From Ensifer sesbaniae (lineage in GTDB: Bacteria; Pseudomonadota; Alphaproteobacteria; Rhizobiales; Rhizobiaceae): DNA of 64,000 bases. The notes under the pieces were generated by a model. It had not been told where the DNA came from. It saw only the letters and a list, made by a program, of their open reading frames with translations, and ran no database searches. Positions within the stretch are counted from its first letter, which is position 1, and every line of letters begins with the position of its first letter. Made by a program: the position numbers and the translations under genes. Location of the stretch: NCBI RefSeq assembly GCF_013283665.1, contig NZ_JABEKU010000005.1:1-64000 (forward strand). The letters run 5' to 3'. This document shows, piece by piece, positions 1-64,000 of this stretch.

Positions 1-1
1 C

Positions 2-559
2 TTCAATCGTCGCTTTGGCAAGCCGCCGCGCAATCCGAAGGACATGCATCGGCCGTTTGCCGCGCATGAGAACCTCGATGGCGCCATGTGCCGCAAGGAG
101 ATCCGCAAGCTGTCGCAGTCGCTGACGCTGCGCTATGACAAGGTGATGTTCATCCTCGATCCGACCGACCTCGCCACGGCGCTGGCCGGCCAGAAGGTCA
201 TTGTCTGCGACTATCCCGATGGTCGCCTCGAGGTCACCCATGAGGGTACCTCCCTGCCCTACAGAACCTTCGACACGCTGCGCTCGGTGCACCGCTCCGA
301 GGTGGTTGACAACAAGCGGCTGGACGACATGCTTTCGATCGTGGCCGAGATGCAGGCCGGACGCGAGCAACAGCGCAGCAAGAGCGGACCGCGCCGCAGC
401 GGCCAGACGGACCATATGTTCGGCATTCGCGACGGCAGTCAGAGCAATGGCTACCAAAAGCGCGGCACCAAGCCTGGCCGGAAGACGGATTTTACCAAGG
501 ATCCGGTGGTCATCGCCAAGCGCCAGCAAGCCCTCGCGCAGCTGAAAGCGGCGGAGTGA
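2..559 (+). pseudogene. ISNCY-type transposase, C-terminal part (cut by window start)
   Basis: The open frame enters from the left edge and ends at 559, so only the last ~185 residues of a transposase are visible. It reads through FNRRFGKPPRNPKDMHRPF and then a C-terminal region rich in Arg/Lys. From memory this tail resembles the C-terminal end of ISNCY-family (IS1202-like) transposases of rhizobia, whose catalytic residues would lie further left. It cannot be said whether the full gene is intact. The first internal ATG is at 44 but codon use runs in frame from base 2, so the gene starts outside the window. Family assignment is recognition from the sequence only. Confidence 0.6.
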
Positions 560-792
560 TCGGGGTGTCAAAGCTAAAGTTTATCTTGCAGCTGGAGCCA
601 TCCGCCGCCGACCGGGCTGCGCAACCCTGACCAGCTCCACCCGGCCGGCGGCTTGCGTCTACGTACTTTGTAAATATAGCAACTTGCAAACGCAGTAATC
701 AGGAATAGGATGATGTCGCATTTCTAAGTTGACTACTTTGTCTCATCTTTAAATAGCTGTGACAAGCCATGTAGGGGGGTGGATTCAAGGAT

Positions 793-1880
793 GAAGTGCG
801 ACTTGCGATAGATACCAATGGGTTGTCACTCGCAAGGAATGGCTCATGAGACGCACCTACTCCCAAATCGATATGGACGAACGTCGTAGGATCGCCCGCT
901 GGCGAGCGGCTGGCCTGAGTGCCACTGTTATCGCCGAGAAGCTTGGGCGGCACCGCTCGACGATTTTCCGTGAGCTCAGCCGCAATGCTTTTGAGGATGC
1001 GCAAATGCCGGAGCTCAGCGGCTACTACTGCGTCACCGCCAATGAGATGGCGCGTGAGCGCAGAGCCAAGCTGCGCAAGCTTGCTCGGTTTGCGCATGTG
1101 CGCCGATCGGTGATCGAGCGGATCATGCATGGCTGGTCGCCGCAGCAGATCGCCGGCCGCATGCGGCTGGAGCGTCATCCGATTTCCGTCAGCTACGAGA
1201 CGATCTACAAATTCGCCTATTCTCCAGACGGTCAGGCCATCAAGCTATGGCGACATCTGCCGGAACGGCGTGCGAGACGTCGGCCACGGCACGCCAGGCG
1301 GCGCCATGGCCGTCGTTTCAGCCCAGAACTCAACATACTCCACCGCCCGGACTCGGTGGCCGAACGCAAGCAGTTCGGGCATTGGGAGTGCGATCTCATT
1401 CAGTTTCGCAAGAAGTTCGGCAAGGCCAATGTGACGTCGCTGGTTGAGCGGGTCAGCCGCTTTGCCGTCCTCCTCCGCAACAACGACCGCCAGTCGCGGC
1501 CGATCATGGAAGGGCTGATCCAGGTGCTGCAGTCCCTGCCCCACGCTGCTCGACGCTCCATCACCTTCGACCGTGGCACTGAGTTCAGCGAGTGGCCTTA
1601 TCTGCAGGCTGGCATTGGAGCGCAGCCATGGTTTTGTGATCCGCAGTCGCCCTGGCAGAAAGGCACGGTCGAGAACACCAATGGCCGCGCGCGCAAATGG
1701 CTTTCGAGAGAGGTTGATCCCCTGTCGATCACTGATGGTGACCTCAAGGACATCTGCGATCAGCTTAACTCGACACCGCGGAAATGCCTCGGCTACCGAA
1801 CGCCCGCGGAAGTGTTCCGCAAGAAACTACTCGCGCATATGCGACGTGTCGGTTAGCATTGCACGCGCAAGTCGCAGTTC
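793..1880 (+). mobile_element. IS30-family insertion sequence
   Basis: A 1.09 kb element bounded by imperfect terminal inverted repeats: GAAGTGCGACTTGCG at 793-807 and its reverse complement at 1866-1880, differing at one of 15 bases. It carries one transposase gene (846-1856), the usual IS30 layout. I did not find a clear target duplication. The true outer ends could lie a few bases beyond the repeats. Confidence 0.75.
846..1856 (+). CDS. IS30 family transposase
   Basis: A 336-residue DDE transposase that moves the surrounding IS30 element. The N-terminal ~60 residues form an HTH (RTYSQIDMDERRRIARWRAAG, then AEKLGRHRSTIFRELSRN) typical of IS30. The catalytic core follows with Asp in GHWECDLIQF, Asp in TFDRGTEF and Glu in WQKGTVENTNGRARKW. 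Length and all three acidic residues agree with an intact protein. It starts 39 bases inside the left inverted repeat and stops 10 bases before the right one. Confidence 0.93.
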   Translation: MRRTYSQIDMDERRRIARWRAAGLSATVIAEKLGRHRSTIFRELSRNAFEDAQMPELSGYYCVTANEMARERRAKLRKLARFAHVRRSVIERIMHGWSPQQIAGRMRLERHPISVSYETIYKFAYSPDGQAIKLWRHLPERRARRRPRHARRRHGRRFSPELNILHRPDSVAERKQFGHWECDLIQFRKKFGKANVTSLVERVSRFAVLLRNNDRQSRPIMEGLIQVLQSLPHAARRSITFDRGTEFSEWPYLQAGIGAQPWFCDPQSPWQKGTVENTNGRARKWLSREVDPLSITDGDLKDICDQLNSTPRKCLGYRTPAEVFRKKLLAHMRRVG

Positions 1881-2043
1881 GGCATGAACTCACAGCACCA
1901 ATAACATAACAAAAGCGACCAGGCACCAACCCAACTGGTGGAAGTCTTCCCGAGACGAAACCCGCCAAAAATTCTGTCTGCGTCAACTTGATTGGCCGGT
2001 GCGTGAACATTAGTGTGCCCGCATTTAACTGGGAGGGGGCTTG

Positions 2044-2322
2044 ATGCCGACGGGCAAAGTGAAGTTTTTCAATGCAGACAAAGGCTTCGGCTTCATCACA
2101 CCGGATACTGCTGGCGTCGATGTGTTCGTTCATGTCTCGGCACTCCAATATGGGGACGTGCTGAAAAAAGGTCAGACGGTGTCATACGATCTCGGACAAG
2201 ATCGCAAGACCGGAAAAACAAAGGCCGAAACGTCAGACCTTTCTGACGCTAAAATCCAGGCGCTCCAGCAGCTCTACCGGGACATGGTTGTCTCAGAATC
2301 GGAAAGGATCACCAGATCCTAA
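2044..2322 (+). CDS. Cold-shock domain protein (CspA-like)
   Basis: A 92-residue cytoplasmic nucleic-acid chaperone of the cold-shock family. The cold-shock domain occupies residues 1-65, with RNP1-like KGFGFITPD and RNP2-like VFVHVSAL, both carrying the aromatic residues that stack on bases. The C-terminal ~25 residues ([15 protein letters not shown]) extend beyond a minimal CspA. The ATG at 2044 is preferred over the TTG at 2041 because a GGGAGGGGG ribosome-binding site ends about 5 bases upstream. It lies alone between an IS30 element and the transfer region; no operon partner is evident. Confidence 0.93.
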
Positions 2323-2346
2323 ACCGGGGCGTTGCGTGGGGGGAAC

Positions 2347-2616
2347 ATGGCGATTGAGACGGTCGGCGCAGGGCACATGGGCAGCGGCATAGCCTGTGCG
2401 TTTGCCCTGGATGTCGATGCGGAAGCCCTCGTTTCCGCTGCGGAAAGCGTCGCACCGCAGCCCGATGAAGTGATCGAGAGCGGCAATCTTGTGCGAGCTG
2501 ATAAAATGGCCACCGTGGCCCGTATGGCCACAACAGCAACCCCGGGGGACCTCGGCACCAGCTGCAGGAAAAGGCTTTTACGACTCCGCGGCGATGTTCC
2601 GGCGCCAAGCCGTTGA
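2347..2616 (+). pseudogene. Short Rossmann-fold dehydrogenase remnant
   Basis: The predicted N-terminus reads MAIETVGAGHMGSGIACAFAL, a dinucleotide-binding GxGxxGxG motif like that of 3-hydroxyacyl-CoA or 3-hydroxyacid dehydrogenases. After about 50 residues the similarity to anything recognisable fades and the frame stops, so only a start of a dehydrogenase is left. It sits in the ~520-base space between the cold-shock gene and the end of traA; nothing else was recognised there. The exact family is uncertain. Confidence 0.4.
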
Positions 2617-2842
2617 GCGTTATGACTTGCACTGCCGGCCGTGAATGGTGTCGCCAAATCCGCGATGGCAGGACAGAAGCTGACGCCTGATGGCGCCCTC
2701 CTTCCTCTCAACCAATGTCGAGTTACCCGACATCGAGCCTGCAGCGAGAGATTGTAAATCTGTCGAAGCTGATGGAACCCCAGTTGGAGGCCAGAGATAT
2801 CTGCGGGTTTCGAGGCGAAGCCTGTGCTTTGCTTCGATAATT

Positions 2843-5800
2843 TTACATCCCCAAACCCAACCCCTTCTTCAGTCCTCGTGTAAGCTCATATTTTTGGCTC
2901 AACTCCGCCCTATGCGCGCGATCAACGATGCGAGCGACCTCGTTGATGCGCTCGATCTTCGCGGTGTCAGCTAACTGAAGTCGATCGAGTTCCTTCTTGA
3001 ACGAACGGGGGTCTGAGCTGCCAAAGCGCTGTTCAAGCGCACGCGCGGTCCGCTTTGCCTCTTCGAGTGCGTCTCTTCCTTCGGGATTGCGAGCGAGCTC
3101 TTCCACGAATTGCGCCTTCTGCGCGTGGGGTAAGCTATCGAGGTGCTTCAGGATGCCCTCACTGCGCGGCGTGAGTCCGGGGATTTCGACGACGTCGCGC
3201 TTTTCCCGCTGCCAGGTCTCAGCGTCGCGCTCCGCCTCAAGTCGCCGCGTCCATGTCTCGGCGGCAGCTGCAACACGATTACCAAAGGCGCTTGCGAATT
3301 GACGGGCAGCCTTGCGCTCTTTGTTCTGGCCAAATAGCCCTACCCTGCCCTGCAACTCACCGAACTGCTCTGGCCGCTCTGCGATAGATTTGGCAAGCGT
3401 CTCCCCAGTCACACTCTTCTCGACAATCGCTGAACCGATCTTGGCGGCGGCGGCATCGGCATCGATGTAAATGCGTCGCCCGAGCGACCGCACCGACTCC
3501 ATTTCGCGATCGAAGTTAGGCTTGGCTCTTTCGCGCGCCATGTCGTCGACCGTGCGGGCGTAAGAGGTGAGTGCCGGAATAAGCAGCTCGATCATCCGGC
3601 GCGCATCGGCTTGTTTTTCTGACGCTGCAGCCTGGACGGCGTTCGAAAGCTTACGATCGGCAGTCTCCCTCGTTGAATTTCTTTGGGACGAGCGATCCTG
3701 AGCGGGGCCAATCTGGATCTCGCTGCTTATTCCAAGCTGTTCGGCCAACCCTCGCCGCTCGGCAAAGGCGCCGGTATAGTCGAGCGTTGTTTCCTTCGCA
3801 CCTGAGCGCCCCATGCTGAGGCTGAGCGCCTTCATGTCTTTCAGTTCGTCTCGACCCGCATAGAGCTGAACTTCATCGCGATGGCGGGTCATCGCAACGT
3901 AGGAAAGATGACGATCCATGGTTCTCGACGCCATGACAAAGGCATGATCAACGGTCGACCCCTGCGACTTATGAATCGTCGTGGCGTACCCATGATCAAA
4001 GCTTTGGTAACTGTTGACCGGTATGGAGATCGCGCGAGCGCTGTTGCTGCTGCCAGCTCCGCCGTCGAGACGAAAATGTAGTGCGTCCGGCTCGACGGCG
4101 ATCACGGTACCGAGCATACCGTTTTTCACACCCATATCGCGATTGTTCTCGAGAAGGACGATGCGATCGCCACGCGCGAAGGCCCGCTCGCCGTCATTCG
4201 TCCGATAGACGATTTCCTGCCCAAGAGAAGCCTGTTCCTCGCTGCCCTTCGCCAACAGACCACGCTCCTGAAGGCCGGAACGGATCTCGGCATTGATCGC
4301 CCTCACATCGATGCGCCGATGGGCGAGTGCGATGCGGGAGCCGGCTGGACGCGCTTCGTTGTCTGCCAGGTAATCTTGCACCAGGGACGTTCTTGCCTGA
4401 TCTCGGTTTTCGCGAAACTGGATCGCATGGTGCTCAGCATAAAGCGCAAGCCCCTCCCCCGTGCGGTGCGTGGCAAACGCGGTCGAGGCCTCGCGCTGCC
4501 AAGCCGTGCGCTGGCGGCGGATTTCAGAGAGTTGCACCGCGCCGATGTGTTCGACAATCGCGCGGAACGGAGAACCGGCGCCGATCGCTTGCAGCTGTTC
4601 GTGATCACCCACAAGAACAAGTTTGGCGCCGGAGGTTTCGGCCTGCCTGACGAAACGTGCAAGCTGTCGGCTGCCAAGCATGCCGGCTTCGTCGATGACG
4701 AGAACGTCATTGCTGGTAAGCAGGCATTTGCCGTTTTGCCAACCGTACTCCCAGGAGGCGAGCGTACGCGCCGCAATGCCGGATGACTCTTCGAGCCCTT
4801 CGGCTGCCTTGCCGGCAAGGGCAGCACCATGAACGCGGTAACCTTGCGCGGCCCAGGCGCTCCTTGCCGCCGCGAGCATCGTCGACTTGCCCGCTCCAGC
4901 AAATCCGATCACGGCGGCAATCTGCTCAGACCCCGTGATGTGACGCACGGCGAGACGCTGTTCTTCGCTGAGCCCGACACACATGTTCGCCTGGTCTTGA
5001 TCCGCTGTTGGCTGCTGCTGCCGAGGCTTGGACGCGGACAGATTGGCGCGAATGGCCGCGTCCTGAATCTCCAGCGCTCGCTCGACGTGTTGCGGACGAA
5101 CAGGGTGACTGGAGCGATGTCCCATCCGTTCTGAACGTGCTGCCATTGCGTGTTCGGTCTCGACCATCTCCCGTGTCGAATAGCGCGCAAGTTCAGTCTC
5201 GGTTTCGGGCTTCAACTCAACAAGTGTCGGTGATGCCATGACAGCCGCAAAGGCATTGTGGAAACCTTGTGGATCGTCAATGTAGCGATGCAACGCCCGC
5301 GCCACGTCATGACGATCGAACACGCTCTTTTCGCAGGTGATGATGGTGAGTACCTGCTCGGGTTTTCTCCGGATCAATTGCGCATTCAAGCGCGCCGCCT
5401 TGGGATCGATTTTGTCGCGCGACACCTCCAAGCCACGACGGTCCATCTGCGAGGCGTGAACGCCCATGTGCTCCGTTGGCTCGATCTCCAGACCGCGCTC
5501 CACATGCGAGCGATGATCGACGCGAACGTCCAGTCCGAGCCGCGTCAAATGACGGTTGGTGTGATGCTCGAACAGTTCTCTGATCTCGCGGAGTTGCATA
5601 TGCGAGGTCGGCTGATTGTTCTCGAGCAGCCACTTGTTCTCTCGCTCGATCAACGTCTTTTCTGCGAGCCCCTGCTCCGTCACCACCCGCGTTGTCATCA
5701 CCACATGAGCGTGAAAGTTACGGATGTCAGTTTCGCCCTGCGGCTGGTGGATGGAGAAGTCGACTGCTGCACCGTAGCGGTTCGCAAGCTCGCGCGCGAA

Positions 5801-6124
5801 GTCACGGGTCAGCGCCAGGCGATCGGCGGCATCGATCTCATGCGGAAGCGCCACTTCGAATTCGCGCGCGACGCGAGCGTCCTTGCGATGCTCCGCCTTC
5901 TCCACCGCATTCCAGAGCACTGAACGATCGAGTGCCCAGGCGGCATCGACACCATCCGGAAGAACGATTTCAGAATGCTCGACGCCGTGCTTGCGCGTGA
6001 AATCATGCACCATGCCATCGCGCTCATTCAGCATCTTTGTCGCCGTCCGATAAGCGATGGCGGCGACCGCGCTGCGGCCGCCGCTTCGAGCGATCGGCTT
6101 CATGCTGCAATGGTAGATGGCCAA
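2843..6124 (-). CDS. traA: Conjugal transfer relaxase/helicase TraA
   Basis: A ~1093-residue MOB_Q-type relaxase fused to a RecD-like helicase, which nicks oriT and unwinds the transferred strand. The N-terminal relaxase domain begins LAIYHCSMKPIARSGGRSA and contains the metal-binding HUH-like segment DIRNFHAHVVMTT near residue 145. A Walker A motif GFAGAGKSTML lies near residue 410, followed by VLVIDEAGMLG (Walker B) and the SF1 helicase motif ATTIHKSQG. I chose the TTG at 6122-6124 because GGAGAG lies 6 bases before it and because the longer in-frame ATG at 6172 would place the start inside the oriT inverted repeat. The size is normal for rhizobial TraA. Transcription is divergent from traC. 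Confidence 0.93.
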   Translation of the reverse strand: MAIYHCSMKPIARSGGRSAVAAIAYRTATKMLNERDGMVHDFTRKHGVEHSEIVLPDGVDAAWALDRSVLWNAVEKAEHRKDARVAREFEVALPHEIDAADRLALTRDFARELANRYGAAVDFSIHQPQGETDIRNFHAHVVMTTRVVTEQGLAEKTLIERENKWLLENNQPTSHMQLREIRELFEHHTNRHLTRLGLDVRVDHRSHVERGLEIEPTEHMGVHASQMDRRGLEVSRDKIDPKAARLNAQLIRRKPEQVLTIITCEKSVFDRHDVARALHRYIDDPQGFHNAFAAVMASPTLVELKPETETELARYSTREMVETEHAMAARSERMGHRSSHPVRPQHVERALEIQDAAIRANLSASKPRQQQPTADQDQANMCVGLSEEQRLAVRHITGSEQIAAVIGFAGAGKSTMLAAARSAWAAQGYRVHGAALAGKAAEGLEESSGIAARTLASWEYGWQNGKCLLTSNDVLVIDEAGMLGSRQLARFVRQAETSGAKLVLVGDHEQLQAIGAGSPFRAIVEHIGAVQLSEIRRQRTAWQREASTAFATHRTGEGLALYAEHHAIQFRENRDQARTSLVQDYLADNEARPAGSRIALAHRRIDVRAINAEIRSGLQERGLLAKGSEEQASLGQEIVYRTNDGERAFARGDRIVLLENNRDMGVKNGMLGTVIAVEPDALHFRLDGGAGSSNSARAISIPVNSYQSFDHGYATTIHKSQGSTVDHAFVMASRTMDRHLSYVAMTRHRDEVQLYAGRDELKDMKALSLSMGRSGAKETTLDYTGAFAERRGLAEQLGISSEIQIGPAQDRSSQRNSTRETADRKLSNAVQAAASEKQADARRMIELLIPALTSYARTVDDMARERAKPNFDREMESVRSLGRRIYIDADAAAAKIGSAIVEKSVTGETLAKSIAERPEQFGELQGRVGLFGQNKERKAARQFASAFGNRVAAAAETWTRRLEAERDAETWQREKRDVVEIPGLTPRSEGILKHLDSLPHAQKAQFVEELARNPEGRDALEEAKRTARALEQRFGSSDPRSFKKELDRLQLADTAKIERINEVARIVDRAHRAELSQKYELTRGLKKGLGLGM

Positions 6125-6159
6125 GCGACACTCTCCAAAGTCGCACAACCATACCAAGC

Positions 6160-6196
6160 GCTGAGTTGCCATGCAACTCGTAAGTGCGCCCTTGTA
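6160..6196. other. oriT: Origin of transfer (oriT), RSF1010/Ti-like
   Basis: An inverted repeat GAGTTGC (6163-6169) / GCAACTC (6173-6179) with a 3-base loop is followed one base later by TAAGTGCGCCCT (6181-6192). This is the arrangement of the RSF1010/R1162 and Ti-plasmid oriT: a hairpin next to a nick region of the form TAAGTGCG/CCCT. The location between divergent traA and traC is the expected one. The nick position itself is inferred from the family. Confidence 0.85.
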
Positions 6197-6350
6197 GACT
6201 TCGTTCGCTCCGCTCCCTCCGTCCGGGATTATGCAAGATGCACGTTTCCCCTGCTAATTCAGGGTTGTGCATTCCGCAATGTCGAATACCTTCCGCACAC
6301 AACGCGCAATGGCAGAAACTCTGGAGAATCACGAGCATTAGGAGAATCGC

Positions 6351-6647
6351 ATGGCACGCAAGTCGATCTCACAGCGCCTCGCCGAACTGGAAGAGCGCAA
6401 GAAGACGCTCAAAGCTCGGCTTGGAAAACAGGCGCGCGCCCAGGACACGCGTCGCAAGATCCTGCTTGGCGCACTGGTGCTTCACCGGCTGGAGCACTCG
6501 AACGATCCCGATTTTACGCGTCGTATGAGAGACTGGCTGCGGCGAGAGTTGCCCGGCTTTCTCACGCGTGACGGTGATCAGGATCTCTTTGCCGACCTGC
6601 TCAACCCTGCAACGACCAGCGCAGGCACGGGAGGATCCGCAGGATGA
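6351..6647 (+). CDS. traC: Conjugal transfer protein TraC
   Basis: A 98-residue basic protein starting MARKSISQRLAELEERKKTL, with a predicted N-terminal coiled coil, matching the small TraC accessory of Ti-type relaxosomes that assists TraA at oriT. It is the first gene on the plus strand after oriT. GGAG-like purines precede the ATG (ATTAGGAGAATCGC). A second, more diverged relative lies at 7394-7705. No frameshift or truncation is visible. Confidence 0.82.
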   Translation: MARKSISQRLAELEERKKTLKARLGKQARAQDTRRKILLGALVLHRLEHSNDPDFTRRMRDWLRRELPGFLTRDGDQDLFADLLNPATTSAGTGGSAG

Positions 6648-6890
6648 ATGAAGTGGCACTAGCCTGTGCAGTATTCAAAAACATGATGCGAGAGGCCGCG
6701 CGTTTACCATCACTGTTGCAACCATCGATATTAAATGGCAAAAGACATAAACGCCGCAATTGCATGATATCTGATCAACCTTTGAGATGGGAACGTCGAT
6801 GATCGACAATCAGGCGTCTGCATCATGGCGAGTTGCAAGGTACGGACGGCGGCCAGATCTGTTGGTCGCCCCACGGGAATACATCACTTC

Positions 6891-6910
6891 GTGATCGCTC
6901 ATGCGATCAC
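6891..6910. repeat. Perfect 8-bp hairpin in the traC downstream gap
   Basis: GTGATCGC / GCGATCAC with a TCAT loop. It lies in the 297-base gap between traC and the next gene, about 35 bases before that gene's ATG. No T-run follows, so it may be an operator or mRNA hairpin rather than a terminator. I see no other gene in the gap. Confidence 0.5.
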
Positions 6911-6944
6911 GCTCCCGATCGACGGAGAGTAGAAGGATTAGGCC

Positions 6945-7391
6945 ATGTCACGCAAAGCCATAAGGGCCAAACTTGCCGAGGTTCGCAGACCTCCGTGGCG
7001 ACTGCTGATCACCAGTGTTCGTGCAGACGCGCTGGCGCTCAGCACCGAGACGAACAACGCCCTCACCCGCATCTTCGAACTCTTGCCCCACCTCGGCAGC
7101 CTCACCATTCAAACCACGACTGGCGATATCCGCGTGACGCGGGACTTTGCAAGCGGCTATGCGGCTGAAGTCGATCGGATGCTTGCCGAGATTTTCCGGA
7201 ATGATCCGGCTGTAACGGGTATCGTTGTTCCGGCCACCGGCACGGCGCCGGAGCATACCGCCACACACGACAATCCCTATTGGTCACCGGACGGCAAAAC
7301 GCTGGCTGCCGTTGATGCGGCGTTGGCGTCGGGCGAGATCACACCCCAGGAAGCCATCGACAGAATAAAAGCCGTCAGCACGCGGAGTTAG
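6945..7391 (+). CDS. Hypothetical protein in the tra operon
   Basis: A 148-residue protein of unknown function. The first ~15 residues (MSRKAIRAKLAEVRRP) are basic and resemble the start of TraC; the remainder is a mixed alpha/beta sequence with no catalytic motif I recognise. The C-terminus (YWSPDGKTLAAVDAALASGEITPQEAIDRIKA) looks like a short helical 'SHOCT'-like tail, which is only an impression. AAGGA purines precede the ATG. Its stop is two bases before the next gene, so it probably belongs to the traC-traG transcript. Confidence 0.72.
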   Translation: MSRKAIRAKLAEVRRPPWRLLITSVRADALALSTETNNALTRIFELLPHLGSLTIQTTTGDIRVTRDFASGYAAEVDRMLAEIFRNDPAVTGIVVPATGTAPEHTATHDNPYWSPDGKTLAAVDAALASGEITPQEAIDRIKAVSTRS

Positions 7392-7393
7392 GA

Positions 7394-7705
7394 ATGGTCC
7401 GAAAATCCATCGACCCGTCCTTGGCCGAGCTGGCGGCACAACGTTCTGCTCACAAGACGCGGCTGTCGAAACCAGAGCGAGCCAACGACGCGCGCCCGAA
7501 GGCGCTGCTTGATGCGTTCTTCCTGCCTCGATTTGAAAACGCAGGCGATCCGGAATTCACCAATCGCCTCGGTGACTCTTTCCACCGCGCGCTTCCGGGC
7601 TACCTCACCCGTCATAGTGGTGAGGCGTCGTTTGTGGATCGCTTCAACGCGAAGCACGCTTGCGAACCCGTCAGCACCTCCCCTTCCACGGACGAACCCA
7701 CATGA
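7394..7705 (+). CDS. TraC-like protein, second copy
   Basis: A 103-residue paralogue of TraC: it begins MVRKSIDPSLAELAAQRSA and shares the downstream pattern of an LLDAFFLPRFENAGDPEF segment with LLGALVLHRLEHSNDPDF in the first copy. It lies two bases after the preceding gene and its TGA overlaps the TraG ATG (ATGA), implying translational coupling. The coiled-coil register is less regular than in traC, so it may be a diverged accessory or be decaying; both readings fit. It occupies the place where Ti plasmids carry traD. Confidence 0.72.
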   Translation: MVRKSIDPSLAELAAQRSAHKTRLSKPERANDARPKALLDAFFLPRFENAGDPEFTNRLGDSFHRALPGYLTRHSGEASFVDRFNAKHACEPVSTSPSTDEPT

Positions 7706-9348
7706 GAGTGACGAAAGCATTTTCGACCATGTTTCGCCTGGCGGTTCAAAACCCCGGCTGGGCATTCGCCAACCTGGTCGCGGTTGCGCTGAGCAAGAGC
7801 GGCTTGCAGTTCGCCGCTATCTATATGGGGCTTGTTATCGCTGCCGGCGTTACGGCCGGACCGATGTTCTTGGAGGCCGGGTTTCAAGAAGGCACGTGGG
7901 TATGGGGCGTTTTCAACATCGCGTTCATGACCTTCATGGCGCTGCTCTTCCTGGCGATGATCGCCCCGTCCGTCTTAATCCATTTCGGGCACCTCGACGC
8001 CGAGACGCACGGCTCGGCTCGCTTTGCGAGCGACAGGGAGGTTGCTCACCTCGCCCGCGCCGACTCCGGCCTCCTGATTGGCCGCGATCCGAAGAGCGGG
8101 AAGCTACTGCGTTACGACGGTCCGGCCCATCTGTTGACCATGGCGCCGACGCGAACCGGCAAGGGAGTAGGAACAATCATCCCAAACCTGCTCACCGCTG
8201 ACCGCTCGGTGATCTGCATTGACCCCAAGGGCGAAAATGCGAAGATCGCCGGCCGTGCCCGCCAGCAATTCGGCCCTGTCCATGTCCTCGACCCCTTCGG
8301 CGTGACCGGCACGCCCTCGGCTGCGTTCAATCCGCTCGACGCGCTTGATCCTGATGGACTCGATGTTGCGGAAGATGCCAGTACTCTAGCCGACGCACTC
8401 GTGTTCGACGAACCGGGCATGGCAGGCGAGGCTCATTGGAACGAGGAAGCCAAGGCACTCATCGCCGGCTTGATCCTGAAAATTGTTGCTGCGGAATCTC
8501 CCGCCCGCCGTCACCTTGGAACCCTACGCGAATATCTCACCCTCGCCCCCGAACGTTTTGCCGCCTTGCTCAAACGCATGCAGGACATGGACGAGGCTGG
8601 CGGGCTGATTGCTCGCGCCGCCAACCGCCACCTTGGCAAGTCCGATCGGGAAGCCGCCGGCGTACTCTCCGCCGCGCAGCGTCACACGCATTTCCTCGAT
8701 TCACCGCGTATGACGACCGTTCTCGGACGGTCGGACTTCCGCTTTGCCGATCTCAAACACCGCAATGCATCGGTCTTCCTCGTCCTCCCGCCCGATCGGC
8801 TCTCCACCTATTCCAGATGGCTGCGCTTGCTCATCACCCAGAGCCTGCTGGACGTGGCCCGCGATCCCGCGAAACCGGAAGCGCCGGTTCTCTACCTGCT
8901 TGATGAGTTCGCTGCCCTCGGTCACCTGGCACCCGTCGAACGCGCTATGGGCCTCATGGCCGGCTATGGTGTCCAGCTCTGGCCCATCCTTCAGGACGTT
9001 CACCAACTCCGTGCGACTTACGGACAGCGGGCGGGCACCTTCCTATCGAATGCCGGCGCGCTACAGGTGTTCGGCGTCAACGACCACGATAGCGCGCGGC
9101 TCGTCTCTGATCTGGTCGGACAGGAAACTGTCGTCTTCCAGACCATGGCCCGTGCGCTTGACTCCGAGAAGTCAGGAATCTCCTACAGCCAGCAACACAC
9201 GGGCCGCCCACTGCTCACGCCGGATGAAGTCCGCAGCATAGCGCAGCACATCGAATTGCTGTTCTTGGCAGGACAACGACCGATCATCGCCGGGAAACTA
9301 GCCTATTACGCCGATCCCGAGTTCCGAGGGTTGTATGATGCTCCCTGA
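7702..9348 (+). CDS. traG: Type IV coupling protein TraG (VirD4 family)
   Basis: A 548-residue inner-membrane ATPase that connects the TraA relaxosome to the type IV secretion channel. Two N-terminal hydrophobic stretches (about residues 25-45 and 60-85) anchor it; the ATPase domain has Walker A in TMAPTRTGKGVGTIIPN and Walker B in PVLYLLDEFAALGHL. The start at 7702 is chosen because its ATG overlaps the upstream stop; the longer frame from 7660 lies inside the neighbouring gene. It ends YYADPEFRGLYDAP, the usual end of the conserved domain, making it somewhat shorter than many TraG proteins. No trb (channel) genes are in the window. Confidence 0.93.
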   Translation: MRVTKAFSTMFRLAVQNPGWAFANLVAVALSKSGLQFAAIYMGLVIAAGVTAGPMFLEAGFQEGTWVWGVFNIAFMTFMALLFLAMIAPSVLIHFGHLDAETHGSARFASDREVAHLARADSGLLIGRDPKSGKLLRYDGPAHLLTMAPTRTGKGVGTIIPNLLTADRSVICIDPKGENAKIAGRARQQFGPVHVLDPFGVTGTPSAAFNPLDALDPDGLDVAEDASTLADALVFDEPGMAGEAHWNEEAKALIAGLILKIVAAESPARRHLGTLREYLTLAPERFAALLKRMQDMDEAGGLIARAANRHLGKSDREAAGVLSAAQRHTHFLDSPRMTTVLGRSDFRFADLKHRNASVFLVLPPDRLSTYSRWLRLLITQSLLDVARDPAKPEAPVLYLLDEFAALGHLAPVERAMGLMAGYGVQLWPILQDVHQLRATYGQRAGTFLSNAGALQVFGVNDHDSARLVSDLVGQETVVFQTMARALDSEKSGISYSQQHTGRPLLTPDEVRSIAQHIELLFLAGQRPIIAGKLAYYADPEFRGLYDAP

Positions 9349-9457
9349 ACGCCTTGCCCATCCGTCCGGCTTGCCCATCTGCCCGACAGGACGCGTCGCG
9401 ACCTGGAGCGCGCAGCGCAAATCCCGTTCCTAGTCCGCAATAATTGGAAGAGAAAAC

Positions 9458-10534
9458 ATGTTTCGTTATCTAGCCCGCCGTCATGATCGAAAGCACATCT
9501 TGAGGTCACTGCAACGCCAGGAACGTATCCAGCACAGGCCCATTGAGTTTGGTTATGATACGTCTTTAGCGTTCGCGGTGAACGAGGCCGAAGACAAACA
9601 TGCGACGAGTAGCGGTGAATTGGCGTTCAAGAAAATTTCTGACGCAGAACTGTTTTTCGCTCCGATTTTGCCCGCTCAACCGTTAAAGGAAGACGAAAAT
9701 AGTGTTACATTTCAGTCTGATATTATAACGGCAGATGAACAGAACAATACATTCGACTGCGTAGTTACTGATAGTGGATCCAAAGATCATGCGCTTGTCG
9801 TGTTTCATCATTGGTACGCGCGAAACCGATACCACGCATTCTCCAAGTTCTTTGCTGCAAAAGGCATAACAGTTATTGAGGCTACCCTTCCGTATCACTT
9901 TGGTCGTGGTTCCGACGAGTACTCGGAGGAACAATTTTTCAACGCGAGTTTAGGCCGTAGCGTTCGCTCCATGAGGCAGGCGGTATTGGACGGCCGTAAG
10001 ATTGTTCGTTGGCTTTATAATCAGGGGTATAACAAAATCTCGGTTGTAGGCATGTGCTTAGGTGGCACGGTTGCTGGTCTGATCGCTGCCCAAGAAGAAA
10101 AGGTCGACAAAGCGGTTCTCATGGTATCGCCAGGGAGCCCCGCTGATCTTGTTTGGACTGCGGAAACCATGAAGTCGTTACGTGATCGTATCGAACCCGT
10201 CATGTCACTTGAAGATTTGAGAACCGCTTGGGGCCTCATCGATCTAGAGATGCATATCTTCGGCCTTACACGTCCTCGGTTGGATATGATGTTCGTGCTT
10301 GGCAAGGACGATACGATCACACGTCCAGAAGCCTCGGATCGCGTGATAGAGTTATTGACGAAATGCAACCGCTCGCCAGAGGTTCTGCGTCTCAATTGCG
10401 GACATTCGTCTGTCGGGATTTTCCCCTACAACATCATCGCGGCCAGGAAGGTGCTGCGATTTTTGAAAGAAACTCCGACTTTTGCGGAACTCTGGGATGT
10501 TCGGGGGTTTCGCTACGACTTTAGCGAAGTTTAA
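9458..10534 (+). CDS. Alpha/beta-hydrolase-fold protein with a Cys nucleophile
   Basis: A 358-residue alpha/beta hydrolase of unknown substrate. The nucleophile elbow reads VVGMCLGGTVAG (around residue 205), i.e. G-x-C-x-G in place of the G-x-S-x-G of esterases, as in PHA synthases and dienelactone hydrolases. A plausible acid (FVLGKDDTITRP) and His (LNCGHSSVGIF) follow in the right order. There is no signal peptide. Base composition is more A+T-rich than the flanking tra genes, suggesting separate acquisition. Two other Cys-elbow enzymes lie at 15388-17781 and 18805-20637. It may act in polyester or acyl-thioester chemistry, but that is inference. Confidence 0.75.
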   Translation: MFRYLARRHDRKHILRSLQRQERIQHRPIEFGYDTSLAFAVNEAEDKHATSSGELAFKKISDAELFFAPILPAQPLKEDENSVTFQSDIITADEQNNTFDCVVTDSGSKDHALVVFHHWYARNRYHAFSKFFAAKGITVIEATLPYHFGRGSDEYSEEQFFNASLGRSVRSMRQAVLDGRKIVRWLYNQGYNKISVVGMCLGGTVAGLIAAQEEKVDKAVLMVSPGSPADLVWTAETMKSLRDRIEPVMSLEDLRTAWGLIDLEMHIFGLTRPRLDMMFVLGKDDTITRPEASDRVIELLTKCNRSPEVLRLNCGHSSVGIFPYNIIAARKVLRFLKETPTFAELWDVRGFRYDFSEV

Positions 10535-10561
10535 GTATAAGTCCGTTCAAGGGAGCGTTCG

Positions 10562-10750
10562 ATGCAGCTTGAACTTGCCCTGCTCACCATGGTCACGCGG
10601 CAGATCATGGCAAATCCCTTCGAGGATGAAACGTCGGCTGCCCGCCTCAAACAGGTCGCCCTCATGAATGTGATCGTGGTCGAAAGACTGCATGCCACCG
10701 GCTCGCCGATCACGGGGTCGTTTGCGGGAGGGGGCGAAATACTACCTTAA
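10562..10750 (+). CDS. Small hypothetical protein
   Basis: A 62-residue frame 27 bases after the hydrolase gene and on the same strand, with AGGGAG six bases before its ATG. It is predicted to be mostly helical (MQLELALLTMVTRQIMANPF). I do not recognise a family. It may be a short remnant rather than a functional gene. Confidence 0.4.
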   Translation: MQLELALLTMVTRQIMANPFEDETSAARLKQVALMNVIVVERLHATGSPITGSFAGGGEILP

Positions 10751-11028
10751 GCGCGGGCGTTAGATGCCGTTAGGTGAAGAGAACAGATCCCGAAGCGATC
10801 GCCCCGCGCCCGGCAAGTCCGGGGGGATGAAGTACGTTCGGTATCCTGTCGAACGATAAATGAGAGCGCGTGGCTGTCGACCCAGGGCCATCGCACATGG
10901 CCCCCTCTGGGAAGGGCCGCCTCAGAAGGAGCGGCTCGGCTTCGCTGATGTCGCTGCTGGGCCAGCACCACAGCGAACGGGGCGCGTGCGATTTGCAGTG
11001 TATCGGCAGCCAATCATGCAGTTCTGGT

Positions 11029-11093
11029 CGCCCGATGGAGGAAGGAGGATTTCCTCCATCGGGCGCCGTCGAAAAACGCAAGTTTTTCGACGG
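11029..11093. repeat. Two tandem perfect hairpins
   Basis: Stem one pairs CGCCCGATGGAGGAA (11029-11043) with 11051-11065 across a 7-base loop. Stem two pairs CCGTCGAAAAAC (11066-11077) with 11082-11093 across GCAA. They abut with no spacer. The surrounding ~500 bases (10751-11249) hold no convincing gene. The structure could be a mosaic intergenic repeat, a paired terminator or a recombination site; RIME-type rhizobial intergenic elements with large palindromes are a known precedent. Confidence 0.8.
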
Positions 11094-11249
11094 TTCAGTC
11101 AAACGGCTGTTTCCAATGATGTCGTGCCTGCCACTGCTCTGTGGCGCTGACTGGTATTCCTGCACTGCAGCGTTGGCGCAACCGTTATGTCGAAACTTCC
11201 ATCTTCCTAAATCGGCAGCTGATGCTCCAGCCTCGGTTGGTCACCTTGG

Positions 11250-11950
11250 TCACAGGTGTTGCATGCCGCGACGATTGAGCGAGACCGCGTAGACGCTGGT
11301 TGTTGCGGTGATGAAGAGTTGATGCTTTGCCCGCCCTCCGAAGCAGAGATTGGAAACAAGTTCAGGGACAAGAATTTTGCCCATCAGATGACCATCGGGC
11401 GCGATGCAATGCACGCCGTCGGCCGCCGAGGACCATAGGTTACCGTCGCTGTCCATCCGAAAGCCGTCGGCGCAGCCAGGATTGATGGCGTGGAAGACCT
11501 CTCCGCCGGACAACCTGCCGTCCGACCCGACGTCGAAGACACGAATATGCTGCGGGTCCGAGTGGAACATCCGCCCGTATCGGCCACATAAAGTCGCGTC
11601 TCGTCAGCGCTGAAGGCCAGTCCGTTCGGGCAGTGCATATCGGTCACGACCGGCTCGATGTGACCTGCCGGGTCGACGCGATAGACGCAACAAGGCAGCT
11701 CCTGCTCTGAGCGATAGCCCTCGTAGTCGGTCATGATCTCATAGTGCGGATCGGAAAACCATAGCGAGCCATCGGATCTGACGACCACATCGTTGGGCGA
11801 GTTCAGCCGCTTGCCCTGAAAGCTGTCGGCAATGACGGTGATCGACCCGTCGAGCTCCGTCCGGGTGACCCGTCTCGTGCCATGTTCACAGGTCACCAGT
11901 CTCCCCTGTCGATCCCGTGTGTTGCCATTGGCGAAGTTCGACGGCTCGTT
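11250..11950 (-). pseudogene. SMP-30/gluconolactonase family protein, frameshifted and truncated
   Basis: Two overlapping reading frames together spell most of a SMP-30/gluconolactonase-type beta-propeller lactonase. The upstream part has SNFANGNTRDRQGRLVTCEH, RLNSPNDVVVRSDGSLWFSD and HCPNGLAFSADETRLYVAD; the downstream part (11250-11570) has INPGCADGFRMDSDGNLW. A frameshift lies near 11560-11600. The N-terminal ~50 residues are missing: the sequence breaks near 11950, where a dehydrogenase fragment in the opposite orientation begins. Such lactonases hydrolyse sugar lactones, which fits the neighbouring sugar-acid genes. Confidence 0.8.
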
Positions 11951-11964
11951 TCCGCTCCTTTCCG

Positions 11965-12376
11965 CATTGGGGCGACCAACTTATATGGGGCCGGTCGGCT
12001 CGGGACAGGTCGCGAAACTGGCGAACCAGCTGATCGTGGCGATAACCATCGGCGCGGTGGCTGAGGCACTCCATCTTGCCGAAATGCCGGTTGCGATCCG
12101 GCAGGTCTCGTGGAGGCTCTTAAGGGCGGCTTCGCCGACAGCCGCATTCTGCATCTGCACGGAAACCGAATGGTGAAGGGCGACTTTCAGCCCGGTGGGC
12201 GTTCGGCCGCACAGCTCAAAGACCTGCGCAATGCTCTCAATACCGCCGCTGAAACCGGTCTTGTGCTCCCGCTCGCACAAACGGTGACAGAAGGTTTCGC
12301 AGACCTTGTCGACCACAAGGGCGGCGGGGACCTCGACCACGCCGCCTATTATCTCTGGCTGAAGGGCATCACTTGA
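11965..12376 (+). pseudogene. 3-hydroxyacid dehydrogenase (GarR-like), C-terminal fragment
   Basis: Two frames joined by a frameshift near 12105 give the C-terminal half of a tartronate-semialdehyde reductase/3-hydroxyisobutyrate dehydrogenase family protein: GPVGSGQVAKLANQLIV with the catalytic-Lys-type motif K-x-x-N, then a region ending KDLRNALNTAAETGLVLPLAQ. The N-terminal Rossmann domain is absent. It abuts the lactonase fragment near 11955, a rearrangement junction. Confidence 0.78.
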
Positions 12377-12379
12377 CGA

Positions 12380-13411
12380 TCAGGAAAAGTCGATCTGCGC
12401 CTTCATCGCCTGGCTGCGGTCGCTCGCAAGCTCGAAGGCGGCGACCGCCTCGGCAAGCGGCACCGTGTGGGTGATCAGCGGCTTGACGTCGATCAGCCCC
12501 TTCTGCATCAATCCCACGCCGGTCGCGAATTCCTCGTGGAAGCGGAAGGAGCCGCGCAGCTCCAGTTCCTTGGCGGTGATCGCCATCATCGGCAGGCTCG
12601 TGTCGCCGCCGAGCCCAAGCTGGATGATGACGCCGCGCGGGCGCAGCGCGGCGATGCCGGCGGCAAGCGCCGGCGCGGCACCGGAGCATTCGTAGAGAAC
12701 ATCGAAGCTGCCCTTGTCGGCCCCATAGGGGGTGAGTGCATCCGGCTCGCTCTTCATGTTGATGACCCGATCGGCGCCGACCTTTTTGGCGAGCGCCAGG
12801 GTGAAGTCGGAAAGATCGGTGGCAACGATCTCGGCCGCACCGGCCCGGCGCGCCGCGAGAATCGAAAGCACTCCGATCGGCCCGCAGCCGGTGACCAGAA
12901 CCCGCTTGCCGAGCATTTCGCCCGCCCGGCGCGTCGCGTGCAGCGTCACCGCCAGCGGTTCGCCGAGCGCCGCCTCGCCGGGCGTCTGGCTATCGGCCGG
13001 CACGCATTGGATTGCATCGGCGACCAGCAGCTCGCGGAAGGCGCCCTGGATATGCGGAAAGGGCATGGCGCTGCCGTAGAAGCGCATGTTGAGGCACTGG
13101 TTGTGCAGCCCTTCCTGGCAATAGCGGCAGGTCCGGCAGGGCCGCGACGGCGACACGGCGACGAGTTGGCCGATGCTCAGGCCCTCGACACCCGGTCCGA
13201 GCGCTTCCACATAGGCCGAGACCTCGTGGCCGAGGATCATCGGCTCGCGCAGCCGCACCGTGCCGAAGCCGCCGTGATTGTAATAATGCAGGTCGCTGCC
13301 GCAGACGCCGCCGACGGCGAGGCGCAACCTCACTTCGCCGGCGCCCGGTGCTTCGATTGCCCGCTCTTCGATGCGCAGATCCTTTGCGCCGTGAACGACA
13401 ATGGCTTTCAT
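12380..13411 (-). CDS. idnD: L-idonate 5-dehydrogenase-like zinc alcohol dehydrogenase
   Basis: A 343-residue zinc-dependent medium-chain dehydrogenase, most like L-idonate 5-dehydrogenase, which oxidises L-idonate to 5-ketogluconate with NAD(P). The catalytic zinc site is seen as GGVCGSDLHYY and GHEVSAYVE; the structural zinc Cys cluster as CRTCRYCQEGLHNQC; the cofactor motif as VTGCGPIGVLSI. The ATG at 13411 is preceded by AAGGAGG seven bases away, so the in-frame extension to 13642 (which runs through a dehydrogenase fragment) is not used. It is the only intact gene in this catabolic remnant. Substrate assignment is by resemblance only. Confidence 0.82.
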   Translation of the reverse strand: MKAIVVHGAKDLRIEERAIEAPGAGEVRLRLAVGGVCGSDLHYYNHGGFGTVRLREPMILGHEVSAYVEALGPGVEGLSIGQLVAVSPSRPCRTCRYCQEGLHNQCLNMRFYGSAMPFPHIQGAFRELLVADAIQCVPADSQTPGEAALGEPLAVTLHATRRAGEMLGKRVLVTGCGPIGVLSILAARRAGAAEIVATDLSDFTLALAKKVGADRVINMKSEPDALTPYGADKGSFDVLYECSGAAPALAAGIAALRPRGVIIQLGLGGDTSLPMMAITAKELELRGSFRFHEEFATGVGLMQKGLIDVKPLITHTVPLAEAVAAFELASDRSQAMKAQIDFS

Positions 13412-13421
13412 CGGAACCTCC

Positions 13422-13715
13422 TTACAGAACCGGAGTAAGCAGCGGCTTGCCGGCAAAATGCGGGGCGAGATTGTCGCGCACCAACTGGCCCATGGCCTTG
13501 CGCGTCTCGATCGTGCCGGAGGCATGGTGCGGCTGGAGCAGCACATTGTCGAGGGCAAGAAAACGCGGATTGAGCGCCGGCTCGCCTTCGAATACGTCGA
13601 GCGCCGCAGAACCCAAGGTCTTGTTCTCCAGCGCTTCCTCATCGATGTTGGAGGCGCGGGAAATGTTGACGAGCATGCCCTCGGCGCCGAGCGCGGCGAG
13701 CATCGCCGCTCTCCG
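13422..13715 (-). pseudogene. D-2-hydroxyacid dehydrogenase, C-terminal fragment
   Basis: The last ~95 residues of a GhrB-type D-isomer 2-hydroxyacid dehydrogenase: AALGAEGMLVNISRASNIDE, then LGSAALDVFEGEPALNPRF and the catalytic His in LLQPHHASG. Upstream (towards 13730) the sequence changes abruptly into an IS66 tnpA fragment, so the N-terminal two thirds is lost. It sits 10 bases upstream of idnD on the same strand, suggesting an ancestral idn-type operon. Confidence 0.8.
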
Positions 13716-13718
13716 ATA

Positions 13719-13921
13719 GGCCCGGCATAGACTCAAAAGGCAGCGCCAGAATGCCCTCGCGCACTTGCCGGCGCCACAACGAAAGCTGGTGCGGAACAAC
13801 GTCATGACGGCGCGCGACATCAACAACACGAACAGCAGGCTCAAGGCTTTCCGCCACGATCCGCGCCTTCACATCATCTGGCCAACGCCGGTTTCCGCGG
13901 CGCGGCTCGACAACTTCGTAG
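13719..13921 (-). pseudogene. IS66-family TnpA, fragment split by an IS3 element (distal part)
   Basis: Reads VKARIVAESLEPAVRVVDVA then RRHDVVPHQLSLWRRQVREG, the HTH-containing N-terminal domain of IS66 TnpA. Its beginning (MADDGFVGRY) lies on the far side of the IS3 insertion at 15117-15146; removing the IS3 copy and one GTAG restores the frame FVGRYEVVEPRRGNRRWPDD. The 3' end is truncated at ~13719 against the hydroxyacid dehydrogenase fragment. Confidence 0.85.
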
Positions 13922-13960
13922 GGTAATCCTCCCGTTTTTAACGGGGCGCTATTGTAGAAT

Positions 13961-14790
13961 TCACGCGGCCATTTTCAGTTTCTGTGCGGGTGTGATGCCG
14001 CCGATACCCATATTGGGCCGTTCGTTGTTATAGGTCCATAACCATTGCGTGGCGAATTCCTGTGCCTCCTCGATGCTTTCGATAATGTTTGGTCGAGCCA
14101 TTCATGGCGAACGGTGCGGTTGTAGCGCTCGACATAGGCATTCTGCTGCGGCTTGCCGGGCTGGATATAGCTCAACGCAATGCCCTGTTTCTCGCCCACT
14201 CCATCAGTTTGCCGCTGACATATTCCTGGCCATTGTCCACTCGTATGGCGAGCGGTTTGCCGCGCCATTCGATGATCTGGTTTAGGCTTCGGATGACGCG
14301 TTCGGCAGGCAGGGAAAAGTCCACTTCGATGCCCAACCCCTCACGGTTGAAGTCGTCCAGGACGTTCAACAGCCGGAATTGCCTGCCATCCTCCAAACGG
14401 TCTGCCATAAAGTCCATGGACCAGACCATGTTTGGCGTTTCCGGCACGCCCAGTGCATCCGGCTTGTCCCGCTTCAACCGCTTGCGTGGCTTAATCCTGA
14501 GGTTCAGTTCCAGCTCGCGGTAGATGCGGTAGACGCGCTTGTGGTTCCAGCGGTGTCCCTGGACGTTGCGCAGGTAAAGGAAACACAAGCCGAAGCCCCA
14601 GGTCTTCTTCGCCCGCGTCAGCCCGATCAGCAGGTCGGCGATCTGCTCGTTCTCGTCGTTCAGCTTGCGGCTGTAACGACAGCAGGTCTCGCTGACACCA
14701 AAGGTGCGGCAGGCCAGCGCAATGCTGACCCCATGTAACGCCACTGCTTTCCCGGCCATCTCCCGGCGTTGAGACGGCCGCGTCACTTTT
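13961..14790 (-). pseudogene. IS3-family OrfB integrase, frameshifted
   Basis: The DDE integrase-type OrfB is spread over at least two frames. The first frame contains [20 protein letters not shown], the first Asp in [16 protein letters not shown] and the second Asp in [20 protein letters not shown] one-base loss near 14195 shifts to a frame with [20 protein letters not shown] carrying the catalytic Glu, and a second shift occurs near 14090 (WLDQ, then IESIEEAQEFATQW in another frame). With these lesions the transposase should be inactive unless they are sequence errors. Confidence 0.85.
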
Positions 14791-15046
14791 TTCCCAGAGC
14801 CTCTTTGAGAAGGTCTGCCTGCATGCTCAGCTCCGCATACATCTTCTTGAGCCGTCGGTTCTCCTCTTCCAAAGCCTTCATTTGGCTGATCATCGAGGCA
14901 TCCATACCGCCGTATTTGGCTCGCCACTTGTAAAACGACGCCGTGCTCATGCCGTGTTCCCGGCACAGCTCCGGTACCGGTACACCGCCTTCCGCCTGGC
15001 GCAAGATCGCAAGGATTTGGGGTTCGCTAAATCTGCTCGTCTTCAT
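14783..15046 (-). CDS. IS3-family OrfA
   Basis: An 87-residue DNA-binding protein of the IS3 element: helix-turn-helix in [19 protein letters not shown] and [20 protein letters not shown], followed by a leucine-zipper-like helix ([20 protein letters not shown]). The ATG at 15046 follows GAGGAG; a longer frame begins at 15064. It overlaps orfB, which in intact copies is made by programmed -1 frameshifting. Confidence 0.88.
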
Positions 15047-15116
15047 CAAAATCTCCTCGATCATATTGCCGAGAAAATTCTACTTTTGAACCCCGTTAAT
15101 GCCGGGGAGGATTACC

Positions 15117-15146
15117 GTAGCGCCCAACAAATCCATCATCTGCCAT
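15117..15146 (-). pseudogene. IS66-family TnpA, first ten residues
   Basis: MADDGFVGRY, the start of the IS66 tnpA continued at 13921-13719 beyond the IS3 insertion. No other IS66 sequence was recognised upstream of it, where 15147-15387 holds no convincing gene apart from the short plus-strand frame discussed under rejected items. Confidence 0.75.
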
Positions 15147-15387
15147 GCAAATCTCCAGATAGTCTGGAAACCTTCTCGCACGCCCAGCCAGCCTCAAAAT
15201 ACAGCCTATCCAATGGGGCGGAGACGGAAACAAGGAACGAATGGCGGCCGTCGAAGCTGCAGTGAAAGCTCCTCTGCTGGATGTGTACAACAAAGGCACC
15301 ACCGTCCATGCGGCGCTCGCCAAGCTCACGCTGGACACCGCTGTTGCTGTTCTGCCAAGCAAACGAAACCTGCGCAGCTGGTGTGAC

Positions 15388-17781
15388 TTAACTTAAAGTC
15401 GACAACGGATCCTCAGCAACATCGTCTTCGGCGCGAGGCTGTCCGAGCACTTCGGCGAACTGCTGCAACAATGCATCAGTTCGCGGCAACATTTCCTTCG
15501 CTGGGCCGACAATATAACAGACGAGGCGATAGGCAAGGCGTCGCTTCTCGGACTCGAGCAACAGAAGCGGCAGGGTCTGGATCGCCTGCTCCACCTCATC
15601 GCTGGCAATAGCTGTCTGCTGACGAACTATGGTTTGCAGGCGTTCAGCATCTAGCGACTTAAAAGGTTCATTTTTGAGGACACCCAGCCAGCGCCTGAGA
15701 CGATCGCGGCGTACTGAGTGACGATCTCTCACAAGGAGCACCAACATCCGAATGACAGCTTCGACAAAGCCGCCGGCGATGCTGTCCGAGAGCGCTATAC
15801 TGGATCCGGATAACTGCTGCAGATCGTCAACAAGGGTGCTTCCTTCGTTTGTATTGCGGGAATGTTCAATGTAGCGTACCCAAGGCGTGTTCCAGAGGGT
15901 GAGAAACAACATCTCACTGGACATGTCACGACACTCGCGCCAGAACTCCAGCGCCTGCCTCACCCCCAGGGCCCAAGCAGCTTCCACAGCTAGAAAGGGG
16001 TTGTCCTCTGAGGGCTTGTGGCGGCATGCTCTTACCTGCTTGGCTGCATACTCGACGCTGGCGGTAAACGGATTGTTCGAAGACATTAACGTTCGCGACA
16101 GACGCAGAGGGTGCATGCTCCGACCGAGCTCGGCGGTAAAATTCGTGACCGCCATCTTCACAAAAGGGCGTACCAGCATCTGATAGAGCTGCGCCTGAAA
16201 CTCGGAGACGCGGCTGACAGCGGTGAAGGCGCTTTCGCACTTAAAATTATCACAGACGGTTCTGATGTCGTCAAAGCTGCGCTCTGCAATTTCGACAGAA
16301 TAAATCTCGTTGGTTCCAACCTCTCTGACATTCTCAATGCGTAGCTCGTAGATACCGGGTGCCAGCAACTCGATTACATCTAGCGTCGTGACGACCTCTT
16401 GGTACTCTTTGCTAATTACATCTGACGAGATGAAAATCCCGAGATGGCCAACTTGATTATGTATTAAATAGATGATGCGCTTTCCGAGGATGCGGAGTTC
16501 TTCCTCGTCCTTATATGTATCAAGGATCCATGTTAGTGCTTGCGCTGGGGGAGTAATTTGGTCGCCGTGGCTGCAAAAGATGACAATGGGTGCGCGGATT
16601 TCCTTCAGATCGATAGCCGGCCGCCCCGGCCCCAGTGGAGCTTGGCCTTTCACGAGCCGACTGCCGACAAAAAGTTGTTCAATGATCCAACGGATCTCGT
16701 TCTCAGCGAGAAGGCAGAAGCTACTCCACCATGTCTCGGCTCTAAGAAAAGTCTCCTGCGCCGTGTCAACGTCGCGGAACAGATCGAGATAACGGAACAA
16801 CTGATGATCAGGTTTGAACATCAGAAAATTCAATGTAAGATGGGCGCCGTCGAATAGTCCGCCTCCAAGATCGGACAGGAACATGACTGTCCAAGCCCCA
16901 CCGAGTAGACCTGCATTGTAGCGGAAGGAGTGCTCCCCGAGCTTGCCCGCGGTGAACGACACTGGAGCGCCATTGACCACAATCGGACCGTCCAAATCGG
17001 GGTATGTGGCAACGAGGTTAAGAGTCGCCCAACCACCTTGGCAATTGCCAATCAAGACGGGTTTGGCGGCGTTTGGATGCCGATGCGCGACCTCGCGGAC
17101 GAATACCACTTCGGTGTCAGCGACGTTCGAAAGATTCTGCCCCTCCTCCGGCAGATTTCGAAACGAGATAAGATAGACCGGATGTCCGCCGCGCAAGGCC
17201 GAACCCACTTGGCTGTCGGCGCTGTGGCCGCCAGCGCCTACACCATGTCCAGCGCGCGGACACACTATAACCAATGGGCGACGGGTTTCGTCGACCACAA
17301 GACCTTCCCCCGGGATCACACGAAGCAACAAGTAATTGGACTTCACGGGCAAATCCCTCCCGTCCATGATCACCTCATGCTCGTAGAACAGAACGGGCGG
17401 ACATCCAGCCGCCTCATGTTCGTGGAAGAGATCGCCAGACACTCTGAAGACATCCGAAGTCAACACGGCGCGTTCGGCCGAGTCCTGAAGGTATTCCAAC
17501 CAAAATGCCGCCAGATTTCCGTTTCCGTTCACCTGGAGCAGACGCCCTAACAACTGCGTGATACTCCCGACGTTATAGGCGTTGCTCTCCAATTGGGTGT
17601 TTATCATGCGCTGGATGCGCCGTTGTAGGGCAGTCAGTGCGGTGAAAGCAGCGCCAATATTTGCAGCCATAATGTCTTCCAGGAAGGTCCCAGAGCAACT
17701 TGGAATGCCGAAGAACTCTAGCTGACTTGATTTCGCGTTCCGACGGCGAACCGGATCGTGCATTGCAGATTTGTTGGCCAT
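15388..17781 (-). CDS. DUF3141-type PHA-synthase-like protein
   Basis: A 797-residue protein resembling the DUF3141 family, proteins with a poly(3-hydroxyalkanoate)-synthase-like alpha/beta-hydrolase core. The nucleophile elbow is PVLIGNCQGGWATLN (about residue 250; Cys nucleophile), with a candidate acid in IVIFCSHGDQITPP and His in IHNQVGHLGIF. N-terminal ~120 residues are helical, and the C-terminal ~300 residues are specific to the long family form. Start ATG at 17781 has GAGG eight bases upstream. No signal peptide. It precedes, on the same strand as, phaC-like 18805-20637 but ~1 kb of IS debris separates them. Biochemical role unknown. Confidence 0.82.
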   Translation of the reverse strand: MANKSAMHDPVRRRNAKSSQLEFFGIPSCSGTFLEDIMAANIGAAFTALTALQRRIQRMINTQLESNAYNVGSITQLLGRLLQVNGNGNLAAFWLEYLQDSAERAVLTSDVFRVSGDLFHEHEAAGCPPVLFYEHEVIMDGRDLPVKSNYLLLRVIPGEGLVVDETRRPLVIVCPRAGHGVGAGGHSADSQVGSALRGGHPVYLISFRNLPEEGQNLSNVADTEVVFVREVAHRHPNAAKPVLIGNCQGGWATLNLVATYPDLDGPIVVNGAPVSFTAGKLGEHSFRYNAGLLGGAWTVMFLSDLGGGLFDGAHLTLNFLMFKPDHQLFRYLDLFRDVDTAQETFLRAETWWSSFCLLAENEIRWIIEQLFVGSRLVKGQAPLGPGRPAIDLKEIRAPIVIFCSHGDQITPPAQALTWILDTYKDEEELRILGKRIIYLIHNQVGHLGIFISSDVISKEYQEVVTTLDVIELLAPGIYELRIENVREVGTNEIYSVEIAERSFDDIRTVCDNFKCESAFTAVSRVSEFQAQLYQMLVRPFVKMAVTNFTAELGRSMHPLRLSRTLMSSNNPFTASVEYAAKQVRACRHKPSEDNPFLAVEAAWALGVRQALEFWRECRDMSSEMLFLTLWNTPWVRYIEHSRNTNEGSTLVDDLQQLSGSSIALSDSIAGGFVEAVIRMLVLLVRDRHSVRRDRLRRWLGVLKNEPFKSLDAERLQTIVRQQTAIASDEVEQAIQTLPLLLLESEKRRLAYRLVCYIVGPAKEMLPRTDALLQQFAEVLGQPRAEDDVAEDPLSTLS

Positions 17782-18289
17782 GATAGGCCCTCATCTAATC
17801 GTTAGCCGCAGTCGATAGCCCACTCTCAGTTCGGCACAAGCTCGTTCGACGGATGTGAGCGAATTGGTACCGCTGGGGGAGCAGTCGGCGCAGCGTTTTG
17901 ATTCCGTCACCGGCGCAACCTCCAACAATCCTTTAAGTCTGTAGCCACTTCACACTCGCTCCAAGGTCGATCACCGGTGCGTAGATCAAGACAGCAAATT
18001 TCGTGCCAAGCAAAGGCGCTATGCGCATCAACGTTTAGCTCCAGCCACTGTCGATCTGCCGTGTCGGCACCGACCATGAAGACGACGCATCCGACAATTA
18101 CGCGCTTTGTAAGCTGACGCTTGTTTCGCCAAGCCGCCGTGTTGGGCCCAGCCTTCTCCCCTCTGCAGCGCGACAAACAGGTGAGACGCGCATTGCCTCG
18201 TCGAAACTGTTCCTGAATATTCAACCGTTGCCTCACATAATTTGCTCCCTGCCGAGGGGATGACCAGGGGCTACTATGGGACGGCTGAG

Positions 18290-18420
18290 CATGCGACGAG
18301 GAAAGAACTGACGGCGGCAGTTTCGGAGCGCTATCGTGCTTCGACGCGAGCGGAGAAGGCGAGATGAGTTCGTCGTCATTACGGTCTTTCACCGCAAAAC
18401 ACTCGATGCGGCTGCTGCGG
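18290..18420 (+). pseudogene. Integrase-type transposase, N-terminal remnant
   Basis: HATRKELTAAVSERYRASTR followed, after a frameshift, by RDEFVVITVFHRKT resembles the start of a family of DDE integrase-like transposases (compare the common pattern AEKARILDEFVAVTGYHRKHA). Only ~43 codons survive. The 17782-18804 interval otherwise holds no supported gene. Confidence 0.6.
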
Positions 18421-18426
18421 TGCCAA

Positions 18427-18565
18427 GAGAGAGCCGCGGTCTACGAGGCGGCCAACGTCATCCTGACGCGACCGGTCAAAGGTTCGGATCTGAAGGGCTG
18501 GGCATTGGCGGTCGCAAGACGTGCCGGCCCCAAAAAGGCGCGCGTGGCGCTGGCCCGCAAGCCGC
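18427..18565 (+). pseudogene. IS110-family transposase, C-terminal remnant
   Basis: YEAANVILTRPVKGSDLKGW and ALAVARRAGPKKARVALARK match the C-terminal domain of IS110/IS1111 transposases (compare YEAAQVLLVNVKKWSWLKAW in the intact copy at 21700-22737). The remnant directly follows the integrase-type remnant, so two IS fragments are joined here. Confidence 0.75.
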
Positions 18566-18804
18566 TTCTAAGATTGGCCAACCGGTCCTCAGCAGACCCC
18601 ATAGAGCAGCGGCAAAGCGCCGACTGCAGACAGAAGCAAGCACTCGGCGAGGGGTTAAGCTCACAAGGGATTGACGCAAAGCCCGCTACAGAAGATCGCA
18701 TAATGTATCGACAGGAACCGCAAAGAATGACAGGACTGCGGCCGACGCGACTAAGCTTCGATAGCCTTTAGCGGGTGACGGTCCATCACTGCTCAAGAAT
18801 GGCT

Positions 18805-20637
18805 TTATCGCTGAAGCACATAAGTGCCGGGCGCATCCCCAATCGGAGGATAGCCTTTCTTGCGGGCGCCGATGGCCGGAGGCGCCACCCGTTCCGGCGC
18901 AGAATGACTGGCAAGCCACTCGACCCAATCCGGCCACCATGAGCCGTCCTTCGATAAGGCTGCCGCGGCCCATTCCTCGGCACTGACGCCAGAGTCGACC
19001 TCGCGCGTCAATGCGATGCGAAAACGTCTGCCGGGATGGTCTGGCTCGGAGACGATGCCGGCGTTGTGACCCCCGCTTGTCAGCACAAAGGTGACATCGG
19101 TATCGGTGAGATAATGTATCTTGTAGACCGAGTGCCACGGTGCGACATGGTCTCGCTCCGTCCCGACGACGAACATGGGAACGCGGATGTTCTGGAGGTG
19201 AGCCGGGCGTCCGTCAACGATGAAACGGCCGGAGGCAAGTTCGTTGTCGAGATAGAGGCGCTGCAGATATTCCGCATGCATCCTGTAGGGCATGTGGGTC
19301 GAGTCCGCGTTCCACGCCATAAGATCGCTCATGGGGGTGCGCTCACCGATAAGGTAGTCGTGGACGAGGCGCGACCACACGAGGTCGTTGGTGCGCAGCA
19401 GTTGAAATGCGCCCGCCATCTGGTCGGCGGAGAGACAGCCACTATTCCACATCATGCTGTCGAGATAGTGCATCTGGCTATGGTCGATGAAGCGCGCCAG
19501 TTCGCCAGGTTCGGAGAAGTCCGTCTGGGCGGCAAACAACGTAATGGATGCCAATCGCCTGTCTTCCGCGCGCGCCATCGCGGCCGCCGCAATCGCTAAG
19601 AGCGTCCCTCCCAGGCAGTAGCCAGTTGCGTGGATCTTGCGTTCAGGAACGATGGCGCTGACGGCATCGAGTGCGGCCATGATTCCCAGCCGCCGGTAAT
19701 CGTCGAGAGTGAGGTCGCGGTCGTTCGCGGTCGGGTTGCGCCAGGAAATGCAAAAAACTGTGTGGCCTTGCGACACGAGATAGCGGAGGAGTGAATTATG
19801 CGGGGAAAGGTCGAGGATGTAGTATTTCATGATCCAGGCCGGCACGATCAGGATCGGCTCGGCCAGGACGTTCTCCGTCGCGGGCGCATACTGGATCAGC
19901 TCGATCAGGTGGTTTCGATAAACGACCTTTCCGGGCGTCGCCGCGATCTCCCGTCCGACGCGGAACGCTTCCGTCCCGACCGGGGGCTGCTTCATGGCCA
20001 GCCGGCTGGCGTCTTCGAACCAATTGCGGAATCCCTGCGCGAAGTTCGCCCCGCCCGTCTCCATCGCCTTGTGGATCACTTCCGGGTTGGCGAAGGGAAT
20101 GTTGGACGGCGAGAACATGTCCAGCAGCTGACGCGCCGTGAAGGAGACGACGTCCTCGTGGTGCGGTGTCATGCCGGGGACGTTGCGCGTAACATTGTGC
20201 CACCACTGCTGGTACAGCAAGAACGCCTGAGCCCAGACGGTGTAGGGTTGCTGTTGCCAGCCCTCGGCGCGAAACCGGTTGTCTCCCGGCAGCGCCTCAA
20301 TGCAAGGCGGCGCGTCCGGACGCGTGGCGGCCGCAGCCGTGTAAGTCAGTAGCAGGCCCCAATTCCGCGCAGCCTTGTCGGCAAGTTCCATGCGCTTGCC
20401 CGGAGCCGATGCGAGGTGGATCGACCAGTCGAAGAAGGCGAGCGCCAATGCGGCAGGTGAAAGACCTCCCGTCGCCATTGCACTCAGAGCTTCACGCATC
20501 CGATCAATCGCCCGGAATGCTTCGCTCCCCAAGTCCTCGTCCTCGTGCGGCAATGCCGATTGAGCCGCTACCGAGACGGCCGACCCTGCTTGCGCCGGGC
20601 GGTCTGTGACCAAGACTGGTGTGTCACGCGTCTTCAT
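18805..20637 (-). CDS. phaC: Class I poly(3-hydroxyalkanoate) synthase
   Basis: A 610-residue PHA synthase that polymerises 3-hydroxyacyl-CoA into storage polyester granules. The catalytic Cys sits in HATGYCLGGTLLAIAAA (about residue 315); the general base and acid are seen in TSGGHNAGIVSEP and FVVGTERDHVAPWHS. The N-terminal helical domain has the usual FNPSNIPFANP-like motif (DMFSPSNIPFANPEVI) and QQWWHNVTRNVPG. Length matches class I enzymes. Start at 20637 has GGAG upstream. No phaE, phaR or phasin gene is adjacent, so this is probably an additional plasmid copy beside a chromosomal one (inference). Confidence 0.92.
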   Translation of the reverse strand: MKTRDTPVLVTDRPAQAGSAVSVAAQSALPHEDEDLGSEAFRAIDRMREALSAMATGGLSPAALALAFFDWSIHLASAPGKRMELADKAARNWGLLLTYTAAAATRPDAPPCIEALPGDNRFRAEGWQQQPYTVWAQAFLLYQQWWHNVTRNVPGMTPHHEDVVSFTARQLLDMFSPSNIPFANPEVIHKAMETGGANFAQGFRNWFEDASRLAMKQPPVGTEAFRVGREIAATPGKVVYRNHLIELIQYAPATENVLAEPILIVPAWIMKYYILDLSPHNSLLRYLVSQGHTVFCISWRNPTANDRDLTLDDYRRLGIMAALDAVSAIVPERKIHATGYCLGGTLLAIAAAAMARAEDRRLASITLFAAQTDFSEPGELARFIDHSQMHYLDSMMWNSGCLSADQMAGAFQLLRTNDLVWSRLVHDYLIGERTPMSDLMAWNADSTHMPYRMHAEYLQRLYLDNELASGRFIVDGRPAHLQNIRVPMFVVGTERDHVAPWHSVYKIHYLTDTDVTFVLTSGGHNAGIVSEPDHPGRRFRIALTREVDSGVSAEEWAAAALSKDGSWWPDWVEWLASHSAPERVAPPAIGARKKGYPPIGDAPGTYVLQR

Positions 20638-20748
20638 CGCGAAACTCCATTCAGCTGGTTCTCAGGTCTGTGCAGGTCAGCCTTTTGGACTCCCTTAAGT
20701 GGCATCGACGGGCAGGTTCGGGGTGGCCTTGAGCGGTGGGACGGCACA

Positions 20749-21166
20749 TCAACTTGCACAGAAGAGCTCAAGTCCGTCATTGTTCGGTAGGCGCACGGCG
20801 CTGTCGTGCGGAAGGCCGTTCTTGCCAAAGTTTGCCATCAACATAGGACCTCGGGAACGTAAAACCTCAAGCATCTTATCGTAGTTGCACCCCGGTTGTA
20901 CGTGTCGGCCACACTTCAAAACCCGGCACGGCGATCTTCTCTGCGTGGACCGACCTGTTCTCGAAAATTTGGCGGTCACAGAGCTGAGCGTGCATCTCGA
21001 CCAGGTCGTCACTCTTCACGAGCCCCGTGCGCGGCTTGTTACGAGCGTTCACGTCCCAGCCTAATAAGATTGCATAACGCATCGCGTGGAACTCTGCGGT
21101 CTCGACAGCCTGCTGATGAAGGCTGCTCCCGCGCCGCCATCTCGTGTTAGCCATAGGGGTTTTCAC
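20749..21166 (-). pseudogene. Hypothetical protein downstream of the peptide gene, frameshifted
   Basis: Frame one (21166-20876) reads MANTRWRRGSSLHQQAVETA and ends GFEVWPTRTTG; a second frame then reads YDKMLEVLRSRGPMLMANFG and PHDSAVRLPNNDG to 20749. Joined by one frameshift near 20895 they give a ~135-residue protein. The LRSRGPMLMANFGKNGLPHD stretch loosely recalls the C-terminal His region of C39/papain-like peptidases, but I see no convincing N-terminal Cys motif, so this is weak. It lies just downstream of the candidate RiPP precursor on the same strand. Confidence 0.4.
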
Positions 21167-21174
21167 CCCCTATG
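21152..21174. repeat. Hairpin between peptide gene and next frame
   Basis: CATAGGGG (21152-21159) pairs with CCCCTATG (21167-21174) across a 7-base loop. On the minus strand it lies 20 bases after the peptide gene's stop and covers the ribosome-binding region of the downstream frame, so it could reduce read-through or translation. Confidence 0.6.
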
Positions 21175-21193
21175 TTCTTTAGGAGTCACGATA

Positions 21194-21361
21194 TCAGGGT
21201 AGCTTAGGAGGCAAAGGGAATGGGAAGGGGAGGGGGTGGAACGGTACCATAAATGAGTCCCCGCATCCTCCTAAAGATGAGCCCTCGAATCCTCCTGAAG
21301 TTGTAGATGCTTCTTCGGAAGTCAATTCGGTCACGCCAGAGGCTGTCACTTTCGTCTTCAT
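21194..21361 (-). CDS. Candidate double-glycine-leader RiPP precursor peptide
   Basis: A 55-residue peptide. Residues 1-24 (MKTKVTASGV...TTSGG) have the form of a double-glycine leader: ELTSEEAS precedes GG at 23-24, like the EL-x-EE-...-GG leaders of C39-processed bacteriocins and related RiPPs. The predicted core, 31 residues, has GSSLGGCGDS with one Cys and then a Pro/Phe/Leu-rich tail MVPFHPLPFPFPLPPKLP. The ATG at 21361 follows AAAAAGGAG by six bases; the longer TTG start at 21385 would overlap that ribosome-binding site. No maturation enzyme or exporter is intact nearby. Function is inferred, not shown. Confidence 0.6.
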   Translation of the reverse strand: MKTKVTASGVTELTSEEASTTSGGFEGSSLGGCGDSFMVPFHPLPFPFPLPPKLP

Positions 21362-21699
21362 CGTCGTCTCCTTTTTAGCGCTCAAACCGTCAGTCGATGA
21401 TCACGAGAGACACTCAAGAAGTGTGCCAGCTGCCCTGGAAAAGCCGTTCCTGCATGAACTTCAATGGCTTCAATGAAAACACGGCGACACCTCGCCGAAC
21501 AGCGCCGTGTCGCGGCCTAGACAAACCCGACAGTTTTGAGGCAGCGCAAGTGACGCCGAGAGCTCGAGGCGATTAGATGGGATATTCGGCTTTGCGTCTC
21601 AGCGTTGACCATGGTGGATTGCGGTGCTGCGCTTCTGGCTGATGGTAAAACGAGGTCATGTCTTTCAACAGCCTCAAACATCAAAGGGAGAAGCGCAGC

Positions 21700-22737
21700 A
21701 TGAAACACTATTGTGCACTGGATGTGTCGGTGAAAGAGACCGCGGTCTGCATTGTTGATGACACAGGCAAAATTTGCCGAGAGGTGAAAGTTGCCAGTCA
21801 CCCTGAGGATTTGATCTCGGTGATCAAGGATCCGAAGTGGCAAATCGAGCGGATCGGTCTTGAAGCCGGGCCACTGTCGCAATGGCTTTATGAAGGACTT
21901 GCCAAGGCAGGATTGCCGGTGATCTGCATCGAGACCAGGCATGCCAAGGCATTTTTGAAAGCCCAACCGAATAAGACGGACCGCAACGATGCGCGTGGCA
22001 TAGCCCAGATGATGCGCGTCAATCTCTACCGGCCTGTGCATGTGAAGACACTGACGAGCCAGAAGCACCGGGCATTGCTGACCGCGCGCAAACTCCTGCA
22101 GGAAAAAGCCATCGCCATCGCGAATGACATTCGCGGATTGTTGCGCAACTTCGGACTGAAAGTCGGATTGGTCGGCAAGGTCAAATTCGATGAGCGAATC
22201 AATGAGCTGGTCGAAGACAGGCCTGATCTTCGTGAAATCATGCAGCCTTTATTAGCTGCACGCAAACTGCTGCGCGAAGAGTTCACCAAGCTGCACAAGA
22301 AGGTTTTGGATTTGGTCCGTGAGGATGAAGTCTGCCGCCGGTTGACGACGATCCCCGGTGTCGGGCCCGTTGTCGCTCTCACCTATACGGCAACCATCGA
22401 CATTCCTGGGCGGTTTCCACATTCAAAGGCGGTGGGTTCTGTGCTCGGGCTGACGCCGAAACTGAACGAGTCTGGTGAAAGCAAACGGGTCGGGCGAGTA
22501 TCCTGTTGCGGTGACGCAATGATGCGATCCCTGCTGTACGAAGCCGCGCAAGTCCTGCTGGTAAACGTTAAGAAATGGTCGTGGCTAAAAGCCTGGGCGA
22601 TGAATATCGCCAAACGCCGCGGCAGGCAAAAGGCGGTTGTAGCCTTGGCCCGACGGCTTGCTGTGATCATGCATCGCATGTGGAGTGACGGAACCGAATT
22701 CTGTTGGACACGGGAGAGCTTGCCTGTTGCCGCGTAA
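21700..22737 (+). CDS. IS110-family transposase
   Basis: A 345-residue DEDD transposase, apparently intact. N-terminal RuvC-like domain: Asp in CALDVSVKETAV, Glu in RIGLEAGPLSQWL, Asp pair in NKTDRNDARGIAQMM. C-terminal transposase_20 domain: TIPGVGPVVALTYTATI and GLTPKLNESGE, with the conserved Ser region RVSCCGDAMMRSLLYEAA. The ATG at 21700 gives the usual start (MKHYCALDVS) and follows GGGAG; a longer frame starts at 21658. IS110 elements lack clear inverted repeats and I could not fix the ends; the right end probably lies near 22980. Confidence 0.92.
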   Translation: MKHYCALDVSVKETAVCIVDDTGKICREVKVASHPEDLISVIKDPKWQIERIGLEAGPLSQWLYEGLAKAGLPVICIETRHAKAFLKAQPNKTDRNDARGIAQMMRVNLYRPVHVKTLTSQKHRALLTARKLLQEKAIAIANDIRGLLRNFGLKVGLVGKVKFDERINELVEDRPDLREIMQPLLAARKLLREEFTKLHKKVLDLVREDEVCRRLTTIPGVGPVVALTYTATIDIPGRFPHSKAVGSVLGLTPKLNESGESKRVGRVSCCGDAMMRSLLYEAAQVLLVNVKKWSWLKAWAMNIAKRRGRQKAVVALARRLAVIMHRMWSDGTEFCWTRESLPVAA

Positions 22738-23257
22738 TTAGCAACCAAGGTGACAAGAACAAAAGGAGACAAGATTCCGCCGCCGGTGGAAAGATGTCCT
22801 TCGCAGGACGACGGATGGGGTGAGTTCGCGTGTTGTCTTGGTACGGTCGTTTATTGCGATCAGGTCGCCGATTAGATTGTTCCGCCTCATTCTTCTGGTC
22901 CCATAATGGGAGGGCCACGCAGGCCGATCCCGGAGAGAAGCGCGATACTGCGAAGACATCAATCACCATAGCTACGGACAGTCAGAAGGTGCTTGACCTC
23001 ACCACGCCGAATAGAGAAGAGAAGGCAACAAAGGAGGGGCGTTCCACGTTGGCGTCCGTCCTGTGCGGGCCTTGGCTGCCCTGTCCCATAGTGACCATGC
23101 ACACAGGCTGCTCACGTCGCGGATCCGGGTCGAAGCGGCCGCGACAGACGCCCTTTTACGGCTCAAGACCCCAAGACGGCATGCCCCAGCCGGCGCTGAG
23201 ATCTTAAGGGCAAAGATCGCCACCGGCACGATAAAGTTCCAAGCACATGGCAGCAGG
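22738..23257. other. Intergenic region between two mobile elements
   Basis: No gene is convincing here. The first ~240 bases probably belong to the right end of the IS110 element. The rest is bounded on the right by the IS66 terminal sequence at 23258. Several open frames exist on both strands, but none has a ribosome-binding site or recognisable protein. Confidence 0.5.
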
Positions 23258-23918
23258 GTAAGCGGTGTTTTGCGCCCACCTTCCCGATCACTGCATGATT
23301 GACGATGCTGAGCCCGAACGAGGGCTTGGACATATGTCGATTTCACAGCTTACGCTTACATCCAGCGATGAAGAGCCGGCGCGCCGTTTCGAGGTTTTCA
23401 CGGGCGGCGGCCGACGGCGCGAATGGAGCGACGAGCGAGGCTGAGATCGTCGCCGAGAGTTATGAGCCGGGCGTGACGGTCTGCGCCGTGGCTCGGCGTC
23501 ATGGATTGACCCCGCAGCAATTGTTCACCTGGCGTCGGCTCGCCCGCAAGCCACTCGAAGTTGACGTTCCGATGTTTGCGCCCGCAGTCGTTGACGTTTC
23601 TGGGAAGGCGGTAGCGAAGGAGCCTGAACGGGCGGGTGGGTCGAGAAAGAAGTCGAGTAGCGGCGCAATCGAATTGGAGATCGGCGGGGCGATCGTGAGG
23701 ATCGCATCCGACGCGGACGCCGCTACGATTGTCGCCGTCATTCAGGCCGTGAAGGCACAGTCGTGATCGGGCCGTCGGGAGCGGTAAAGGTCATGGTCGC
23801 CACCCGGCCTGTCGATTTCCGCAAAGGTGCGGAGGGCCTGGCGGCGCTGGTCAAGGCCGAGATGGGTGCTGACCCGTTCTCCGGCACGATCTACGTGTTC
23901 CGGGCCAAGCGGGCCCAA
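23258..23918 (+). mobile_element. IS66-family element, left part only
   Basis: Begins with GTAAGCGGTGTTTTGCGCCC, a typical IS66 terminal sequence (compare GTAAGCGC ends of the element at 29478-31547). It carries a frameshifted tnpA and the first ~50 codons of tnpB, then breaks into a resolvase-type sequence near 23918. tnpC and the right end are absent. Confidence 0.75.
23335..23766 (+). pseudogene. IS66 TnpA, frameshifted
   Basis: Frame one starts at 23335 with MSISQLTLTSSDEEPARRF and runs to EWSDERG before a stop; the following frame carries EIVAESYEPGVTVCAVARRH and GLTPQQLFTWRRLARK, then a C-terminal ELEIGGAIVRIASDADAATI to 23766. A one-base lesion near 23441 separates them. The stop overlaps the tnpB start (23763), the normal tnpA/tnpB arrangement. 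Confidence 0.82.
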
Positions 23919-24395
23919 TTACCGCCACTCTGCATACCGTTTTCGTTTTGCGACGATCGCATATCCTTGGCATCCGCTGTTTGGGATGCCGGTTGCAAGC
24001 GGATCCATGAAGAAAGAGCCTCAGGCGGTCGTTGGGATCGGCCCGAACTGCACCGGCTGCTCGATGAACTCGATGAGGGGGATGTCGTTGTCGTCTGGAA
24101 GCTTGACCGGCTGACGTGGTCACTCAAGGACATGCTTCTCATCCTCGAGAAGGTCGAAGCTGCCGGCGCGGGGTTCCGCTCGTTGACCGAGGCAATTGAC
24201 ACGACGACGCCGGCGGGACGCATGATGATGCAGATGCTCGGCTCGTTCGCCGAATTCGAGCGTGCTATCGTGCGGGAACGCACAATGGCGGGTCTACAGG
24301 CAGCCCGCGAACGCGGGCGAAGGGTGGACGCCGTCCGAAACTAACGTCCGATCAGCGCTCCGAAATCATCGGCATGTTAAATGGATCATGTCCCA
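23763..24395 (+). pseudogene. Mosaic: IS66 TnpB start fused to resolvase remnant
   Basis: One continuous frame to 24344 joins unrelated parts. The first ~52 residues are TnpB (VKVMVATRPVDFRKGAEGLA). Next, in an offset frame, YRFRFATIAYPWHPLFG recalls the DUF5372 proteins that accompany some transposon resolvases. Then comes a serine recombinase lacking its catalytic N-terminus: RPELHRLLDELDEGDVVVVW, KLDRLTWSLKDML and GSFAEFERAIVRERTMAGL. A frameshift near 24335 moves the end GRRPKLTSDQRSEIIGML to another frame. The catalytic Ser (usually in YARVST) is missing, so it is inactive. Confidence 0.8.
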
Positions 24396-24639
24396 GGGAG
24401 TGGTGTAGGTGGCGGCTTTGGTCGCCGCGTTCTCCGGATCATCCCCTTCTCAAACAGGGAAAATGATCGCACAAATTTATCGATCAGGACACTAGGTGTC
24501 GCCCCCTCTTGGGGTAGTGCCGCCGGCGGCGGCGCGCGCCGAGCTCCGCCAGATCTTCTTCGAATGGCAAGGCGAGGACCAAGCCAGACCTGTTAGAAGG
24601 AGCGATGCCGACGATCAGACCACGCAATGGATGGTTACA
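24396..24639. other. Intergenic debris
   Basis: About 245 bases between the resolvase remnant and the halogenase-like pseudogene. A plus-strand frame (from about 24496) is open but unrecognised. I see no promoter, repeat or gene I can support. Confidence 0.4.
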
Positions 24640-26015
24640 TTAAGTGCAAGGGCGAGAAGGGCCTCGTGCAGCGGCCGCCACCGAGAGCCAATCGATTTGA
24701 CGGAATAGGCTTTGCCACCCGCTTCCGACATACGGTTCGATATCAATATGGCGCGGTGTGCGTTTTTGAAAGCAGGCCCTTAACTGGGCATAACTCTTCG
24801 GCAACTCGGCCGAAGTTAGTTCTCGCCAGAACGGCGTATCATTTCTGCCACCATCATAGTGCAGCCGGAGGTAATCGCGGACGCCCGTCCAGGATCGTAC
24901 GTTCGCGCTGCTGAAGGCTTCGATCGCATGAGCGGGCACGATTCCGCCTCCGCTGGCGAGAATACGCTCCAAATTCCTCAACTGCTCGAAGGTATGGGCG
25001 GCAAGCGCAGCCCCCAGGGGCTCGACGAATCCGGAAGCCGTTCCGAGCGCCACCACATTGTTGACCCAGGCAGTTTCAAAATAGCCTTGATCGAACGAAA
25101 GCTCGTGCCTTGGCTGGACATGGTATCCAAAGCGGTGCTGGACCTCCGCCATCATCATCGCATCGTCGGCATGTCTGCTACTGAACACATAGCCGGCCCT
25201 GGTGGCGCGATTCAATGGAATCTCCCAGATCCATCCGGCCGTCATGGCGGTGGAACGGGTCAGGGTTCGAAGCGAAGACCCTGTCGGCTGAAGATCAAAG
25301 GTTATTGCGCGGTCCGTTGGCAATACACTTCCGAATGTACGCCAACCGGGTCTAAAGGCACTGCCGAGACCCATCCGGGCCAGCCCTGAGGCGTCGACGG
25401 CGAAGTCGACCTCGAGTTGCGCTCCTTCGAGCTGCAAGGCGCACACATGGCCCCGGTTATCAAGCCTCATCTCACAACAGCGCTGTCCCGGGAAGTGATC
25501 CCATGTGCCAGGCCAACCCGCTTCAAGTACCGCTCGAAGCAGGCATCATCAAAATGGTAGGACGGGTAGAGACCGGACTCGCCGGTCGCCATCAACTCGT
25601 CGATCTCCTGCTGCGATGCATTCCTGGCAATCGCCTCAAACCCCGGGATGCACGTGTGAAGGCACTCCCCCGCCGCGATCCTCGCGGACAGCAGAGGAAA
25701 GAAGCCATCGACGTGATATTCGATCTCCGGAATACCTAGCCCGCCGAACAGGTGGTAGTAGCGATCCGGAACTCCTCCACCAGTCCAATTCTCATAGAGC
25801 ACACCATACTTGTATGTGGCACCGGCTTCACCGGTAAAGACGTCCAAGTCGAGATCATTGCGACACAACGTATCAATCAGGTTGAGCGAGCCCCCCTCCC
25901 CGAGACCAAGTGGAAATTGCACTGGAGCCTCTATGACCGTCACATCCAGATCGGGATCAAAAACACGGGACAACTCGATCGCCACAAGCCCACAACGCCC
26001 CCGCCGATGATTCCT
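24640..26015 (-). pseudogene. Flavin-dependent tryptophan-halogenase-like protein, frameshifted
   Basis: Three frames together give a ~455-residue FAD-dependent halogenase. The dinucleotide motif RIGIIGGGVVGL lies at about 25985-26013; a shift then leads into AIELSRVFDPDLDVTVIEAP and LGLGEGGSLNLIDTL (family motif GxGEA-like) and YKYGVLYENWTGGG. A second break near 25470-25500 leads to a frame (25470-24640) with VDASGLARMGLGSAF and GWIWEIPLNRAT, which matches the W-x-W-x-I-P motif diagnostic of FADH2-dependent halogenases, and ASGFVEPLGA. The halogenating Lys of the family was not located with certainty. With two breaks it is presumably inactive. It lies on the same strand as the peptide gene 3.3 kb away, with mobile elements between. 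Confidence 0.8.
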
Positions 26016-26235
26016 ATCCGTCTTGCATTCTCAAATCAAGCATTCACGTTCAACAGTAATTTTCGATTGGTTGGGAGGGCCGGTTGGCCAGACGTCGAGT
26101 TATCTCGGGACGTCCGACTGTCTATGCGCCGTGACTAAATGAGATCGCTCCAACTCGGCGGTGGCCGGGGTCGGCAGCGTTACTCAGTTGGCCAGGATTT
26201 CTGGTTGATGGCATTCATTACAGTCCTGGGACTTC

Positions 26236-26580
26236 CTAATGCAGGCGCTCCGACGCGCGTGATGCCCTTTCAAGCCGTTCTCCTTCGACCTTGCCCCATG
26301 CCGGCTGGGCTGGAGGAGTGACAATCTGCCAGACCTTCCCTTTTCCGCGGACGTTCTGGATTTGCGCGCCGATAACAAGACGGAAATTGGTCAGTCCTTT
26401 GGACAGTGCAATTAGGCAGACCAGCAGGAAGACGCTTCCGACATAAGCTATCTGCAGAAGCAGTGAATAAGCGAGTATCACGACCAATAAGCTGCGAACA
26501 GGATGCGAGACCGCATAGATGGCGAGAGCATTGGTGCACAGGAGCAAGCAAAATATGCAGGGAAAGGTTCTGAAGGGCAT
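26236..26580 (-). CDS. ExoX/Psi-like exopolysaccharide-repressor family membrane protein
   Basis: A 114-residue inner-membrane protein with two hydrophobic segments (about residues 5-25 and 28-60): FPCIFCLLLCTNALAIYAVS and LLVVILAYSLLLQIAYVGSV. It resembles the small Psi/ExoX proteins that repress exopolysaccharide synthesis when overproduced in rhizobia. Residues 65-114 are polar. GGGAG lies seven bases before the ATG. A clear paralogue lies at 27289-27618 with a DUF269 gene between them. Family assignment is by pattern and size and is tentative. Confidence 0.62.
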   Translation of the reverse strand: MPFRTFPCIFCLLLCTNALAIYAVSHPVRSLLVVILAYSLLLQIAYVGSVFLLVCLIALSKGLTNFRLVIGAQIQNVRGKGKVWQIVTPPAQPAWGKVEGERLERASRASERLH

Positions 26581-26774
26581 TGCGATTCTCCCTAGTCTCT
26601 TCTGCTAACTGAGCAAAAAAAGGTTCTTCTCGGGTCGTGACATTGCTCCGGCCGGTGGAGAAAGCCTGGGAGAACGATCGTGTGATACCATCTTTGCGGT
26701 TGCAGCGCGCTACTGCAGCATCCGGATTGTCTTCTTCAGGTTGTGGCGTGATATTTTCCTCTAAAACAGCGCCG

Positions 26775-27260
26775 CTACGCCCGTGCCACGTCCGGATAAG
26801 CTTCGATGACTCGGGCCGCATCGTTGACCAGCTTCGCGCCTGTCGTGGCGAGTTTGCGAAGAGAACTGAAGCCGAATCGGTGAACATCGCGCAGGGTTTT
26901 CGACAGAAGGACGAGCCGTCTGGTCGTAAAAAGCACGCGCCCGAAGCCCTCATTGTTGATTTCCATGGTCCGCGATACCAAAAGGCCGGAGCGCTCCTCG
27001 ATAGCGACCCCGACGGCCTGGTAAAATACGTCGAGCCTCCACAGTACGTCCGGATCGGGATCACCCATGAGTGGAAGCGCACAGCGCTTTTCGTCGGCGA
27101 CCGTAAAGTGGTCGAGCACATCAAAGTCGCACTTTTCCTTCCACGATCCGTAGGCATCCTGCGCGCGAATCAATCGCACCAGGCACCTGATAAAAGGAGC
27201 GGTAACGACCTTGTCGTGGTCGAGAACCGGGATAACAGCGGGATTCGGTAATGTTGTCAT
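26775..27260 (-). CDS. NifX-associated protein (DUF269), second copy
   Basis: A 161-residue cytoplasmic protein of the NifX-associated (DUF269) family, found beside nifX in diazotrophs and thought to help FeMo-cofactor assembly. Conserved stretches [40 protein letters not shown] and EGFGRVLFTTRRLVLLSKTL are shared with the copy at 31706-32194. GAGGA precedes the ATG. It is flanked by the two ExoX/Psi-like genes on the same strand. It appears intact, so it could be functional or redundant. Confidence 0.88.
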   Translation of the reverse strand: MTTLPNPAVIPVLDHDKVVTAPFIRCLVRLIRAQDAYGSWKEKCDFDVLDHFTVADEKRCALPLMGDPDPDVLWRLDVFYQAVGVAIEERSGLLVSRTMEINNEGFGRVLFTTRRLVLLSKTLRDVHRFGFSSLRKLATTGAKLVNDAARVIEAYPDVARA

Positions 27261-27288
27261 CGTTTAGTCCTCATCCTTCATGCTACCT

Positions 27289-27618
27289 TTAGTCTTCTAT
27301 CCATGCGTTCTTCGGGCACCGTCCGATGCTAGTGCGAGATAGCCGCTTCCCACCATGCAAAATGCATTTGCAGCCATGCGCATTAGGAATGGTCAGAGTC
27401 GGACCTTTCTTGCCCGGTCCTTTCGACAGCTGTCCGAGTGCACCTAGCCCGCCAAACCAAAAAAAAAGTACGCTTCCGAAATAGGCAACTTGAAGAATCA
27501 CCGAAGCACCCAGTGCTGTAATGATTGCTTTGCGTATCGAATGCGAGACGAAGTAGACGGCTAGAAGGTCGGCGCACAGGACCAACTGCAGGACGCGACA
27601 TAAGGACTTGAAAGGCAA
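27289..27618 (-). CDS. ExoX/Psi-like membrane protein, paralogue
   Basis: About 109 residues from a TTG start at 27618, which has AGGAG eight bases upstream and aligns with the ATG of the paralogue (LPFKSLCRVLQLVLC against MPFRTFPCIFCLLLC). Two membrane segments follow (VLCADLLAVYFVSHS, TALGASVILQVAYFGSVLFF). The upstream in-frame extension to 27675 overlaps the 3' end of fdxB and is not favoured. The C-terminal ~45 residues are unlike those of the paralogue. Confidence 0.62.
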   Translation of the reverse strand: MPFKSLCRVLQLVLCADLLAVYFVSHSIRKAIITALGASVILQVAYFGSVLFFWFGGLGALGQLSKGPGKKGPTLTIPNAHGCKCILHGGKRLSRTSIGRCPKNAWIED

Positions 27619-27646
27619 CGCCGGTTCTCCTGGTTCGTCCGTCAGA

Positions 27647-27964
27647 TCAACCGACAATTTTGTCAGCCGCGACATGGGTTTGGCACTTCTTGGGGCAGAC
27701 GCGGGCGCAGGCTCCGCAGCCGATGCAGCGGCCGGCGTGGTCGATAACCATGATCATACGACTGAGCTCGCCATCGAAGTCCTCGTCCTCGCCGTCGCAG
27801 GCGCCGAGGATTTCACCCGATTCGTCGACACCGTGCAGGTGCATGACTTCGCGCGAGCAGACTTTGACGCAGCGGCCGCAGCCAATGCAGGTCACGGCAT
27901 CAATCGCCGTCAGATATTGCGGAATCCATTTCGAGCCATCGCGGGTAAAGAAATGACTGGTCAT
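27647..27964 (-). CDS. fdxB: Ferredoxin III, nif-specific (2[4Fe-4S])
   Basis: A 105-residue bacterial-type ferredoxin with two cluster motifs: CIGCGRCVKVC (about residue 25) and CIGCGACARVCPKKC (about residue 80), separated by an acidic insert (GACDGEDEDFDG) typical of nif ferredoxin III (FdxB). It is expected to donate electrons for nitrogenase or cofactor synthesis. The ATG at 27964 has GGAG upstream and gives the usual start MTSHFFTRDGSKW; the open frame continues to 28066 without similarity. In the ordinary layout it follows nifX-DUF269; here those genes are separated from it by a nifH remnant and an IS66 element. Confidence 0.9.
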   Translation of the reverse strand: MTSHFFTRDGSKWIPQYLTAIDAVTCIGCGRCVKVCSREVMHLHGVDESGEILGACDGEDEDFDGELSRMIMVIDHAGRCIGCGACARVCPKKCQTHVAADKIVG

Positions 27965-28269
27965 CGTAAGGTCTCCAACGCAGGCTCTCTCGGCAGCGGC
28001 CGAACGTGGAATGTCTTCCAAGTCGGACACGATCTCATCCGTCACAGCCGTCTCGTCCGCCCGCATCTCGGTTTTTGTTATTCAGCCTATCGGGGGCGGT
28101 CTGCTGATCATCGGTCCGCCATTGCAAAAATGTGCCGAGGCTTTTTCGAGCCTCGCCCTTTGAGACGGTCGCGGCAGCAGGACCGGTGGGGCATGGGGAG
28201 GGAGTGGCCCCGCTGCCTGACGTCGCCCCCCCGGGAGAACGGGAGGGCCGAGTTTTGTCATCGCCAAGG

Positions 28270-28480
28270 TCGACCATCAACCGTGCCACTTCGGGATACC
28301 CATGGATCACAGTGATCGCATTGTCGACCAGTTTCGCAAAGGCCGCCGGCGAGCTTCCCAAGCGTCTCGAAGCCCAGGGCGGACGTCGGTGAATACGACC
28401 AGGTCCGGGCATCCCGAATCCCTCGTGACCCCTCGCCATAGTCCGCGGAGCCACCGGCCGGTGCGCGCGTCGCACGCGCG
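28270..28480 (-). pseudogene. DUF269 (NifX-associated) C-terminal remnant
   Basis: In one frame, HEGFG is followed, after divergent sequence, by AFAKLVDNAITVIHGYPEVA, matching EGFGRVLL and [20 protein letters not shown] of the intact gene at 31706-32194. Reading frames are broken. The bases after it (to about 28190) also resemble those following the intact copy. Confidence 0.72.
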
Positions 28481-28527
28481 ACGGCGATGTGGAAACGATC
28501 GGAGCCGCTGACAAACGGGGTCGTATG

Positions 28528-28713
28528 GGCGCTGCCGCGCAGTCCCGCGCCTTCGAGTTCAGGATAAGGCGTCTGAAATCGATCCTCCTGTCGCCGCTGA
28601 CGATATGCATGTTTGGTCCGAGACCGATAAGGGAGGTGAGCATACTTGCGCGTGGCGGCGAACGTGCCCATGCGCTCCTTGCAGCAGCATGCGATCTGAC
28701 ACAGACCTGCCAT
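28528..28713 (-). pseudogene. nifH remnant (5' part)
   Basis: Starts MAGLCQIACC, compared with [14 protein letters not shown] in nifH at 39776. A second frame then spells LTSLIGLGPNMHIVSGDRR and [11 protein letters not shown], the counterparts of [19 protein letters not shown] and [11 protein letters not shown]. The P-loop is destroyed. About 60 codons of nifH survive, fused to a DUF269 remnant. Its promoter region is much better preserved than the gene. Confidence 0.85.
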
Positions 28714-28775
28714 GTTACCTTCCTTCGTTGATCCCTGCCGATCGGCAGTTTTCGGCGCCTCTCAATGGAATGTCT

Positions 28776-28790
28776 TCAAGACTTGTGCCA
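28776..28790 (-). promoter_or_regulatory. Sigma-54 promoter of the nifH remnant
   Basis: On the minus strand TGGCACAAGTCTTGA: a -24 TGGCAC and a -12 TTG with GA where GC is usual. It lies 62 bases before the remnant's ATG, as does the nifH promoter relative to nifH. It may still transcribe fdxB downstream. Confidence 0.65.
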
Positions 28791-28875
28791 GTTGGCTGCT
28801 GGAACTGGAAAAGGAGTTTGTTGCTGCTTTTCAGTCTTTTATTCAGAGGCAAAGAAATGTTTGGTAACGAGCTTG

Positions 28876-28891
28876 TGTCGCTGAACCGACA
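28876..28891. promoter_or_regulatory. NifA upstream activator sequence
   Basis: TGTCGCTGAACCGACA, an exact TGT-N10-ACA site, 86 bases upstream of the remnant nifH promoter. It differs at two positions from the site in front of nifH (TGTCGCGGAACCGACA). Confidence 0.85.
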
Positions 28892-29469
28892 AAGTCGACG
28901 CCACCGTTTGGATCACTACACATTGCTCTTCTCCGGCAGGGTGCCGATAGCAAAGCTTGCAACCAACACTTCATCTTCCGATTTACGAATTCGTTCTGAT
29001 CATTTCGGCGATGCCGGTCTTTTGGAGAGGCTAAGGCAGATCTTCGGTCGCGCATCGCAGCCATATCGTATACTCGCCCGATCTCCGAAGGACGTGCAGC
29101 CGCCGCTGCAACCGAACCTGAGGTAAATTCACGGCGTGGAGGACGGTCAGGGTGGAAACCGCTCAAAAGAATGCTCGCCGTGAACAGTGCGTAGGTTTCA
29201 CGGAACTTGGGATGCAGTTAATGTGCAACGGTCGTGAATGACGGCTCCTGTCTAGAAAGACCGCCTACCTAACCTCGGATTCCATCCAAATGAAAGTTCA
29301 GCGCGCACTCCGTTAAATGCTCGTAATTTGAGACCCCTTAGACTCGGCAAACACGCTATGCCTCATGCGCACAACATTGAATATTTTTCGAAGATGTGGC
29401 ATGACTCACCCGTCCAAAACCGATGCCGTCCAATGTTTTTCAGCTCCTAGCTTATCCGGGCGATCTGCT
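28892..29469. other. Intergenic region upstream of the nifH remnant
   Basis: About 580 bases with no open frame I can support on either strand and no recognisable repeat. It ends at the 8-bp duplication of the IS66 insertion. Confidence 0.5.
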
Positions 29470-29530
29470 GGTCATCGGTAAGCGCGAATTTCTGCGCACC
29501 TTTTGCGGCTGAATGTTCTGAGGCATACAA

Positions 29531-29556
29531 GGTGTCCACCAAAATAGGTGGACACC
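29531..29556. repeat. 10-bp perfect hairpin at the IS66 left end
   Basis: GGTGTCCACC (29531-29540) pairs with GGTGGACACC (29547-29556) across AAAATA. It lies just before the IS66 tnpA start and may limit read-in transcription or translation. Confidence 0.75.
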
Positions 29557-29561
29557 AAATC

Positions 29562-30028
29562 ATGGAAGAAGCGGATCAAAAGCTGCGGGTGAGGCTTGTG
29601 GGTAGTGATGGGCGACGTCGCTATGACGCCGCTTCGAGAGAGCGCCTCGTCGCATCCTGCCTTGAACCTGGCGTCTCGGTATCGCGCCTCGCGCTTGAAC
29701 ACGGGGTCAATGCCAACCTCCTGCGGAAATGGATAAAGAAGGCTCGGCAAGCCCAGCCTGTGCCGCTACCGTCAACATCGGCGTTCGTTCCGGTCCAGGT
29801 GGTCACGGATGGCAGCCTGCTGCCGATGCAAAGTAGCGCGTTGGATAGGCCAGCCGTGCGTGGAGAAGAGCAGCGGTCTGACGCTGAGAGGATCGGCCGC
29901 TATCCTTTCTAGCGAAGGTGAGCGCGTCACTGCCGAACGGTGTGAATCTGATGGTGGAATGCGGTGATGTAAAAGCGTTAGCCGCGATAATCGGAGCGTT
30001 GGGTCATGTTCAGGCTGGGCGCTGACCT
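29562..30028 (+). pseudogene. IS66 TnpA, frameshifted near the end
   Basis: From 29562 the frame reads MEEADQKLRVRLVGSDGRRR and the HTH RERLVASCLEPGVSVSRLAL, then runs out at 29912. The expected C-terminus, VSASLPNGVNLMVECGDVKA followed by LAAIIGALGHVQAGR, lies in another frame to about 30028, so a frameshift lies near 29890-29910. Confidence 0.82.
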
Positions 30029-30323
30029 CAAGGTTTACCTGCATCGTGAACCGATCGACTTTCCGGCTGGCATCAACAGCCTTGCGGTCCTGGTCCAGGA
30101 GACGATGGCGCTCGATCCGTTTGCACCTGCCGTTTTTGCCTTCTGCAACCGCCGTCGCGACCGGATGAAGCTCCTGTTCTTCGATCGATCGGGCTTTGTG
30201 CTGCCGCGCCGTGAGGTGCCGGTCGTCACGCTGACGACCGAGCAGCTCCACTGGATCCTCGATGGCATTGATATCGATGCGATGGTCCGTCATCCGGTTC
30301 GGCAATACCAGGTGGCGGGCTGA
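30006..30323 (+). CDS. IS66 TnpB (Orf2), with a short internal deletion
   Basis: A 105-residue accessory protein of IS66 transposition (YLHREPIDFPAGINSLAVLV, RRRDRMKLLFFDRSGFVL and VTLTTEQLHWILDGIDIDAM). Compared with the usual family pattern, the stretch between GFVL and PRREVPV is missing about ten residues (normally a KRLTEDKFHW-like segment). The deletion keeps the frame. Function is doubtful. Confidence 0.82.
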   Translation: MFRLGADLKVYLHREPIDFPAGINSLAVLVQETMALDPFAPAVFAFCNRRRDRMKLLFFDRSGFVLPRREVPVVTLTTEQLHWILDGIDIDAMVRHPVRQYQVAG

Positions 30324-30376
30324 CGGCCGCAAATTGAGCGGTTGACGCGACGGGGCGGTTCAGATTCAAAACTACG

Positions 30377-31084
30377 ATGACTCGAACCGGCGAACCTGAT
30401 GTTGCAGAGTTGAAGGCGCAGTTGGCGGCACACGCTGCCGAAATCGCCGCGCTCAAAGCCGAGAAGGAAGCGCTCTCGCAGCGCGTCGTCAAACTCGAGG
30501 AAGAGCTGGCGCTTGCGCGGCTGCATCGTTTTGCGCCGAAGAGCGAAAAGCACGTTGATCGCATCTTCAATGAAGCCGAACAGAGTGCCGATGACGCCGA
30601 CGGCGAAGATGGCGATGTCGTCGCCCTGCCGGACACGGGGTTACCGGCGGTCGCAGGTACGACAGGAAAGAAGCGCGGCCGCAGACCGTTGCCGGAAAAC
30701 CTGCCGAGCGAGCGCATCGAGTATGACCTTCCCGACGATCAGAAGGTGTGCCCTTGCTGCGCCGGCCGGATGCATCGCATGGGCGAGACCGTTACCGAGC
30801 AACTTCATATCGAGGTGAAGGCGAAGGTCCTGCAGAATGTGCGGTTTAAATATGCTTGCCGCAATTGCGACCGCACCGGCCTCAACACGCCTGTCGTCAT
30901 CGCGCCGATGCGCATCGCCAATATCCTGACCATCATCGAAACGGCCAAACTGCATGGCCACAATCCCGAAACCTACCTCACGGACGTGCTAACCCGGATC
31001 AAAGATTACCCAATAGACAGGCTGGAAGATCTGTTGCCATGGAATATGCTCCCAGCAGGACCCGCACTGCAGAAGGCTGTCTGA
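30377..31084 (+). pseudogene. IS66 TnpC with the catalytic core deleted
   Basis: A 235-residue frame. Residues 1-~180 are the normal TnpC N-terminus: a coiled coil (EIAALKAEKEALSQRVVKLE), the LARLHRFAPKSEK motif, and the zinc-binding region with CPCCAGRMHRMGE and YACRNC. Directly after TPVVIAPM it jumps to the C-terminus ILTIIETAKLHGHNPETYLT and RLEDLLPWNM. The DDE catalytic domain (about 250-300 residues) is gone in frame, so the product might bind ends but cannot transpose. Confidence 0.9.
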
Positions 31085-31389
31085 TGGCTCGTTCGATGCA
31101 CATTTATACGATCGAAAACGTCGCCGCCATGATCGGCGAAAACCTCGAACTGCTCAGAGAAATCTCCGCCAACTCGGACAATATCGACTACGGCGAAATG
31201 GTGCACGTCCACAACACGACCGAAGAGGGCACAACCGGCTTCACGGACAGAGGCGTCGAATGCCTCGAGGAGTTCCTAGCGGATATCCGGACATGGCACG
31301 GAGGAGTCCGTCAGTTCTTGGTCGATGAACAATGCGACCCTGAAAGGATCGAGCGCATAATGACCGACGAGCTAAAGCGCGCGCCCTAA
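31084..31389 (+). CDS. IS66-associated passenger protein
   Basis: A 101-residue acidic protein of unknown function, whose ATG overlaps the tnpC stop (ATGA). It is largely helical: IENVAAMIGENLELLREISA and GVECLEEFLADIRTWHGGVR. I have seen similar frames after tnpC in rhizobial IS66 elements, but know no function. It lies inside the element, 158 bases before the right end. Confidence 0.7.
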   Translation: MARSMHIYTIENVAAMIGENLELLREISANSDNIDYGEMVHVHNTTEEGTTGFTDRGVECLEEFLADIRTWHGGVRQFLVDEQCDPERIERIMTDELKRAP

Positions 31390-31705
31390 CCCTGCGCCTC
31401 GACCACGCAGAAAATGCATTCGCCGGACGCTCACGATCTGCTGCCCTTCAACTTCGCCAAAACCGCCGCTGCCTGACCAGACCACTCCAACTCGAAGGCG
31501 ATCCGTCGAGATCGCCGGCGTCAACGTGCGGGGAAAATAGCGCTTACGGTCATCGTGGGCCTTCACAGCACCCTAGGCATGCTGGCGCCTCAGGTTGGTG
31601 CAGTGACGGCATCGGGACCGGTAGTAATGGGGAGATCAGCCCCGCTGCCCACGTCGGCCCTCGAGGGGCGTGAGGGCCGACGGTTCATTATTGACGAGTC
31701 GACCG
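31390..31705. other. IS66 right end and DUF269 downstream region
   Basis: The right terminal repeat of the IS66 element ends at 31547. From about 31620 to 31705 the sequence resembles 28190-28270 (shared blocks ATGGGGAG and GCCCCGCTGCC, and both precede a DUF269 sequence end), showing that the duplication includes the region after the gene. No gene was recognised. Confidence 0.6.
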
Positions 31706-32194
31706 TCAGGCCCGCGCCACTTCGGGATAGGCTTCGATGGCGGCGATCGCATCGTCGACTAACTTTGCACCGGCCTCCGCGAGCTTAGGAAGCGTCGCGA
31801 AGCCAAATCGGTGGACGTCGCGCACTGTTTTCGAAAACACGACCAGCCGACCGGTCGTGAGGAGCACTCGTCCAAAGCCCTCATGGCTGATCATCATAGC
31901 CGGCGACGCCACCAAGCCGGTGTGCGATTCGATTGTAAGTCCGACGGCGGTGTAAAAGAGATTGAGCCTCAACATCATGTCAGGATCGGGATCGCCGATG
32001 ATCGGGATTTGACGGCGGTGCTCTTCGGTGACGATGAACTTGGCTAACAGCTCCGCGTCCGACGCGCCGTCCTGCCGTCCATAGGCATCCTGAGCGCGGA
32101 TCAGCCGCGTGAGGCATCTGACGAAAGGGGTGGCAAGGACCGCCTCGTACTCGTTGACAGCAGGCGTGCCCCTAGTGGCCGACACTTTTTTCAT
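31706..32194 (-). CDS. NifX-associated protein (DUF269)
   Basis: A 162-residue cytoplasmic protein of the NifX-associated family. Conserved blocks [39 protein letters not shown] and [20 protein letters not shown]. It starts four bases after the nifX stop with GGAGG upstream, so it belongs to the nifENX operon. The operon is cut 150 bases downstream by the IS66 insertion. A second intact copy lies at 26775-27260. Confidence 0.92.
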
Positions 32195-32198
32195 GACA

Positions 32199-32681
32199 TC
32201 AGTCCTCCTCCTCGAACGGCTTCTTTTCGGCGACGCCTGCTTGCGCCAGAGCCTTGCGCAGCCACGGCGGAGGTGCCGCCTTAAGCATTTTCTGGGTTCG
32301 CGAAAGTACGTCTTGAATGGGTTCGGGGTGCCCCACCTTTATCGGATGGATTTTCGCCGATACCACCTTGGCTGCGGAAGGTCCGCCAATAGCCACACAA
32401 AATAGAAGGTGACAGCCGCTCAACGCGTTCACCTTCGGTGTGATCCGGTCATCGCCCTCGATCCGATGCTTCCCGGTCTCGTCGGAGACGTCATCGAAGC
32501 TCACAGCTTCCACGAAATCCCAGCCGTCGCGCGTCACGTCGTAGACTGCAAAGTGCTTGGCCGATCCGAAATGGGCATTAAGCGCTTTCATATCCTGCGT
32601 CGCAATCGCGATGCGCAATGCGCCGGGATGCCGCGGGTGAATCTCGTCAGCGACGAGCGACAGGCGACGAAACGAATTCAT
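32199..32681 (-). CDS. nifX: Nitrogenase cofactor carrier NifX
   Basis: A 160-residue small FeMo-cofactor precursor (NifB-co/VK-cluster) carrier. It has the dinitrogenase-cofactor-binding fold: [39 protein letters not shown] and [19 protein letters not shown]. Its ATG overlaps the nifN stop (ATGA, 32678-32681), implying coupled translation. Same fold as the C-terminus of NifB at 58064-59545. Confidence 0.95.
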
Positions 32682-34084
32682 CCGGCATTACTCCGCTTCC
32701 GCAGTGCATCGACCATCTCGGGCGATGGCGTGTGCTGGTTGGCCTGGAAGATGTTTGCCGCCTCGAAGATCATATCGCGCGTGCCCCGATACAGAATTGT
32801 GAGCTTGTGCTGGCTGCCGAGACGGTCAAAGGCCGGGAAGCCGACGCGCAGGAGAGGAATGCCGAGGCGCTCCGCCGCCTGGCGGCCGTGCGAATGGGTA
32901 ACGAGAAGATCAGCGCCGCCGGCTAGCTTTTCGAAATCGCCAAGATCGCCGATCTGGATCGATTCGGCGGGCACTTTCTGGAGAATTTCTGATGTACCGG
33001 TAGTGGTAACAGCCGCCACTATCTCGGCGCCCAGCCCGGTGAAGAAGGTGGCTAACTGGTAAAGCTGGTCCGGTTCGGCGGCGATCGCGATCTTCTTGCC
33101 GGCGAAATGTAAGTGTCCATCGAGTAGCGCGTCCTGCAGCTGTGAGCGGCAACGGTGGATTTTTGCCGGTACCGGCACGCCGGAAATCTCAGAAAGAAGT
33201 GAGACGAACCGGTCGACGTTCCTCACTCCCGTCAGCGACTGGAATAAGATGTATGGCACACCCGTCAGCTTCTGCAGCAGTTCAGCCGGCCGCCGCATAT
33301 GTTCTCCGACTCCGATGCATTGCACCGCCGTACCCAACTCCTGGATATCCTCAACGCTGGTGCCGCCATAGGTGACAGGCATCCAGCGGTCAGGCACCGT
33401 TCCATCAAGCGAGCCGGAAAGGTCCGGAAGGATCACCGGCTTGAGCCCGAAACTTTCCACCATCTCGCGCAAATGCTCTATATCAGCGACCGTCAGATGC
33501 CAGCCGGGCAAGATCGCGAGTTTCTTCGGCTTCAACGGCTGCTCGCCAGGCTCTCTAATCCTCTCGATCACTGTTGCCTTTTTCGAGCGACGCGCCTGCT
33601 GGCCCCGCCGCGTAATCCGTTCGATCATTGCGGCGACGGCCTTGGACCATCCCTCCTCGAGGGCGCCGTCGAAATCCGGCGTGTTTGCCAGCACTATCTC
33701 CGTGCCAGATTCCTCCGCGCGCATCATTTTGATGTTGGCGATTTGCCTAGCGAAATCTTCAGAACGCGTTTCCGCTAGAGCCGTCGTGCAGATCCCGATC
33801 AGCCGCGGGTTCGCGCGCTCCTTCAAGTTGAGAATCGCCTCTTCCAGATGGCCTGCCCCGCCCACGACTGTTGCCAATTCGTCCATTGCCGTAGTCTGCA
33901 GAGGGACCGTTTCCTTGAAATGGCGCACGCATAGAACCAAGGCGAAGCTGGTGCAGCCTTGGCTGCCGTGGAACAGCGGAACCGCACCCTCGACGCCGAG
34001 AAAGGCTAACGCGGCACCCAGCGGCTGGGACGACTTGAGCGGATTGACTGTTGCTGATTTGGTTTGGGGATAGACGTGAACCAT
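32678..34084 (-). CDS. nifN: FeMo-cofactor scaffold subunit NifN
   Basis: A 468-residue subunit of the NifEN scaffold on which the NifB-derived cluster matures into FeMo-co; homologous to NifK. Key region SQPLGAALAFLGVEGAVPLF then HGSQGCTSFALV, where the Cys of HGSQGC is retained. GAGGAAAG precedes the ATG. It follows nifE by 9 bases and overlaps nifX by 4. Confidence 0.96.
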   Translation of the reverse strand: MVHVYPQTKSATVNPLKSSQPLGAALAFLGVEGAVPLFHGSQGCTSFALVLCVRHFKETVPLQTTAMDELATVVGGAGHLEEAILNLKERANPRLIGICTTALAETRSEDFARQIANIKMMRAEESGTEIVLANTPDFDGALEEGWSKAVAAMIERITRRGQQARRSKKATVIERIREPGEQPLKPKKLAILPGWHLTVADIEHLREMVESFGLKPVILPDLSGSLDGTVPDRWMPVTYGGTSVEDIQELGTAVQCIGVGEHMRRPAELLQKLTGVPYILFQSLTGVRNVDRFVSLLSEISGVPVPAKIHRCRSQLQDALLDGHLHFAGKKIAIAAEPDQLYQLATFFTGLGAEIVAAVTTTGTSEILQKVPAESIQIGDLGDFEKLAGGADLLVTHSHGRQAAERLGIPLLRVGFPAFDRLGSQHKLTILYRGTRDMIFEAANIFQANQHTPSPEMVDALRKRSNAG

Positions 34085-34093
34085 TGACTTTCC

Positions 34094-35584
34094 TCAACAC
34101 TCAGCAAAGTCACCGACGTCGTGCCGGCGAGTTTTTGAGGGTGCGACACCCGCAGCCTCGGTGAGCGTGTGCGCACTCGGTTGTTCCTCCGCATGAGAAT
34201 CGATTTCCCACGGTGCCGGCTCCCGCACTTCGGACCAGATAGGGTTGTGAATAGCCAAGTCGATCTGGCGGACCAGCTCTACCATGCCGTCATAGCCGGC
34301 ATAGGGATGATGGCGCTCCTGGTTAATATCAAGCCAAGGTGTCTTTGCCTTCAACGCGATGAACTGGGTGCGCCCGCCTGACAGCATGATGTCGGCCTTG
34401 TGCTCTGATAGCATGGTGTAGAGCTCTCGAGGCGCCATCGACTCGAACATGCGGTGGTCGTCCTTCAGCACCTGCTTGATGCGCTCCTTATCTCCGGCCG
34501 TCGATTTCTTGACCGAGGTGCCAACGATCTCCATGCCGATCTCCATCAACGCATGTACAAGCGACCAAGACTTCACGCCGCCGCTGTTGATGAGCACCCG
34601 CTTGCCTTTGAGCCGGGGGCGATATACCTCAAGTCTTTTCCACGCAATCGCCTCCTCCTCTGCAATGAGTGTATCGGTGCGATCGAGGATCTGTGCATCG
34701 GCACCTCTTTTTACGAGCAGCTCCGCAATCCGCCGCAGAGCTTCCGAGGTGGCGGCGATGCCGTAGAAGGACCCCTCGAAGAACGGGATTTGCCAACGCT
34801 CTTCCATTTTCCGAGCAAGGTTGATGAGTGCCGTCGAGCACACCAACATGGCTGCGCGTGCGCGGTGCGAGCAGGCAACCTCTCGGTAGCGCGCGTCACC
34901 GGGAATGCAGGCGCGAACACGGACGCCAAGCCGGTCCAAGAGTGGCCTTATCAACCAGTACTCGCCAGACAGATTGAACTCTCCAAGGATATTGATGTCG
35001 TGAGGGCCGACGTCATCAGGCTCTATGGTGCCGATGACGTGATCGAGCAATGCCTCGCCGGCGAGCTTGTTACCGAGGTTCTTTGAACCAACGAAGCCCG
35101 GCGCATTGATCGGCACCACCGGTAAGCCGAATTTTTCCGCCGCGCGCTTGCAGACGGCCTGGATGTCGTCACCGATGAGTTCGGTCACGCAGGTCGCATA
35201 AACAAAGATCGCTGGCGGCGCATAGGCTTCCTTGATCTGGCGCAGCGCGTGGAACAGCTTGCGTTCGCTCTGCCCCATGATGATGTCGAGTTCGGTTAGA
35301 TCAGTGGTGAAGCTGGTGCGCCACAGCGTGGGACCGGACGACGCCGTACCTCGGTTGTCCCAGGAATTGCCTTCGCAGGCGAGTGGTCCATGAACCAGAT
35401 GCGCGACGTCGGTGATCGGCTGTAGCACTACCTTGGCGCCATCGAAAGCGCAGCCTCCGGCCGCCGCACCGGGGGTCTGCGGTTTCGAACAGCCCTTTTT
35501 GCGGGCGCCGGCATCCTTCCTGCGATTTTTCTCGCAGGCGGGTTCGACAAAGATATCCTGGATTTTGGCACTAAGCGAGGACAT
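34094..35584 (-). CDS. nifE: FeMo-cofactor scaffold subunit NifE
   Basis: A 496-residue homologue of NifD and partner of NifN in the cofactor-assembly scaffold. Motifs ITDVAHLVHGPLACEGNSWD, FVYATCVTELIGDD and RYREVACSHRARAAMLVCST are as expected. A Cys/Lys-rich insert near residues 20-45 (CEKNRRKDAGARKKGCSKPQ) and a polar C-terminal tail are family features. GGAGG precedes the ATG. The gap to nifK is 52 bases without a promoter, so it is read from the nifH promoter. Confidence 0.96.
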   Translation of the reverse strand: MSSLSAKIQDIFVEPACEKNRRKDAGARKKGCSKPQTPGAAAGGCAFDGAKVVLQPITDVAHLVHGPLACEGNSWDNRGTASSGPTLWRTSFTTDLTELDIIMGQSERKLFHALRQIKEAYAPPAIFVYATCVTELIGDDIQAVCKRAAEKFGLPVVPINAPGFVGSKNLGNKLAGEALLDHVIGTIEPDDVGPHDINILGEFNLSGEYWLIRPLLDRLGVRVRACIPGDARYREVACSHRARAAMLVCSTALINLARKMEERWQIPFFEGSFYGIAATSEALRRIAELLVKRGADAQILDRTDTLIAEEEAIAWKRLEVYRPRLKGKRVLINSGGVKSWSLVHALMEIGMEIVGTSVKKSTAGDKERIKQVLKDDHRMFESMAPRELYTMLSEHKADIMLSGGRTQFIALKAKTPWLDINQERHHPYAGYDGMVELVRQIDLAIHNPIWSEVREPAPWEIDSHAEEQPSAHTLTEAAGVAPSKTRRHDVGDFAEC

Positions 35585-35636
35585 TTCGTTGACCTCCTAC
35601 ATTTACAGGCGGGCCGGTCTTTGCCGGCAGCGGCAT

Positions 35637-37187
35637 TCAGCGCGTGAGGTCATAAGAATAATCCGTCACACCAAGCTGCATCGACTCGCGATCGAGTTTG
35701 TCGAAGATCTTGTCGAGGATTGTTGTTAGGACACGCAGTCCGCCCTGGTAGCCCATGAGCGGAAAACGATGGTGATGGTGCCTGTCGAAGATCGGAAACA
35801 TAAGCCGGACGAGCGGCGTGCCGGCATCACGCTCGAGATACTTGCCATAGGAATTGCCGATCAGCAGGTCTACCGGCTCGGTGAAGAGCAGCGATCGCAT
35901 TGCCCACAGATCCTTTCCAGGCCAGACTTGGGCATCCTTGCCGAAGGGAGAAGATGCAAGGAGCTCTTTCATCTCGGCTTCCCAGGCGGTCGTGCCGTTC
36001 GTGGCGAGGCAATGGATGGGTTCGCCGCCGGTTTCCATGATGAACCGGGCTACGGCGTAGACGAAGTCAGGATCGCCGTAGATTGCGTATTTTTTACCGT
36101 GCAACCAGGATTGGCTGTCCGCCATGGCGTCGATCAGTCGGCCGCGTTCCAAGCGGATTGTCTCTGGGATTTCCTTGCCGGAAATCTCCGACACCTTCAT
36201 CAAGAACTCGTCGGTTGCCTTGACCCCGAGGGGGTAGTGGAAGGAGGCGGTAGCCTGCTCGAACTCCTGGCAATACTCGAGCGTCTTGCGGGTATTGTAG
36301 TGCTGCAGCGAGAGCGTCGCCTCCGCATTAAGTGCCGCTCTTACGTCCTTGATTTTCGTGCCTCCGTCATACATGCGGAATTCGCCGTCGGACGGCGTAT
36401 CGAACTGGTCGGAGGCATCCTGGATGAAGGTGTAGGACACGCCCATAAGGTTGAGCAGGCGCTTGAGTTCGCGATTGTTCCCGACGCAGAAGCCATCGAA
36501 GCCCGGGATGATATTAATCGTGCCAGCCGCCTCCGTACGCTCCTTGCCCTTCCAGAAGTGCTCCAAGATGCCTTTGACCATGGCGTCATAGCCGTCGACG
36601 TGGCTGCCGACGAAGGCAGGCGTATGGGCGAAGGGCACGTCAAAGTCGGGAGGGACTGAGCCTTCGCTCTTGGCGTTCTCAATGAAGCCATGTAGGTCGT
36701 CACCAATGACTTCCGCCATACAGGTGGTAGAGACGGCAATCATCTTCGGGTCGTAGAGCGCGTAAGTATTGGCGAGCCCATCGACCATGTTCTTCAGACC
36801 GCCGAATACTGCCGCGTCCTCGGTCATCGAGGATGAGACTGCCGATGAAGGCTCCTTGAAATGCCGCGAAAGGTGGGAACGGTAATAAGCAACGCAGCCC
36901 TGGCTGCCATGCACAAAGGACATGGTCCGCTCGAATCCCGCGGCGGCGAATACCGCGCCCAGCGGCTGGCAGGCTTTGGCTGGGTTCACCACGAGCGCTT
37001 CGCGGGCAAGATTCTTTTCGCGATATTCCCAGGTCTTGGTGTATTCACCTTGATCAGTAACGATCTGATCGGAGTGAGGACATTCGAAATTCAGCTTCTT
37101 CTCCGCTAGCATCTTTCTGTATTCCGGCTCGCGGAACAAGGGAGCATGGTCAAGAATCTTTTCGGCCGATTGCGGCATATTGGTCAC
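35637..37187 (-). CDS. nifK: Nitrogenase MoFe protein beta subunit NifK
   Basis: A 516-residue subunit that with NifD forms the MoFe protein and shares the P-cluster. The three P-cluster Cys are in [37 protein letters not shown] and [13 protein letters not shown], together with the nearby Ser-rich [17 protein letters not shown]. Length and motifs are those of an intact alphaproteobacterial NifK. Same strand as nifD, 93 bases downstream of it. Confidence 0.98.
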
Positions 37188-37280
37188 CCTTTTTCATCTG
37201 GCCTCGTCAAACGGCGGCACAGGAAAACTTTTTGAGACGTCGGGTCTCCCGCAGGTTCCTGTCCGCGGAAGACCACGCTT

Positions 37281-38783
37281 CTATTCGGCTGCAACCGCTG
37301 AGGCAGGCGCGGTCACTTTCTTCCAGGGCGCGTCGTAGAGGTCCCAGACCGGATTGTTGATGGCCAGGTCCATGTCGCGGGCGAAGATGGCGAAGCCGTC
37401 ATAGCCGTGGTATGGGCCGGAATAATCCCATGAGTGCATCTGGCGAAATGGTATGCCCATCTTCTGCACCGGGTACTTTTCCTTGATGCCGGAGCCAACA
37501 AGATCGGGACGAATCCTCTCGATGAACTTATCCAGTTCGTAACTGGTTGCGTCGTCATAGATCAGCGTGCCTTTCTTCACGTAATGGCCGGTGCGCTGAT
37601 AGTCGTCGTTGTGGGCGAATTCGTACCCGGTGCCGACGATCTGCATGCCGAGGTCTTCATAGGCTGTGACGACGTGACGGGGGCGTAACCCACCCACATA
37701 AAGCATCACTCTCTTGCCCTGGAGGCGCGGCCAATACTTATCAACCACATCGTCGACCAGGCGCTGGTACTTGGCGATGACCCTCTCGGCCCTTTCTTCA
37801 ATTGCAGGGCCGAAATGCTTGGCTATCTTGCGCAGAGAGGCTTCGATCTGGGATGGGCCAAAGAAATTATATTCCATCCAGGGGATGCCGTATTTTTCCT
37901 CCATGTGCCGGCAGATGTAGTTCATCGATCGGTAGCAGTGGATGAGATTGAGCTTGGCCTTCGGGGCCCGCTCCACTTCCGCGAGCGTGGCGTCACCCGA
38001 CCAGTTGCCGACTACGCGCAGACCCATCTCTTCAAGCAGGATGCGCGAGGCCCAGGCGTCGCCGCCGATGTTATAGTCGCCCACGACGTTAACGTCGTAG
38101 GCGCCAGTTTCGAATTCGACTTCGGCGTTGCCGAAGACCCAGTCACGTATGGCATCGTTGGCGATGTGGTGGCCGAGCGATTGCGAGACGCCGCGGAAGC
38201 CTTCGCAGCGTACCGGCACGATTGTTTTTTCGTACTCCTTGGCCTTCTTGCGCGACACCGCCTCGATGTCGTCACCAATGAGACCGATCGGACATTCGGA
38301 CTGGATGGTGAGGCCCTTGCTTAAGGGAAACAGTTCCTCGATCTCATCGATGATCTTTTCCAGCTTTTTGTCGCCACCGAATACGATGTCCTTCTCCTGA
38401 AAGTCGGAGGTGAACTGCATCGTTACGAATGTATCTACACCTGTCGTGCCGACGTAGTAGTTGCGGCGCTGCGACCATGAATATTGACCGCAACCGACCG
38501 GCCCATGCGAGACATGGACCATATCTTTGACTGGGCCCCAGACCACACCTTTCGAGCCAGCATAGGCGCAGCCGCGGATCGTCATTACGCCTGGAATGGA
38601 CTTGATGTTCGACTTTACGTCACATTCGGAGATGGCCTGGCCTTCCTCGCCGACCTCCTCACCATCCGATGCGACACTGAGGTGCTTTTGGCGACGTTTC
38701 GCCGCTTTGTTTGGGTAATGCGACAGCACTTGCGTGATAAGCTCCTTATGAAGAGCACTGTCATTCTCGTAATCGAGGCTCAT
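37281..38783 (-). CDS. nifD: Nitrogenase MoFe protein alpha subunit NifD
   Basis: A 500-residue catalytic subunit carrying FeMo-co. P-cluster Cys in [30 protein letters not shown] and [12 protein letters not shown]; the FeMo-co Cys in [20 protein letters not shown] and the His in [19 protein letters not shown]. The ATG at 38783 gives the usual [12 protein letters not shown] and follows AGGGGG; the open frame from 38822 adds 13 residues. It follows nifH by 99 bases. Confidence 0.98.
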
Positions 38784-38882
38784 TCGCCTGCCCCCTTTTC
38801 GCGGTTCGGGTGATGCCTCCAAGAAGAGGCATCGTTGGTGGAATGTCGCGCCGGGTAAAGTCCCGACCTCGCCTGCGGGCAG

Positions 38883-39902
<1,020 letters not shown>

Positions 39903-39969
39903 TTACATTGTACTAAGTTATCAGCTACTTATGCGGAAAAGAGACCACCCGCATCACAAAGCAAGTCCT

Positions 39970-39985
39970 TGTCGCGGAACCGACA
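39970..39985. promoter_or_regulatory. NifA upstream activator sequence for nifH
   Basis: TGTCGCGGAACCGACA, an exact TGT-N10-ACA, about 90 bases upstream of the -24/-12 element. The rest of the 595-base gap up to 40371 holds no gene I can support. Confidence 0.9.
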
Positions 39986-40371
39986 ATTGTAACCAGCAAT
40001 TGTCGTATAGCGTTGCCTATCAGACGTTAGGATCCGACAAGATGATGCTGCCGATCAGGGACTGAGGAGGGGTTTGGGAGTGCTCTTCTCGGAGGCTTTG
40101 TCAACTTGAAGTGCCAGCCGTTCGATCAAGTGTGCTTCACACTGCTTTCCCGGCCCTCACTTGAGTAAACCGCGATTGAATTCGGCCATCGGAGCTCAAA
40201 TCGGTACTGTCGTATGAATGTGTATGCGTCCCATGACGATCCACGAGCCGGTGCCTCAGGAAGAGCTCAGCTCCAATGTGTACCCGACATCTGGAGGTCC
40301 GGCTTGCACTTGCCGGGCAGTGCGACAGCGCGTGAGGAAGGTGAGCTGATGTCAAAGTCAGGCAGATAACT

Positions 40372-41427
40372 TCAAGTGTCCGGCTGCCCGAGAGATTTCT
40401 GGACTGCTGGGATGATCCTGTCTCCCCAGAGCTCTATCTGGCGCAGCATCGTTCTTTGGTTCAAATCCCCCAACTGCGTCTGAACTGCAATCTGGTCCGG
40501 CTTCAAGACTTCGATCTCCTCCAGAAGGCGGTCAATCACGCGATTTATGTTCCCGATGGGCAGGTTCTTGCGCATAGTATCGAACGACAGGTCCTGATGC
40601 GTCGGCACCTCCTCCAACATGTAGCCGTCCTTGCTCTGTTGCCGACGCTGATGCAGGGCCTCGGACAGCCGGCGCTGAAAGCGGGCGTTATCGAGATAGC
40701 GGTTGATTTCCGCTCCGTCATTGCTGGCATAGCAGCACCGCAAAAGCGACAGCTTGGCGTCACGGACCTTCTTGCCCTCGGATACAGCGGCGGTCTGGAT
40801 GATGTCTCGCAGCAGGCCCAGAGTTTCCAAGCCCTCATGGAGGGCGGTAACGAAAAGGTTGTGTCCCTCACGATAGGCTCGGCGCATTGTTTTGGAGGAC
40901 CCGGTGGCAATCCAGATCGGCGGGGTCGGCTTTTGAAGGGTGCGCACCGAAATCGCCGTCGCAGGTATCTGCGTGTAGTGACCATTGTGGGAAAAGATCT
41001 TTTGCTTGAGACCCTTGAGCAAGATGTCGAGGTATTCCGAAAAGACGGCCGGCGCCTCATCTAAATTGACGCCGAAGCGGTCGAATTCAAACTGCTGGTA
41101 TCCCGAACCAACGCCGAGCTCGAGTCGGCCGTTCGCAACGATATCGACAAGGCCGATTTCCGCCAACAGGCGCTGCGGTTGATAGAGTGGCAGCACGCAG
41201 ACCGCGGTGCCGAGGCGTATGGTGCTCGTCAATCCGGCACAGTGGGCGACCATCAGCAAGGGCGACGGGACGAGGCTGTAGTTGTTGAAGTGGTGCTCGG
41301 CGAACCAAGCTGTGCGGAAGCCAGCCTGCTCCGAAAGAACGGCCTGCTCTATTGAGTTGCGGATGACGCTATCGGAAGATTGATGATAGCCTCGCTGGGT
41401 AGCCAGAATGAACGTTGCGAACTCCAT
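40372..41427 (-). CDS. Luciferase-like flavin monooxygenase
   Basis: A 351-residue bacterial-luciferase-family (LLM) enzyme, presumably FMN-dependent and using a partner reductase. It has the family TIM-barrel signatures: FRTAWFAEHHFNNYSLVPSP near residue 40, LELGVGSGYQQFEFDRFGV near 105, and TPPIWIATGSSKTMRRAYRE near 190. Substrate unknown. It is the last gene of a P450-NTF2-SDR-LLM series on the minus strand, 178 bases after the SDR stop. AAGGAG precedes the ATG. A distant relative lies at 63012-64000. Confidence 0.88.
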   Translation of the reverse strand: MEFATFILATQRGYHQSSDSVIRNSIEQAVLSEQAGFRTAWFAEHHFNNYSLVPSPLLMVAHCAGLTSTIRLGTAVCVLPLYQPQRLLAEIGLVDIVANGRLELGVGSGYQQFEFDRFGVNLDEAPAVFSEYLDILLKGLKQKIFSHNGHYTQIPATAISVRTLQKPTPPIWIATGSSKTMRRAYREGHNLFVTALHEGLETLGLLRDIIQTAAVSEGKKVRDAKLSLLRCCYASNDGAEINRYLDNARFQRRLSEALHQRRQQSKDGYMLEEVPTHQDLSFDTMRKNLPIGNINRVIDRLLEEIEVLKPDQIAVQTQLGDLNQRTMLRQIELWGDRIIPAVQKSLGQPDT

Positions 41428-41605
41428 GGTGTCTCCTTGTTTGCGGAAGGGATCACACAGCTCGTGATGACCGGGCGGTCAGTACGGGCATGTAGGCGTG
41501 CCTGGAACGACCTCGATTCATGAGCACGCTCCCATGATCGATGAAGCGACTCTGTCGAAGGGGTCTCATTGTGGTTAAGAGCTCCACAGCCAATATGGGA
41601 AATTC

Positions 41606-43237
41606 TCAGCTCCCCGCGTCTCCGGACGAGCTCCAGCCTCCGTCCACGTGCAGGATCGAGCCATTGATGTAGGAGGCATCAGACGATGCGAGAAAGTAGA
41701 CGGCTTCGGCGACTTCCTCCGGTTCCCCAAACCTGCCCAAAGGGATCTCCTGTCGGAGCGATCTCGGGCCTGTGCCGGTAGCCGTTTCGCACTGGATGTC
41801 GCCAGACGCGCGGATGTGACCTGGAGCGACTGTGGCTATGCGGATCCCAAGTGGCCCGAATTCGGCCGCCATGCACCGGGTAAGCATATCCAGGCCGGCG
41901 TTGTACGCGGCGTAAGCATGCTTCATCGAGAGAGGTAAGAGCCTGCAACTTGATGCGAGATTCAGGATTACACTACCAGGTCGCATCGATATCACGGCCT
42001 CGCGCACGCAGGTGAAGGCGCCAGTAAGATTTATACCCAGAGTGTTTTTGAGCCCTGCTGTGGCCTGCTCAATATCGGGGACGAATGTGCCATTCACGCC
42101 AAGGCCGTTGACGAAGACGTCGATGTGACCGAAGCGCTTCCGCAATTCTTCGAAGAGCGCGACGACATCGCTCTCGACTGTCCTGTCCACGCGCTTAGAC
42201 AGGTGCTTGCCGCCGAGCAAGTCAGCGACCTTTACGGCTGCACCACCGTCTCCGTCAGCGATCACAACCGTATCGCCGCTCGCGGCAAAGCGGCGAGCGA
42301 TAGCCGCGCCTATGCCTTTAGCACCGTCCATGACGACCACCGTTCTCGCATCGGTGCCCTCGACCGGGCGTAAGAGTTCTGCTCCGGGCGTCCTACCCTG
42401 AGTCGGGTGGGCTTCACCTGGCTCGTTGAATGACATCCAGCCACCATCGACTACAAGCGTCGATCCGGTGATGTAACCTGCCTGTTCACTGGCCAGGAAG
42501 TGCACGGCTCGCGCGATCTCGTCGGGACGAGCCAGTCGGCCCATCGGCACGCGGCGCCTTATTGCCCTGACGTCCAACTTGCCAGCTGTTTCTAATTCCG
42601 CGACCATTGGCGTACGCACGTAACCGGGGGCTACCGCTGTCACGCGGATGCCGCGCGAACCCCATGCGCACGCCAGCGTTTTCGTGATTGAGATCAGCGC
42701 AGCTTTCGAAGCGGCGTAGCCATTGCGCTTCGGGTTGCCGAGGAGGCCAGCAAGCGAGGCGACGTTGACGATGGCTGCGCCAGGTTTCATCAGCTTGGCG
42801 ATTTCGCACGCCACCGAGTACGGCCCGATGAGGTTTACTGCTAGAGCGCGTTGAAAATCTTGGATGGGAGTATCGACGGTCGCAGCCATCGTCGGCCCTA
42901 TCCCCGCATTATTGACGAGCACTCCAATCTGCGAGAATCGTTTTTCCAGAAGGGTACAGAATGCGAGGACATCGTCCTGTCGCGACACGTCGAACTCAAG
43001 GCCGAGATGGGGGTGGCCGAGATCACGGCCCAGTTCGATCACACCGCTGTCTGGAAGGTCCACCGCGACTACAATGTCTCCACTCGTGGCAAAAATATCG
43101 ACCAGCGCACGGCCGATACCCCCTACCGCACCTGTCACGATGATGACCCGCCCTGGCTGAATCGGCCAATCGTCCAGGCGTGTCTTCACCGGGCAGGCGG
43201 TGGCGGAGGGAAAAGGAGGGTAGCGAAGTCGCGTCAT
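41606..43237 (-). CDS. Fused double short-chain dehydrogenase/reductase
   Basis: A 543-residue protein made of two SDR domains. Domain 1 (about 25-270) has VTGAVGGIGRALVDIFA, VNNAGIGPT and the catalytic Tyr-Lys pair in NGYAASKAALI. Domain 2 (about 295-540) has VVVMDGAKGIGAAIARRF and HAYAAYNAGLDML, where the Lys of YxxxK is Asn, so this half may be inactive or structural. Both halves end with the SDR pattern GxxxxVDGGW. The ATG overlaps the upstream gene's stop by one base (TAATG). The substrate is unknown. Confidence 0.88.
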   Translation of the reverse strand: MTRLRYPPFPSATACPVKTRLDDWPIQPGRVIIVTGAVGGIGRALVDIFATSGDIVVAVDLPDSGVIELGRDLGHPHLGLEFDVSRQDDVLAFCTLLEKRFSQIGVLVNNAGIGPTMAATVDTPIQDFQRALAVNLIGPYSVACEIAKLMKPGAAIVNVASLAGLLGNPKRNGYAASKAALISITKTLACAWGSRGIRVTAVAPGYVRTPMVAELETAGKLDVRAIRRRVPMGRLARPDEIARAVHFLASEQAGYITGSTLVVDGGWMSFNEPGEAHPTQGRTPGAELLRPVEGTDARTVVVMDGAKGIGAAIARRFAASGDTVVIADGDGGAAVKVADLLGGKHLSKRVDRTVESDVVALFEELRKRFGHIDVFVNGLGVNGTFVPDIEQATAGLKNTLGINLTGAFTCVREAVISMRPGSVILNLASSCRLLPLSMKHAYAAYNAGLDMLTRCMAAEFGPLGIRIATVAPGHIRASGDIQCETATGTGPRSLRQEIPLGRFGEPEEVAEAVYFLASSDASYINGSILHVDGGWSSSGDAGS

Positions 43238-43812
43238 TATTCTTCTTCTCCACCGCCAACCCGGTTCTTTGGATGAGTTTTCAGAGGAGCGCGCCGCTTC
43301 AAAAGTTCGTAGACGGGATCATTCGGGTGCGGTGCCCCAATCGGCTGGCGAGGGCCGAACCGCTCAGCTTCAGTGGACGTCGGGGGCCTCTGCTCTTCGA
43401 CCCAATCATAGACTACGGTGCGTTCGAAGATGCGCCACTCCCCTTCCCTTTTCTGAAACAAATCACAGTAGCGTCCGCACAGGAGCATCTGCCTCATCTC
43501 GCCTGCCTCGTCGGGTCCGCGCTGCAGCGCGGTGAAATAACCTTCGACCGCGGCCTCTGCCGGGCCCAGGAACTCGACCATTATGTTTGCAAGCTGGTGG
43601 ATGTTGCGCGGCTGGGTTTTGAAGACACTAAGCGCAAGCTGAATGAACCCCCCGGCAGAGCCGGAGTAACTTCCGTGATTGTCAGTTGCATCCGGCCAAT
43701 AACAGCTGCGCAAAGCGGCCTCGTCTGCCCGGTCGATCCCTCGACAGTAACGATGGAGACAGTCGCGGATTGCTTCCCGGTCGAAGAGTTGGGTTATGGT
43801 TGGTTGATGCAT
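43237..43812 (-). CDS. NTF2-like/SnoaL-type protein
   Basis: A 191-residue protein with a cone-shaped NTF2-like fold by pattern: [38 protein letters not shown] and [20 protein letters not shown]. Such proteins act as isomerases, dehydratases or beta-subunit-like partners of dioxygenases. The ATG at 43812 gives the usual family start; an extension to 43863 is open. It is coupled to the SDR gene through TAATG. Catalytic role cannot be assigned. Confidence 0.78.
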
Positions 43813-43863
43813 CGGCTCAATAGAGGTCCCTGAAAATTCTATGAAGCGTGTCCGCAGGACCAC

Positions 43864-44205
43864 GCGTTATCGGCGAAGATACGCGGTTTCCGGCGCGAAG
43901 CTCGCCGCTGCCCCGCCTGGACCGGACAACGGAGTTTTCGAGATTTCCCCAAAAGGGCCGGCCTTTCTGCGGTCTTCATCACCTCGTTTTTCCCTTTCGC
44001 TTACGACGGTCTAAGCTTCCACCTTGACGCGTCACGAGAACTCAACCGAGTGTGCGGTAATGGTTCGTGAAACCGCGGCCACTTGGACCTGAGATCTCGA
44101 GTACTCGAGGCCCGTGGTAGTGTGCTCACTAGCAACTAGGCGCCACCGCTCAATGGAGCACGTTCAAAGTTCATGCCAATCTGGCTGACCACCCCAAGAT
44201 CCTGA
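43864..44205. other. Intergenic region between P450 and NTF2-like genes
   Basis: About 340 bases. I see no open frame with a ribosome-binding site, no -24/-12 element and no strong hairpin. A short complementary pair around 44090-44125 (CTCGAGTACTCGAG-like palindrome at 44096-44109) is the only notable structure. Confidence 0.45.
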
Positions 44206-45444
44206 TCAGGTCCAAGTCAGAATAAGATCCTTGATCCCGAATACATGACCGCCATGGGTAATCGGCGCCGCACCTTCTTTGATGCGGAAAGTCGGGATGC
44301 GCGCCAACCATTCGCGTAGGCCAACGACGATTTCTCGCCGTGCGAGGTGCGCTCCGAGGCAAAGGTGTGGACCATAGCCAAAAGCGATGTGGTGGTTCCC
44401 CCGTCGTGCCAGATCGATAGTCTCAGGGCACTCGAATTCCGATGGATCACGATTGGCAATCATAGTGGCGCAGGAAACATAATCACCCTTGCGGATCGGT
44501 ACGCCTTCGAACACGATATCCTTCGCGGCCACGCGGATCATCTGAACGGTTGAATAGGCGCGCAGCAATTCTTCGACGGCGAGCATGACCCGATCCGGTT
44601 CGTTCCGCAACAACTCCTTGTCCTTTGGATTGCGTGCGAGATAGGCCATGTCAAAGCCTATGGCAGCCGCGACCGTGTCGAGTCCCGCGACCAAGAAAAG
44701 CACACCGATGCCACGGACTTCCTCTTCTGTTAAGGAGCGGCCATCAATCTCCGCCTGCACGACAAAAGTCATGAAATCGAAAGCTGGTGTCCTGCGGCGC
44801 CTGGCTGCAAGTTCGTCAATGAAGCCCACGATAGACCGGGCTGCTGCCGTTCGCTTGTCTGCGTTACCGTGGAGTAAATCGCTTACCCAGCCAACAAATA
44901 CTTCGGATCGCCTCTGCGAAAGCCCCAGAAAGCTAAGGAAGACGCTGACCGTGAAGGGCAAGGCAAAATCCCTCATGACGTCACAGCTGGTTCTCTCTCT
45001 CGCTATGCGGTCGATCAGCGCGCGCGCTCTCTCGCGGATAGTCGGCTCGAGTGCAATCACCCGCTCGGATGAGAACAGAGGATCTAGCAGTGCACGAAAC
45101 ACACCATGGGTCGGTGGATCCAGTTCGAGCGGGATGACCGGCCAATGTTCGCCGAGTGCGGAGGCGAAGATGCTGCGATGGCTGGAAAAGGTCCTTGTAT
45201 CCTGCAGCACCCGGCGCTGGTCTCTCGCGCGTGTTATGACCCAGGTACCTCGCCCATCACGCGTGTTGGACCGAGAGTAAAAGATCGGTGGGCCGTCATG
45301 AACACAGGCCACGGCAGCGTGCGGATCGCCGTTAGGCGTCGGAGCCATGCCAGGTGAACTGAAAAGACTGAAGTCCCGCACCAGTTCGCGCGGTACATGA
45401 TCTGGAATGGTGTTGGTCTTCACGCGCTTTGTCCCTTCTGTCAA
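44206..45444 (-). CDS. Cytochrome P450
   Basis: A 412-residue soluble bacterial P450 (class I type, needing ferredoxin and reductase partners). I-helix oxygen-binding region FLVAGLDTVAAAIGFD, ExxR in AVEELLRAY, and the haem-Cys loop IAFGYGPHLCLGAHLARRE. Length is normal. It resembles a P450 known from rhizobial symbiotic plasmids near nif genes (CYP127-like, from memory). Upstream of the NTF2-like, SDR and LLM genes, it probably begins that pathway. Substrate unknown. Confidence 0.92.
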   Translation of the reverse strand: MTEGTKRVKTNTIPDHVPRELVRDFSLFSSPGMAPTPNGDPHAAVACVHDGPPIFYSRSNTRDGRGTWVITRARDQRRVLQDTRTFSSHRSIFASALGEHWPVIPLELDPPTHGVFRALLDPLFSSERVIALEPTIRERARALIDRIARERTSCDVMRDFALPFTVSVFLSFLGLSQRRSEVFVGWVSDLLHGNADKRTAAARSIVGFIDELAARRRRTPAFDFMTFVVQAEIDGRSLTEEEVRGIGVLFLVAGLDTVAAAIGFDMAYLARNPKDKELLRNEPDRVMLAVEELLRAYSTVQMIRVAAKDIVFEGVPIRKGDYVSCATMIANRDPSEFECPETIDLARRGNHHIAFGYGPHLCLGAHLARREIVVGLREWLARIPTFRIKEGAAPITHGGHVFGIKDLILTWT

Positions 45445-45667
45445 TCACTCATCAACTGCGTGGGCCGTCGAGGATCTGAGCGGAACCGATCGGGAGAATT
45501 CCGTCAGAAATCGCTCTTTGCCCCTTCGGCGACGATCAAGAATGCGGGAGTGTTGGGGTAAATACCTGCTGCCCATACAGGCAGCCCGTGGTCGCGCTGC
45601 AAGAAAGTGGGCGCGATCTGCGAAATAGGTCGCGCAAAAAAGCACTTATCGTCCGGCTTCAAGGGCA

Positions 45668-46996
45668 TTACTCCGCTGGCTTGACAACCGCCGGCATGGT
45701 ATGGACCGGCGCCTTGCCTGCAAGGGCGGCTGCAAGATGCGCCCCGGCAAGCTCGCCTTCCCATTTCGCCACTACCACGGTCGCGACCGCATTGCCGATC
45801 AAGTTGGTTAGCGCCCGGCATTCCGACATGAAGCGGTCGATGCCGAGGATCAGGGCCATGCCGGCGATCGGTACGGATGGAACGACGGAGAGCGTTGCGG
45901 CGAGCGTGATGAAGCCGGCGCCGGTGATGCCGGCGGCCCCCTTCGAGCTCAGCATCGCGACGAGCAGGAGCAGGACCTGGTCGGCGATGGAGAGTGGCGT
46001 GTCCGTTGCCTGGGCGATGAAGAGCGCCGCAAGCGTCATGTAGATGTTGGTGCCGTCGAGATTGAAGGAATAGCCGGTCGGAATGACGAGGCCGACGACC
46101 GAGCGCTTGCAGCCCGCCTTCTCCATCTTGTTCATGAGGCCCGGGAGTGCGGCTTCGGAGGACGAGGTGCCGAGCACCAGCAGCAACTCCTCCTTGATGT
46201 AGCGGATGAGCGAGAGAATTGAGAAGCCGTTGTAGCGCGCGACGGCGCCAAGGACGACGAAGACGAACAGGAACGACGTCAGATAGAAGGTGCCGATCAG
46301 CATGGCGAGGTTGGCGATCGAGGCGATGCCATACTCGCCGATGGTGAAGGCCATGGCGCCAAAGGCGCCGATCGGCGCGGCTTTCATGAGGATGGCGACG
46401 AGCCGAAATATCGGCAGCGTCAGCGCCTGCAGGAAGTCGACGACGGGATCGGCCTTGTTGCCGACCATGCCGAGCGAAATGCCGAAGAGGACCGAGATGA
46501 AGAGCACCTGCAGGATGTCGCCCTCGGCGAAAGCACTGACCAACGTCGTCGGAATGATGCTCATCAGGAAGCCGGTGACCGACTGCTCGTGCGCCTTCTC
46601 GGCATAGGTGGTGACCGCTTTCATATCGAGCGAGGCCGGATCGATATGCATGCCGGCGCCCGGCTGCACTACATTCGCGATCACGAGGCCGATGACGAGC
46701 GCGAGAGTGGAGAAGGTTAGAAAGTAGAGCATTGTCTTGCCGGCGACACGGCCGACCTTGGCGAGATCGGTCATGCCGGCAATACCGGTCGCGACCGTCA
46801 AGAAGATGACTGGCGCGATGATCATCTTGACGAGCTTGATGAAGGCGTCGCCGAGCGGTTTGAGCTCAGTGCCGATATCCGGATAGAAATGCCCGAGCAG
46901 GATGCCCGCGGCGATCGCTGCCAGCACCTGGACATAGAGATGGCGATAAAGGGGTGTCTTGCCGCGGACCTCCGCGTAATGTTCTGCGATCGACAT
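45668..46996 (-). CDS. dctA: C4-dicarboxylate transporter DctA
   Basis: A 442-residue inner-membrane symporter (DAACS family) importing succinate, malate and fumarate, the bacteroid's carbon source. Around ten hydrophobic segments, with the Ser-rich hairpin [20 protein letters not shown] and the TM7 motif [20 protein letters not shown]. The ATG at 46996 follows GGAGG; the longer frame to 47065 is not needed. It lies downstream of nifQ on the same strand (108-base gap), so may be co-expressed in the nodule. Confidence 0.95.
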
Positions 46997-47104
46997 GATA
47001 GCCTCCACGGGTGCATGCATGTGTCGTAAACCGGGCACGCTGAATCGGCGAAGCGCAGCGGCCACAGCCGGCGTCGGCGGTGCCTACCTCAATGTTGGCT
47101 CCCA

Positions 47105-47779
47105 CTAGGGCTCCACGCGAACACTTTCCTTTTCCTCAGGGGCAAAGCAGCTCTCCATTTCCTTGCATTCTTGGCAAGCGGCTGCCGTGCACAGCGAAAA
47201 TCCCTCAGCCTCGCAGAGCTTGCGGTAAAAGTACCTCTTCCACCTCATGTTGTCGGTATTGCCGGCTGCAAGCGTTGGGAAATGGGTTGAGAGCAATCGG
47301 CTGAGTTCGACCCGATCGAAAAGGCCGAGCTCCCTCCACAGATGGTTGTGGCGTAAAGCACGGCGGGCTATGATCTTGGCGAAACGTACGCTCGCTGAAT
47401 CGCCCGGTCGAGCATGCGCGAGCAGCAGACCGCGCAGAAGCTCCTCCTCCACGCCGGGCTCCGCATCGCTGACATCTTCCAGGCAGAAAGCGTGAAGCGT
47501 TGGTGCGGGAAAACTGCGGTTCAGGATGTCTCGAAGCTCGACTTGCGAAAGGCCCGTTGCCTCTGTCGCAGTTGCCTCGCCGGCATCGATCTCCTCAAGC
47601 GCACGCGAAAGGACACAAGCGAGCACGTACTGATCGAAATCCATTTTAAGATCTACGGACGGCCAGGCTCCGGTGCCCAGAACTTCGGACAATTGTCGCC
47701 AACCGGGCCGATCGGAGATTCCGGCTCCAAGGACTGTTCTCCCTTTCGACAAAGCGCGGACTTGAGCTAGATTTGACAC
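47105..47779 (-). CDS. nifQ: Molybdenum-donation protein NifQ
   Basis: About 224 residues. NifQ carries a Mo-Fe-S cluster that supplies molybdenum to the NifEN scaffold. The diagnostic C-terminal motif C-x4-C-x2-C-x5-C is present as CTAAACQECKEMESC. I choose the GTG at 47779 (after GGAAGG) because the longer frame to 47929 would span the sigma-54 promoter at 47869-47884. The stop lies 109 bases before the dctA start. Confidence 0.9.
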   Translation of the reverse strand: MSNLAQVRALSKGRTVLGAGISDRPGWRQLSEVLGTGAWPSVDLKMDFDQYVLACVLSRALEEIDAGEATATEATGLSQVELRDILNRSFPAPTLHAFCLEDVSDAEPGVEEELLRGLLLAHARPGDSASVRFAKIIARRALRHNHLWRELGLFDRVELSRLLSTHFPTLAAGNTDNMRWKRYFYRKLCEAEGFSLCTAAACQECKEMESCFAPEEKESVRVEP

Positions 47780-47868
47780 GTTGCTTCCTTCCCTCTTCGT
47801 TCCACCACACCGAGCGCCCGCGGGTGCTTGCCGCAAGGCAATTCTGGCCGCGTCGTGTCGGGGACGTT

Positions 47869-47884
47869 TCAAGTCTCGTGCCAA
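47869..47884 (-). promoter_or_regulatory. Sigma-54 promoter of nifQ
   Basis: On the minus strand TTGGCACGAGACTTGA: strong -24, TTG at -12 with GA where GC is usual, like the nifH promoters. About 90 bases before the nifQ GTG. Confidence 0.75.
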
Positions 47885-47973
47885 TCGAATCTGCCGAGCC
47901 GAAGAGGTAACTTTGTGATTGCTATTCAAGGACCAAACGAAAGTCTGGCAGGAGCTCGGGGGGATGCGGCCGT

Positions 47974-47989
47974 GTCAGGAGGACGACAA
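47974..47989. promoter_or_regulatory. NifA activator site between nifQ and the peroxiredoxin
   Basis: TGTCAGGAGGACGACA, an exact TGT-N10-ACA. It lies 90 bases upstream of the nifQ promoter and 240 bases upstream of the divergent peroxiredoxin promoter, so might serve both. Confidence 0.8.
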
Positions 47990-48231
47990 GGACGACATGA
48001 GATGTCGGTTCTCTGCCAAGAGTAGCGGCCGGATACTCAACAGGAAACGCCGAACCGTGACGCGGCAAATCGGCCTCGCAGGCGATAGTACGCGCCAGCA
48101 GCTGCCGGCCAATCACGCCGACGGGTGAGCCTCGAAAGGCGCCTGCTGGAGTTTGTGGCCAAAGCCAATACGCGCACACCAACATGGCCATGCGCGCCAC
48201 AAAGCAGTGCTGCTGCAGTTTGGATGTCAAG

Positions 48232-48247
48232 TGGCACGGCGCTTGCT
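48232..48247 (+). promoter_or_regulatory. Sigma-54 promoter of the peroxiredoxin gene
   Basis: TGGCACGGCGCTTGC: full -24/-12 consensus (GG-N10-GC with TT before GC), about 90 bases before the ATG at 48336. Confidence 0.88.
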
Positions 48248-48335
48248 GTTTGCTCGTCGGTAGCCAAGCTGCCAATCACGGCGAATGCGCCGGCTCTTTT
48301 CCGAAGGATGCTGATGCCATAAAAGGAGAATGCTG

Positions 48336-48875
48336 ATGCCAATGAAAAAAAGAATTCCCTTCGTTGCCTTTCATACGCGCGTTCGCGACGAGACCGTGAA
48401 CGGGCCAAATCCCTACCGGTGGGAAGTCAGAACAACTGAGGATTACTTCAGCGGCAAGCGCGTCGTTCTGTTTTCGCTTCCCGGTGCGTTCACCCCGACT
48501 TGCTCAACTCGGCAATTGCCCGATTTCGAGAAGCTATATGACGAGTTCCGGGATGCGGGGATCGAGTCGGTCTACTGCCTATCAGTCAATGATGCCTTTG
48601 CCATGAACGCGTGGGGTAAGGCCTTGGGCGTAGAAAAGGTCAATCTCATTCCGGATGGTTCCGGCGAATTCACTCGCAAAATGGGCATGCTGGTCGCAAA
48701 GGATAATCTTGGCTTCGGGATGCGCTCTTGGCGTTACGCTGCCGTGGTCAACGATGGCGTGGTGGAGAAATGGTTCGAAGAGGAAGGTCTCTCGGACAAC
48801 TGCGAGTCCGATCCCTATGAGGTCTCCTCTCCGCAGAACATTCTTGAAACCTTGAGGACCGCTCCCGTCTCTTGA
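48336..48875 (+). CDS. Peroxiredoxin (Prx5-like)
   Basis: A 179-residue thiol peroxidase reducing hydrogen and organic peroxides. The peroxidatic Cys is in LFSLPGAFTPTCSTRQLPDF (near residue 55) with the Pro/Thr environment of the Prx5 subfamily; VYCLSVNDAFAMNAWGKAL follows. A further Cys (DNCESDPYE) near the C-terminus could resolve. The second ATG (48336) is preferred because AAGGAG lies seven bases before it. A sigma-54 promoter upstream points to expression with nif genes, probably protecting nitrogen-fixing cells from oxidants. Confidence 0.93.
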   Translation: MPMKKRIPFVAFHTRVRDETVNGPNPYRWEVRTTEDYFSGKRVVLFSLPGAFTPTCSTRQLPDFEKLYDEFRDAGIESVYCLSVNDAFAMNAWGKALGVEKVNLIPDGSGEFTRKMGMLVAKDNLGFGMRSWRYAAVVNDGVVEKWFEEEGLSDNCESDPYEVSSPQNILETLRTAPVS

Positions 48876-49067
48876 GCGGTCCCCAACAGGATTTTGATGC
48901 TTCTGTGTGACCTTTCTAGCTTGATGTCGTGGAGGCCGAGCGCTGACGTTGGGCCCCGCAGCTGCCGCCGGCACTAAACCATCGCACTCTCTCATGAACC
49001 CCGCGGCTGAGCAGTACCAAAGACGGAGTTCAGCACGGTCAGCGCGTTTCGTCCGACGCGCTGCCGG

Positions 49068-49400
49068 CTAAGCCTCTAAGATGGGTCGCCCGTCTGCGTC
49101 GCGGCACCCAATCTGATGGCAGGTGGCACAGCTGATGTTATGGTTTTTGAAAGTCGCGGTTCGAAATACAGCATCTTGCCAGGCTCGAGCTTCTCCGGTG
49201 TCGCCGGATTGTAGTCTAGAGCTGTCGGGTCCTTGTGGCGCTGAATAGCGATCTCGCCTCATCCAGCAGATTGTCTTGCCCCATCGTTGCAGAGGCAAGA
49301 AGACACGATCCGAACGCGGCCGCTCCAAAGGCCCACCGCCACGCCGAGCGGAGCTGGTTGACGAGACCTTTTTTTCACAAGGAAATTGCACCCGCTACTT
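49068..49400 (-). pseudogene. Cytochrome c peroxidase, N-terminal fragment
   Basis: Spread over two frames. One reads RWAFGAAAFGSCLLASA as a signal peptide, then LLDEARSLFS; another reads NPATPEKLEPGKMLYFEPRL; and the frame shifts again into NHNISCATCHQIGCRDADGR with the first haem-binding CxxCH. This order matches the start of di-haem cytochrome c peroxidases. Only about 110 of ~330 codons survive and the frame is broken, so it is a relic. Confidence 0.75.
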
Positions 49401-49440
49401 TAATCGACTGGTTCGGCGAACCTGAGCGATAAACATGCCA

Positions 49441-49980
49441 ACGGGAGCAACATTCTCCCGTTGAATTGTCTGGGTAATCCGCCCGCGAGCATCTCGCATG
49501 CTTTATCCATCGCTTAACGAAAGCGTTTCGCATGCACAGGAAAAGGCAGCACCACAGCGTGCCAGCGCCCGCTTTATGCCGTTGGGCTCATCAGCCATCA
49601 TGTGAATGACAACGATTTCGCTTGCTAAAAGAAGACCGCGGAGCAACTGCCTACGGTGTGCGATTGCGTGCTTTGACTTGCTGCCGGACAGAACACATCG
49701 ACGTGACCCGGCGGATCCGACCTGGGCGGTTGGGCTGACCGCATCATTTGTCGGCCCAAAGGTCGACTGTCGCTCGATATCTAGTCCGAGACCTCAACGA
49801 CACTCCCATGAACTGGCCCAGGAGATAAGTTCGAGAAACGCCGGAGTCGCTCCACTGGGGCAGGAGCAAGCCCGAGCCGACTGCTACCGTGTCGCCTATA
49901 AAGAGAGAATAACCTCCTTTGCCCAGCCCCGGCAAGACCTCACAAGAACTCGGAGTGATCAACTCGGCAATGTCGGAACT
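49441..49980. other. Intergenic region upstream of the iscA/nifS promoter
   Basis: No gene with support. A plus-strand frame (49606-50109) is open but runs through the NifA site and the sigma-54 promoter of the next operon and has no recognisable product. No strong repeat was seen. Confidence 0.5.
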
Positions 49981-49987
49981 TCGACGG

Positions 49988-50003
49988 TGTCATACATGCG
50001 ACA
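49988..50003. promoter_or_regulatory. NifA upstream activator sequence for iscA-nifS-nifW
   Basis: TGTCATACATGCGACA, exact TGT-N10-ACA, only 45 bases before the -24 element, closer than at the other promoters. Confidence 0.85.
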
Positions 50004-50047
50004 CCTCTGTGTTTGGATGGGGTGTTGTTTTCGAACGGTTTTTCTGT

Positions 50048-50063
50048 TGGCACGCCAGGTGCA
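50048..50063 (+). promoter_or_regulatory. Sigma-54 promoter of iscA-nifS-nifW
   Basis: TGGCACGCCAGGTGCA: GG-N10-GC spacing correct with a full TGGCACG. It lies 43 bases before the iscA-like ATG. Confidence 0.88.
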
Positions 50064-50105
50064 TCGCTTTTCGCAAGCGCAACTCGGAACCAGGGGAAAC
50101 GGTCC

Positions 50106-50426
50106 ATGATAACGCTCACCGACAGTGCCATTGCCGCAGTAAAATTTGCGCTTTCAAAGGCTCCCGAGCCGGCGACTGGATTACGCATCAAAGTGCAAGC
50201 GGGCGGCTGCTCTGGTTTCAAATACCACCTGGGTTTGGAAAGCGAGTCACGCAACGGCGATGCTGTCATTGAGGCGGGAGGGGTTAGAGTATTCGTAGAC
50301 TCAGACTCTCAACCTCACGTCGGCGGCATAACAGTCGATTTCACAACGGATGTGAATTCACCCGGATTCATCTTCGACAATCCCAACGCAAGCGAGAACT
50401 GCGCCTGCGGGAAGTCCTTTAGCTGA
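50106..50426 (+). CDS. IscA/HesB-type iron-sulfur assembly protein
   Basis: A 106-residue A-type Fe-S carrier. The three conserved Cys appear in VQAGGCSGFKYHL and the C-terminal NCACGKSFS. It would receive clusters made with the desulfurase NifS and pass them to nitrogenase components. The ATG at 50106 lies 43 bases after the sigma-54 promoter; the longer frame from 50013 would include it. nifS follows after 113 bases. Confidence 0.92.
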   Translation: MITLTDSAIAAVKFALSKAPEPATGLRIKVQAGGCSGFKYHLGLESESRNGDAVIEAGGVRVFVDSDSQPHVGGITVDFTTDVNSPGFIFDNPNASENCACGKSFS

Positions 50427-50454
50427 CCGGGCAGAACGAGAATACGAGATCATC

Positions 50455-50559
50455 ATGAAAAAGGATCAAGAATGCTGCATCAGTGCTGGTGTTCCAGCGT
50501 GCTCCTGGCGTCATTTAAGTAGGCGGAGGGCCATCCTGGATGTCGATCTATCTCGATAA
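50455..50559 (+). CDS. Possible 34-residue peptide between iscA-like gene and nifS
   Basis: An ATG at 50455 opens a 34-codon frame (MKKDQECCISAGVPACSW...) with three Cys in 11 residues, overlapping the nifS start by 20 bases. There is no strong ribosome-binding site (AATACGAGATC upstream). It may be chance or a leader peptide; similar position in related genomes would support it. Confidence 0.22.
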   Translation: MKKDQECCISAGVPACSWRHLSRRRAILDVDLSR

Positions 50560-51742
50560 CAACGCAACGACACGCGTCGATTCCGAAGTTCTCCAGGCAA
50601 TGCTGCCGTTCTTTGCGGACCAGTTTGGCAACCCCTCATCGATGCACAACATTGGCGCCGCTGCCGGCGCAGCGATGAAGACGGCGCGCCAGCAATTGCA
50701 AGCGCTGATCGGTGCCAAGTTCGACCATGAGATCATCTTTACGTCGGGCGGGACCGAAAGCAACAATACGGCGGTTCTTTCAGCGCTGGACGTGATGCAC
50801 GAGCGATCAGAGATCGTCACTTCAGCGGTTGAGCACCCGGCGGTGCTAACGCTCTGTGGTTACCTTGAAAAAACAAGAGGAATCAAGGTGCGCCGGATCC
50901 CGGTCGATCAACATGGCCGGCTCGACCTCGACGCCTATCGGGCCGCCCTCACCCATCGCGTGGCAATCGTCTCAATTATGTGGGCGAACAACGAGACCGG
51001 GACGATCTTCCCCGTGGCCAGGCTTTCTGAGATGGCCAAGAAAGTCGGCGCAATTTTCCACACTGATGCAGTGCAGGCGATCGGTAAGCTTCCGGTGGAC
51101 CTGAAATCGACCGCAATCGACATGCTGTCGCTCTCCGGCCACAAGTTCCATGGGCCGAAAGGCGTCGGCGCACTCTACATAAAGAGCGGCGTGCCCTTTC
51201 ATGCACTTTTCATGGGTGGGCACCAGCAGCGCAACCGACGCGCGGGCACAGAGAACACGCCCGGGATTGTAGGTTTGGGCAAGGCAGCCGAACTTGCCTT
51301 GTGGCGCATGGACGAGGAAATCACATGGGTGAAATCGCTTCGCGATCGTTTGGAGAAAGGACTTCTCGAACGCATTCCCAAGACCTTCGTCACCGGCGAT
51401 CCACTCGCGCGGTTACCTAACACGACAAATGTGGTCTTCGAGGGCATCGGCAGTGAAGCCGTTCAGTTTCTGCTCAATCGCCACGGCATCGCCTGCGCGT
51501 TTGGCTCCGCCTGCAGCTCTGGCTCCTCGCGGCAGAGCCATGTTCTCAAGGCGATGAACCTTCCCGACGCTGCGGCACTCGGCGCAGTTCGCTTCTCCTT
51601 TTCACACTTCAGCCGCGAGGAGGATGTCGATCAGGTACTCGAGGTGATACCTGGAATTGTGAAGAAACTTCGCGGTTCGTTTCCATTCTCTGCGGTAGGT
51701 GAAAGGCGGAGGATAGACAACTCCGCGGCCGCAGCAGGCTAA
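50540..51742 (+). CDS. nifS: Cysteine desulfurase NifS
   Basis: A 400-residue PLP enzyme that releases sulfur from cysteine for nitrogenase clusters. N-terminal IYLDNNATTRVDSEVLQAML, PLP-Lys in LSLSGHKFHGPKGVGALYI, and the catalytic Cys loop FGSACSSGSSRQSHVLKAM. The length is normal. GGAGGGCC precedes the ATG. The nifU scaffold gene common in other diazotrophs is not present between iscA-like and nifS. Confidence 0.96.
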   Translation: MSIYLDNNATTRVDSEVLQAMLPFFADQFGNPSSMHNIGAAAGAAMKTARQQLQALIGAKFDHEIIFTSGGTESNNTAVLSALDVMHERSEIVTSAVEHPAVLTLCGYLEKTRGIKVRRIPVDQHGRLDLDAYRAALTHRVAIVSIMWANNETGTIFPVARLSEMAKKVGAIFHTDAVQAIGKLPVDLKSTAIDMLSLSGHKFHGPKGVGALYIKSGVPFHALFMGGHQQRNRRAGTENTPGIVGLGKAAELALWRMDEEITWVKSLRDRLEKGLLERIPKTFVTGDPLARLPNTTNVVFEGIGSEAVQFLLNRHGIACAFGSACSSGSSRQSHVLKAMNLPDAAALGAVRFSFSHFSREEDVDQVLEVIPGIVKKLRGSFPFSAVGERRRIDNSAAAAG

Positions 51743-51842
51743 TCATTTCACGGGAACGGTTTGAAAGGTCCGCTGGCGGGTCGGCTTCAGCGTCTAGCAG
51801 CAACTGGGACCAGCCAACTAATCCCACCTATAGGAGAATGCA

Positions 51843-52220
51843 ATGACTTGTGATGGCGAGGCCGTTTCGAGTGACGCAATATTCGCGCGGCTAAAGAGCT
51901 TGTCGACTGCCGAGGAATTCTTTAAGGCCCTTGACGTTTCGTATGAGCCGAAGGTGCTCGACGTCTCACGGCTCCACATCATGAAACGCATGGGACAGTA
52001 CCTGGCTGAGGAGAACTTTTCCGACCACCGCGCCCGTGCGCGCGACGCGCTGGAACGCGCCTACGCGGATTTTGCGACTTCTTCGCCACTTTCACATCGG
52101 GTGTTCAGGGTGCTTGAGCAACGCGACCCGACTAAAACTGCGGCGCCAGGGCAACCGTTTGTACCGTTGGAAACCGTGCTGAAGTCTTTGCGACAAGTGA
52201 GGTTGATTTACGACATATGA
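51843..52220 (+). CDS. nifW: Nitrogenase stabilising protein NifW
   Basis: A 125-residue protein that associates with the MoFe protein and protects it from oxygen. Family pattern: [39 protein letters not shown] and the C-terminal [25 protein letters not shown] lies five bases before the ATG. Third gene of the iscA-nifS-nifW group, 100 bases after nifS. Confidence 0.95.
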
Positions 52221-52309
52221 CGTCCCAAATCCGACAAGTCTGTCAGAAATCCGATCGTACAGAAACGAACAATGCTTAAATTCCAGTCGGTTACTGACAG
52301 GTCATGTGG

Positions 52310-52326
52310 TTGGCACGATTGGTGCT
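52310..52326 (+). promoter_or_regulatory. Sigma-54 promoter of fixABCX
   Basis: TTGGCACGATTGGTGCT: GG-N10-GC with full TGGCACG, 55 bases before the fixA ATG. No exact TGT-N10-ACA was found in the 100 bases upstream; TGT and ACA occur near 52240-52260 but with the wrong spacing. Confidence 0.9.
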
Positions 52327-52380
52327 TTGAAGACAGGCGAAACCTTCAGGCCCAAATGCGATCGGAGCTAAAGAGACCTC

Positions 52381-53232
52381 ATGCACATTGTAGTCTGTAT
52401 CAAGCAGGTCCCGGACTCAGCGCAGATACGCGTCCATCCGGTGACGAACACGATTATGCGCCAAGGCGTGCCGACCATCATCAACCCTTACGACCTGTTT
52501 GCTCTCGAAGAGGCCCTCAAAGTGCGCGACCATCACGGCGGCGAGGTCACGGTGCTCACCATGGGTCCGCCCATGGCAGAGGAAGCACTGCGCAAGGCAC
52601 TCACTTATGGCGCAGACCGGGCGATACTCCTGACTGACCGTCACTTTGCCGGCTCTGACACGTTGGCGACTTCCTTCGCACTTTCTCAGGCAATATCGCA
52701 GATTGGCAACAGCTTTGACACGCCCGACATCGTCTTCACAGGCAAGCAGACAATCGACGGCGACACCGCCCAGGTCGGCCCCGGAATAGCAAAGCGCCTG
52801 AACCTCGTGCAGTTGACCTATGTTGCGAAGATTACCTCAATAGATCTCAGCGCGCGCGCGATTACGGTCGAGCGCCGCTCGGAAGGCGGCACGCACGTTC
52901 TAAAAAGCGAATTGCCTTGCCTCATCACCATGCTAGAGGGCACCACTGTCATTCGCCGCGGCTCACTTGATGACGCCTTGCGCGCAGCGCGCAGCGAGAT
53001 CGTCAAGTGGAACGCGGCGGAAGCCGGCATTGAAGACATCACCAAATGCGGGCTGCGCGGTTCACCGACGGTCGTCAAGCGCGTCTTCGCTCCTACCCCG
53101 CGAGAACAAAAAGCGGTGCAAATCGACACTACTGAAAAGAGAGTGCACGACATAGCTAACGAGCTGGTCGCGTCCATTTTCACTCACCAGCCGGCACTGC
53201 AACACGAGCTCTCCTCTGCTGGTAGCGCGTGA
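52381..53232 (+). CDS. fixA: Electron transfer flavoprotein beta subunit FixA
   Basis: A 283-residue ETF-beta-type subunit. FixAB bifurcates electrons from NADH to ferredoxin/flavodoxin (for nitrogenase) and quinone. Signatures MHIVVCIKQVPDSAQIRVHP, ALRKALTYGADRAILLTD and FTGKQTIDGDTAQVGPGIAK. RBS GGAG lies ~10 bases upstream. First gene of fixABCX-nifA. Confidence 0.97.
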   Translation: MHIVVCIKQVPDSAQIRVHPVTNTIMRQGVPTIINPYDLFALEEALKVRDHHGGEVTVLTMGPPMAEEALRKALTYGADRAILLTDRHFAGSDTLATSFALSQAISQIGNSFDTPDIVFTGKQTIDGDTAQVGPGIAKRLNLVQLTYVAKITSIDLSARAITVERRSEGGTHVLKSELPCLITMLEGTTVIRRGSLDDALRAARSEIVKWNAAEAGIEDITKCGLRGSPTVVKRVFAPTPREQKAVQIDTTEKRVHDIANELVASIFTHQPALQHELSSAGSA

Positions 53233-53249
53233 CGAGATAGGAGCAGATA

Positions 53250-54362
53250 ATGGGAACTCGAAAGACTAAAGCACCGCCACCCGCTGCGCTCGGCCGAGCC
53301 GGCACCGAGAAGGACCTTCCTGACCACTTCAAGAACTACCGGCACGTCTGGGTTTTCATCGAGCTGGAGCGCGGGGAGGTCCACCCGGTCTCGTTCGAGC
53401 TTCTCGGCGAAGGCCGCAGACTGGCTGACCAGCTGGGCGTGCAGCTCGCGGGTGTTGTTCTCGGGCCGCCCGGAGATTCTACCCGGCGTGCTGTCGCTGA
53501 GGCCTTCGCCTATGATGCCGACCTGGTCTACCTCGTCGAGAAGCCGCTGCTCACCGATTATAGAAACGAGTCTTTCACCAAAGCACTAACAGATCTCGTC
53601 AATACCTATAAACCCGAGATTCTGCTTCTCGGCGCGACGACGCTCGGTCGGGACCTCGCCGGTTCCGTAGCGACCACACTGCTGACTGGGCTCACGGCCG
53701 ACTGCACTGGACTTGATGTGGATGCCGATGGTTCCCTCGCAGCCACCCGGCCCACATTCGGCGGCTCCTTGCTTTGCACGATCTATACGCTCAATTGCCG
53801 GCCCCAGATGGCAACTGTGCGACCAAGGGTCATGCGCATGCCACAGCGGTCAAACAAGCCGATCGGGCGGGTAATCCGGCATGACTTGCGGATGCTCGAG
53901 GATGAGATCGTGACGAAGGTGGTCGGGTTCCTTTCCGATGGCCAATCGGAGAACGCTAACCTCGCCTATGCGGATGTAGTAGTTGCCGGCGGGCTTGGAC
54001 TCGGCGCTGCTGACAACCTGCAGCTCCTGAAGAATCTCGCGCAAACGATCGGCGGCGATTATGGCTGTTCTCGGCCGTTAGTGCAAAAGGGTTGGATGGC
54101 GGCTGATCGGCAGATCGGCCAAACTGGCAAAACGATCCGGCCGAAACTCTATATAGCGGCTGGCATATCAGGTGCGGTCCAGCATCGCGTTGGCGTCGAG
54201 GGAGCTGATCTCATTGTCGCTATCAACACCGATCCGAACGCGCCAATCTTCGATTTCGCCAATATCGGTGTTGTCGCCGACGCGGTCAGTTTTTTGCCGG
54301 CGCTGACGGAAGTTTTCATCAGACGGTTGGCACCGGGCAATCATATCAGACTAGTGAACTGA
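53250..54362 (+). CDS. fixB: Electron transfer flavoprotein alpha subunit FixB
   Basis: A 370-residue ETF-alpha partner of FixA. The C-terminal FAD-binding domain shows [20 protein letters not shown] and [20 protein letters not shown]. The N-terminal ~30 residues ([14 protein letters not shown]) are an Ala/Pro-rich extension. AGGAG precedes the ATG; 17 bases follow fixA, 11 bases precede fixC. Confidence 0.97.
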
Positions 54363-54373
54363 GGTAAGACCCT

Positions 54374-55681
54374 ATGACCAAGGAGAAATTTGACGCCATC
54401 GTCGTCGGCGCCGGTATGTCTGGAAACGCGGCTGCTTACACGATGGCAAGTCGCGGTCTAAAGGTGTTGCAGTTGGAGCGCGGAGAGTACCCGGGCTCCA
54501 AAAACGTCCAAGGCGCCATCCTGTACGCCAACATGCTAGAGACAATCATTCCGGAGTTCCGGGATGACGCACCTCTTGAGCGGCATCTAGTCGAGCAGCG
54601 ATTCTGGCTGATGGACGACACATCACACACCGGAATGCATTACCGGTCGGAGGACTTTAATGAACCGACGCCGAACCGTTACACGATCATTCGCGCCCCG
54701 TTTGACAAGTGGTTTTCACGCAAAGTGCGGGAGGCGGGTGCGACAGTTCTGTGCGAGACGACGGCGACGGAACTGGTTCTCGATGGCTGGGGCAAGGTGA
54801 TAGGCGTACGCACCGATCGGGCTGGCGACACCATCCACGCGGAAGTAGTCGTCCTCGCAGAAGGTGTCAACGGCCTCCTCGGCACGAGAGCAGGATTTCG
54901 CAAGGTGCCGAAACCCGAAGCCGTGGCACTCGCTGTCAAGGAAATGCATTTCCTGCCCGAAGAGGTCATCGCTGAGCGTTTCGGCCTTACCGGCGATCAA
55001 GGCTGCGTTATTGAAGCGGCTGGGACAATCTCGCGCGGAATGGCCGGACTGGGATTCCTTTACACCAATAAGGAATCAATCTCGCTCGGCATCGGCTGCC
55101 TTGTCTCGGATTTCGCAGCGACCATGGAAAATCCATACACCCTTCTTGACGCCTTCAAGGACCATCCATCAATCCGCCCGCTACTTGCGGGCTCGGAGGT
55201 TAAGGAATATGCGGCGCACCTCATTCCGGAGGGTGGGTACAAGGCAATTCCGCAGCTCTTTGGAAACGGCTGGGTTGTGGTTGGCGACGCGGGGCAGCTT
55301 AACAATGCCGTGCACCGCGAGGGCTCCAATCTCGCCATGACGTCGGGCCGCATCGCCGGCGAAGCGATCTCCATAATCAAGAGCCAAGGGTGCCCGATGG
55401 CCACGGAGAACCTCTCCCTTTACAAGGCCATGCTGGACAAATCTTTCGTCGTCAAAGATCTTAAAAAGTACAAGGACATGCCCGCCCTGCTCCACACGAA
55501 CTCACGCAACTTTTTTATGACGTACCCGCAGCTGCTGTCCCAGGCGGCCCAAAACTTCGTGCGCGTTGACGGCACACCCAAGATCGAGAAGGAAAAAGCG
55601 ACCACGGCCGCTTTTGTGAAGGCACGTTCGCGATGGGGACTGTTCAGCGACGCGGTCCGGTTGGCACTTGCTTGGCGCTAA
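54374..55681 (+). CDS. fixC: FixC flavoprotein (ETF-quinone oxidoreductase-like)
   Basis: A 435-residue FAD protein of the ETF:ubiquinone oxidoreductase family, which passes bifurcated electrons to quinone. FAD-binding motif [20 protein letters not shown] at the N-terminus, [20 protein letters not shown] as the second FAD motif, and a membrane-peripheral region. It ends 14 bases before fixX. Confidence 0.97.
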
Positions 55682-55695
55682 AGGGGAGAAATGAG

Positions 55696-55989
55696 ATGAC
55701 AGCTCCAGTCGTTCGCATCGAGGACAGGCTTTACCAGAACCGCTACCTGGTGGACGCGGGGCGGCCACACATCAAGGTGCGACCGCATCAGTCTCCGAGC
55801 GCAAACTTGCTCGCACTGACGCGGATCTGCCCAGCCAAATGTTATGAGGTGAATGAAAACGGACAAGTGGAAGTTACTGCTGATGGGTGCATGGAGTGCG
55901 GTACATGTAGAATATTGTGCGAAGCAAACGGTGATATCGATTGGAGCTACCCACGAGGTGGATTCGGTGTCCTCTTCAAATTCGGTTGA
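55696..55989 (+). CDS. fixX: FixX ferredoxin-like protein
   Basis: A 97-residue [4Fe-4S] protein forming a complex with FixC. Cys in [15 protein letters not shown] and [20 protein letters not shown], then [13 protein letters not shown]. The ATG at 55696 follows GGGGAGAAATGAG; the frame from 55633 overlaps fixC. Its stop is 180 bases before nifA; no -24/-12 element lies between, so nifA is probably read through from fixA. Confidence 0.96.
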
Positions 55990-56169
55990 TAGCAGCTAAC
56001 TCTAGTCCGCATGAAACCAAACAGTGAAGCCAAAAGCATCTCGCTTTTGTCGAGCAAGACGGCTACATTCGCGTACTCTCAAGTGCCGATGTAAGCACCT
56101 GATAATATTAGCATCGCGGTATGTTCTCATTGGGAGCATGAGCGGTCCGGACGGTGTTTCCAGGCTGAA

Positions 56170-57846
56170 ATGCTGCACATTGGGCTCAATGAGGGTATGA
56201 CTGAACGATCCGCTCAAACCATGCACAAACCGGATTTCTGGGGCAGCGGTATCTATCGGATATCGAAAGTCTTGATTGGTCCAGCCAGTCTTGAGACCAA
56301 GCTTGCCAATGTCATTAAGGCCCTCTCAGCAATTCTGCCAATGCGGCGCGGCGCAATCGTCGTTCTGAATGCTGGAGGAGCGCCCGAGATGGTTGCAACG
56401 CTCGGCGTAGAGCAAGCATCTCAAGGCGCTCGGAGCATTCCGGCGAAGGCTGCAATAGATAGAATCGTCGCAAAAGGTGCGCCGCTGGTCGTACCGGACA
56501 CTTGCAAGTCGGACCTGTTCCAGGCTGAGCTCCAAACCAGTTCGAACGCCACCGGCCCGACCACCTTCGTTGGCGTCCCGATGAAGGTGGATCAAGAAAC
56601 GCTTGGAACACTATGGCTCGACCGCGCCAAGGATGCCGGCACGAGGATACAATTTGAGGAAGAGGTGCGTTTTCTGTCCATGATTGCCAACCTTGCGGCC
56701 CGGGCCGTTCGGTTGGATCGCCACCAGCGCGGCGATGGTCAGCCAATCGTGGGCGAGGAAGGAGCCCGCAACACTAGTTCAGGCGAGAAGGAACTCCCCG
56801 AACCTGCCCCACAACGCCCCACAAAAATCGATTGGATCGTCGGGGAAAGCCCTGCGCTCAAACAAGTGGTCGAAAGCATCAAAGTCGTTGCAACAACAAA
56901 TTCTGCAGTGCTTCTCAGGGGCGAAAGCGGCACGGGCAAGGAGTTCTTTGCAAAGGCCATCCACGAGCTTTCACCTCGGAGAAAGAAGCCCTTCGTGAAA
57001 TTGAACTGCGCCGCACTGTCTGCGGGCGTCCTGGAATCGGAACTGTTTGGACATGAAAAGGGCGCCTTTACTGGGGCCATCTCTCAGCGCGCGGGTCGTT
57101 TCGAATTGGCGCACGGTGGAACCCTGCTGCTCGATGAGATCGGCGAGATTTCGCCGGCCTTTCAAGCGAAACTGTTGCGCGTCCTGCAGGAGGGTGAGCT
57201 TGAGCGAGTCGGAGGCACAAAAACACTCAAGGTGGACGTTCGACTCATATGCGCCACGAACAAGGATCTAGAGGCGGCAGTCGCGGATGGGGAGTTCAGG
57301 GCCGACCTCTACTACCGCATCAATGTGGTGCCGCTATTTTTGCCGCCTCTCAGAGAGCGAAATGGGGATATTCCACGCCTTGCGAGGGTTTTCCTCGACC
57401 GATTCAACCGGGAAAATAATCGGGACCTCGCATTCACACCGGCTGCTCTCGAGTTCTTGTCAAAATGCAACTTTCCCGGCAACGTCCGAGAGCTTGAAAA
57501 TTGCGTCCGGAGAACCGCCACTCTCGCGCGTTCGGGGACGATCGTTCCATCAGATTTCTCCTGCCAGAAGGACCAGTGCCTTTCTTCAATGCTCTGGAAA
57601 GGCGCTGACCGTCCACTTGCGGGCAATACAGTCAGTGGGTCGATCGAAGCACCGGTCAGCCTTGGTTACTCCAACGGACCGGCCGGCCTAACGATGGCAC
57701 CACATCTAACGGACCGCGAGCTGCTAATCAGTGCCATGGAGAAGGCCGGCTGGGTTCAGGCAAAGGCAGCTCGGATCCTCGGCCTCACACCGCGGCAAGT
57801 CGGCTATGCTTTACGTCGCCATCGTATACAGGTGAAGAAGATCTAA
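56170..57846 (+). CDS. nifA: Nitrogen fixation activator NifA (oxygen-responsive)
   Basis: A 558-residue enhancer-binding protein that activates sigma-54 promoters of nif/fix genes. GAF domain at about 30-185; AAA+ domain with Walker A GESGTGKE (near 251), the sigma-54-contacting GAFTGA (near 298) and Walker B GTLLLDEIGEI; Fis-type HTH at the C-terminus (QAKAARILGLTPRQVGYALR). Between AAA+ and HTH are Cys 433, 445, 465 and 470 (C-x11-C-x19-C-x4-C), the motif of rhizobial NifA that makes it directly oxygen sensitive. Start could instead be an internal Met (residues 10 or 18). Confidence 0.97.
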   Translation: MLHIGLNEGMTERSAQTMHKPDFWGSGIYRISKVLIGPASLETKLANVIKALSAILPMRRGAIVVLNAGGAPEMVATLGVEQASQGARSIPAKAAIDRIVAKGAPLVVPDTCKSDLFQAELQTSSNATGPTTFVGVPMKVDQETLGTLWLDRAKDAGTRIQFEEEVRFLSMIANLAARAVRLDRHQRGDGQPIVGEEGARNTSSGEKELPEPAPQRPTKIDWIVGESPALKQVVESIKVVATTNSAVLLRGESGTGKEFFAKAIHELSPRRKKPFVKLNCAALSAGVLESELFGHEKGAFTGAISQRAGRFELAHGGTLLLDEIGEISPAFQAKLLRVLQEGELERVGGTKTLKVDVRLICATNKDLEAAVADGEFRADLYYRINVVPLFLPPLRERNGDIPRLARVFLDRFNRENNRDLAFTPAALEFLSKCNFPGNVRELENCVRRTATLARSGTIVPSDFSCQKDQCLSSMLWKGADRPLAGNTVSGSIEAPVSLGYSNGPAGLTMAPHLTDRELLISAMEKAGWVQAKAARILGLTPRQVGYALRRHRIQVKKI

Positions 57847-57921
57847 GTCGGTGAGCCGACGTTACGTGACCAACCCATCTTCTTCAGGCAAGCCGGTCTA
57901 TTGTCCAATTTGGCCGCTTGT

Positions 57922-57937
57922 TGTCGCGACTTCGACA
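57922..57937. promoter_or_regulatory. NifA upstream activator sequence for nifB
   Basis: TGTCGCGACTTCGACA, exact TGT-N10-ACA, 73 bases before the nifB -24 element and 76 bases after nifA. Confidence 0.9.
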
Positions 57938-58009
57938 AAACGACGTCGGAGCAATTGGCGCAAATCGAACACGAAACAACAAGTTATTGAAATCACCATT
58001 TTATTTTGT

Positions 58010-58025
58010 TGGCACAGTGCTTGCA
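58010..58025 (+). promoter_or_regulatory. Sigma-54 promoter of nifB
   Basis: TGGCACAGTGCTTGCA: complete -24/-12 consensus, 39 bases before the nifB ATG at 58064. It shows that the open frame upstream of 58064 (from 57851) is not part of nifB. Confidence 0.93.
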
Positions 58026-58063
58026 TTTTCGACAACGACCTTACTCACCAGTGGAGCTGTTCG

Positions 58064-59545
58064 ATGAGTGCACCGATTATTTCGCTCGAAAGCCTGACCA
58101 CGACGACATCCTCTGGGCAGTTGCTGACAACCGCGAAATCCGGTGGCTGCGCATCGTCGTCCTGCGGCTTGTCCTCAAGGCCAACCGACATGGATTCGGC
58201 TACCTGGGAGAAGATCAAGGATCACCCATGCTTTTCAGAGGAAGCGCACCACTATTTTGCCCGTATGCACGTCGCAGTCGCACCAGCCTGCAATATACAA
58301 TGCAATTACTGCCATCGTAAATATGATTGCGCCAACGAAAGTCGGCCTGGTGTCGTCTCAGAAAAGCTGACACCGGACCAGGCGCTGCGCAAGGTGATTG
58401 CGGTCGCCAACGAAGTGCCGCAGCTTTCCGTTCTCGGCGTCGCGGGTCCGGGCGATGCCTGCTACGACTGGGAGAAGACAAGGGCGACTTTCGAACGCGT
58501 CGCCAGGGAGATCCCGGACATCAAGCTATGCATTTCCACCAACGGACTTGCCCTGCCGGAGCATGTCGACGAGTTGGCCGAATTGAACATCAGTCACGTG
58601 ACGATCACCATCAACATGGTTGACCCCGCAGTCGGCGAGAAGATTTACCCGTGGATCTTTTATCGTCATCGCCGTTACACCGGCATGGACGCTGCCAAAA
58701 TCCTGCATGAGCGGCAGATGTTGGGGCTTGAGATGCTGAGCGAACGCGGCATCCTAACGAAGATTAATTCGGTGATGATCCCCGGAGTCAATGACCAGCA
58801 CCTGATCGAAGTCAACAAATGGGTCAAGGAGCGCGGCGCGTTTCTGCACAACGTCATGCCACTGATTTCAGACCCTGCACACGGCACATGGTTTGGCCTG
58901 ACTGGACAGCGCGGCCCGAACGCGTTCGAACTGAAGGAGCTTCAGGATCGTCTCGAAGGCGGAGCTAAGCTGATGCGTCACTGTCGACAGTGCCGCGCCG
59001 ATGCAGTCGGCCTGCTAGGTACAGATCGTGGCCAGGAGTTCACGCTCGACCAGATTCCGGTCGAAGTTGCCTACAACGGCGGCAAGCGTCATGCCTATCG
59101 GGAGGTGGTCGCACGCATACGCGATGACCATTTGGCGGCCAAGGACCAGGCGATCACGACTCTTGCATCAGTGAGTGCGCGCGGGACGCTTCAAGTGGCT
59201 GTTGCGACCAAGGGTGGCGGACGCATCAACGAGCACTTCGGCCATGCGAAGGAGTTCCAGATTTATGAGGCATCGCAAGCAGGGATTAAGTTCGTGGGGC
59301 ACCGCCAAGTCGAGCCGTATTGCCATGGCGGCTGGGGCGAGGATGCAAACCTCGTTGGCATCATCGCTGCACTCGAAGGCATAGATATCGTGCTGTGCGC
59401 CAGGATCGGAGATTGCCCCAAGAAGAAGCTCATGGAAGCCGGGATACGGGCAACGGAGGCCTTTGGCTATGATTATATCGAAACCGCGATCAGCGATCTT
59501 TACGCGACTGAGTATGGCGACGACCTATCGCAGGCAACGGCTTGA
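58064..59545 (+). CDS. nifB: FeMo-cofactor biosynthesis radical SAM protein NifB
   Basis: A 493-residue enzyme that makes the 8Fe core (NifB-co). Radical SAM Cys in ACNIQCNYCHRKYDC, additional cluster Cys in MRHCRQCRADAVG, and a C-terminal NifX-like cofactor-binding domain (ISVA-like: LQVAVATKGGGRINEHFGHA). The Ser/Thr-rich N-terminus (about 1-45) is variable. The ATG at 58064 is fixed by the promoter at 58010-58025. fdxN follows 34 bases later. Confidence 0.97.
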   Translation: MSAPIISLESLTTTTSSGQLLTTAKSGGCASSSCGLSSRPTDMDSATWEKIKDHPCFSEEAHHYFARMHVAVAPACNIQCNYCHRKYDCANESRPGVVSEKLTPDQALRKVIAVANEVPQLSVLGVAGPGDACYDWEKTRATFERVAREIPDIKLCISTNGLALPEHVDELAELNISHVTITINMVDPAVGEKIYPWIFYRHRRYTGMDAAKILHERQMLGLEMLSERGILTKINSVMIPGVNDQHLIEVNKWVKERGAFLHNVMPLISDPAHGTWFGLTGQRGPNAFELKELQDRLEGGAKLMRHCRQCRADAVGLLGTDRGQEFTLDQIPVEVAYNGGKRHAYREVVARIRDDHLAAKDQAITTLASVSARGTLQVAVATKGGGRINEHFGHAKEFQIYEASQAGIKFVGHRQVEPYCHGGWGEDANLVGIIAALEGIDIVLCARIGDCPKKKLMEAGIRATEAFGYDYIETAISDLYATEYGDDLSQATA

Positions 59546-59579
59546 GCTCGCCTATCCAGACCCAATCAGGAGTTAATTT

Positions 59580-59774
59580 ATGGCCTTCAAAATCATCGCA
59601 TCCCAATGCACCCAATGCGGCGCCTGCGAGTTCGAATGCCCTTCCGGCGCCATCGAGTTCAAGGGCGAGAACTACGTGATCAATCCTGACAAGTGCACCG
59701 AATGTGAGGGAGTTTACGAGGCACAGCAATGCGCCTCGGTATGTCCGATGCCGAAGACCTGCGTGCCGGCTTAA
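59580..59774 (+). CDS. fdxN: Ferredoxin FdxN
   Basis: A 64-residue 2[4Fe-4S] ferredoxin, proposed electron donor for nitrogenase or NifB in rhizobia. First motif [12 protein letters not shown]; second [18 protein letters not shown] with the long C-x2-C-x8-C-x3-C spacing typical of nif-linked ferredoxins. AGGAG precedes the ATG by seven bases. Confidence 0.96.
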
Positions 59775-59841
59775 ACCCGGAATGCAATGGCCGGGCTTAC
59801 GCGCGCGGCCGGCCATGAGTCTTCCCTGTGTAACCGCAACG

Positions 59842-60183
59842 ATGAAAGAAATCGCGATGGGTGTTGGACGCGAAGAGGAAGTCGAAATCCATAATCCTCC
59901 GCGGTTTATGCCGGGTGAGCGGGTTTGTGCCACACGTCACATCAAGAACGACGGCACCTATCCCGGGAAAGAGATCGGAGCAAGCCTCGTCAGGAAAGGC
60001 GACGCGGGTTTTGTGCGCGATGTGGGGACCTTTCTCCAGCAGTTTTACATCTATGCCGTCGAATGGATTGATCGTGGCATCGTCGTAGGAATGCGTGCGC
60101 GTGAACTGATGAGCCTAGACGAGGTCCCAAGTCTGAAAACTGCTGCCGAATGCACGCATCGGAGCGAAGGAAAAGCCAGATGA
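59842..60183 (+). CDS. nifZ: NifZ
   Basis: About 113 residues from the ATG at 59842. NifZ assists maturation of the second P-cluster in the MoFe protein. Core FMPGERVCATRHIKNDGTYP and GEIGASLVRKGDAGFVRDVG-like sequence (here KEIGASLVRKGDAGFV), then FYIYAVEWIDRGIVVGMRA. The start is uncertain: ATGs at 59817, 59842 and 59857 are in frame and none has a strong ribosome-binding site. Its stop overlaps the next gene by four bases. Confidence 0.9.
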   Translation: MKEIAMGVGREEEVEIHNPPRFMPGERVCATRHIKNDGTYPGKEIGASLVRKGDAGFVRDVGTFLQQFYIYAVEWIDRGIVVGMRARELMSLDEVPSLKTAAECTHRSEGKAR

Positions 60184-60422
60184 AAGTAACAATCCGCAGA
60201 ACTGACAATGGCTTATCAGCATATGTTCCCAGGAAGGATCTCGAAGAGCCGATCGTCGAGATTGAGAACGACAGCCTATGGGGCGGCTTTGTGGTGCTTG
60301 CAAACGGCTGGCGGCTCCTACTGCCCGAGCTTCCGAAGGACACCCGTCTACCGGTCACCGTCGAGGCAAGAAAGATCGTGAACGATGATGTTGGTATAGT
60401 AGCCCAAAGAGAAACATCATGA
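60180..60422 (+). CDS. fixU: NifT/FixU
   Basis: An 80-residue protein of the NifT/FixU family, of unknown function. Pattern MKVTIRRTDNGLSAYVPRKD, EEPIVEIENDSLWGGFVVLA and NGWRLLLPELP. Its ATG overlaps the nifZ stop (ATGA at 60180-60183). It ends the nifB-fdxN-nifZ-fixU transcript. Confidence 0.94.
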   Translation: MKVTIRRTDNGLSAYVPRKDLEEPIVEIENDSLWGGFVVLANGWRLLLPELPKDTRLPVTVEARKIVNDDVGIVAQRETS

Positions 60423-60684
60423 AATCAATACTGACTTCCGGCGCGTCGTCATTCGGAGCCCCGGCCCGAAGCAGCGTGACCCGGCGCGGATGAACCTGTG
60501 GCGTCGAATAGGTCAGATCTGCTTGGACCGTACCCTCTGCTCTCGTGCGGTAGAGCAGCCGTTGTCCTTCGCCGCCGGCGGTGCATCACTCTCAAGCCCC
60601 ACGACTTGCCGCAGTCCGCCTGCCGATGGAAGGGACCCCGTTGCTTCAATTGGGGGTCCAAGCCCTCTAATGAAGGAGTTCACC

Positions 60685-61056
60685 ATGACTACCGCAATGG
60701 CAGCTTTCCGGCGCCGTGGGGAACTGAAGCCTAACGATCGCGGCGCGACGACGACGCGATTTGTCGAGCGCGAAGGTTCGGCCAGGATGAATAACGGTGT
60801 CACCGTCTTCGGCCGTAGCATCCCAACCCCCATGCACAAGAGGAATTGCGAAGGTCGTGTGATGGTTCTCGGCGCCAAGCGATCGGACAAGTCGGCGGCA
60901 TCCACTGCTAACTTGTCCCAACGGATGAGGCTTCGATCCGGCCAAAGGCGCCGCACCGCTTTATCTCCCCGCTCGGCAATGCAAACTACGCGAGGCTATA
61001 TCGCACCGAAGGTCACCTATTACGCGACTCGGCGTCCTATGGCCGACGGTGCGTGA
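60685..61056 (+). CDS. Hypothetical basic protein downstream of fixU
   Basis: A 123-residue, Arg/Thr-rich protein that I do not recognise. The ATG at 60685 has GAAGGAG six bases upstream. The first ~20 residues (MTTAMAAFRRRGELKPNDRG) are basic. Its stop overlaps the start of the next gene by one base (TGATG), which supports it being translated. It could be an old fragment with fortuitously preserved coupling. Confidence 0.5.
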   Translation: MTTAMAAFRRRGELKPNDRGATTTRFVEREGSARMNNGVTVFGRSIPTPMHKRNCEGRVMVLGAKRSDKSAASTANLSQRMRLRSGQRRRTALSPRSAMQTTRGYIAPKVTYYATRRPMADGA

Positions 61057-62099
61057 TGAGTGAAGGCGGTGCGTCAGTTGCCAAATTTGCCCTCACTTTC
61101 TCACTGGGAGCTCTTGGCGGTTGGGTGATGTGGCACTTCGATATGCCGCTCGCCTGGTTCGCCGGCGCAATCATCGCCACCGGCGTGGGTGCGCTGTTCA
61201 AGCTGCCGGTGGCGATGCCTGCCTTCGCTCGACCGCCAATGACCGCTGCAATTGGTGCAATGCTGGGAGGGTCGTTCTCGCCTGCGGTCTTCAAGCATGC
61301 CGATTCACTGCTGTTCTCGCTCGGTGGTCTAGCGGCATTCATCGCGGCCGCGGGCGCACTGGTCTACGTCTATTTCCGCCGTGTGGCCGGATTCGATCAC
61401 CCCACGGCCTACTTCTCGGCAATGCCTGGAGGTCTCGTCGACATGGTTACACTCGGCCTGGAGCGTGGCGGAGACGAGAAGATGATCGCGCTCGTCCAAG
61501 CCGCCCGGATCATCCTGGTGGCACTTGCTTTGCCGTTCCTGATTCGGAGCATTACCGGAGTCGCGTCGCATCGCACCGTAGCCGCATTCGTTCCGCTCGC
61601 GAGTCTCCGCCCCAACGACCTTTTGTGGTTCTCCGTGGCTGTTTTGCTCGGGGTGCCTACCGGAATCTTGCTGCGCCTGCCAGCGCGTTATCTGCTCGGT
61701 CCGATGTCGGCAAGTGCCATCATGCATATTATGGGATTGACGCAGTTCGAGCTGCCGACTGCGGCACGGGCCGCGGCGCAGGTCGTCATCGGAGCAACAA
61801 TCGGCTGCCGGTTCGCGTTTGTGCCGCCGAGAAAAATTACGGAAGTCATCGGCCTGTCGTTCGGTTCCACAATTCCGCTTTTGTCTGGGACGCTAGCCTT
61901 TGCGAGCGTTCTCTCCTGCCTCACAGGAGACCGGTTCGCCTCTCTCGTACTCGCCTACTCGCCGGGAGGTGTCGCCGAGATGAGCGTCATCGCTCTCTCG
62001 CTTGGCGTCGAGGTCCCGTTCGTTGTTCTCCACCATATCGTCCGTCTCTTTCTGATAGTAGCGGGAGCGGGTGCCGTGTTTCGATGGGTGAAGCGCTAA
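61056..62099 (+). CDS. AbrB-family membrane protein
   Basis: A 347-residue integral membrane protein with two AbrB duplication domains and about nine or ten hydrophobic segments. The repeated pattern shows as AWFAGAIIATGVGALF / SAMPGGLVDMVTLG in the first half and LLGPMSASAIMHIMG / LAYSPGGVAEMSVIALSLGV in the second. The family was once called putative ammonia monooxygenase; E. coli AbrB is a regulator of aidB, and transport is now more often proposed. Function unknown. ATG preferred to the overlapping GTG at 61053. Confidence 0.85.
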   Translation: MSEGGASVAKFALTFSLGALGGWVMWHFDMPLAWFAGAIIATGVGALFKLPVAMPAFARPPMTAAIGAMLGGSFSPAVFKHADSLLFSLGGLAAFIAAAGALVYVYFRRVAGFDHPTAYFSAMPGGLVDMVTLGLERGGDEKMIALVQAARIILVALALPFLIRSITGVASHRTVAAFVPLASLRPNDLLWFSVAVLLGVPTGILLRLPARYLLGPMSASAIMHIMGLTQFELPTAARAAAQVVIGATIGCRFAFVPPRKITEVIGLSFGSTIPLLSGTLAFASVLSCLTGDRFASLVLAYSPGGVAEMSVIALSLGVEVPFVVLHHIVRLFLIVAGAGAVFRWVKR

Positions 62100-62104
62100 G
62101 GAGT

Positions 62105-62602
62105 TCAGAAAAGCTCTTGCAATGACCATGCAGGTTCCATGATCGCTGAAATGGGCGGGCCCGTGCGGACGGTGGATGGCACGTCCGCCTCTTTCCTACT
62201 CCATCTTGACGCAGCAAGCCTGGAGCGCTGACGAGCATAGCTCGGGGCGATCATCGGGTAATCGGCCGGGAGTCCCCATTTGCGGCGGTATTGTTCCGGC
62301 GTCAGACCGTATTTCGCCATCAGGTGCCGCCGCAGCAGCTTGAACTTTTTGCCATCTTCCAAGCAGATAATGAAGTCCTCGGCCACCGATTTCCTGATCG
62401 GCACTGCTGGGCGCCGCTTTCCGACGACAGGCTCCTCCTTGCTTTGGAATATTGGAGAGGCACTCCTCAGCGCCGCATGGGTTTGCTGAATCACATGCGG
62501 CAAATCATCGATCGAGACGACATTGCGCATTAGATAAGCCGCGACGATCTTGCCGGCAAGCTTGAGTTGCCGCTCATTGGCGTTCGAACGCAGTTTGCGC
62601 AT
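62105..62602 (-). CDS. MucR/Ros-family transcriptional regulator
   Basis: A 165-residue regulator of the prokaryotic zinc-finger family that controls exopolysaccharide and symbiotic genes in rhizobia. N-terminal LKLAGKIVAAYLMRNVVSID; finger region IICLEDGKKFKLLRRHLMAK, then YGLTPEQYRRKWGLPADYPM. Of the usual Cys-Asp-His-His ligands, the Cys, Asp and first His are present but the position of the second His (usually in a HLxTHY context) holds Lys-Tyr. GGGAG precedes the ATG. The C-terminal ~35 residues are not conserved in type. Convergent with the AbrB gene. Confidence 0.88.
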   Translation of the reverse strand: MRKLRSNANERQLKLAGKIVAAYLMRNVVSIDDLPHVIQQTHAALRSASPIFQSKEEPVVGKRRPAVPIRKSVAEDFIICLEDGKKFKLLRRHLMAKYGLTPEQYRRKWGLPADYPMIAPSYARQRSRLAASRWSRKEADVPSTVRTGPPISAIMEPAWSLQELF

Positions 62603-63011
62603 TACTCTTCTCCCGTCAATTTGTGCCTAGTAGAGTTCGGCCAAGTCAATGCAAAGGCATCCGACCGAAAACTTGACCACCGGGTTAATCGAAAACGCAA
62701 GAAAGCGTCGGGCAACGGTGCGGTTGCCCCTCCAGCCTTGCCAATCCGTTTCATTGGCGTGGACTTTCATGCCCGGTCGCCGTACGTCACCTACAGGTAT
62801 TCTGCCTGTTAAAACCAGCCCCTCTTCCTCCGTGCCTCGTGCTCAAACCGGCCCCTTCATTGCGCATGACGGTTTGACTCCGGCCATTCAACTCTTGGAA
62901 GGAACACCCGTTTCGGACCTGATCTCAATCAAGCATAATGGACTGCGCCACGCATGGGGAGAGAAAGAAGTGCGTTTCCGCATATCTGAGTTCGACAATG
63001 CACCATGGTAC
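62603..63011. other. Intergenic region before the terminal monooxygenase gene
   Basis: About 410 bases. Short plus-strand frames occur but no ribosome-binding site, promoter or protein family could be recognised. It would contain the divergent side of the mucR-like promoter. Confidence 0.45.
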
Positions 63012-64000
63012 TCAGCCAACCCGATCCATAAGTTCGGATTGAAGCGTCCTGGCGGTGTACAGCGAAGCTTCCAAGGGCAGGTTCCCAAACGCCACCTGAC
63101 AAAGGAGATAGTTTGCTCCCGCCTCTTCCACCTGATCAAGCAGAGCCCGTCGGACAAAATCCGCCGTTCCCACTACGCACAATTCACTTTCGATTGCTGC
63201 ATCGAAGCTCAGGGGCAGATTCGGTGGAACCGGGATTTCATTTAGGACGTACAGGAATTTGAAAGTTTCAAGCCATCGTTCGAAAGCAGGAGCGGCGAGC
63301 GAATATGCATGGTCTGCAGACTGCCCGACCACAATCATGCGAAGCAGTCCGAGGAATGGCGCCTGGTCGTTCGCGTCACTGTTGTGTCCTTTCTCGCAGC
63401 GGAAGGCGTCGGTGACCTTGCGGACGAATGAGGCAGGACCTAGAGACGCGATATTCGCGCCGTTTGCAGCGGCCCAGCGTGCAGACTCGGGTTTGTTGGT
63501 GGCGATCCATGTCGGCGGGTGCGGGCGCTGATGAGGCTTCAGGGTCAAAGGGACATTGTTTAGCTCAAAATGGTGGCCGCGGTAGGAAAGAGTGCCGCCC
63601 CTCATCGCCTCCATCAGGATTTCGCTGGCTTCGAGATAGCGCCCTGGCACTGCATCCGCACCAATCCCGAAGTAAGCTAGCTCGATCGGAAGGGAGCCGC
63701 GCCCTATGCCCAACTCGACCCTACCACCGCTCAAATGATCAAGCATGCAGATCTCCTCAAATGCATGCAGCGGATGACAAAGGCTAAGCAGCATGGTGAG
63801 GGGGCCGAGACGAAGGTGGCGGGTGCGCTGTGCGACACTCGATAAGAACAGGTTCGGTGACGGGCCTCTTCCATGCGGCGAGCAATGGTGCTCCGCTACA
63901 TGGTAAGCATAAAAGCCGAGCCGATCATACGCTTCCGCCAGCTTGAGACGGTCTGCGTATTGTCGTGCAACGGTATTACCGTCCTCGTCCAGATGGTCGA
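63012..64000 (-). CDS. Luciferase-like flavin monooxygenase (start outside window)
   Basis: At least 329 residues of an LLM-family enzyme; the frame stays open to the right edge (DHLDEDGNTVARQYADRLKL at the visible start), so only ~10-20 residues are likely missing. Family features: FYAYHVAEHHCSPHGRGPSP, GGRVELGIGRGSLPIELAYF and HPPTWIATNKPESARWAAAN. It is a distinct paralogue of the gene at 40372-41427, with low overall identity. Substrate unknown. Confidence 0.85.
   Translation of the reverse strand, partial: DHLDEDGNTVARQYADRLKLAEAYDRLGFYAYHVAEHHCSPHGRGPSPNLFLSSVAQRTRHLRLGPLTMLLSLCHPLHAFEEICMLDHLSGGRVELGIGRGSLPIELAYFGIGADAVPGRYLEASEILMEAMRGGTLSYRGHHFELNNVPLTLKPHQRPHPPTWIATNKPESARWAAANGANIASLGPASFVRKVTDAFRCEKGHNSDANDQAPFLGLLRMIVVGQSADHAYSLAAPAFERWLETFKFLYVLNEIPVPPNLPLSFDAAIESELCVVGTADFVRRALLDQVEEAGANYLLCQVAFGNLPLEASLYTARTLQSELMDRVG

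Follow-up and report, generated by a model that had tools for sequence, protein, structure and literature searches.

What is a gene of only 55 codons doing in the middle of a nitrogen-fixation region, to which family does its product belong, and is this copy still at work? The question is posed by a 64,000-nucleotide stretch of the Ensifer sesbaniae genome, referred to here as the window, in which nifH, nifD, nifA, nifB and nifS score above their NCBIfam cut-offs (nifQ, nifKEN and the fix genes were read by eye only, and the nifQ candidate matched no NCBIfam model at E 1e-20). The gene is encoded on the minus strand, from 21361 to 21194, and translates to MKTKVTASGVTELTSEEASTTSGGFEGSSLGGCGDSFMVPFHPLPFPFPLPPKLP; the plus-strand frame over the same positions is crowded with stops, leaving the minus strand as the coding one. 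A sequence-only reading of this locus had given the same coordinates and a 55-residue product with an ELTSEEAS stretch, a GG at residues 23–24 and a 31-residue core with one cysteine, all of which are present in the translation. The leader (residues 1–24, positions 21290..21361, minus strand), delimited in an alignment of 21 leaders, is followed by the Pro/Phe-rich core FEGSSLGGCGDSFMVPFHPLPFPFPLPPKLP (21197..21289, minus strand), and an imperfect 24-bp direct repeat, matching at 19 of 24 positions when counted by hand, runs across the start of the core. A ribosome-binding site, AAAAAGGAG, is located at 21368..21376 (minus strand), six nucleotides before the ATG, as had been proposed. Beyond the stop codon follow a hairpin with an 8-bp stem (21152..21174, minus strand), which is a weak terminator on the minus strand and was called by the scanner on the plus strand only, a small hypothetical ORF without a Pfam match (20876..21166, minus strand), and a PhaC-type polymerase gene. 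The same small ORF adjoins the peptide gene in S. psoraleae and also, split, in Ensifer sp. MPMI2T. No model in Pfam or NCBIfam matched the window peptide, including the class IIb bacteriocin model TIGR03949 (cut-off 21.5 bits).

Comparison of sequences indicates that the window gene is a real gene and a member of a family, lifted above chance by its relatives, by another copy of the leader elsewhere in its genome and by the constraint on the leader codons. A scan of GTDB contigs returned four loci (L001–L003 among them), with a 96% identical peptide in Ensifer sp. MPMI2T (L001) and relatives of the leader in S. psoraleae and two Bradyrhizobium species, and the second copy in the window's own genome is located on contig C4 (147314–147427, E 2.2e-5). 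Against profile A2, built from the 21 aligned leaders, the window leader scores 51.3 bits with its GG at residues 23–24 and falls within the family; it is itself one row of that alignment, of which the GTDB scan and the C4 copy are independent, and it departs from the consensus at six of 24 positions. With a dN/dS of about 0.21 (990 pairs from 45 family sequences) the leader codons of the family are, by this measure, under purifying selection. The window and MPMI2T genes differ by two non-synonymous and no synonymous changes, and no constraint is visible in this pair.

The leader is rare. With profile A1 it was detected in one of 16 genomes of its own genus and in at least four of 397 genomes (at least two of 142 genera) of an order-wide sample, and with A2 in three of 398 genomes (two of 213 genera) of a phylum-wide sample, the window's genome being one match in each of the two larger samples. 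The A2 profile also identified it in 32 of 265 Bradyrhizobium genomes (E ≤ 0.01, with carriers G524 and G653 resting on weak partial matches at E 0.0065 and 0.0023) and in 30 of 148 genomes of a second genus, g2, which is probably Rhizobium, since its 15 commonest-type genomes share the peptide of R. etli CIAT 652. The table of profile matches kept those of at least 18 bits, and candidates scored per genome were capped at four for the Bradyrhizobium exporter discussed below, 11 for Bradyrhizobium NodA and 18 for the leader in the order sample, so that absences in these counts are not certain. Among the papers turned up by the literature searches (subscription papers and preprints lying outside the scope) no title, abstract or passage describes the peptide family, and passages of PMC6515984, PMC4842269, PMC6421345, PMC4085339 and PMC3538637 make no mention of it. 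In the annotated records that were opened its precursors are unannotated or labeled "hypothetical", save WP_082912367.1 of S. americanum and S. fredii. Among plasmid records, tblastn with the window peptide gave no match, but at the DNA level the window gene together with its promoter matched 22 of 72,556 records, all from rhizobial genera.

The company kept by these leaders points to their route of export. The L003 locus of Bradyrhizobium centrolobii contains several leader genes, followed by a HlyD gene and then by the gene of an ABC transporter whose N-terminal part is a C39 peptidase, and loci of Mesorhizobium, Sinorhizobium, Microvirga, Bradyrhizobium and Rhizobium likewise have their leader genes 5′ of HlyD and exporter. 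The double-glycine leader proposed from the sequence alone is thereby borne out, homologues with a conserved leader and co-occurring C39 and HlyD processing genes both having been found. This dedicated exporter is unlike others of the same genomes, the next best being about 30% identical. A tblastn search with the L003 exporter (E ≤ 1e-175) gave 82 of 72,556 plasmid records, 77 of them rhizobial (Rhizobium 45, Bradyrhizobium 20, Sinorhizobium 7, Mesorhizobium 4, Microvirga 1) and five from genera of Bacteroidota (Phocaeicola 2, Aureibacter 1, Persicobacter 1, Bacteroides 1). Identity is 80–90% in 72 records, 60–80% in five and below 60% in another five; the latter are taken as the Bacteroidota records, since among the 60 matches listed all rhizobial exporters reach at least 77% and four Bacteroidota exporters 52.7–54.7%. 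Bacteroidota plasmids (the four listed; L093) represent the nearest non-rhizobial relatives of the exporter in this plasmid search, hinting at an old transfer between phyla.

Exporter and leader also travel together within a genus. At least 20 of 265 Bradyrhizobium genomes possess the exporter, and 19 of these also carry the leader, as against 13 of the 245 exporter-less genomes; in the twentieth (G575) a partial exporter lies at a contig end. All 19 encode, as judged by eye, at least one peptide with a GG and a core, while among 11 exporter-less carriers that were fetched only three (G476, G505, G633) retain a GG and a core of at least ten residues, and the precursors apparently degenerate in genomes without the exporter. 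An exporter tree of 21 of the 22 intended rows (G560 was left out) has seven of its 18 inner branches open, so that transfer of the exporter along with symbiosis genes is claimed only as likely. Neighboring ORFs of at least 60 aa were compared for 22 chosen exporter loci in five genera. Besides the exporter (22 loci), HlyD (19) and frames overlapping both, the one family shared by at least three genera was a presumed transposase; shared by two genera were further mobile-element genes, a glmS-like gene (two loci) and a prolyl-oligopeptidase-type gene (two loci).

More informative than the class of the peptide is the manner in which its gene appears to be regulated, and this regulatory pattern is the stronger finding of the two. 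The window gene is preceded by a sigma-54 element of the −24/−12 type, TGGCACACTTCTTGA, with A at −12 (21414..21428, minus strand, within 40–150 bp upstream), and about 100 bp further by a NifA-type upstream activator sequence (UAS) of the form TGT-N10-ACA, TGTCTAGGCCGCGACA on the gene strand (21508..21523, minus strand), which starts 95 bp upstream of the start of the −24/−12 element. The same layout is found upstream of the window's nifH (38883..39776, minus strand, NCBIfam), used here as a yardstick, with its UAS at 39970–39985 and its −24/−12 element at 39864–39878 (TGGCACGGGTCTTGT, T at −12). Within the window TGGCACNNNNNTTGM occurs seven times, as against 0.33 expected, and TGTCN8GACA seven times as against 0.88; tolerating one mismatch makes the promoter pattern far less distinctive (22 occurrences vs 14.7 expected). 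The presumed activator gene of the peptide promoter is the window's nifA (56170..57846, plus strand; TIGR01817, 789 bits). An IS110-type transposase gene starts at 21658, upstream of the peptide gene, and the window and MPMI2T sequences part, by eye, upstream of the activator site, leaving the promoter untouched. Two further elements of this kind were seen in the window: an ORF at 28035–28643 (minus strand) that includes a NifH-like stretch, perhaps a nifH remnant as judged by eye, has a nif-type promoter (UAS 28876–28891, −24/−12 element 28776–28790), and a sigma-54-like element, TGGCACGAAATTTGC, at 17994–18008 (minus strand) is located upstream of the gene for a DUF3141 protein adjoining PhaC.

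Across the family, the promoter set was limited to distinct peptides scoring 24 bits or more whose genes had 150 bp or more of sequence upstream, 69 in all; these genes are related, so the counts are not independent, and the random positions used for comparison were drawn from the same loci and may include upstream regions of leaders. A −24/−12 element matching at nine or more of 11 positions, 40–150 bp upstream, was present in 55 of the 69 genes, compared with 173 of 5000 random positions, and at ten or more positions in 41 of 69 compared with 66 of 5000. Several of the genes devoid of a promoter are the second of a tandem pair (L016, L017, L060, L061, L065). The TGT-N10-ACA motif lies within 260 bp of 32 of the 69 genes (6.7% of random positions), in three cases only at the ribosome site, leaving 29 well placed; of these 29, all 60–160 bp upstream of the promoter, 28 start 90–111 bp from it. 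Positions −13/−12 of the 55 promoters read GA in 47, GC in seven and GT in one. According to passages of PMC3538637, an A at −12 is found in nifH of R. etli, R. leguminosarum and M. loti and in fdxN of B. japonicum, and in only nine of 186 Rhizobiales sigma-54 promoters. The family thus shares UAS, −24/−12 element and A at −12 with the NifA-RpoN regulon (nifH, fdxN), among whose members, in the passages of the literature at hand, no secreted peptide system is described. From the promoter enrichment, the UAS spacing and the nifH-like layout we infer that the family genes are under NifA–sigma-54 control, and that they are apparently switched on together with nitrogen fixation.

A link to symbiosis emerges also from the distribution of NodA, which in the window's genome is encoded on contig C4. 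NodA was detected in 65 of 148 g2 genomes, accompanying all 30 leader carriers and 35 of 118 non-carriers (Fisher p 1.5e-13), and in at least 163 of 265 Bradyrhizobium genomes at E ≤ 1e-3. There 139 matches were counted as strong and 24 weak ones (E above 1e-7) taken as NodA-negative, carrier G417 being among them; 31 of 32 carriers have NodA, as opposed to at least 108 of 233 non-carriers (p 6e-9). Both p values ignore relatedness: scores are equal or almost equal in 22 of the 30 g2 carriers, and all 15 genomes fetched from among these 22 encode one identical peptide, that of R. etli CIAT 652. Four Bradyrhizobium plasmids have NodA missing from the exporter-bearing record. G417 (L087) combines a 61% identical exporter and a family peptide with no strong NodA match, and could possibly, at a guess, be a symbiont that nodulates without Nod factors.

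We are fairly confident in the explanation that the family represents NifA-driven, secreted peptides of rhizobia resembling class II microcins, of which the window copy would be an exporter-less remnant. In the sequence of events proposed for intact members, NifA bound about 100 bp upstream would activate sigma-54 polymerase at the nifH-like −24/−12 promoter, so that precursors would be made in the nodule as nitrogen fixation begins. The dedicated C39-HlyD exporter would then cut the leader after its GG, as may be predicted for a C39 peptidase acting on the window leader too, and release a mature core of roughly 17–40 residues into the nodule, where it would most likely act on competing bacteria. 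That the peptides do act on other bacteria in the nodule we regard as about evenly balanced. The alternative that their target is the plant, the cores being secreted by bacteroids into the symbiosome space and their Cys/Pro-rich class resembling plant signal peptides, is possible though in our estimate unlikely. Promoters of the nitrogen-fixation type and the NodA link would suit it, and no immunity gene recurs beside the rhizobial exporters (22 loci, ORFs of at least 60 aa), weakening the bacteriocin reading.

The cores themselves have a bearing on this choice. They could be compared for 56 of the 69 peptides, those with a GG and a core of 10–45 aa, counting as Pro-rich any with at least two prolines and under 62% hydrophobic residues and as hydrophobic all the rest, including the non-hydrophobic L039. 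By this division 37 of 56 belong to the hydrophobic group, mostly Gly/Ala-rich and often with an aromatic first residue, as in class II bacteriocins, which argues against a plant target, and 19 of 56 are Pro-rich and less hydrophobic. Setting aside the three Sinorhizobium copies (window, L001, L002) and the borderline L034, the remaining 15 Pro-rich cores are all from Bradyrhizobium; these soluble cores contain cysteine in 14 cases and two or more cysteines in ten, which would fit signaling to the plant. The window core, with eight prolines and its single cysteine, is a Pro-rich outlier that cannot be aligned with any of the other Pro-rich cores, the likeness being in composition alone. Also at odds with a plant target are the annotation of one family peptide, WP_082912367.1, as a class IIb bacteriocin and a gene annotated as a bacteriocin-type signal sequence adjoining a near non-rhizobial relative of the exporter. 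In R. etli CIAT 652 (L091 6642, plus strand) the family gene immediately preceding HlyD, absent among the annotated features listed, encodes an aromatic, cationic core of 17 residues, WYFWVYLFLRRYGHLFG.

Whether the window copy can still reach its target depends on its exporter. No C39 exporter and HlyD adjoin the window gene; the best match to the cognate exporter in this genome has 29% identity, and MPMI2T likewise has none. S. psoraleae has it at 86% identity, and identities of at least 82% were found in 13 of 15 genomes or records searched, ten of which had been fetched through the exporter. The sibling copies are decaying: in the S. psoraleae orthologue GE replaces GG and the core frame is shifted, and the C4 paralogue keeps leader and promoter while its core reads on into other sequence. 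With the cognate exporter missing and the siblings in this state the window copy is probably vestigial, a genuine but probably orphaned member that would be transcribed yet remain unexported, with leader, GG and promoter retained. One could instead suppose that it still works, being made in bacteroids and processed and exported in trans, as its ORF, GG, ribosome-binding site, UAS and −24/−12 element are all intact and the genome's single C39 match, located on contig C2, is a transporter with an adjacent HlyD-like gene (by eye). We think this rather improbable, given that the C2 transporter is only 26% identical to the cognate exporter and is served by double-glycine peptides of its own, worded unlike the window leader (MRELNELEIDMISGG... 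upstream, and ...EGVAGG...), on which grounds it was rejected as the cognate exporter, and given the decay of the sibling copies. The C2 system occupies L009:7665–11176 (minus strand), with small ORFs at 11742 and 11964 (both minus strand).

The sequence-only reading had likened the gene to a RiPP precursor, possibly the remnant of a locus whose halogenase or other enzyme would have acted on the Pro/Phe-rich core; its double-glycine leader has held, the RiPP part has not. A tryptophan halogenase pseudogene is indeed present on this strand, about 3.3 kb from the peptide gene (24643–25985, minus strand, PF04820 in both pieces, in two frames), as had been noted, and enzyme genes occur near some single family loci. 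In M. amorphae (L016) the first peptide gene comes about 660 bp after a run of genes whose products include a lysine/ornithine monooxygenase, a PhyH-type dioxygenase, a tRNA-synthetase-like protein and an aminotransferase; S. americanum and S. fredii have the gene of a histidine-specific methyltransferase near the locus, on the opposite strand. At single loci the peptides may thus be modified. However, the IS110-type transposase gene separates the peptide gene from the pseudogene, the halogenase pieces matched none of 96 family loci (many only about 3 kb long), and no modifying enzyme recurs between genera at the 22 exporter loci (ORFs of at least 60 aa), making a RiPP remnant very improbable and leading to its rejection. 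That the gene is a chance ORF with leader-like wording, as its mere 55 codons and the absence of a library match might suggest, has next to no probability in view of its relatives, its promoter and the coding constraint on the leader.

Class II microcins and other double-glycine bacteriocins are exported by C39-peptidase ABC transporters with a HlyD adaptor, and the rhizobial family has in common with class II microcins a short precursor, a leader ending in GG, a small core and adjacent HlyD and C39 ABC genes. It differs from them in its sigma-54/NifA-type promoter, its link with nodulation, the lack of a recurring immunity gene and the presence of a Cys/Pro-rich class of cores. Similarity to the lactobin A/cerein 7B family (TIGR03949) is partial: WP_082912367.1 of S. 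americanum and S. fredii is so named in its record, two peptides of L003 reach 18 and 14.4 bits where 21.5 are required, and none of three relatives passes. On plasmid pBACSA02 of Phocaeicola salanitronis a 53.7% identical exporter is found with genes for a bacteriocin-type signal sequence, HlyD and C39, and is flanked by CAAX endopeptidase-family and TolC genes, neither of which recurs at the rhizobial loci.

Little is known to us of what bacteroids secrete after the onset of fixation. The broader proposition is that at least five genera of symbionts share a peptide secretion system wired to nitrogen fixation, in which a dedicated C39-HlyD exporter on symbiosis plasmids or islands would release fast-diversifying double-glycine cores, some of them hydrophobic helices and others soluble and Cys/Pro-rich, from bacteroids into the nodule; this could, in our judgment, equally well prove right or wrong. 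If true, such a shared system would match, from the bacterial side, the nodule peptides that the plant itself makes, and a NifA-controlled exporter across unrelated rhizobia would point either to competition within the nodule or to bacterial peptide signals addressed to the plant. Exporter and peptide lie side by side in bean symbionts, for instance on pB of R. etli CIAT 652 and pSfreNXT3b of S. fredii NXT3, where both readings are testable. An RTX calcium-binding protein, perhaps another exported protein, is encoded 3′ of the exporter in S. americanum (L017 10468–11295, plus strand) and S. fredii (L092 8472–9299, plus strand).
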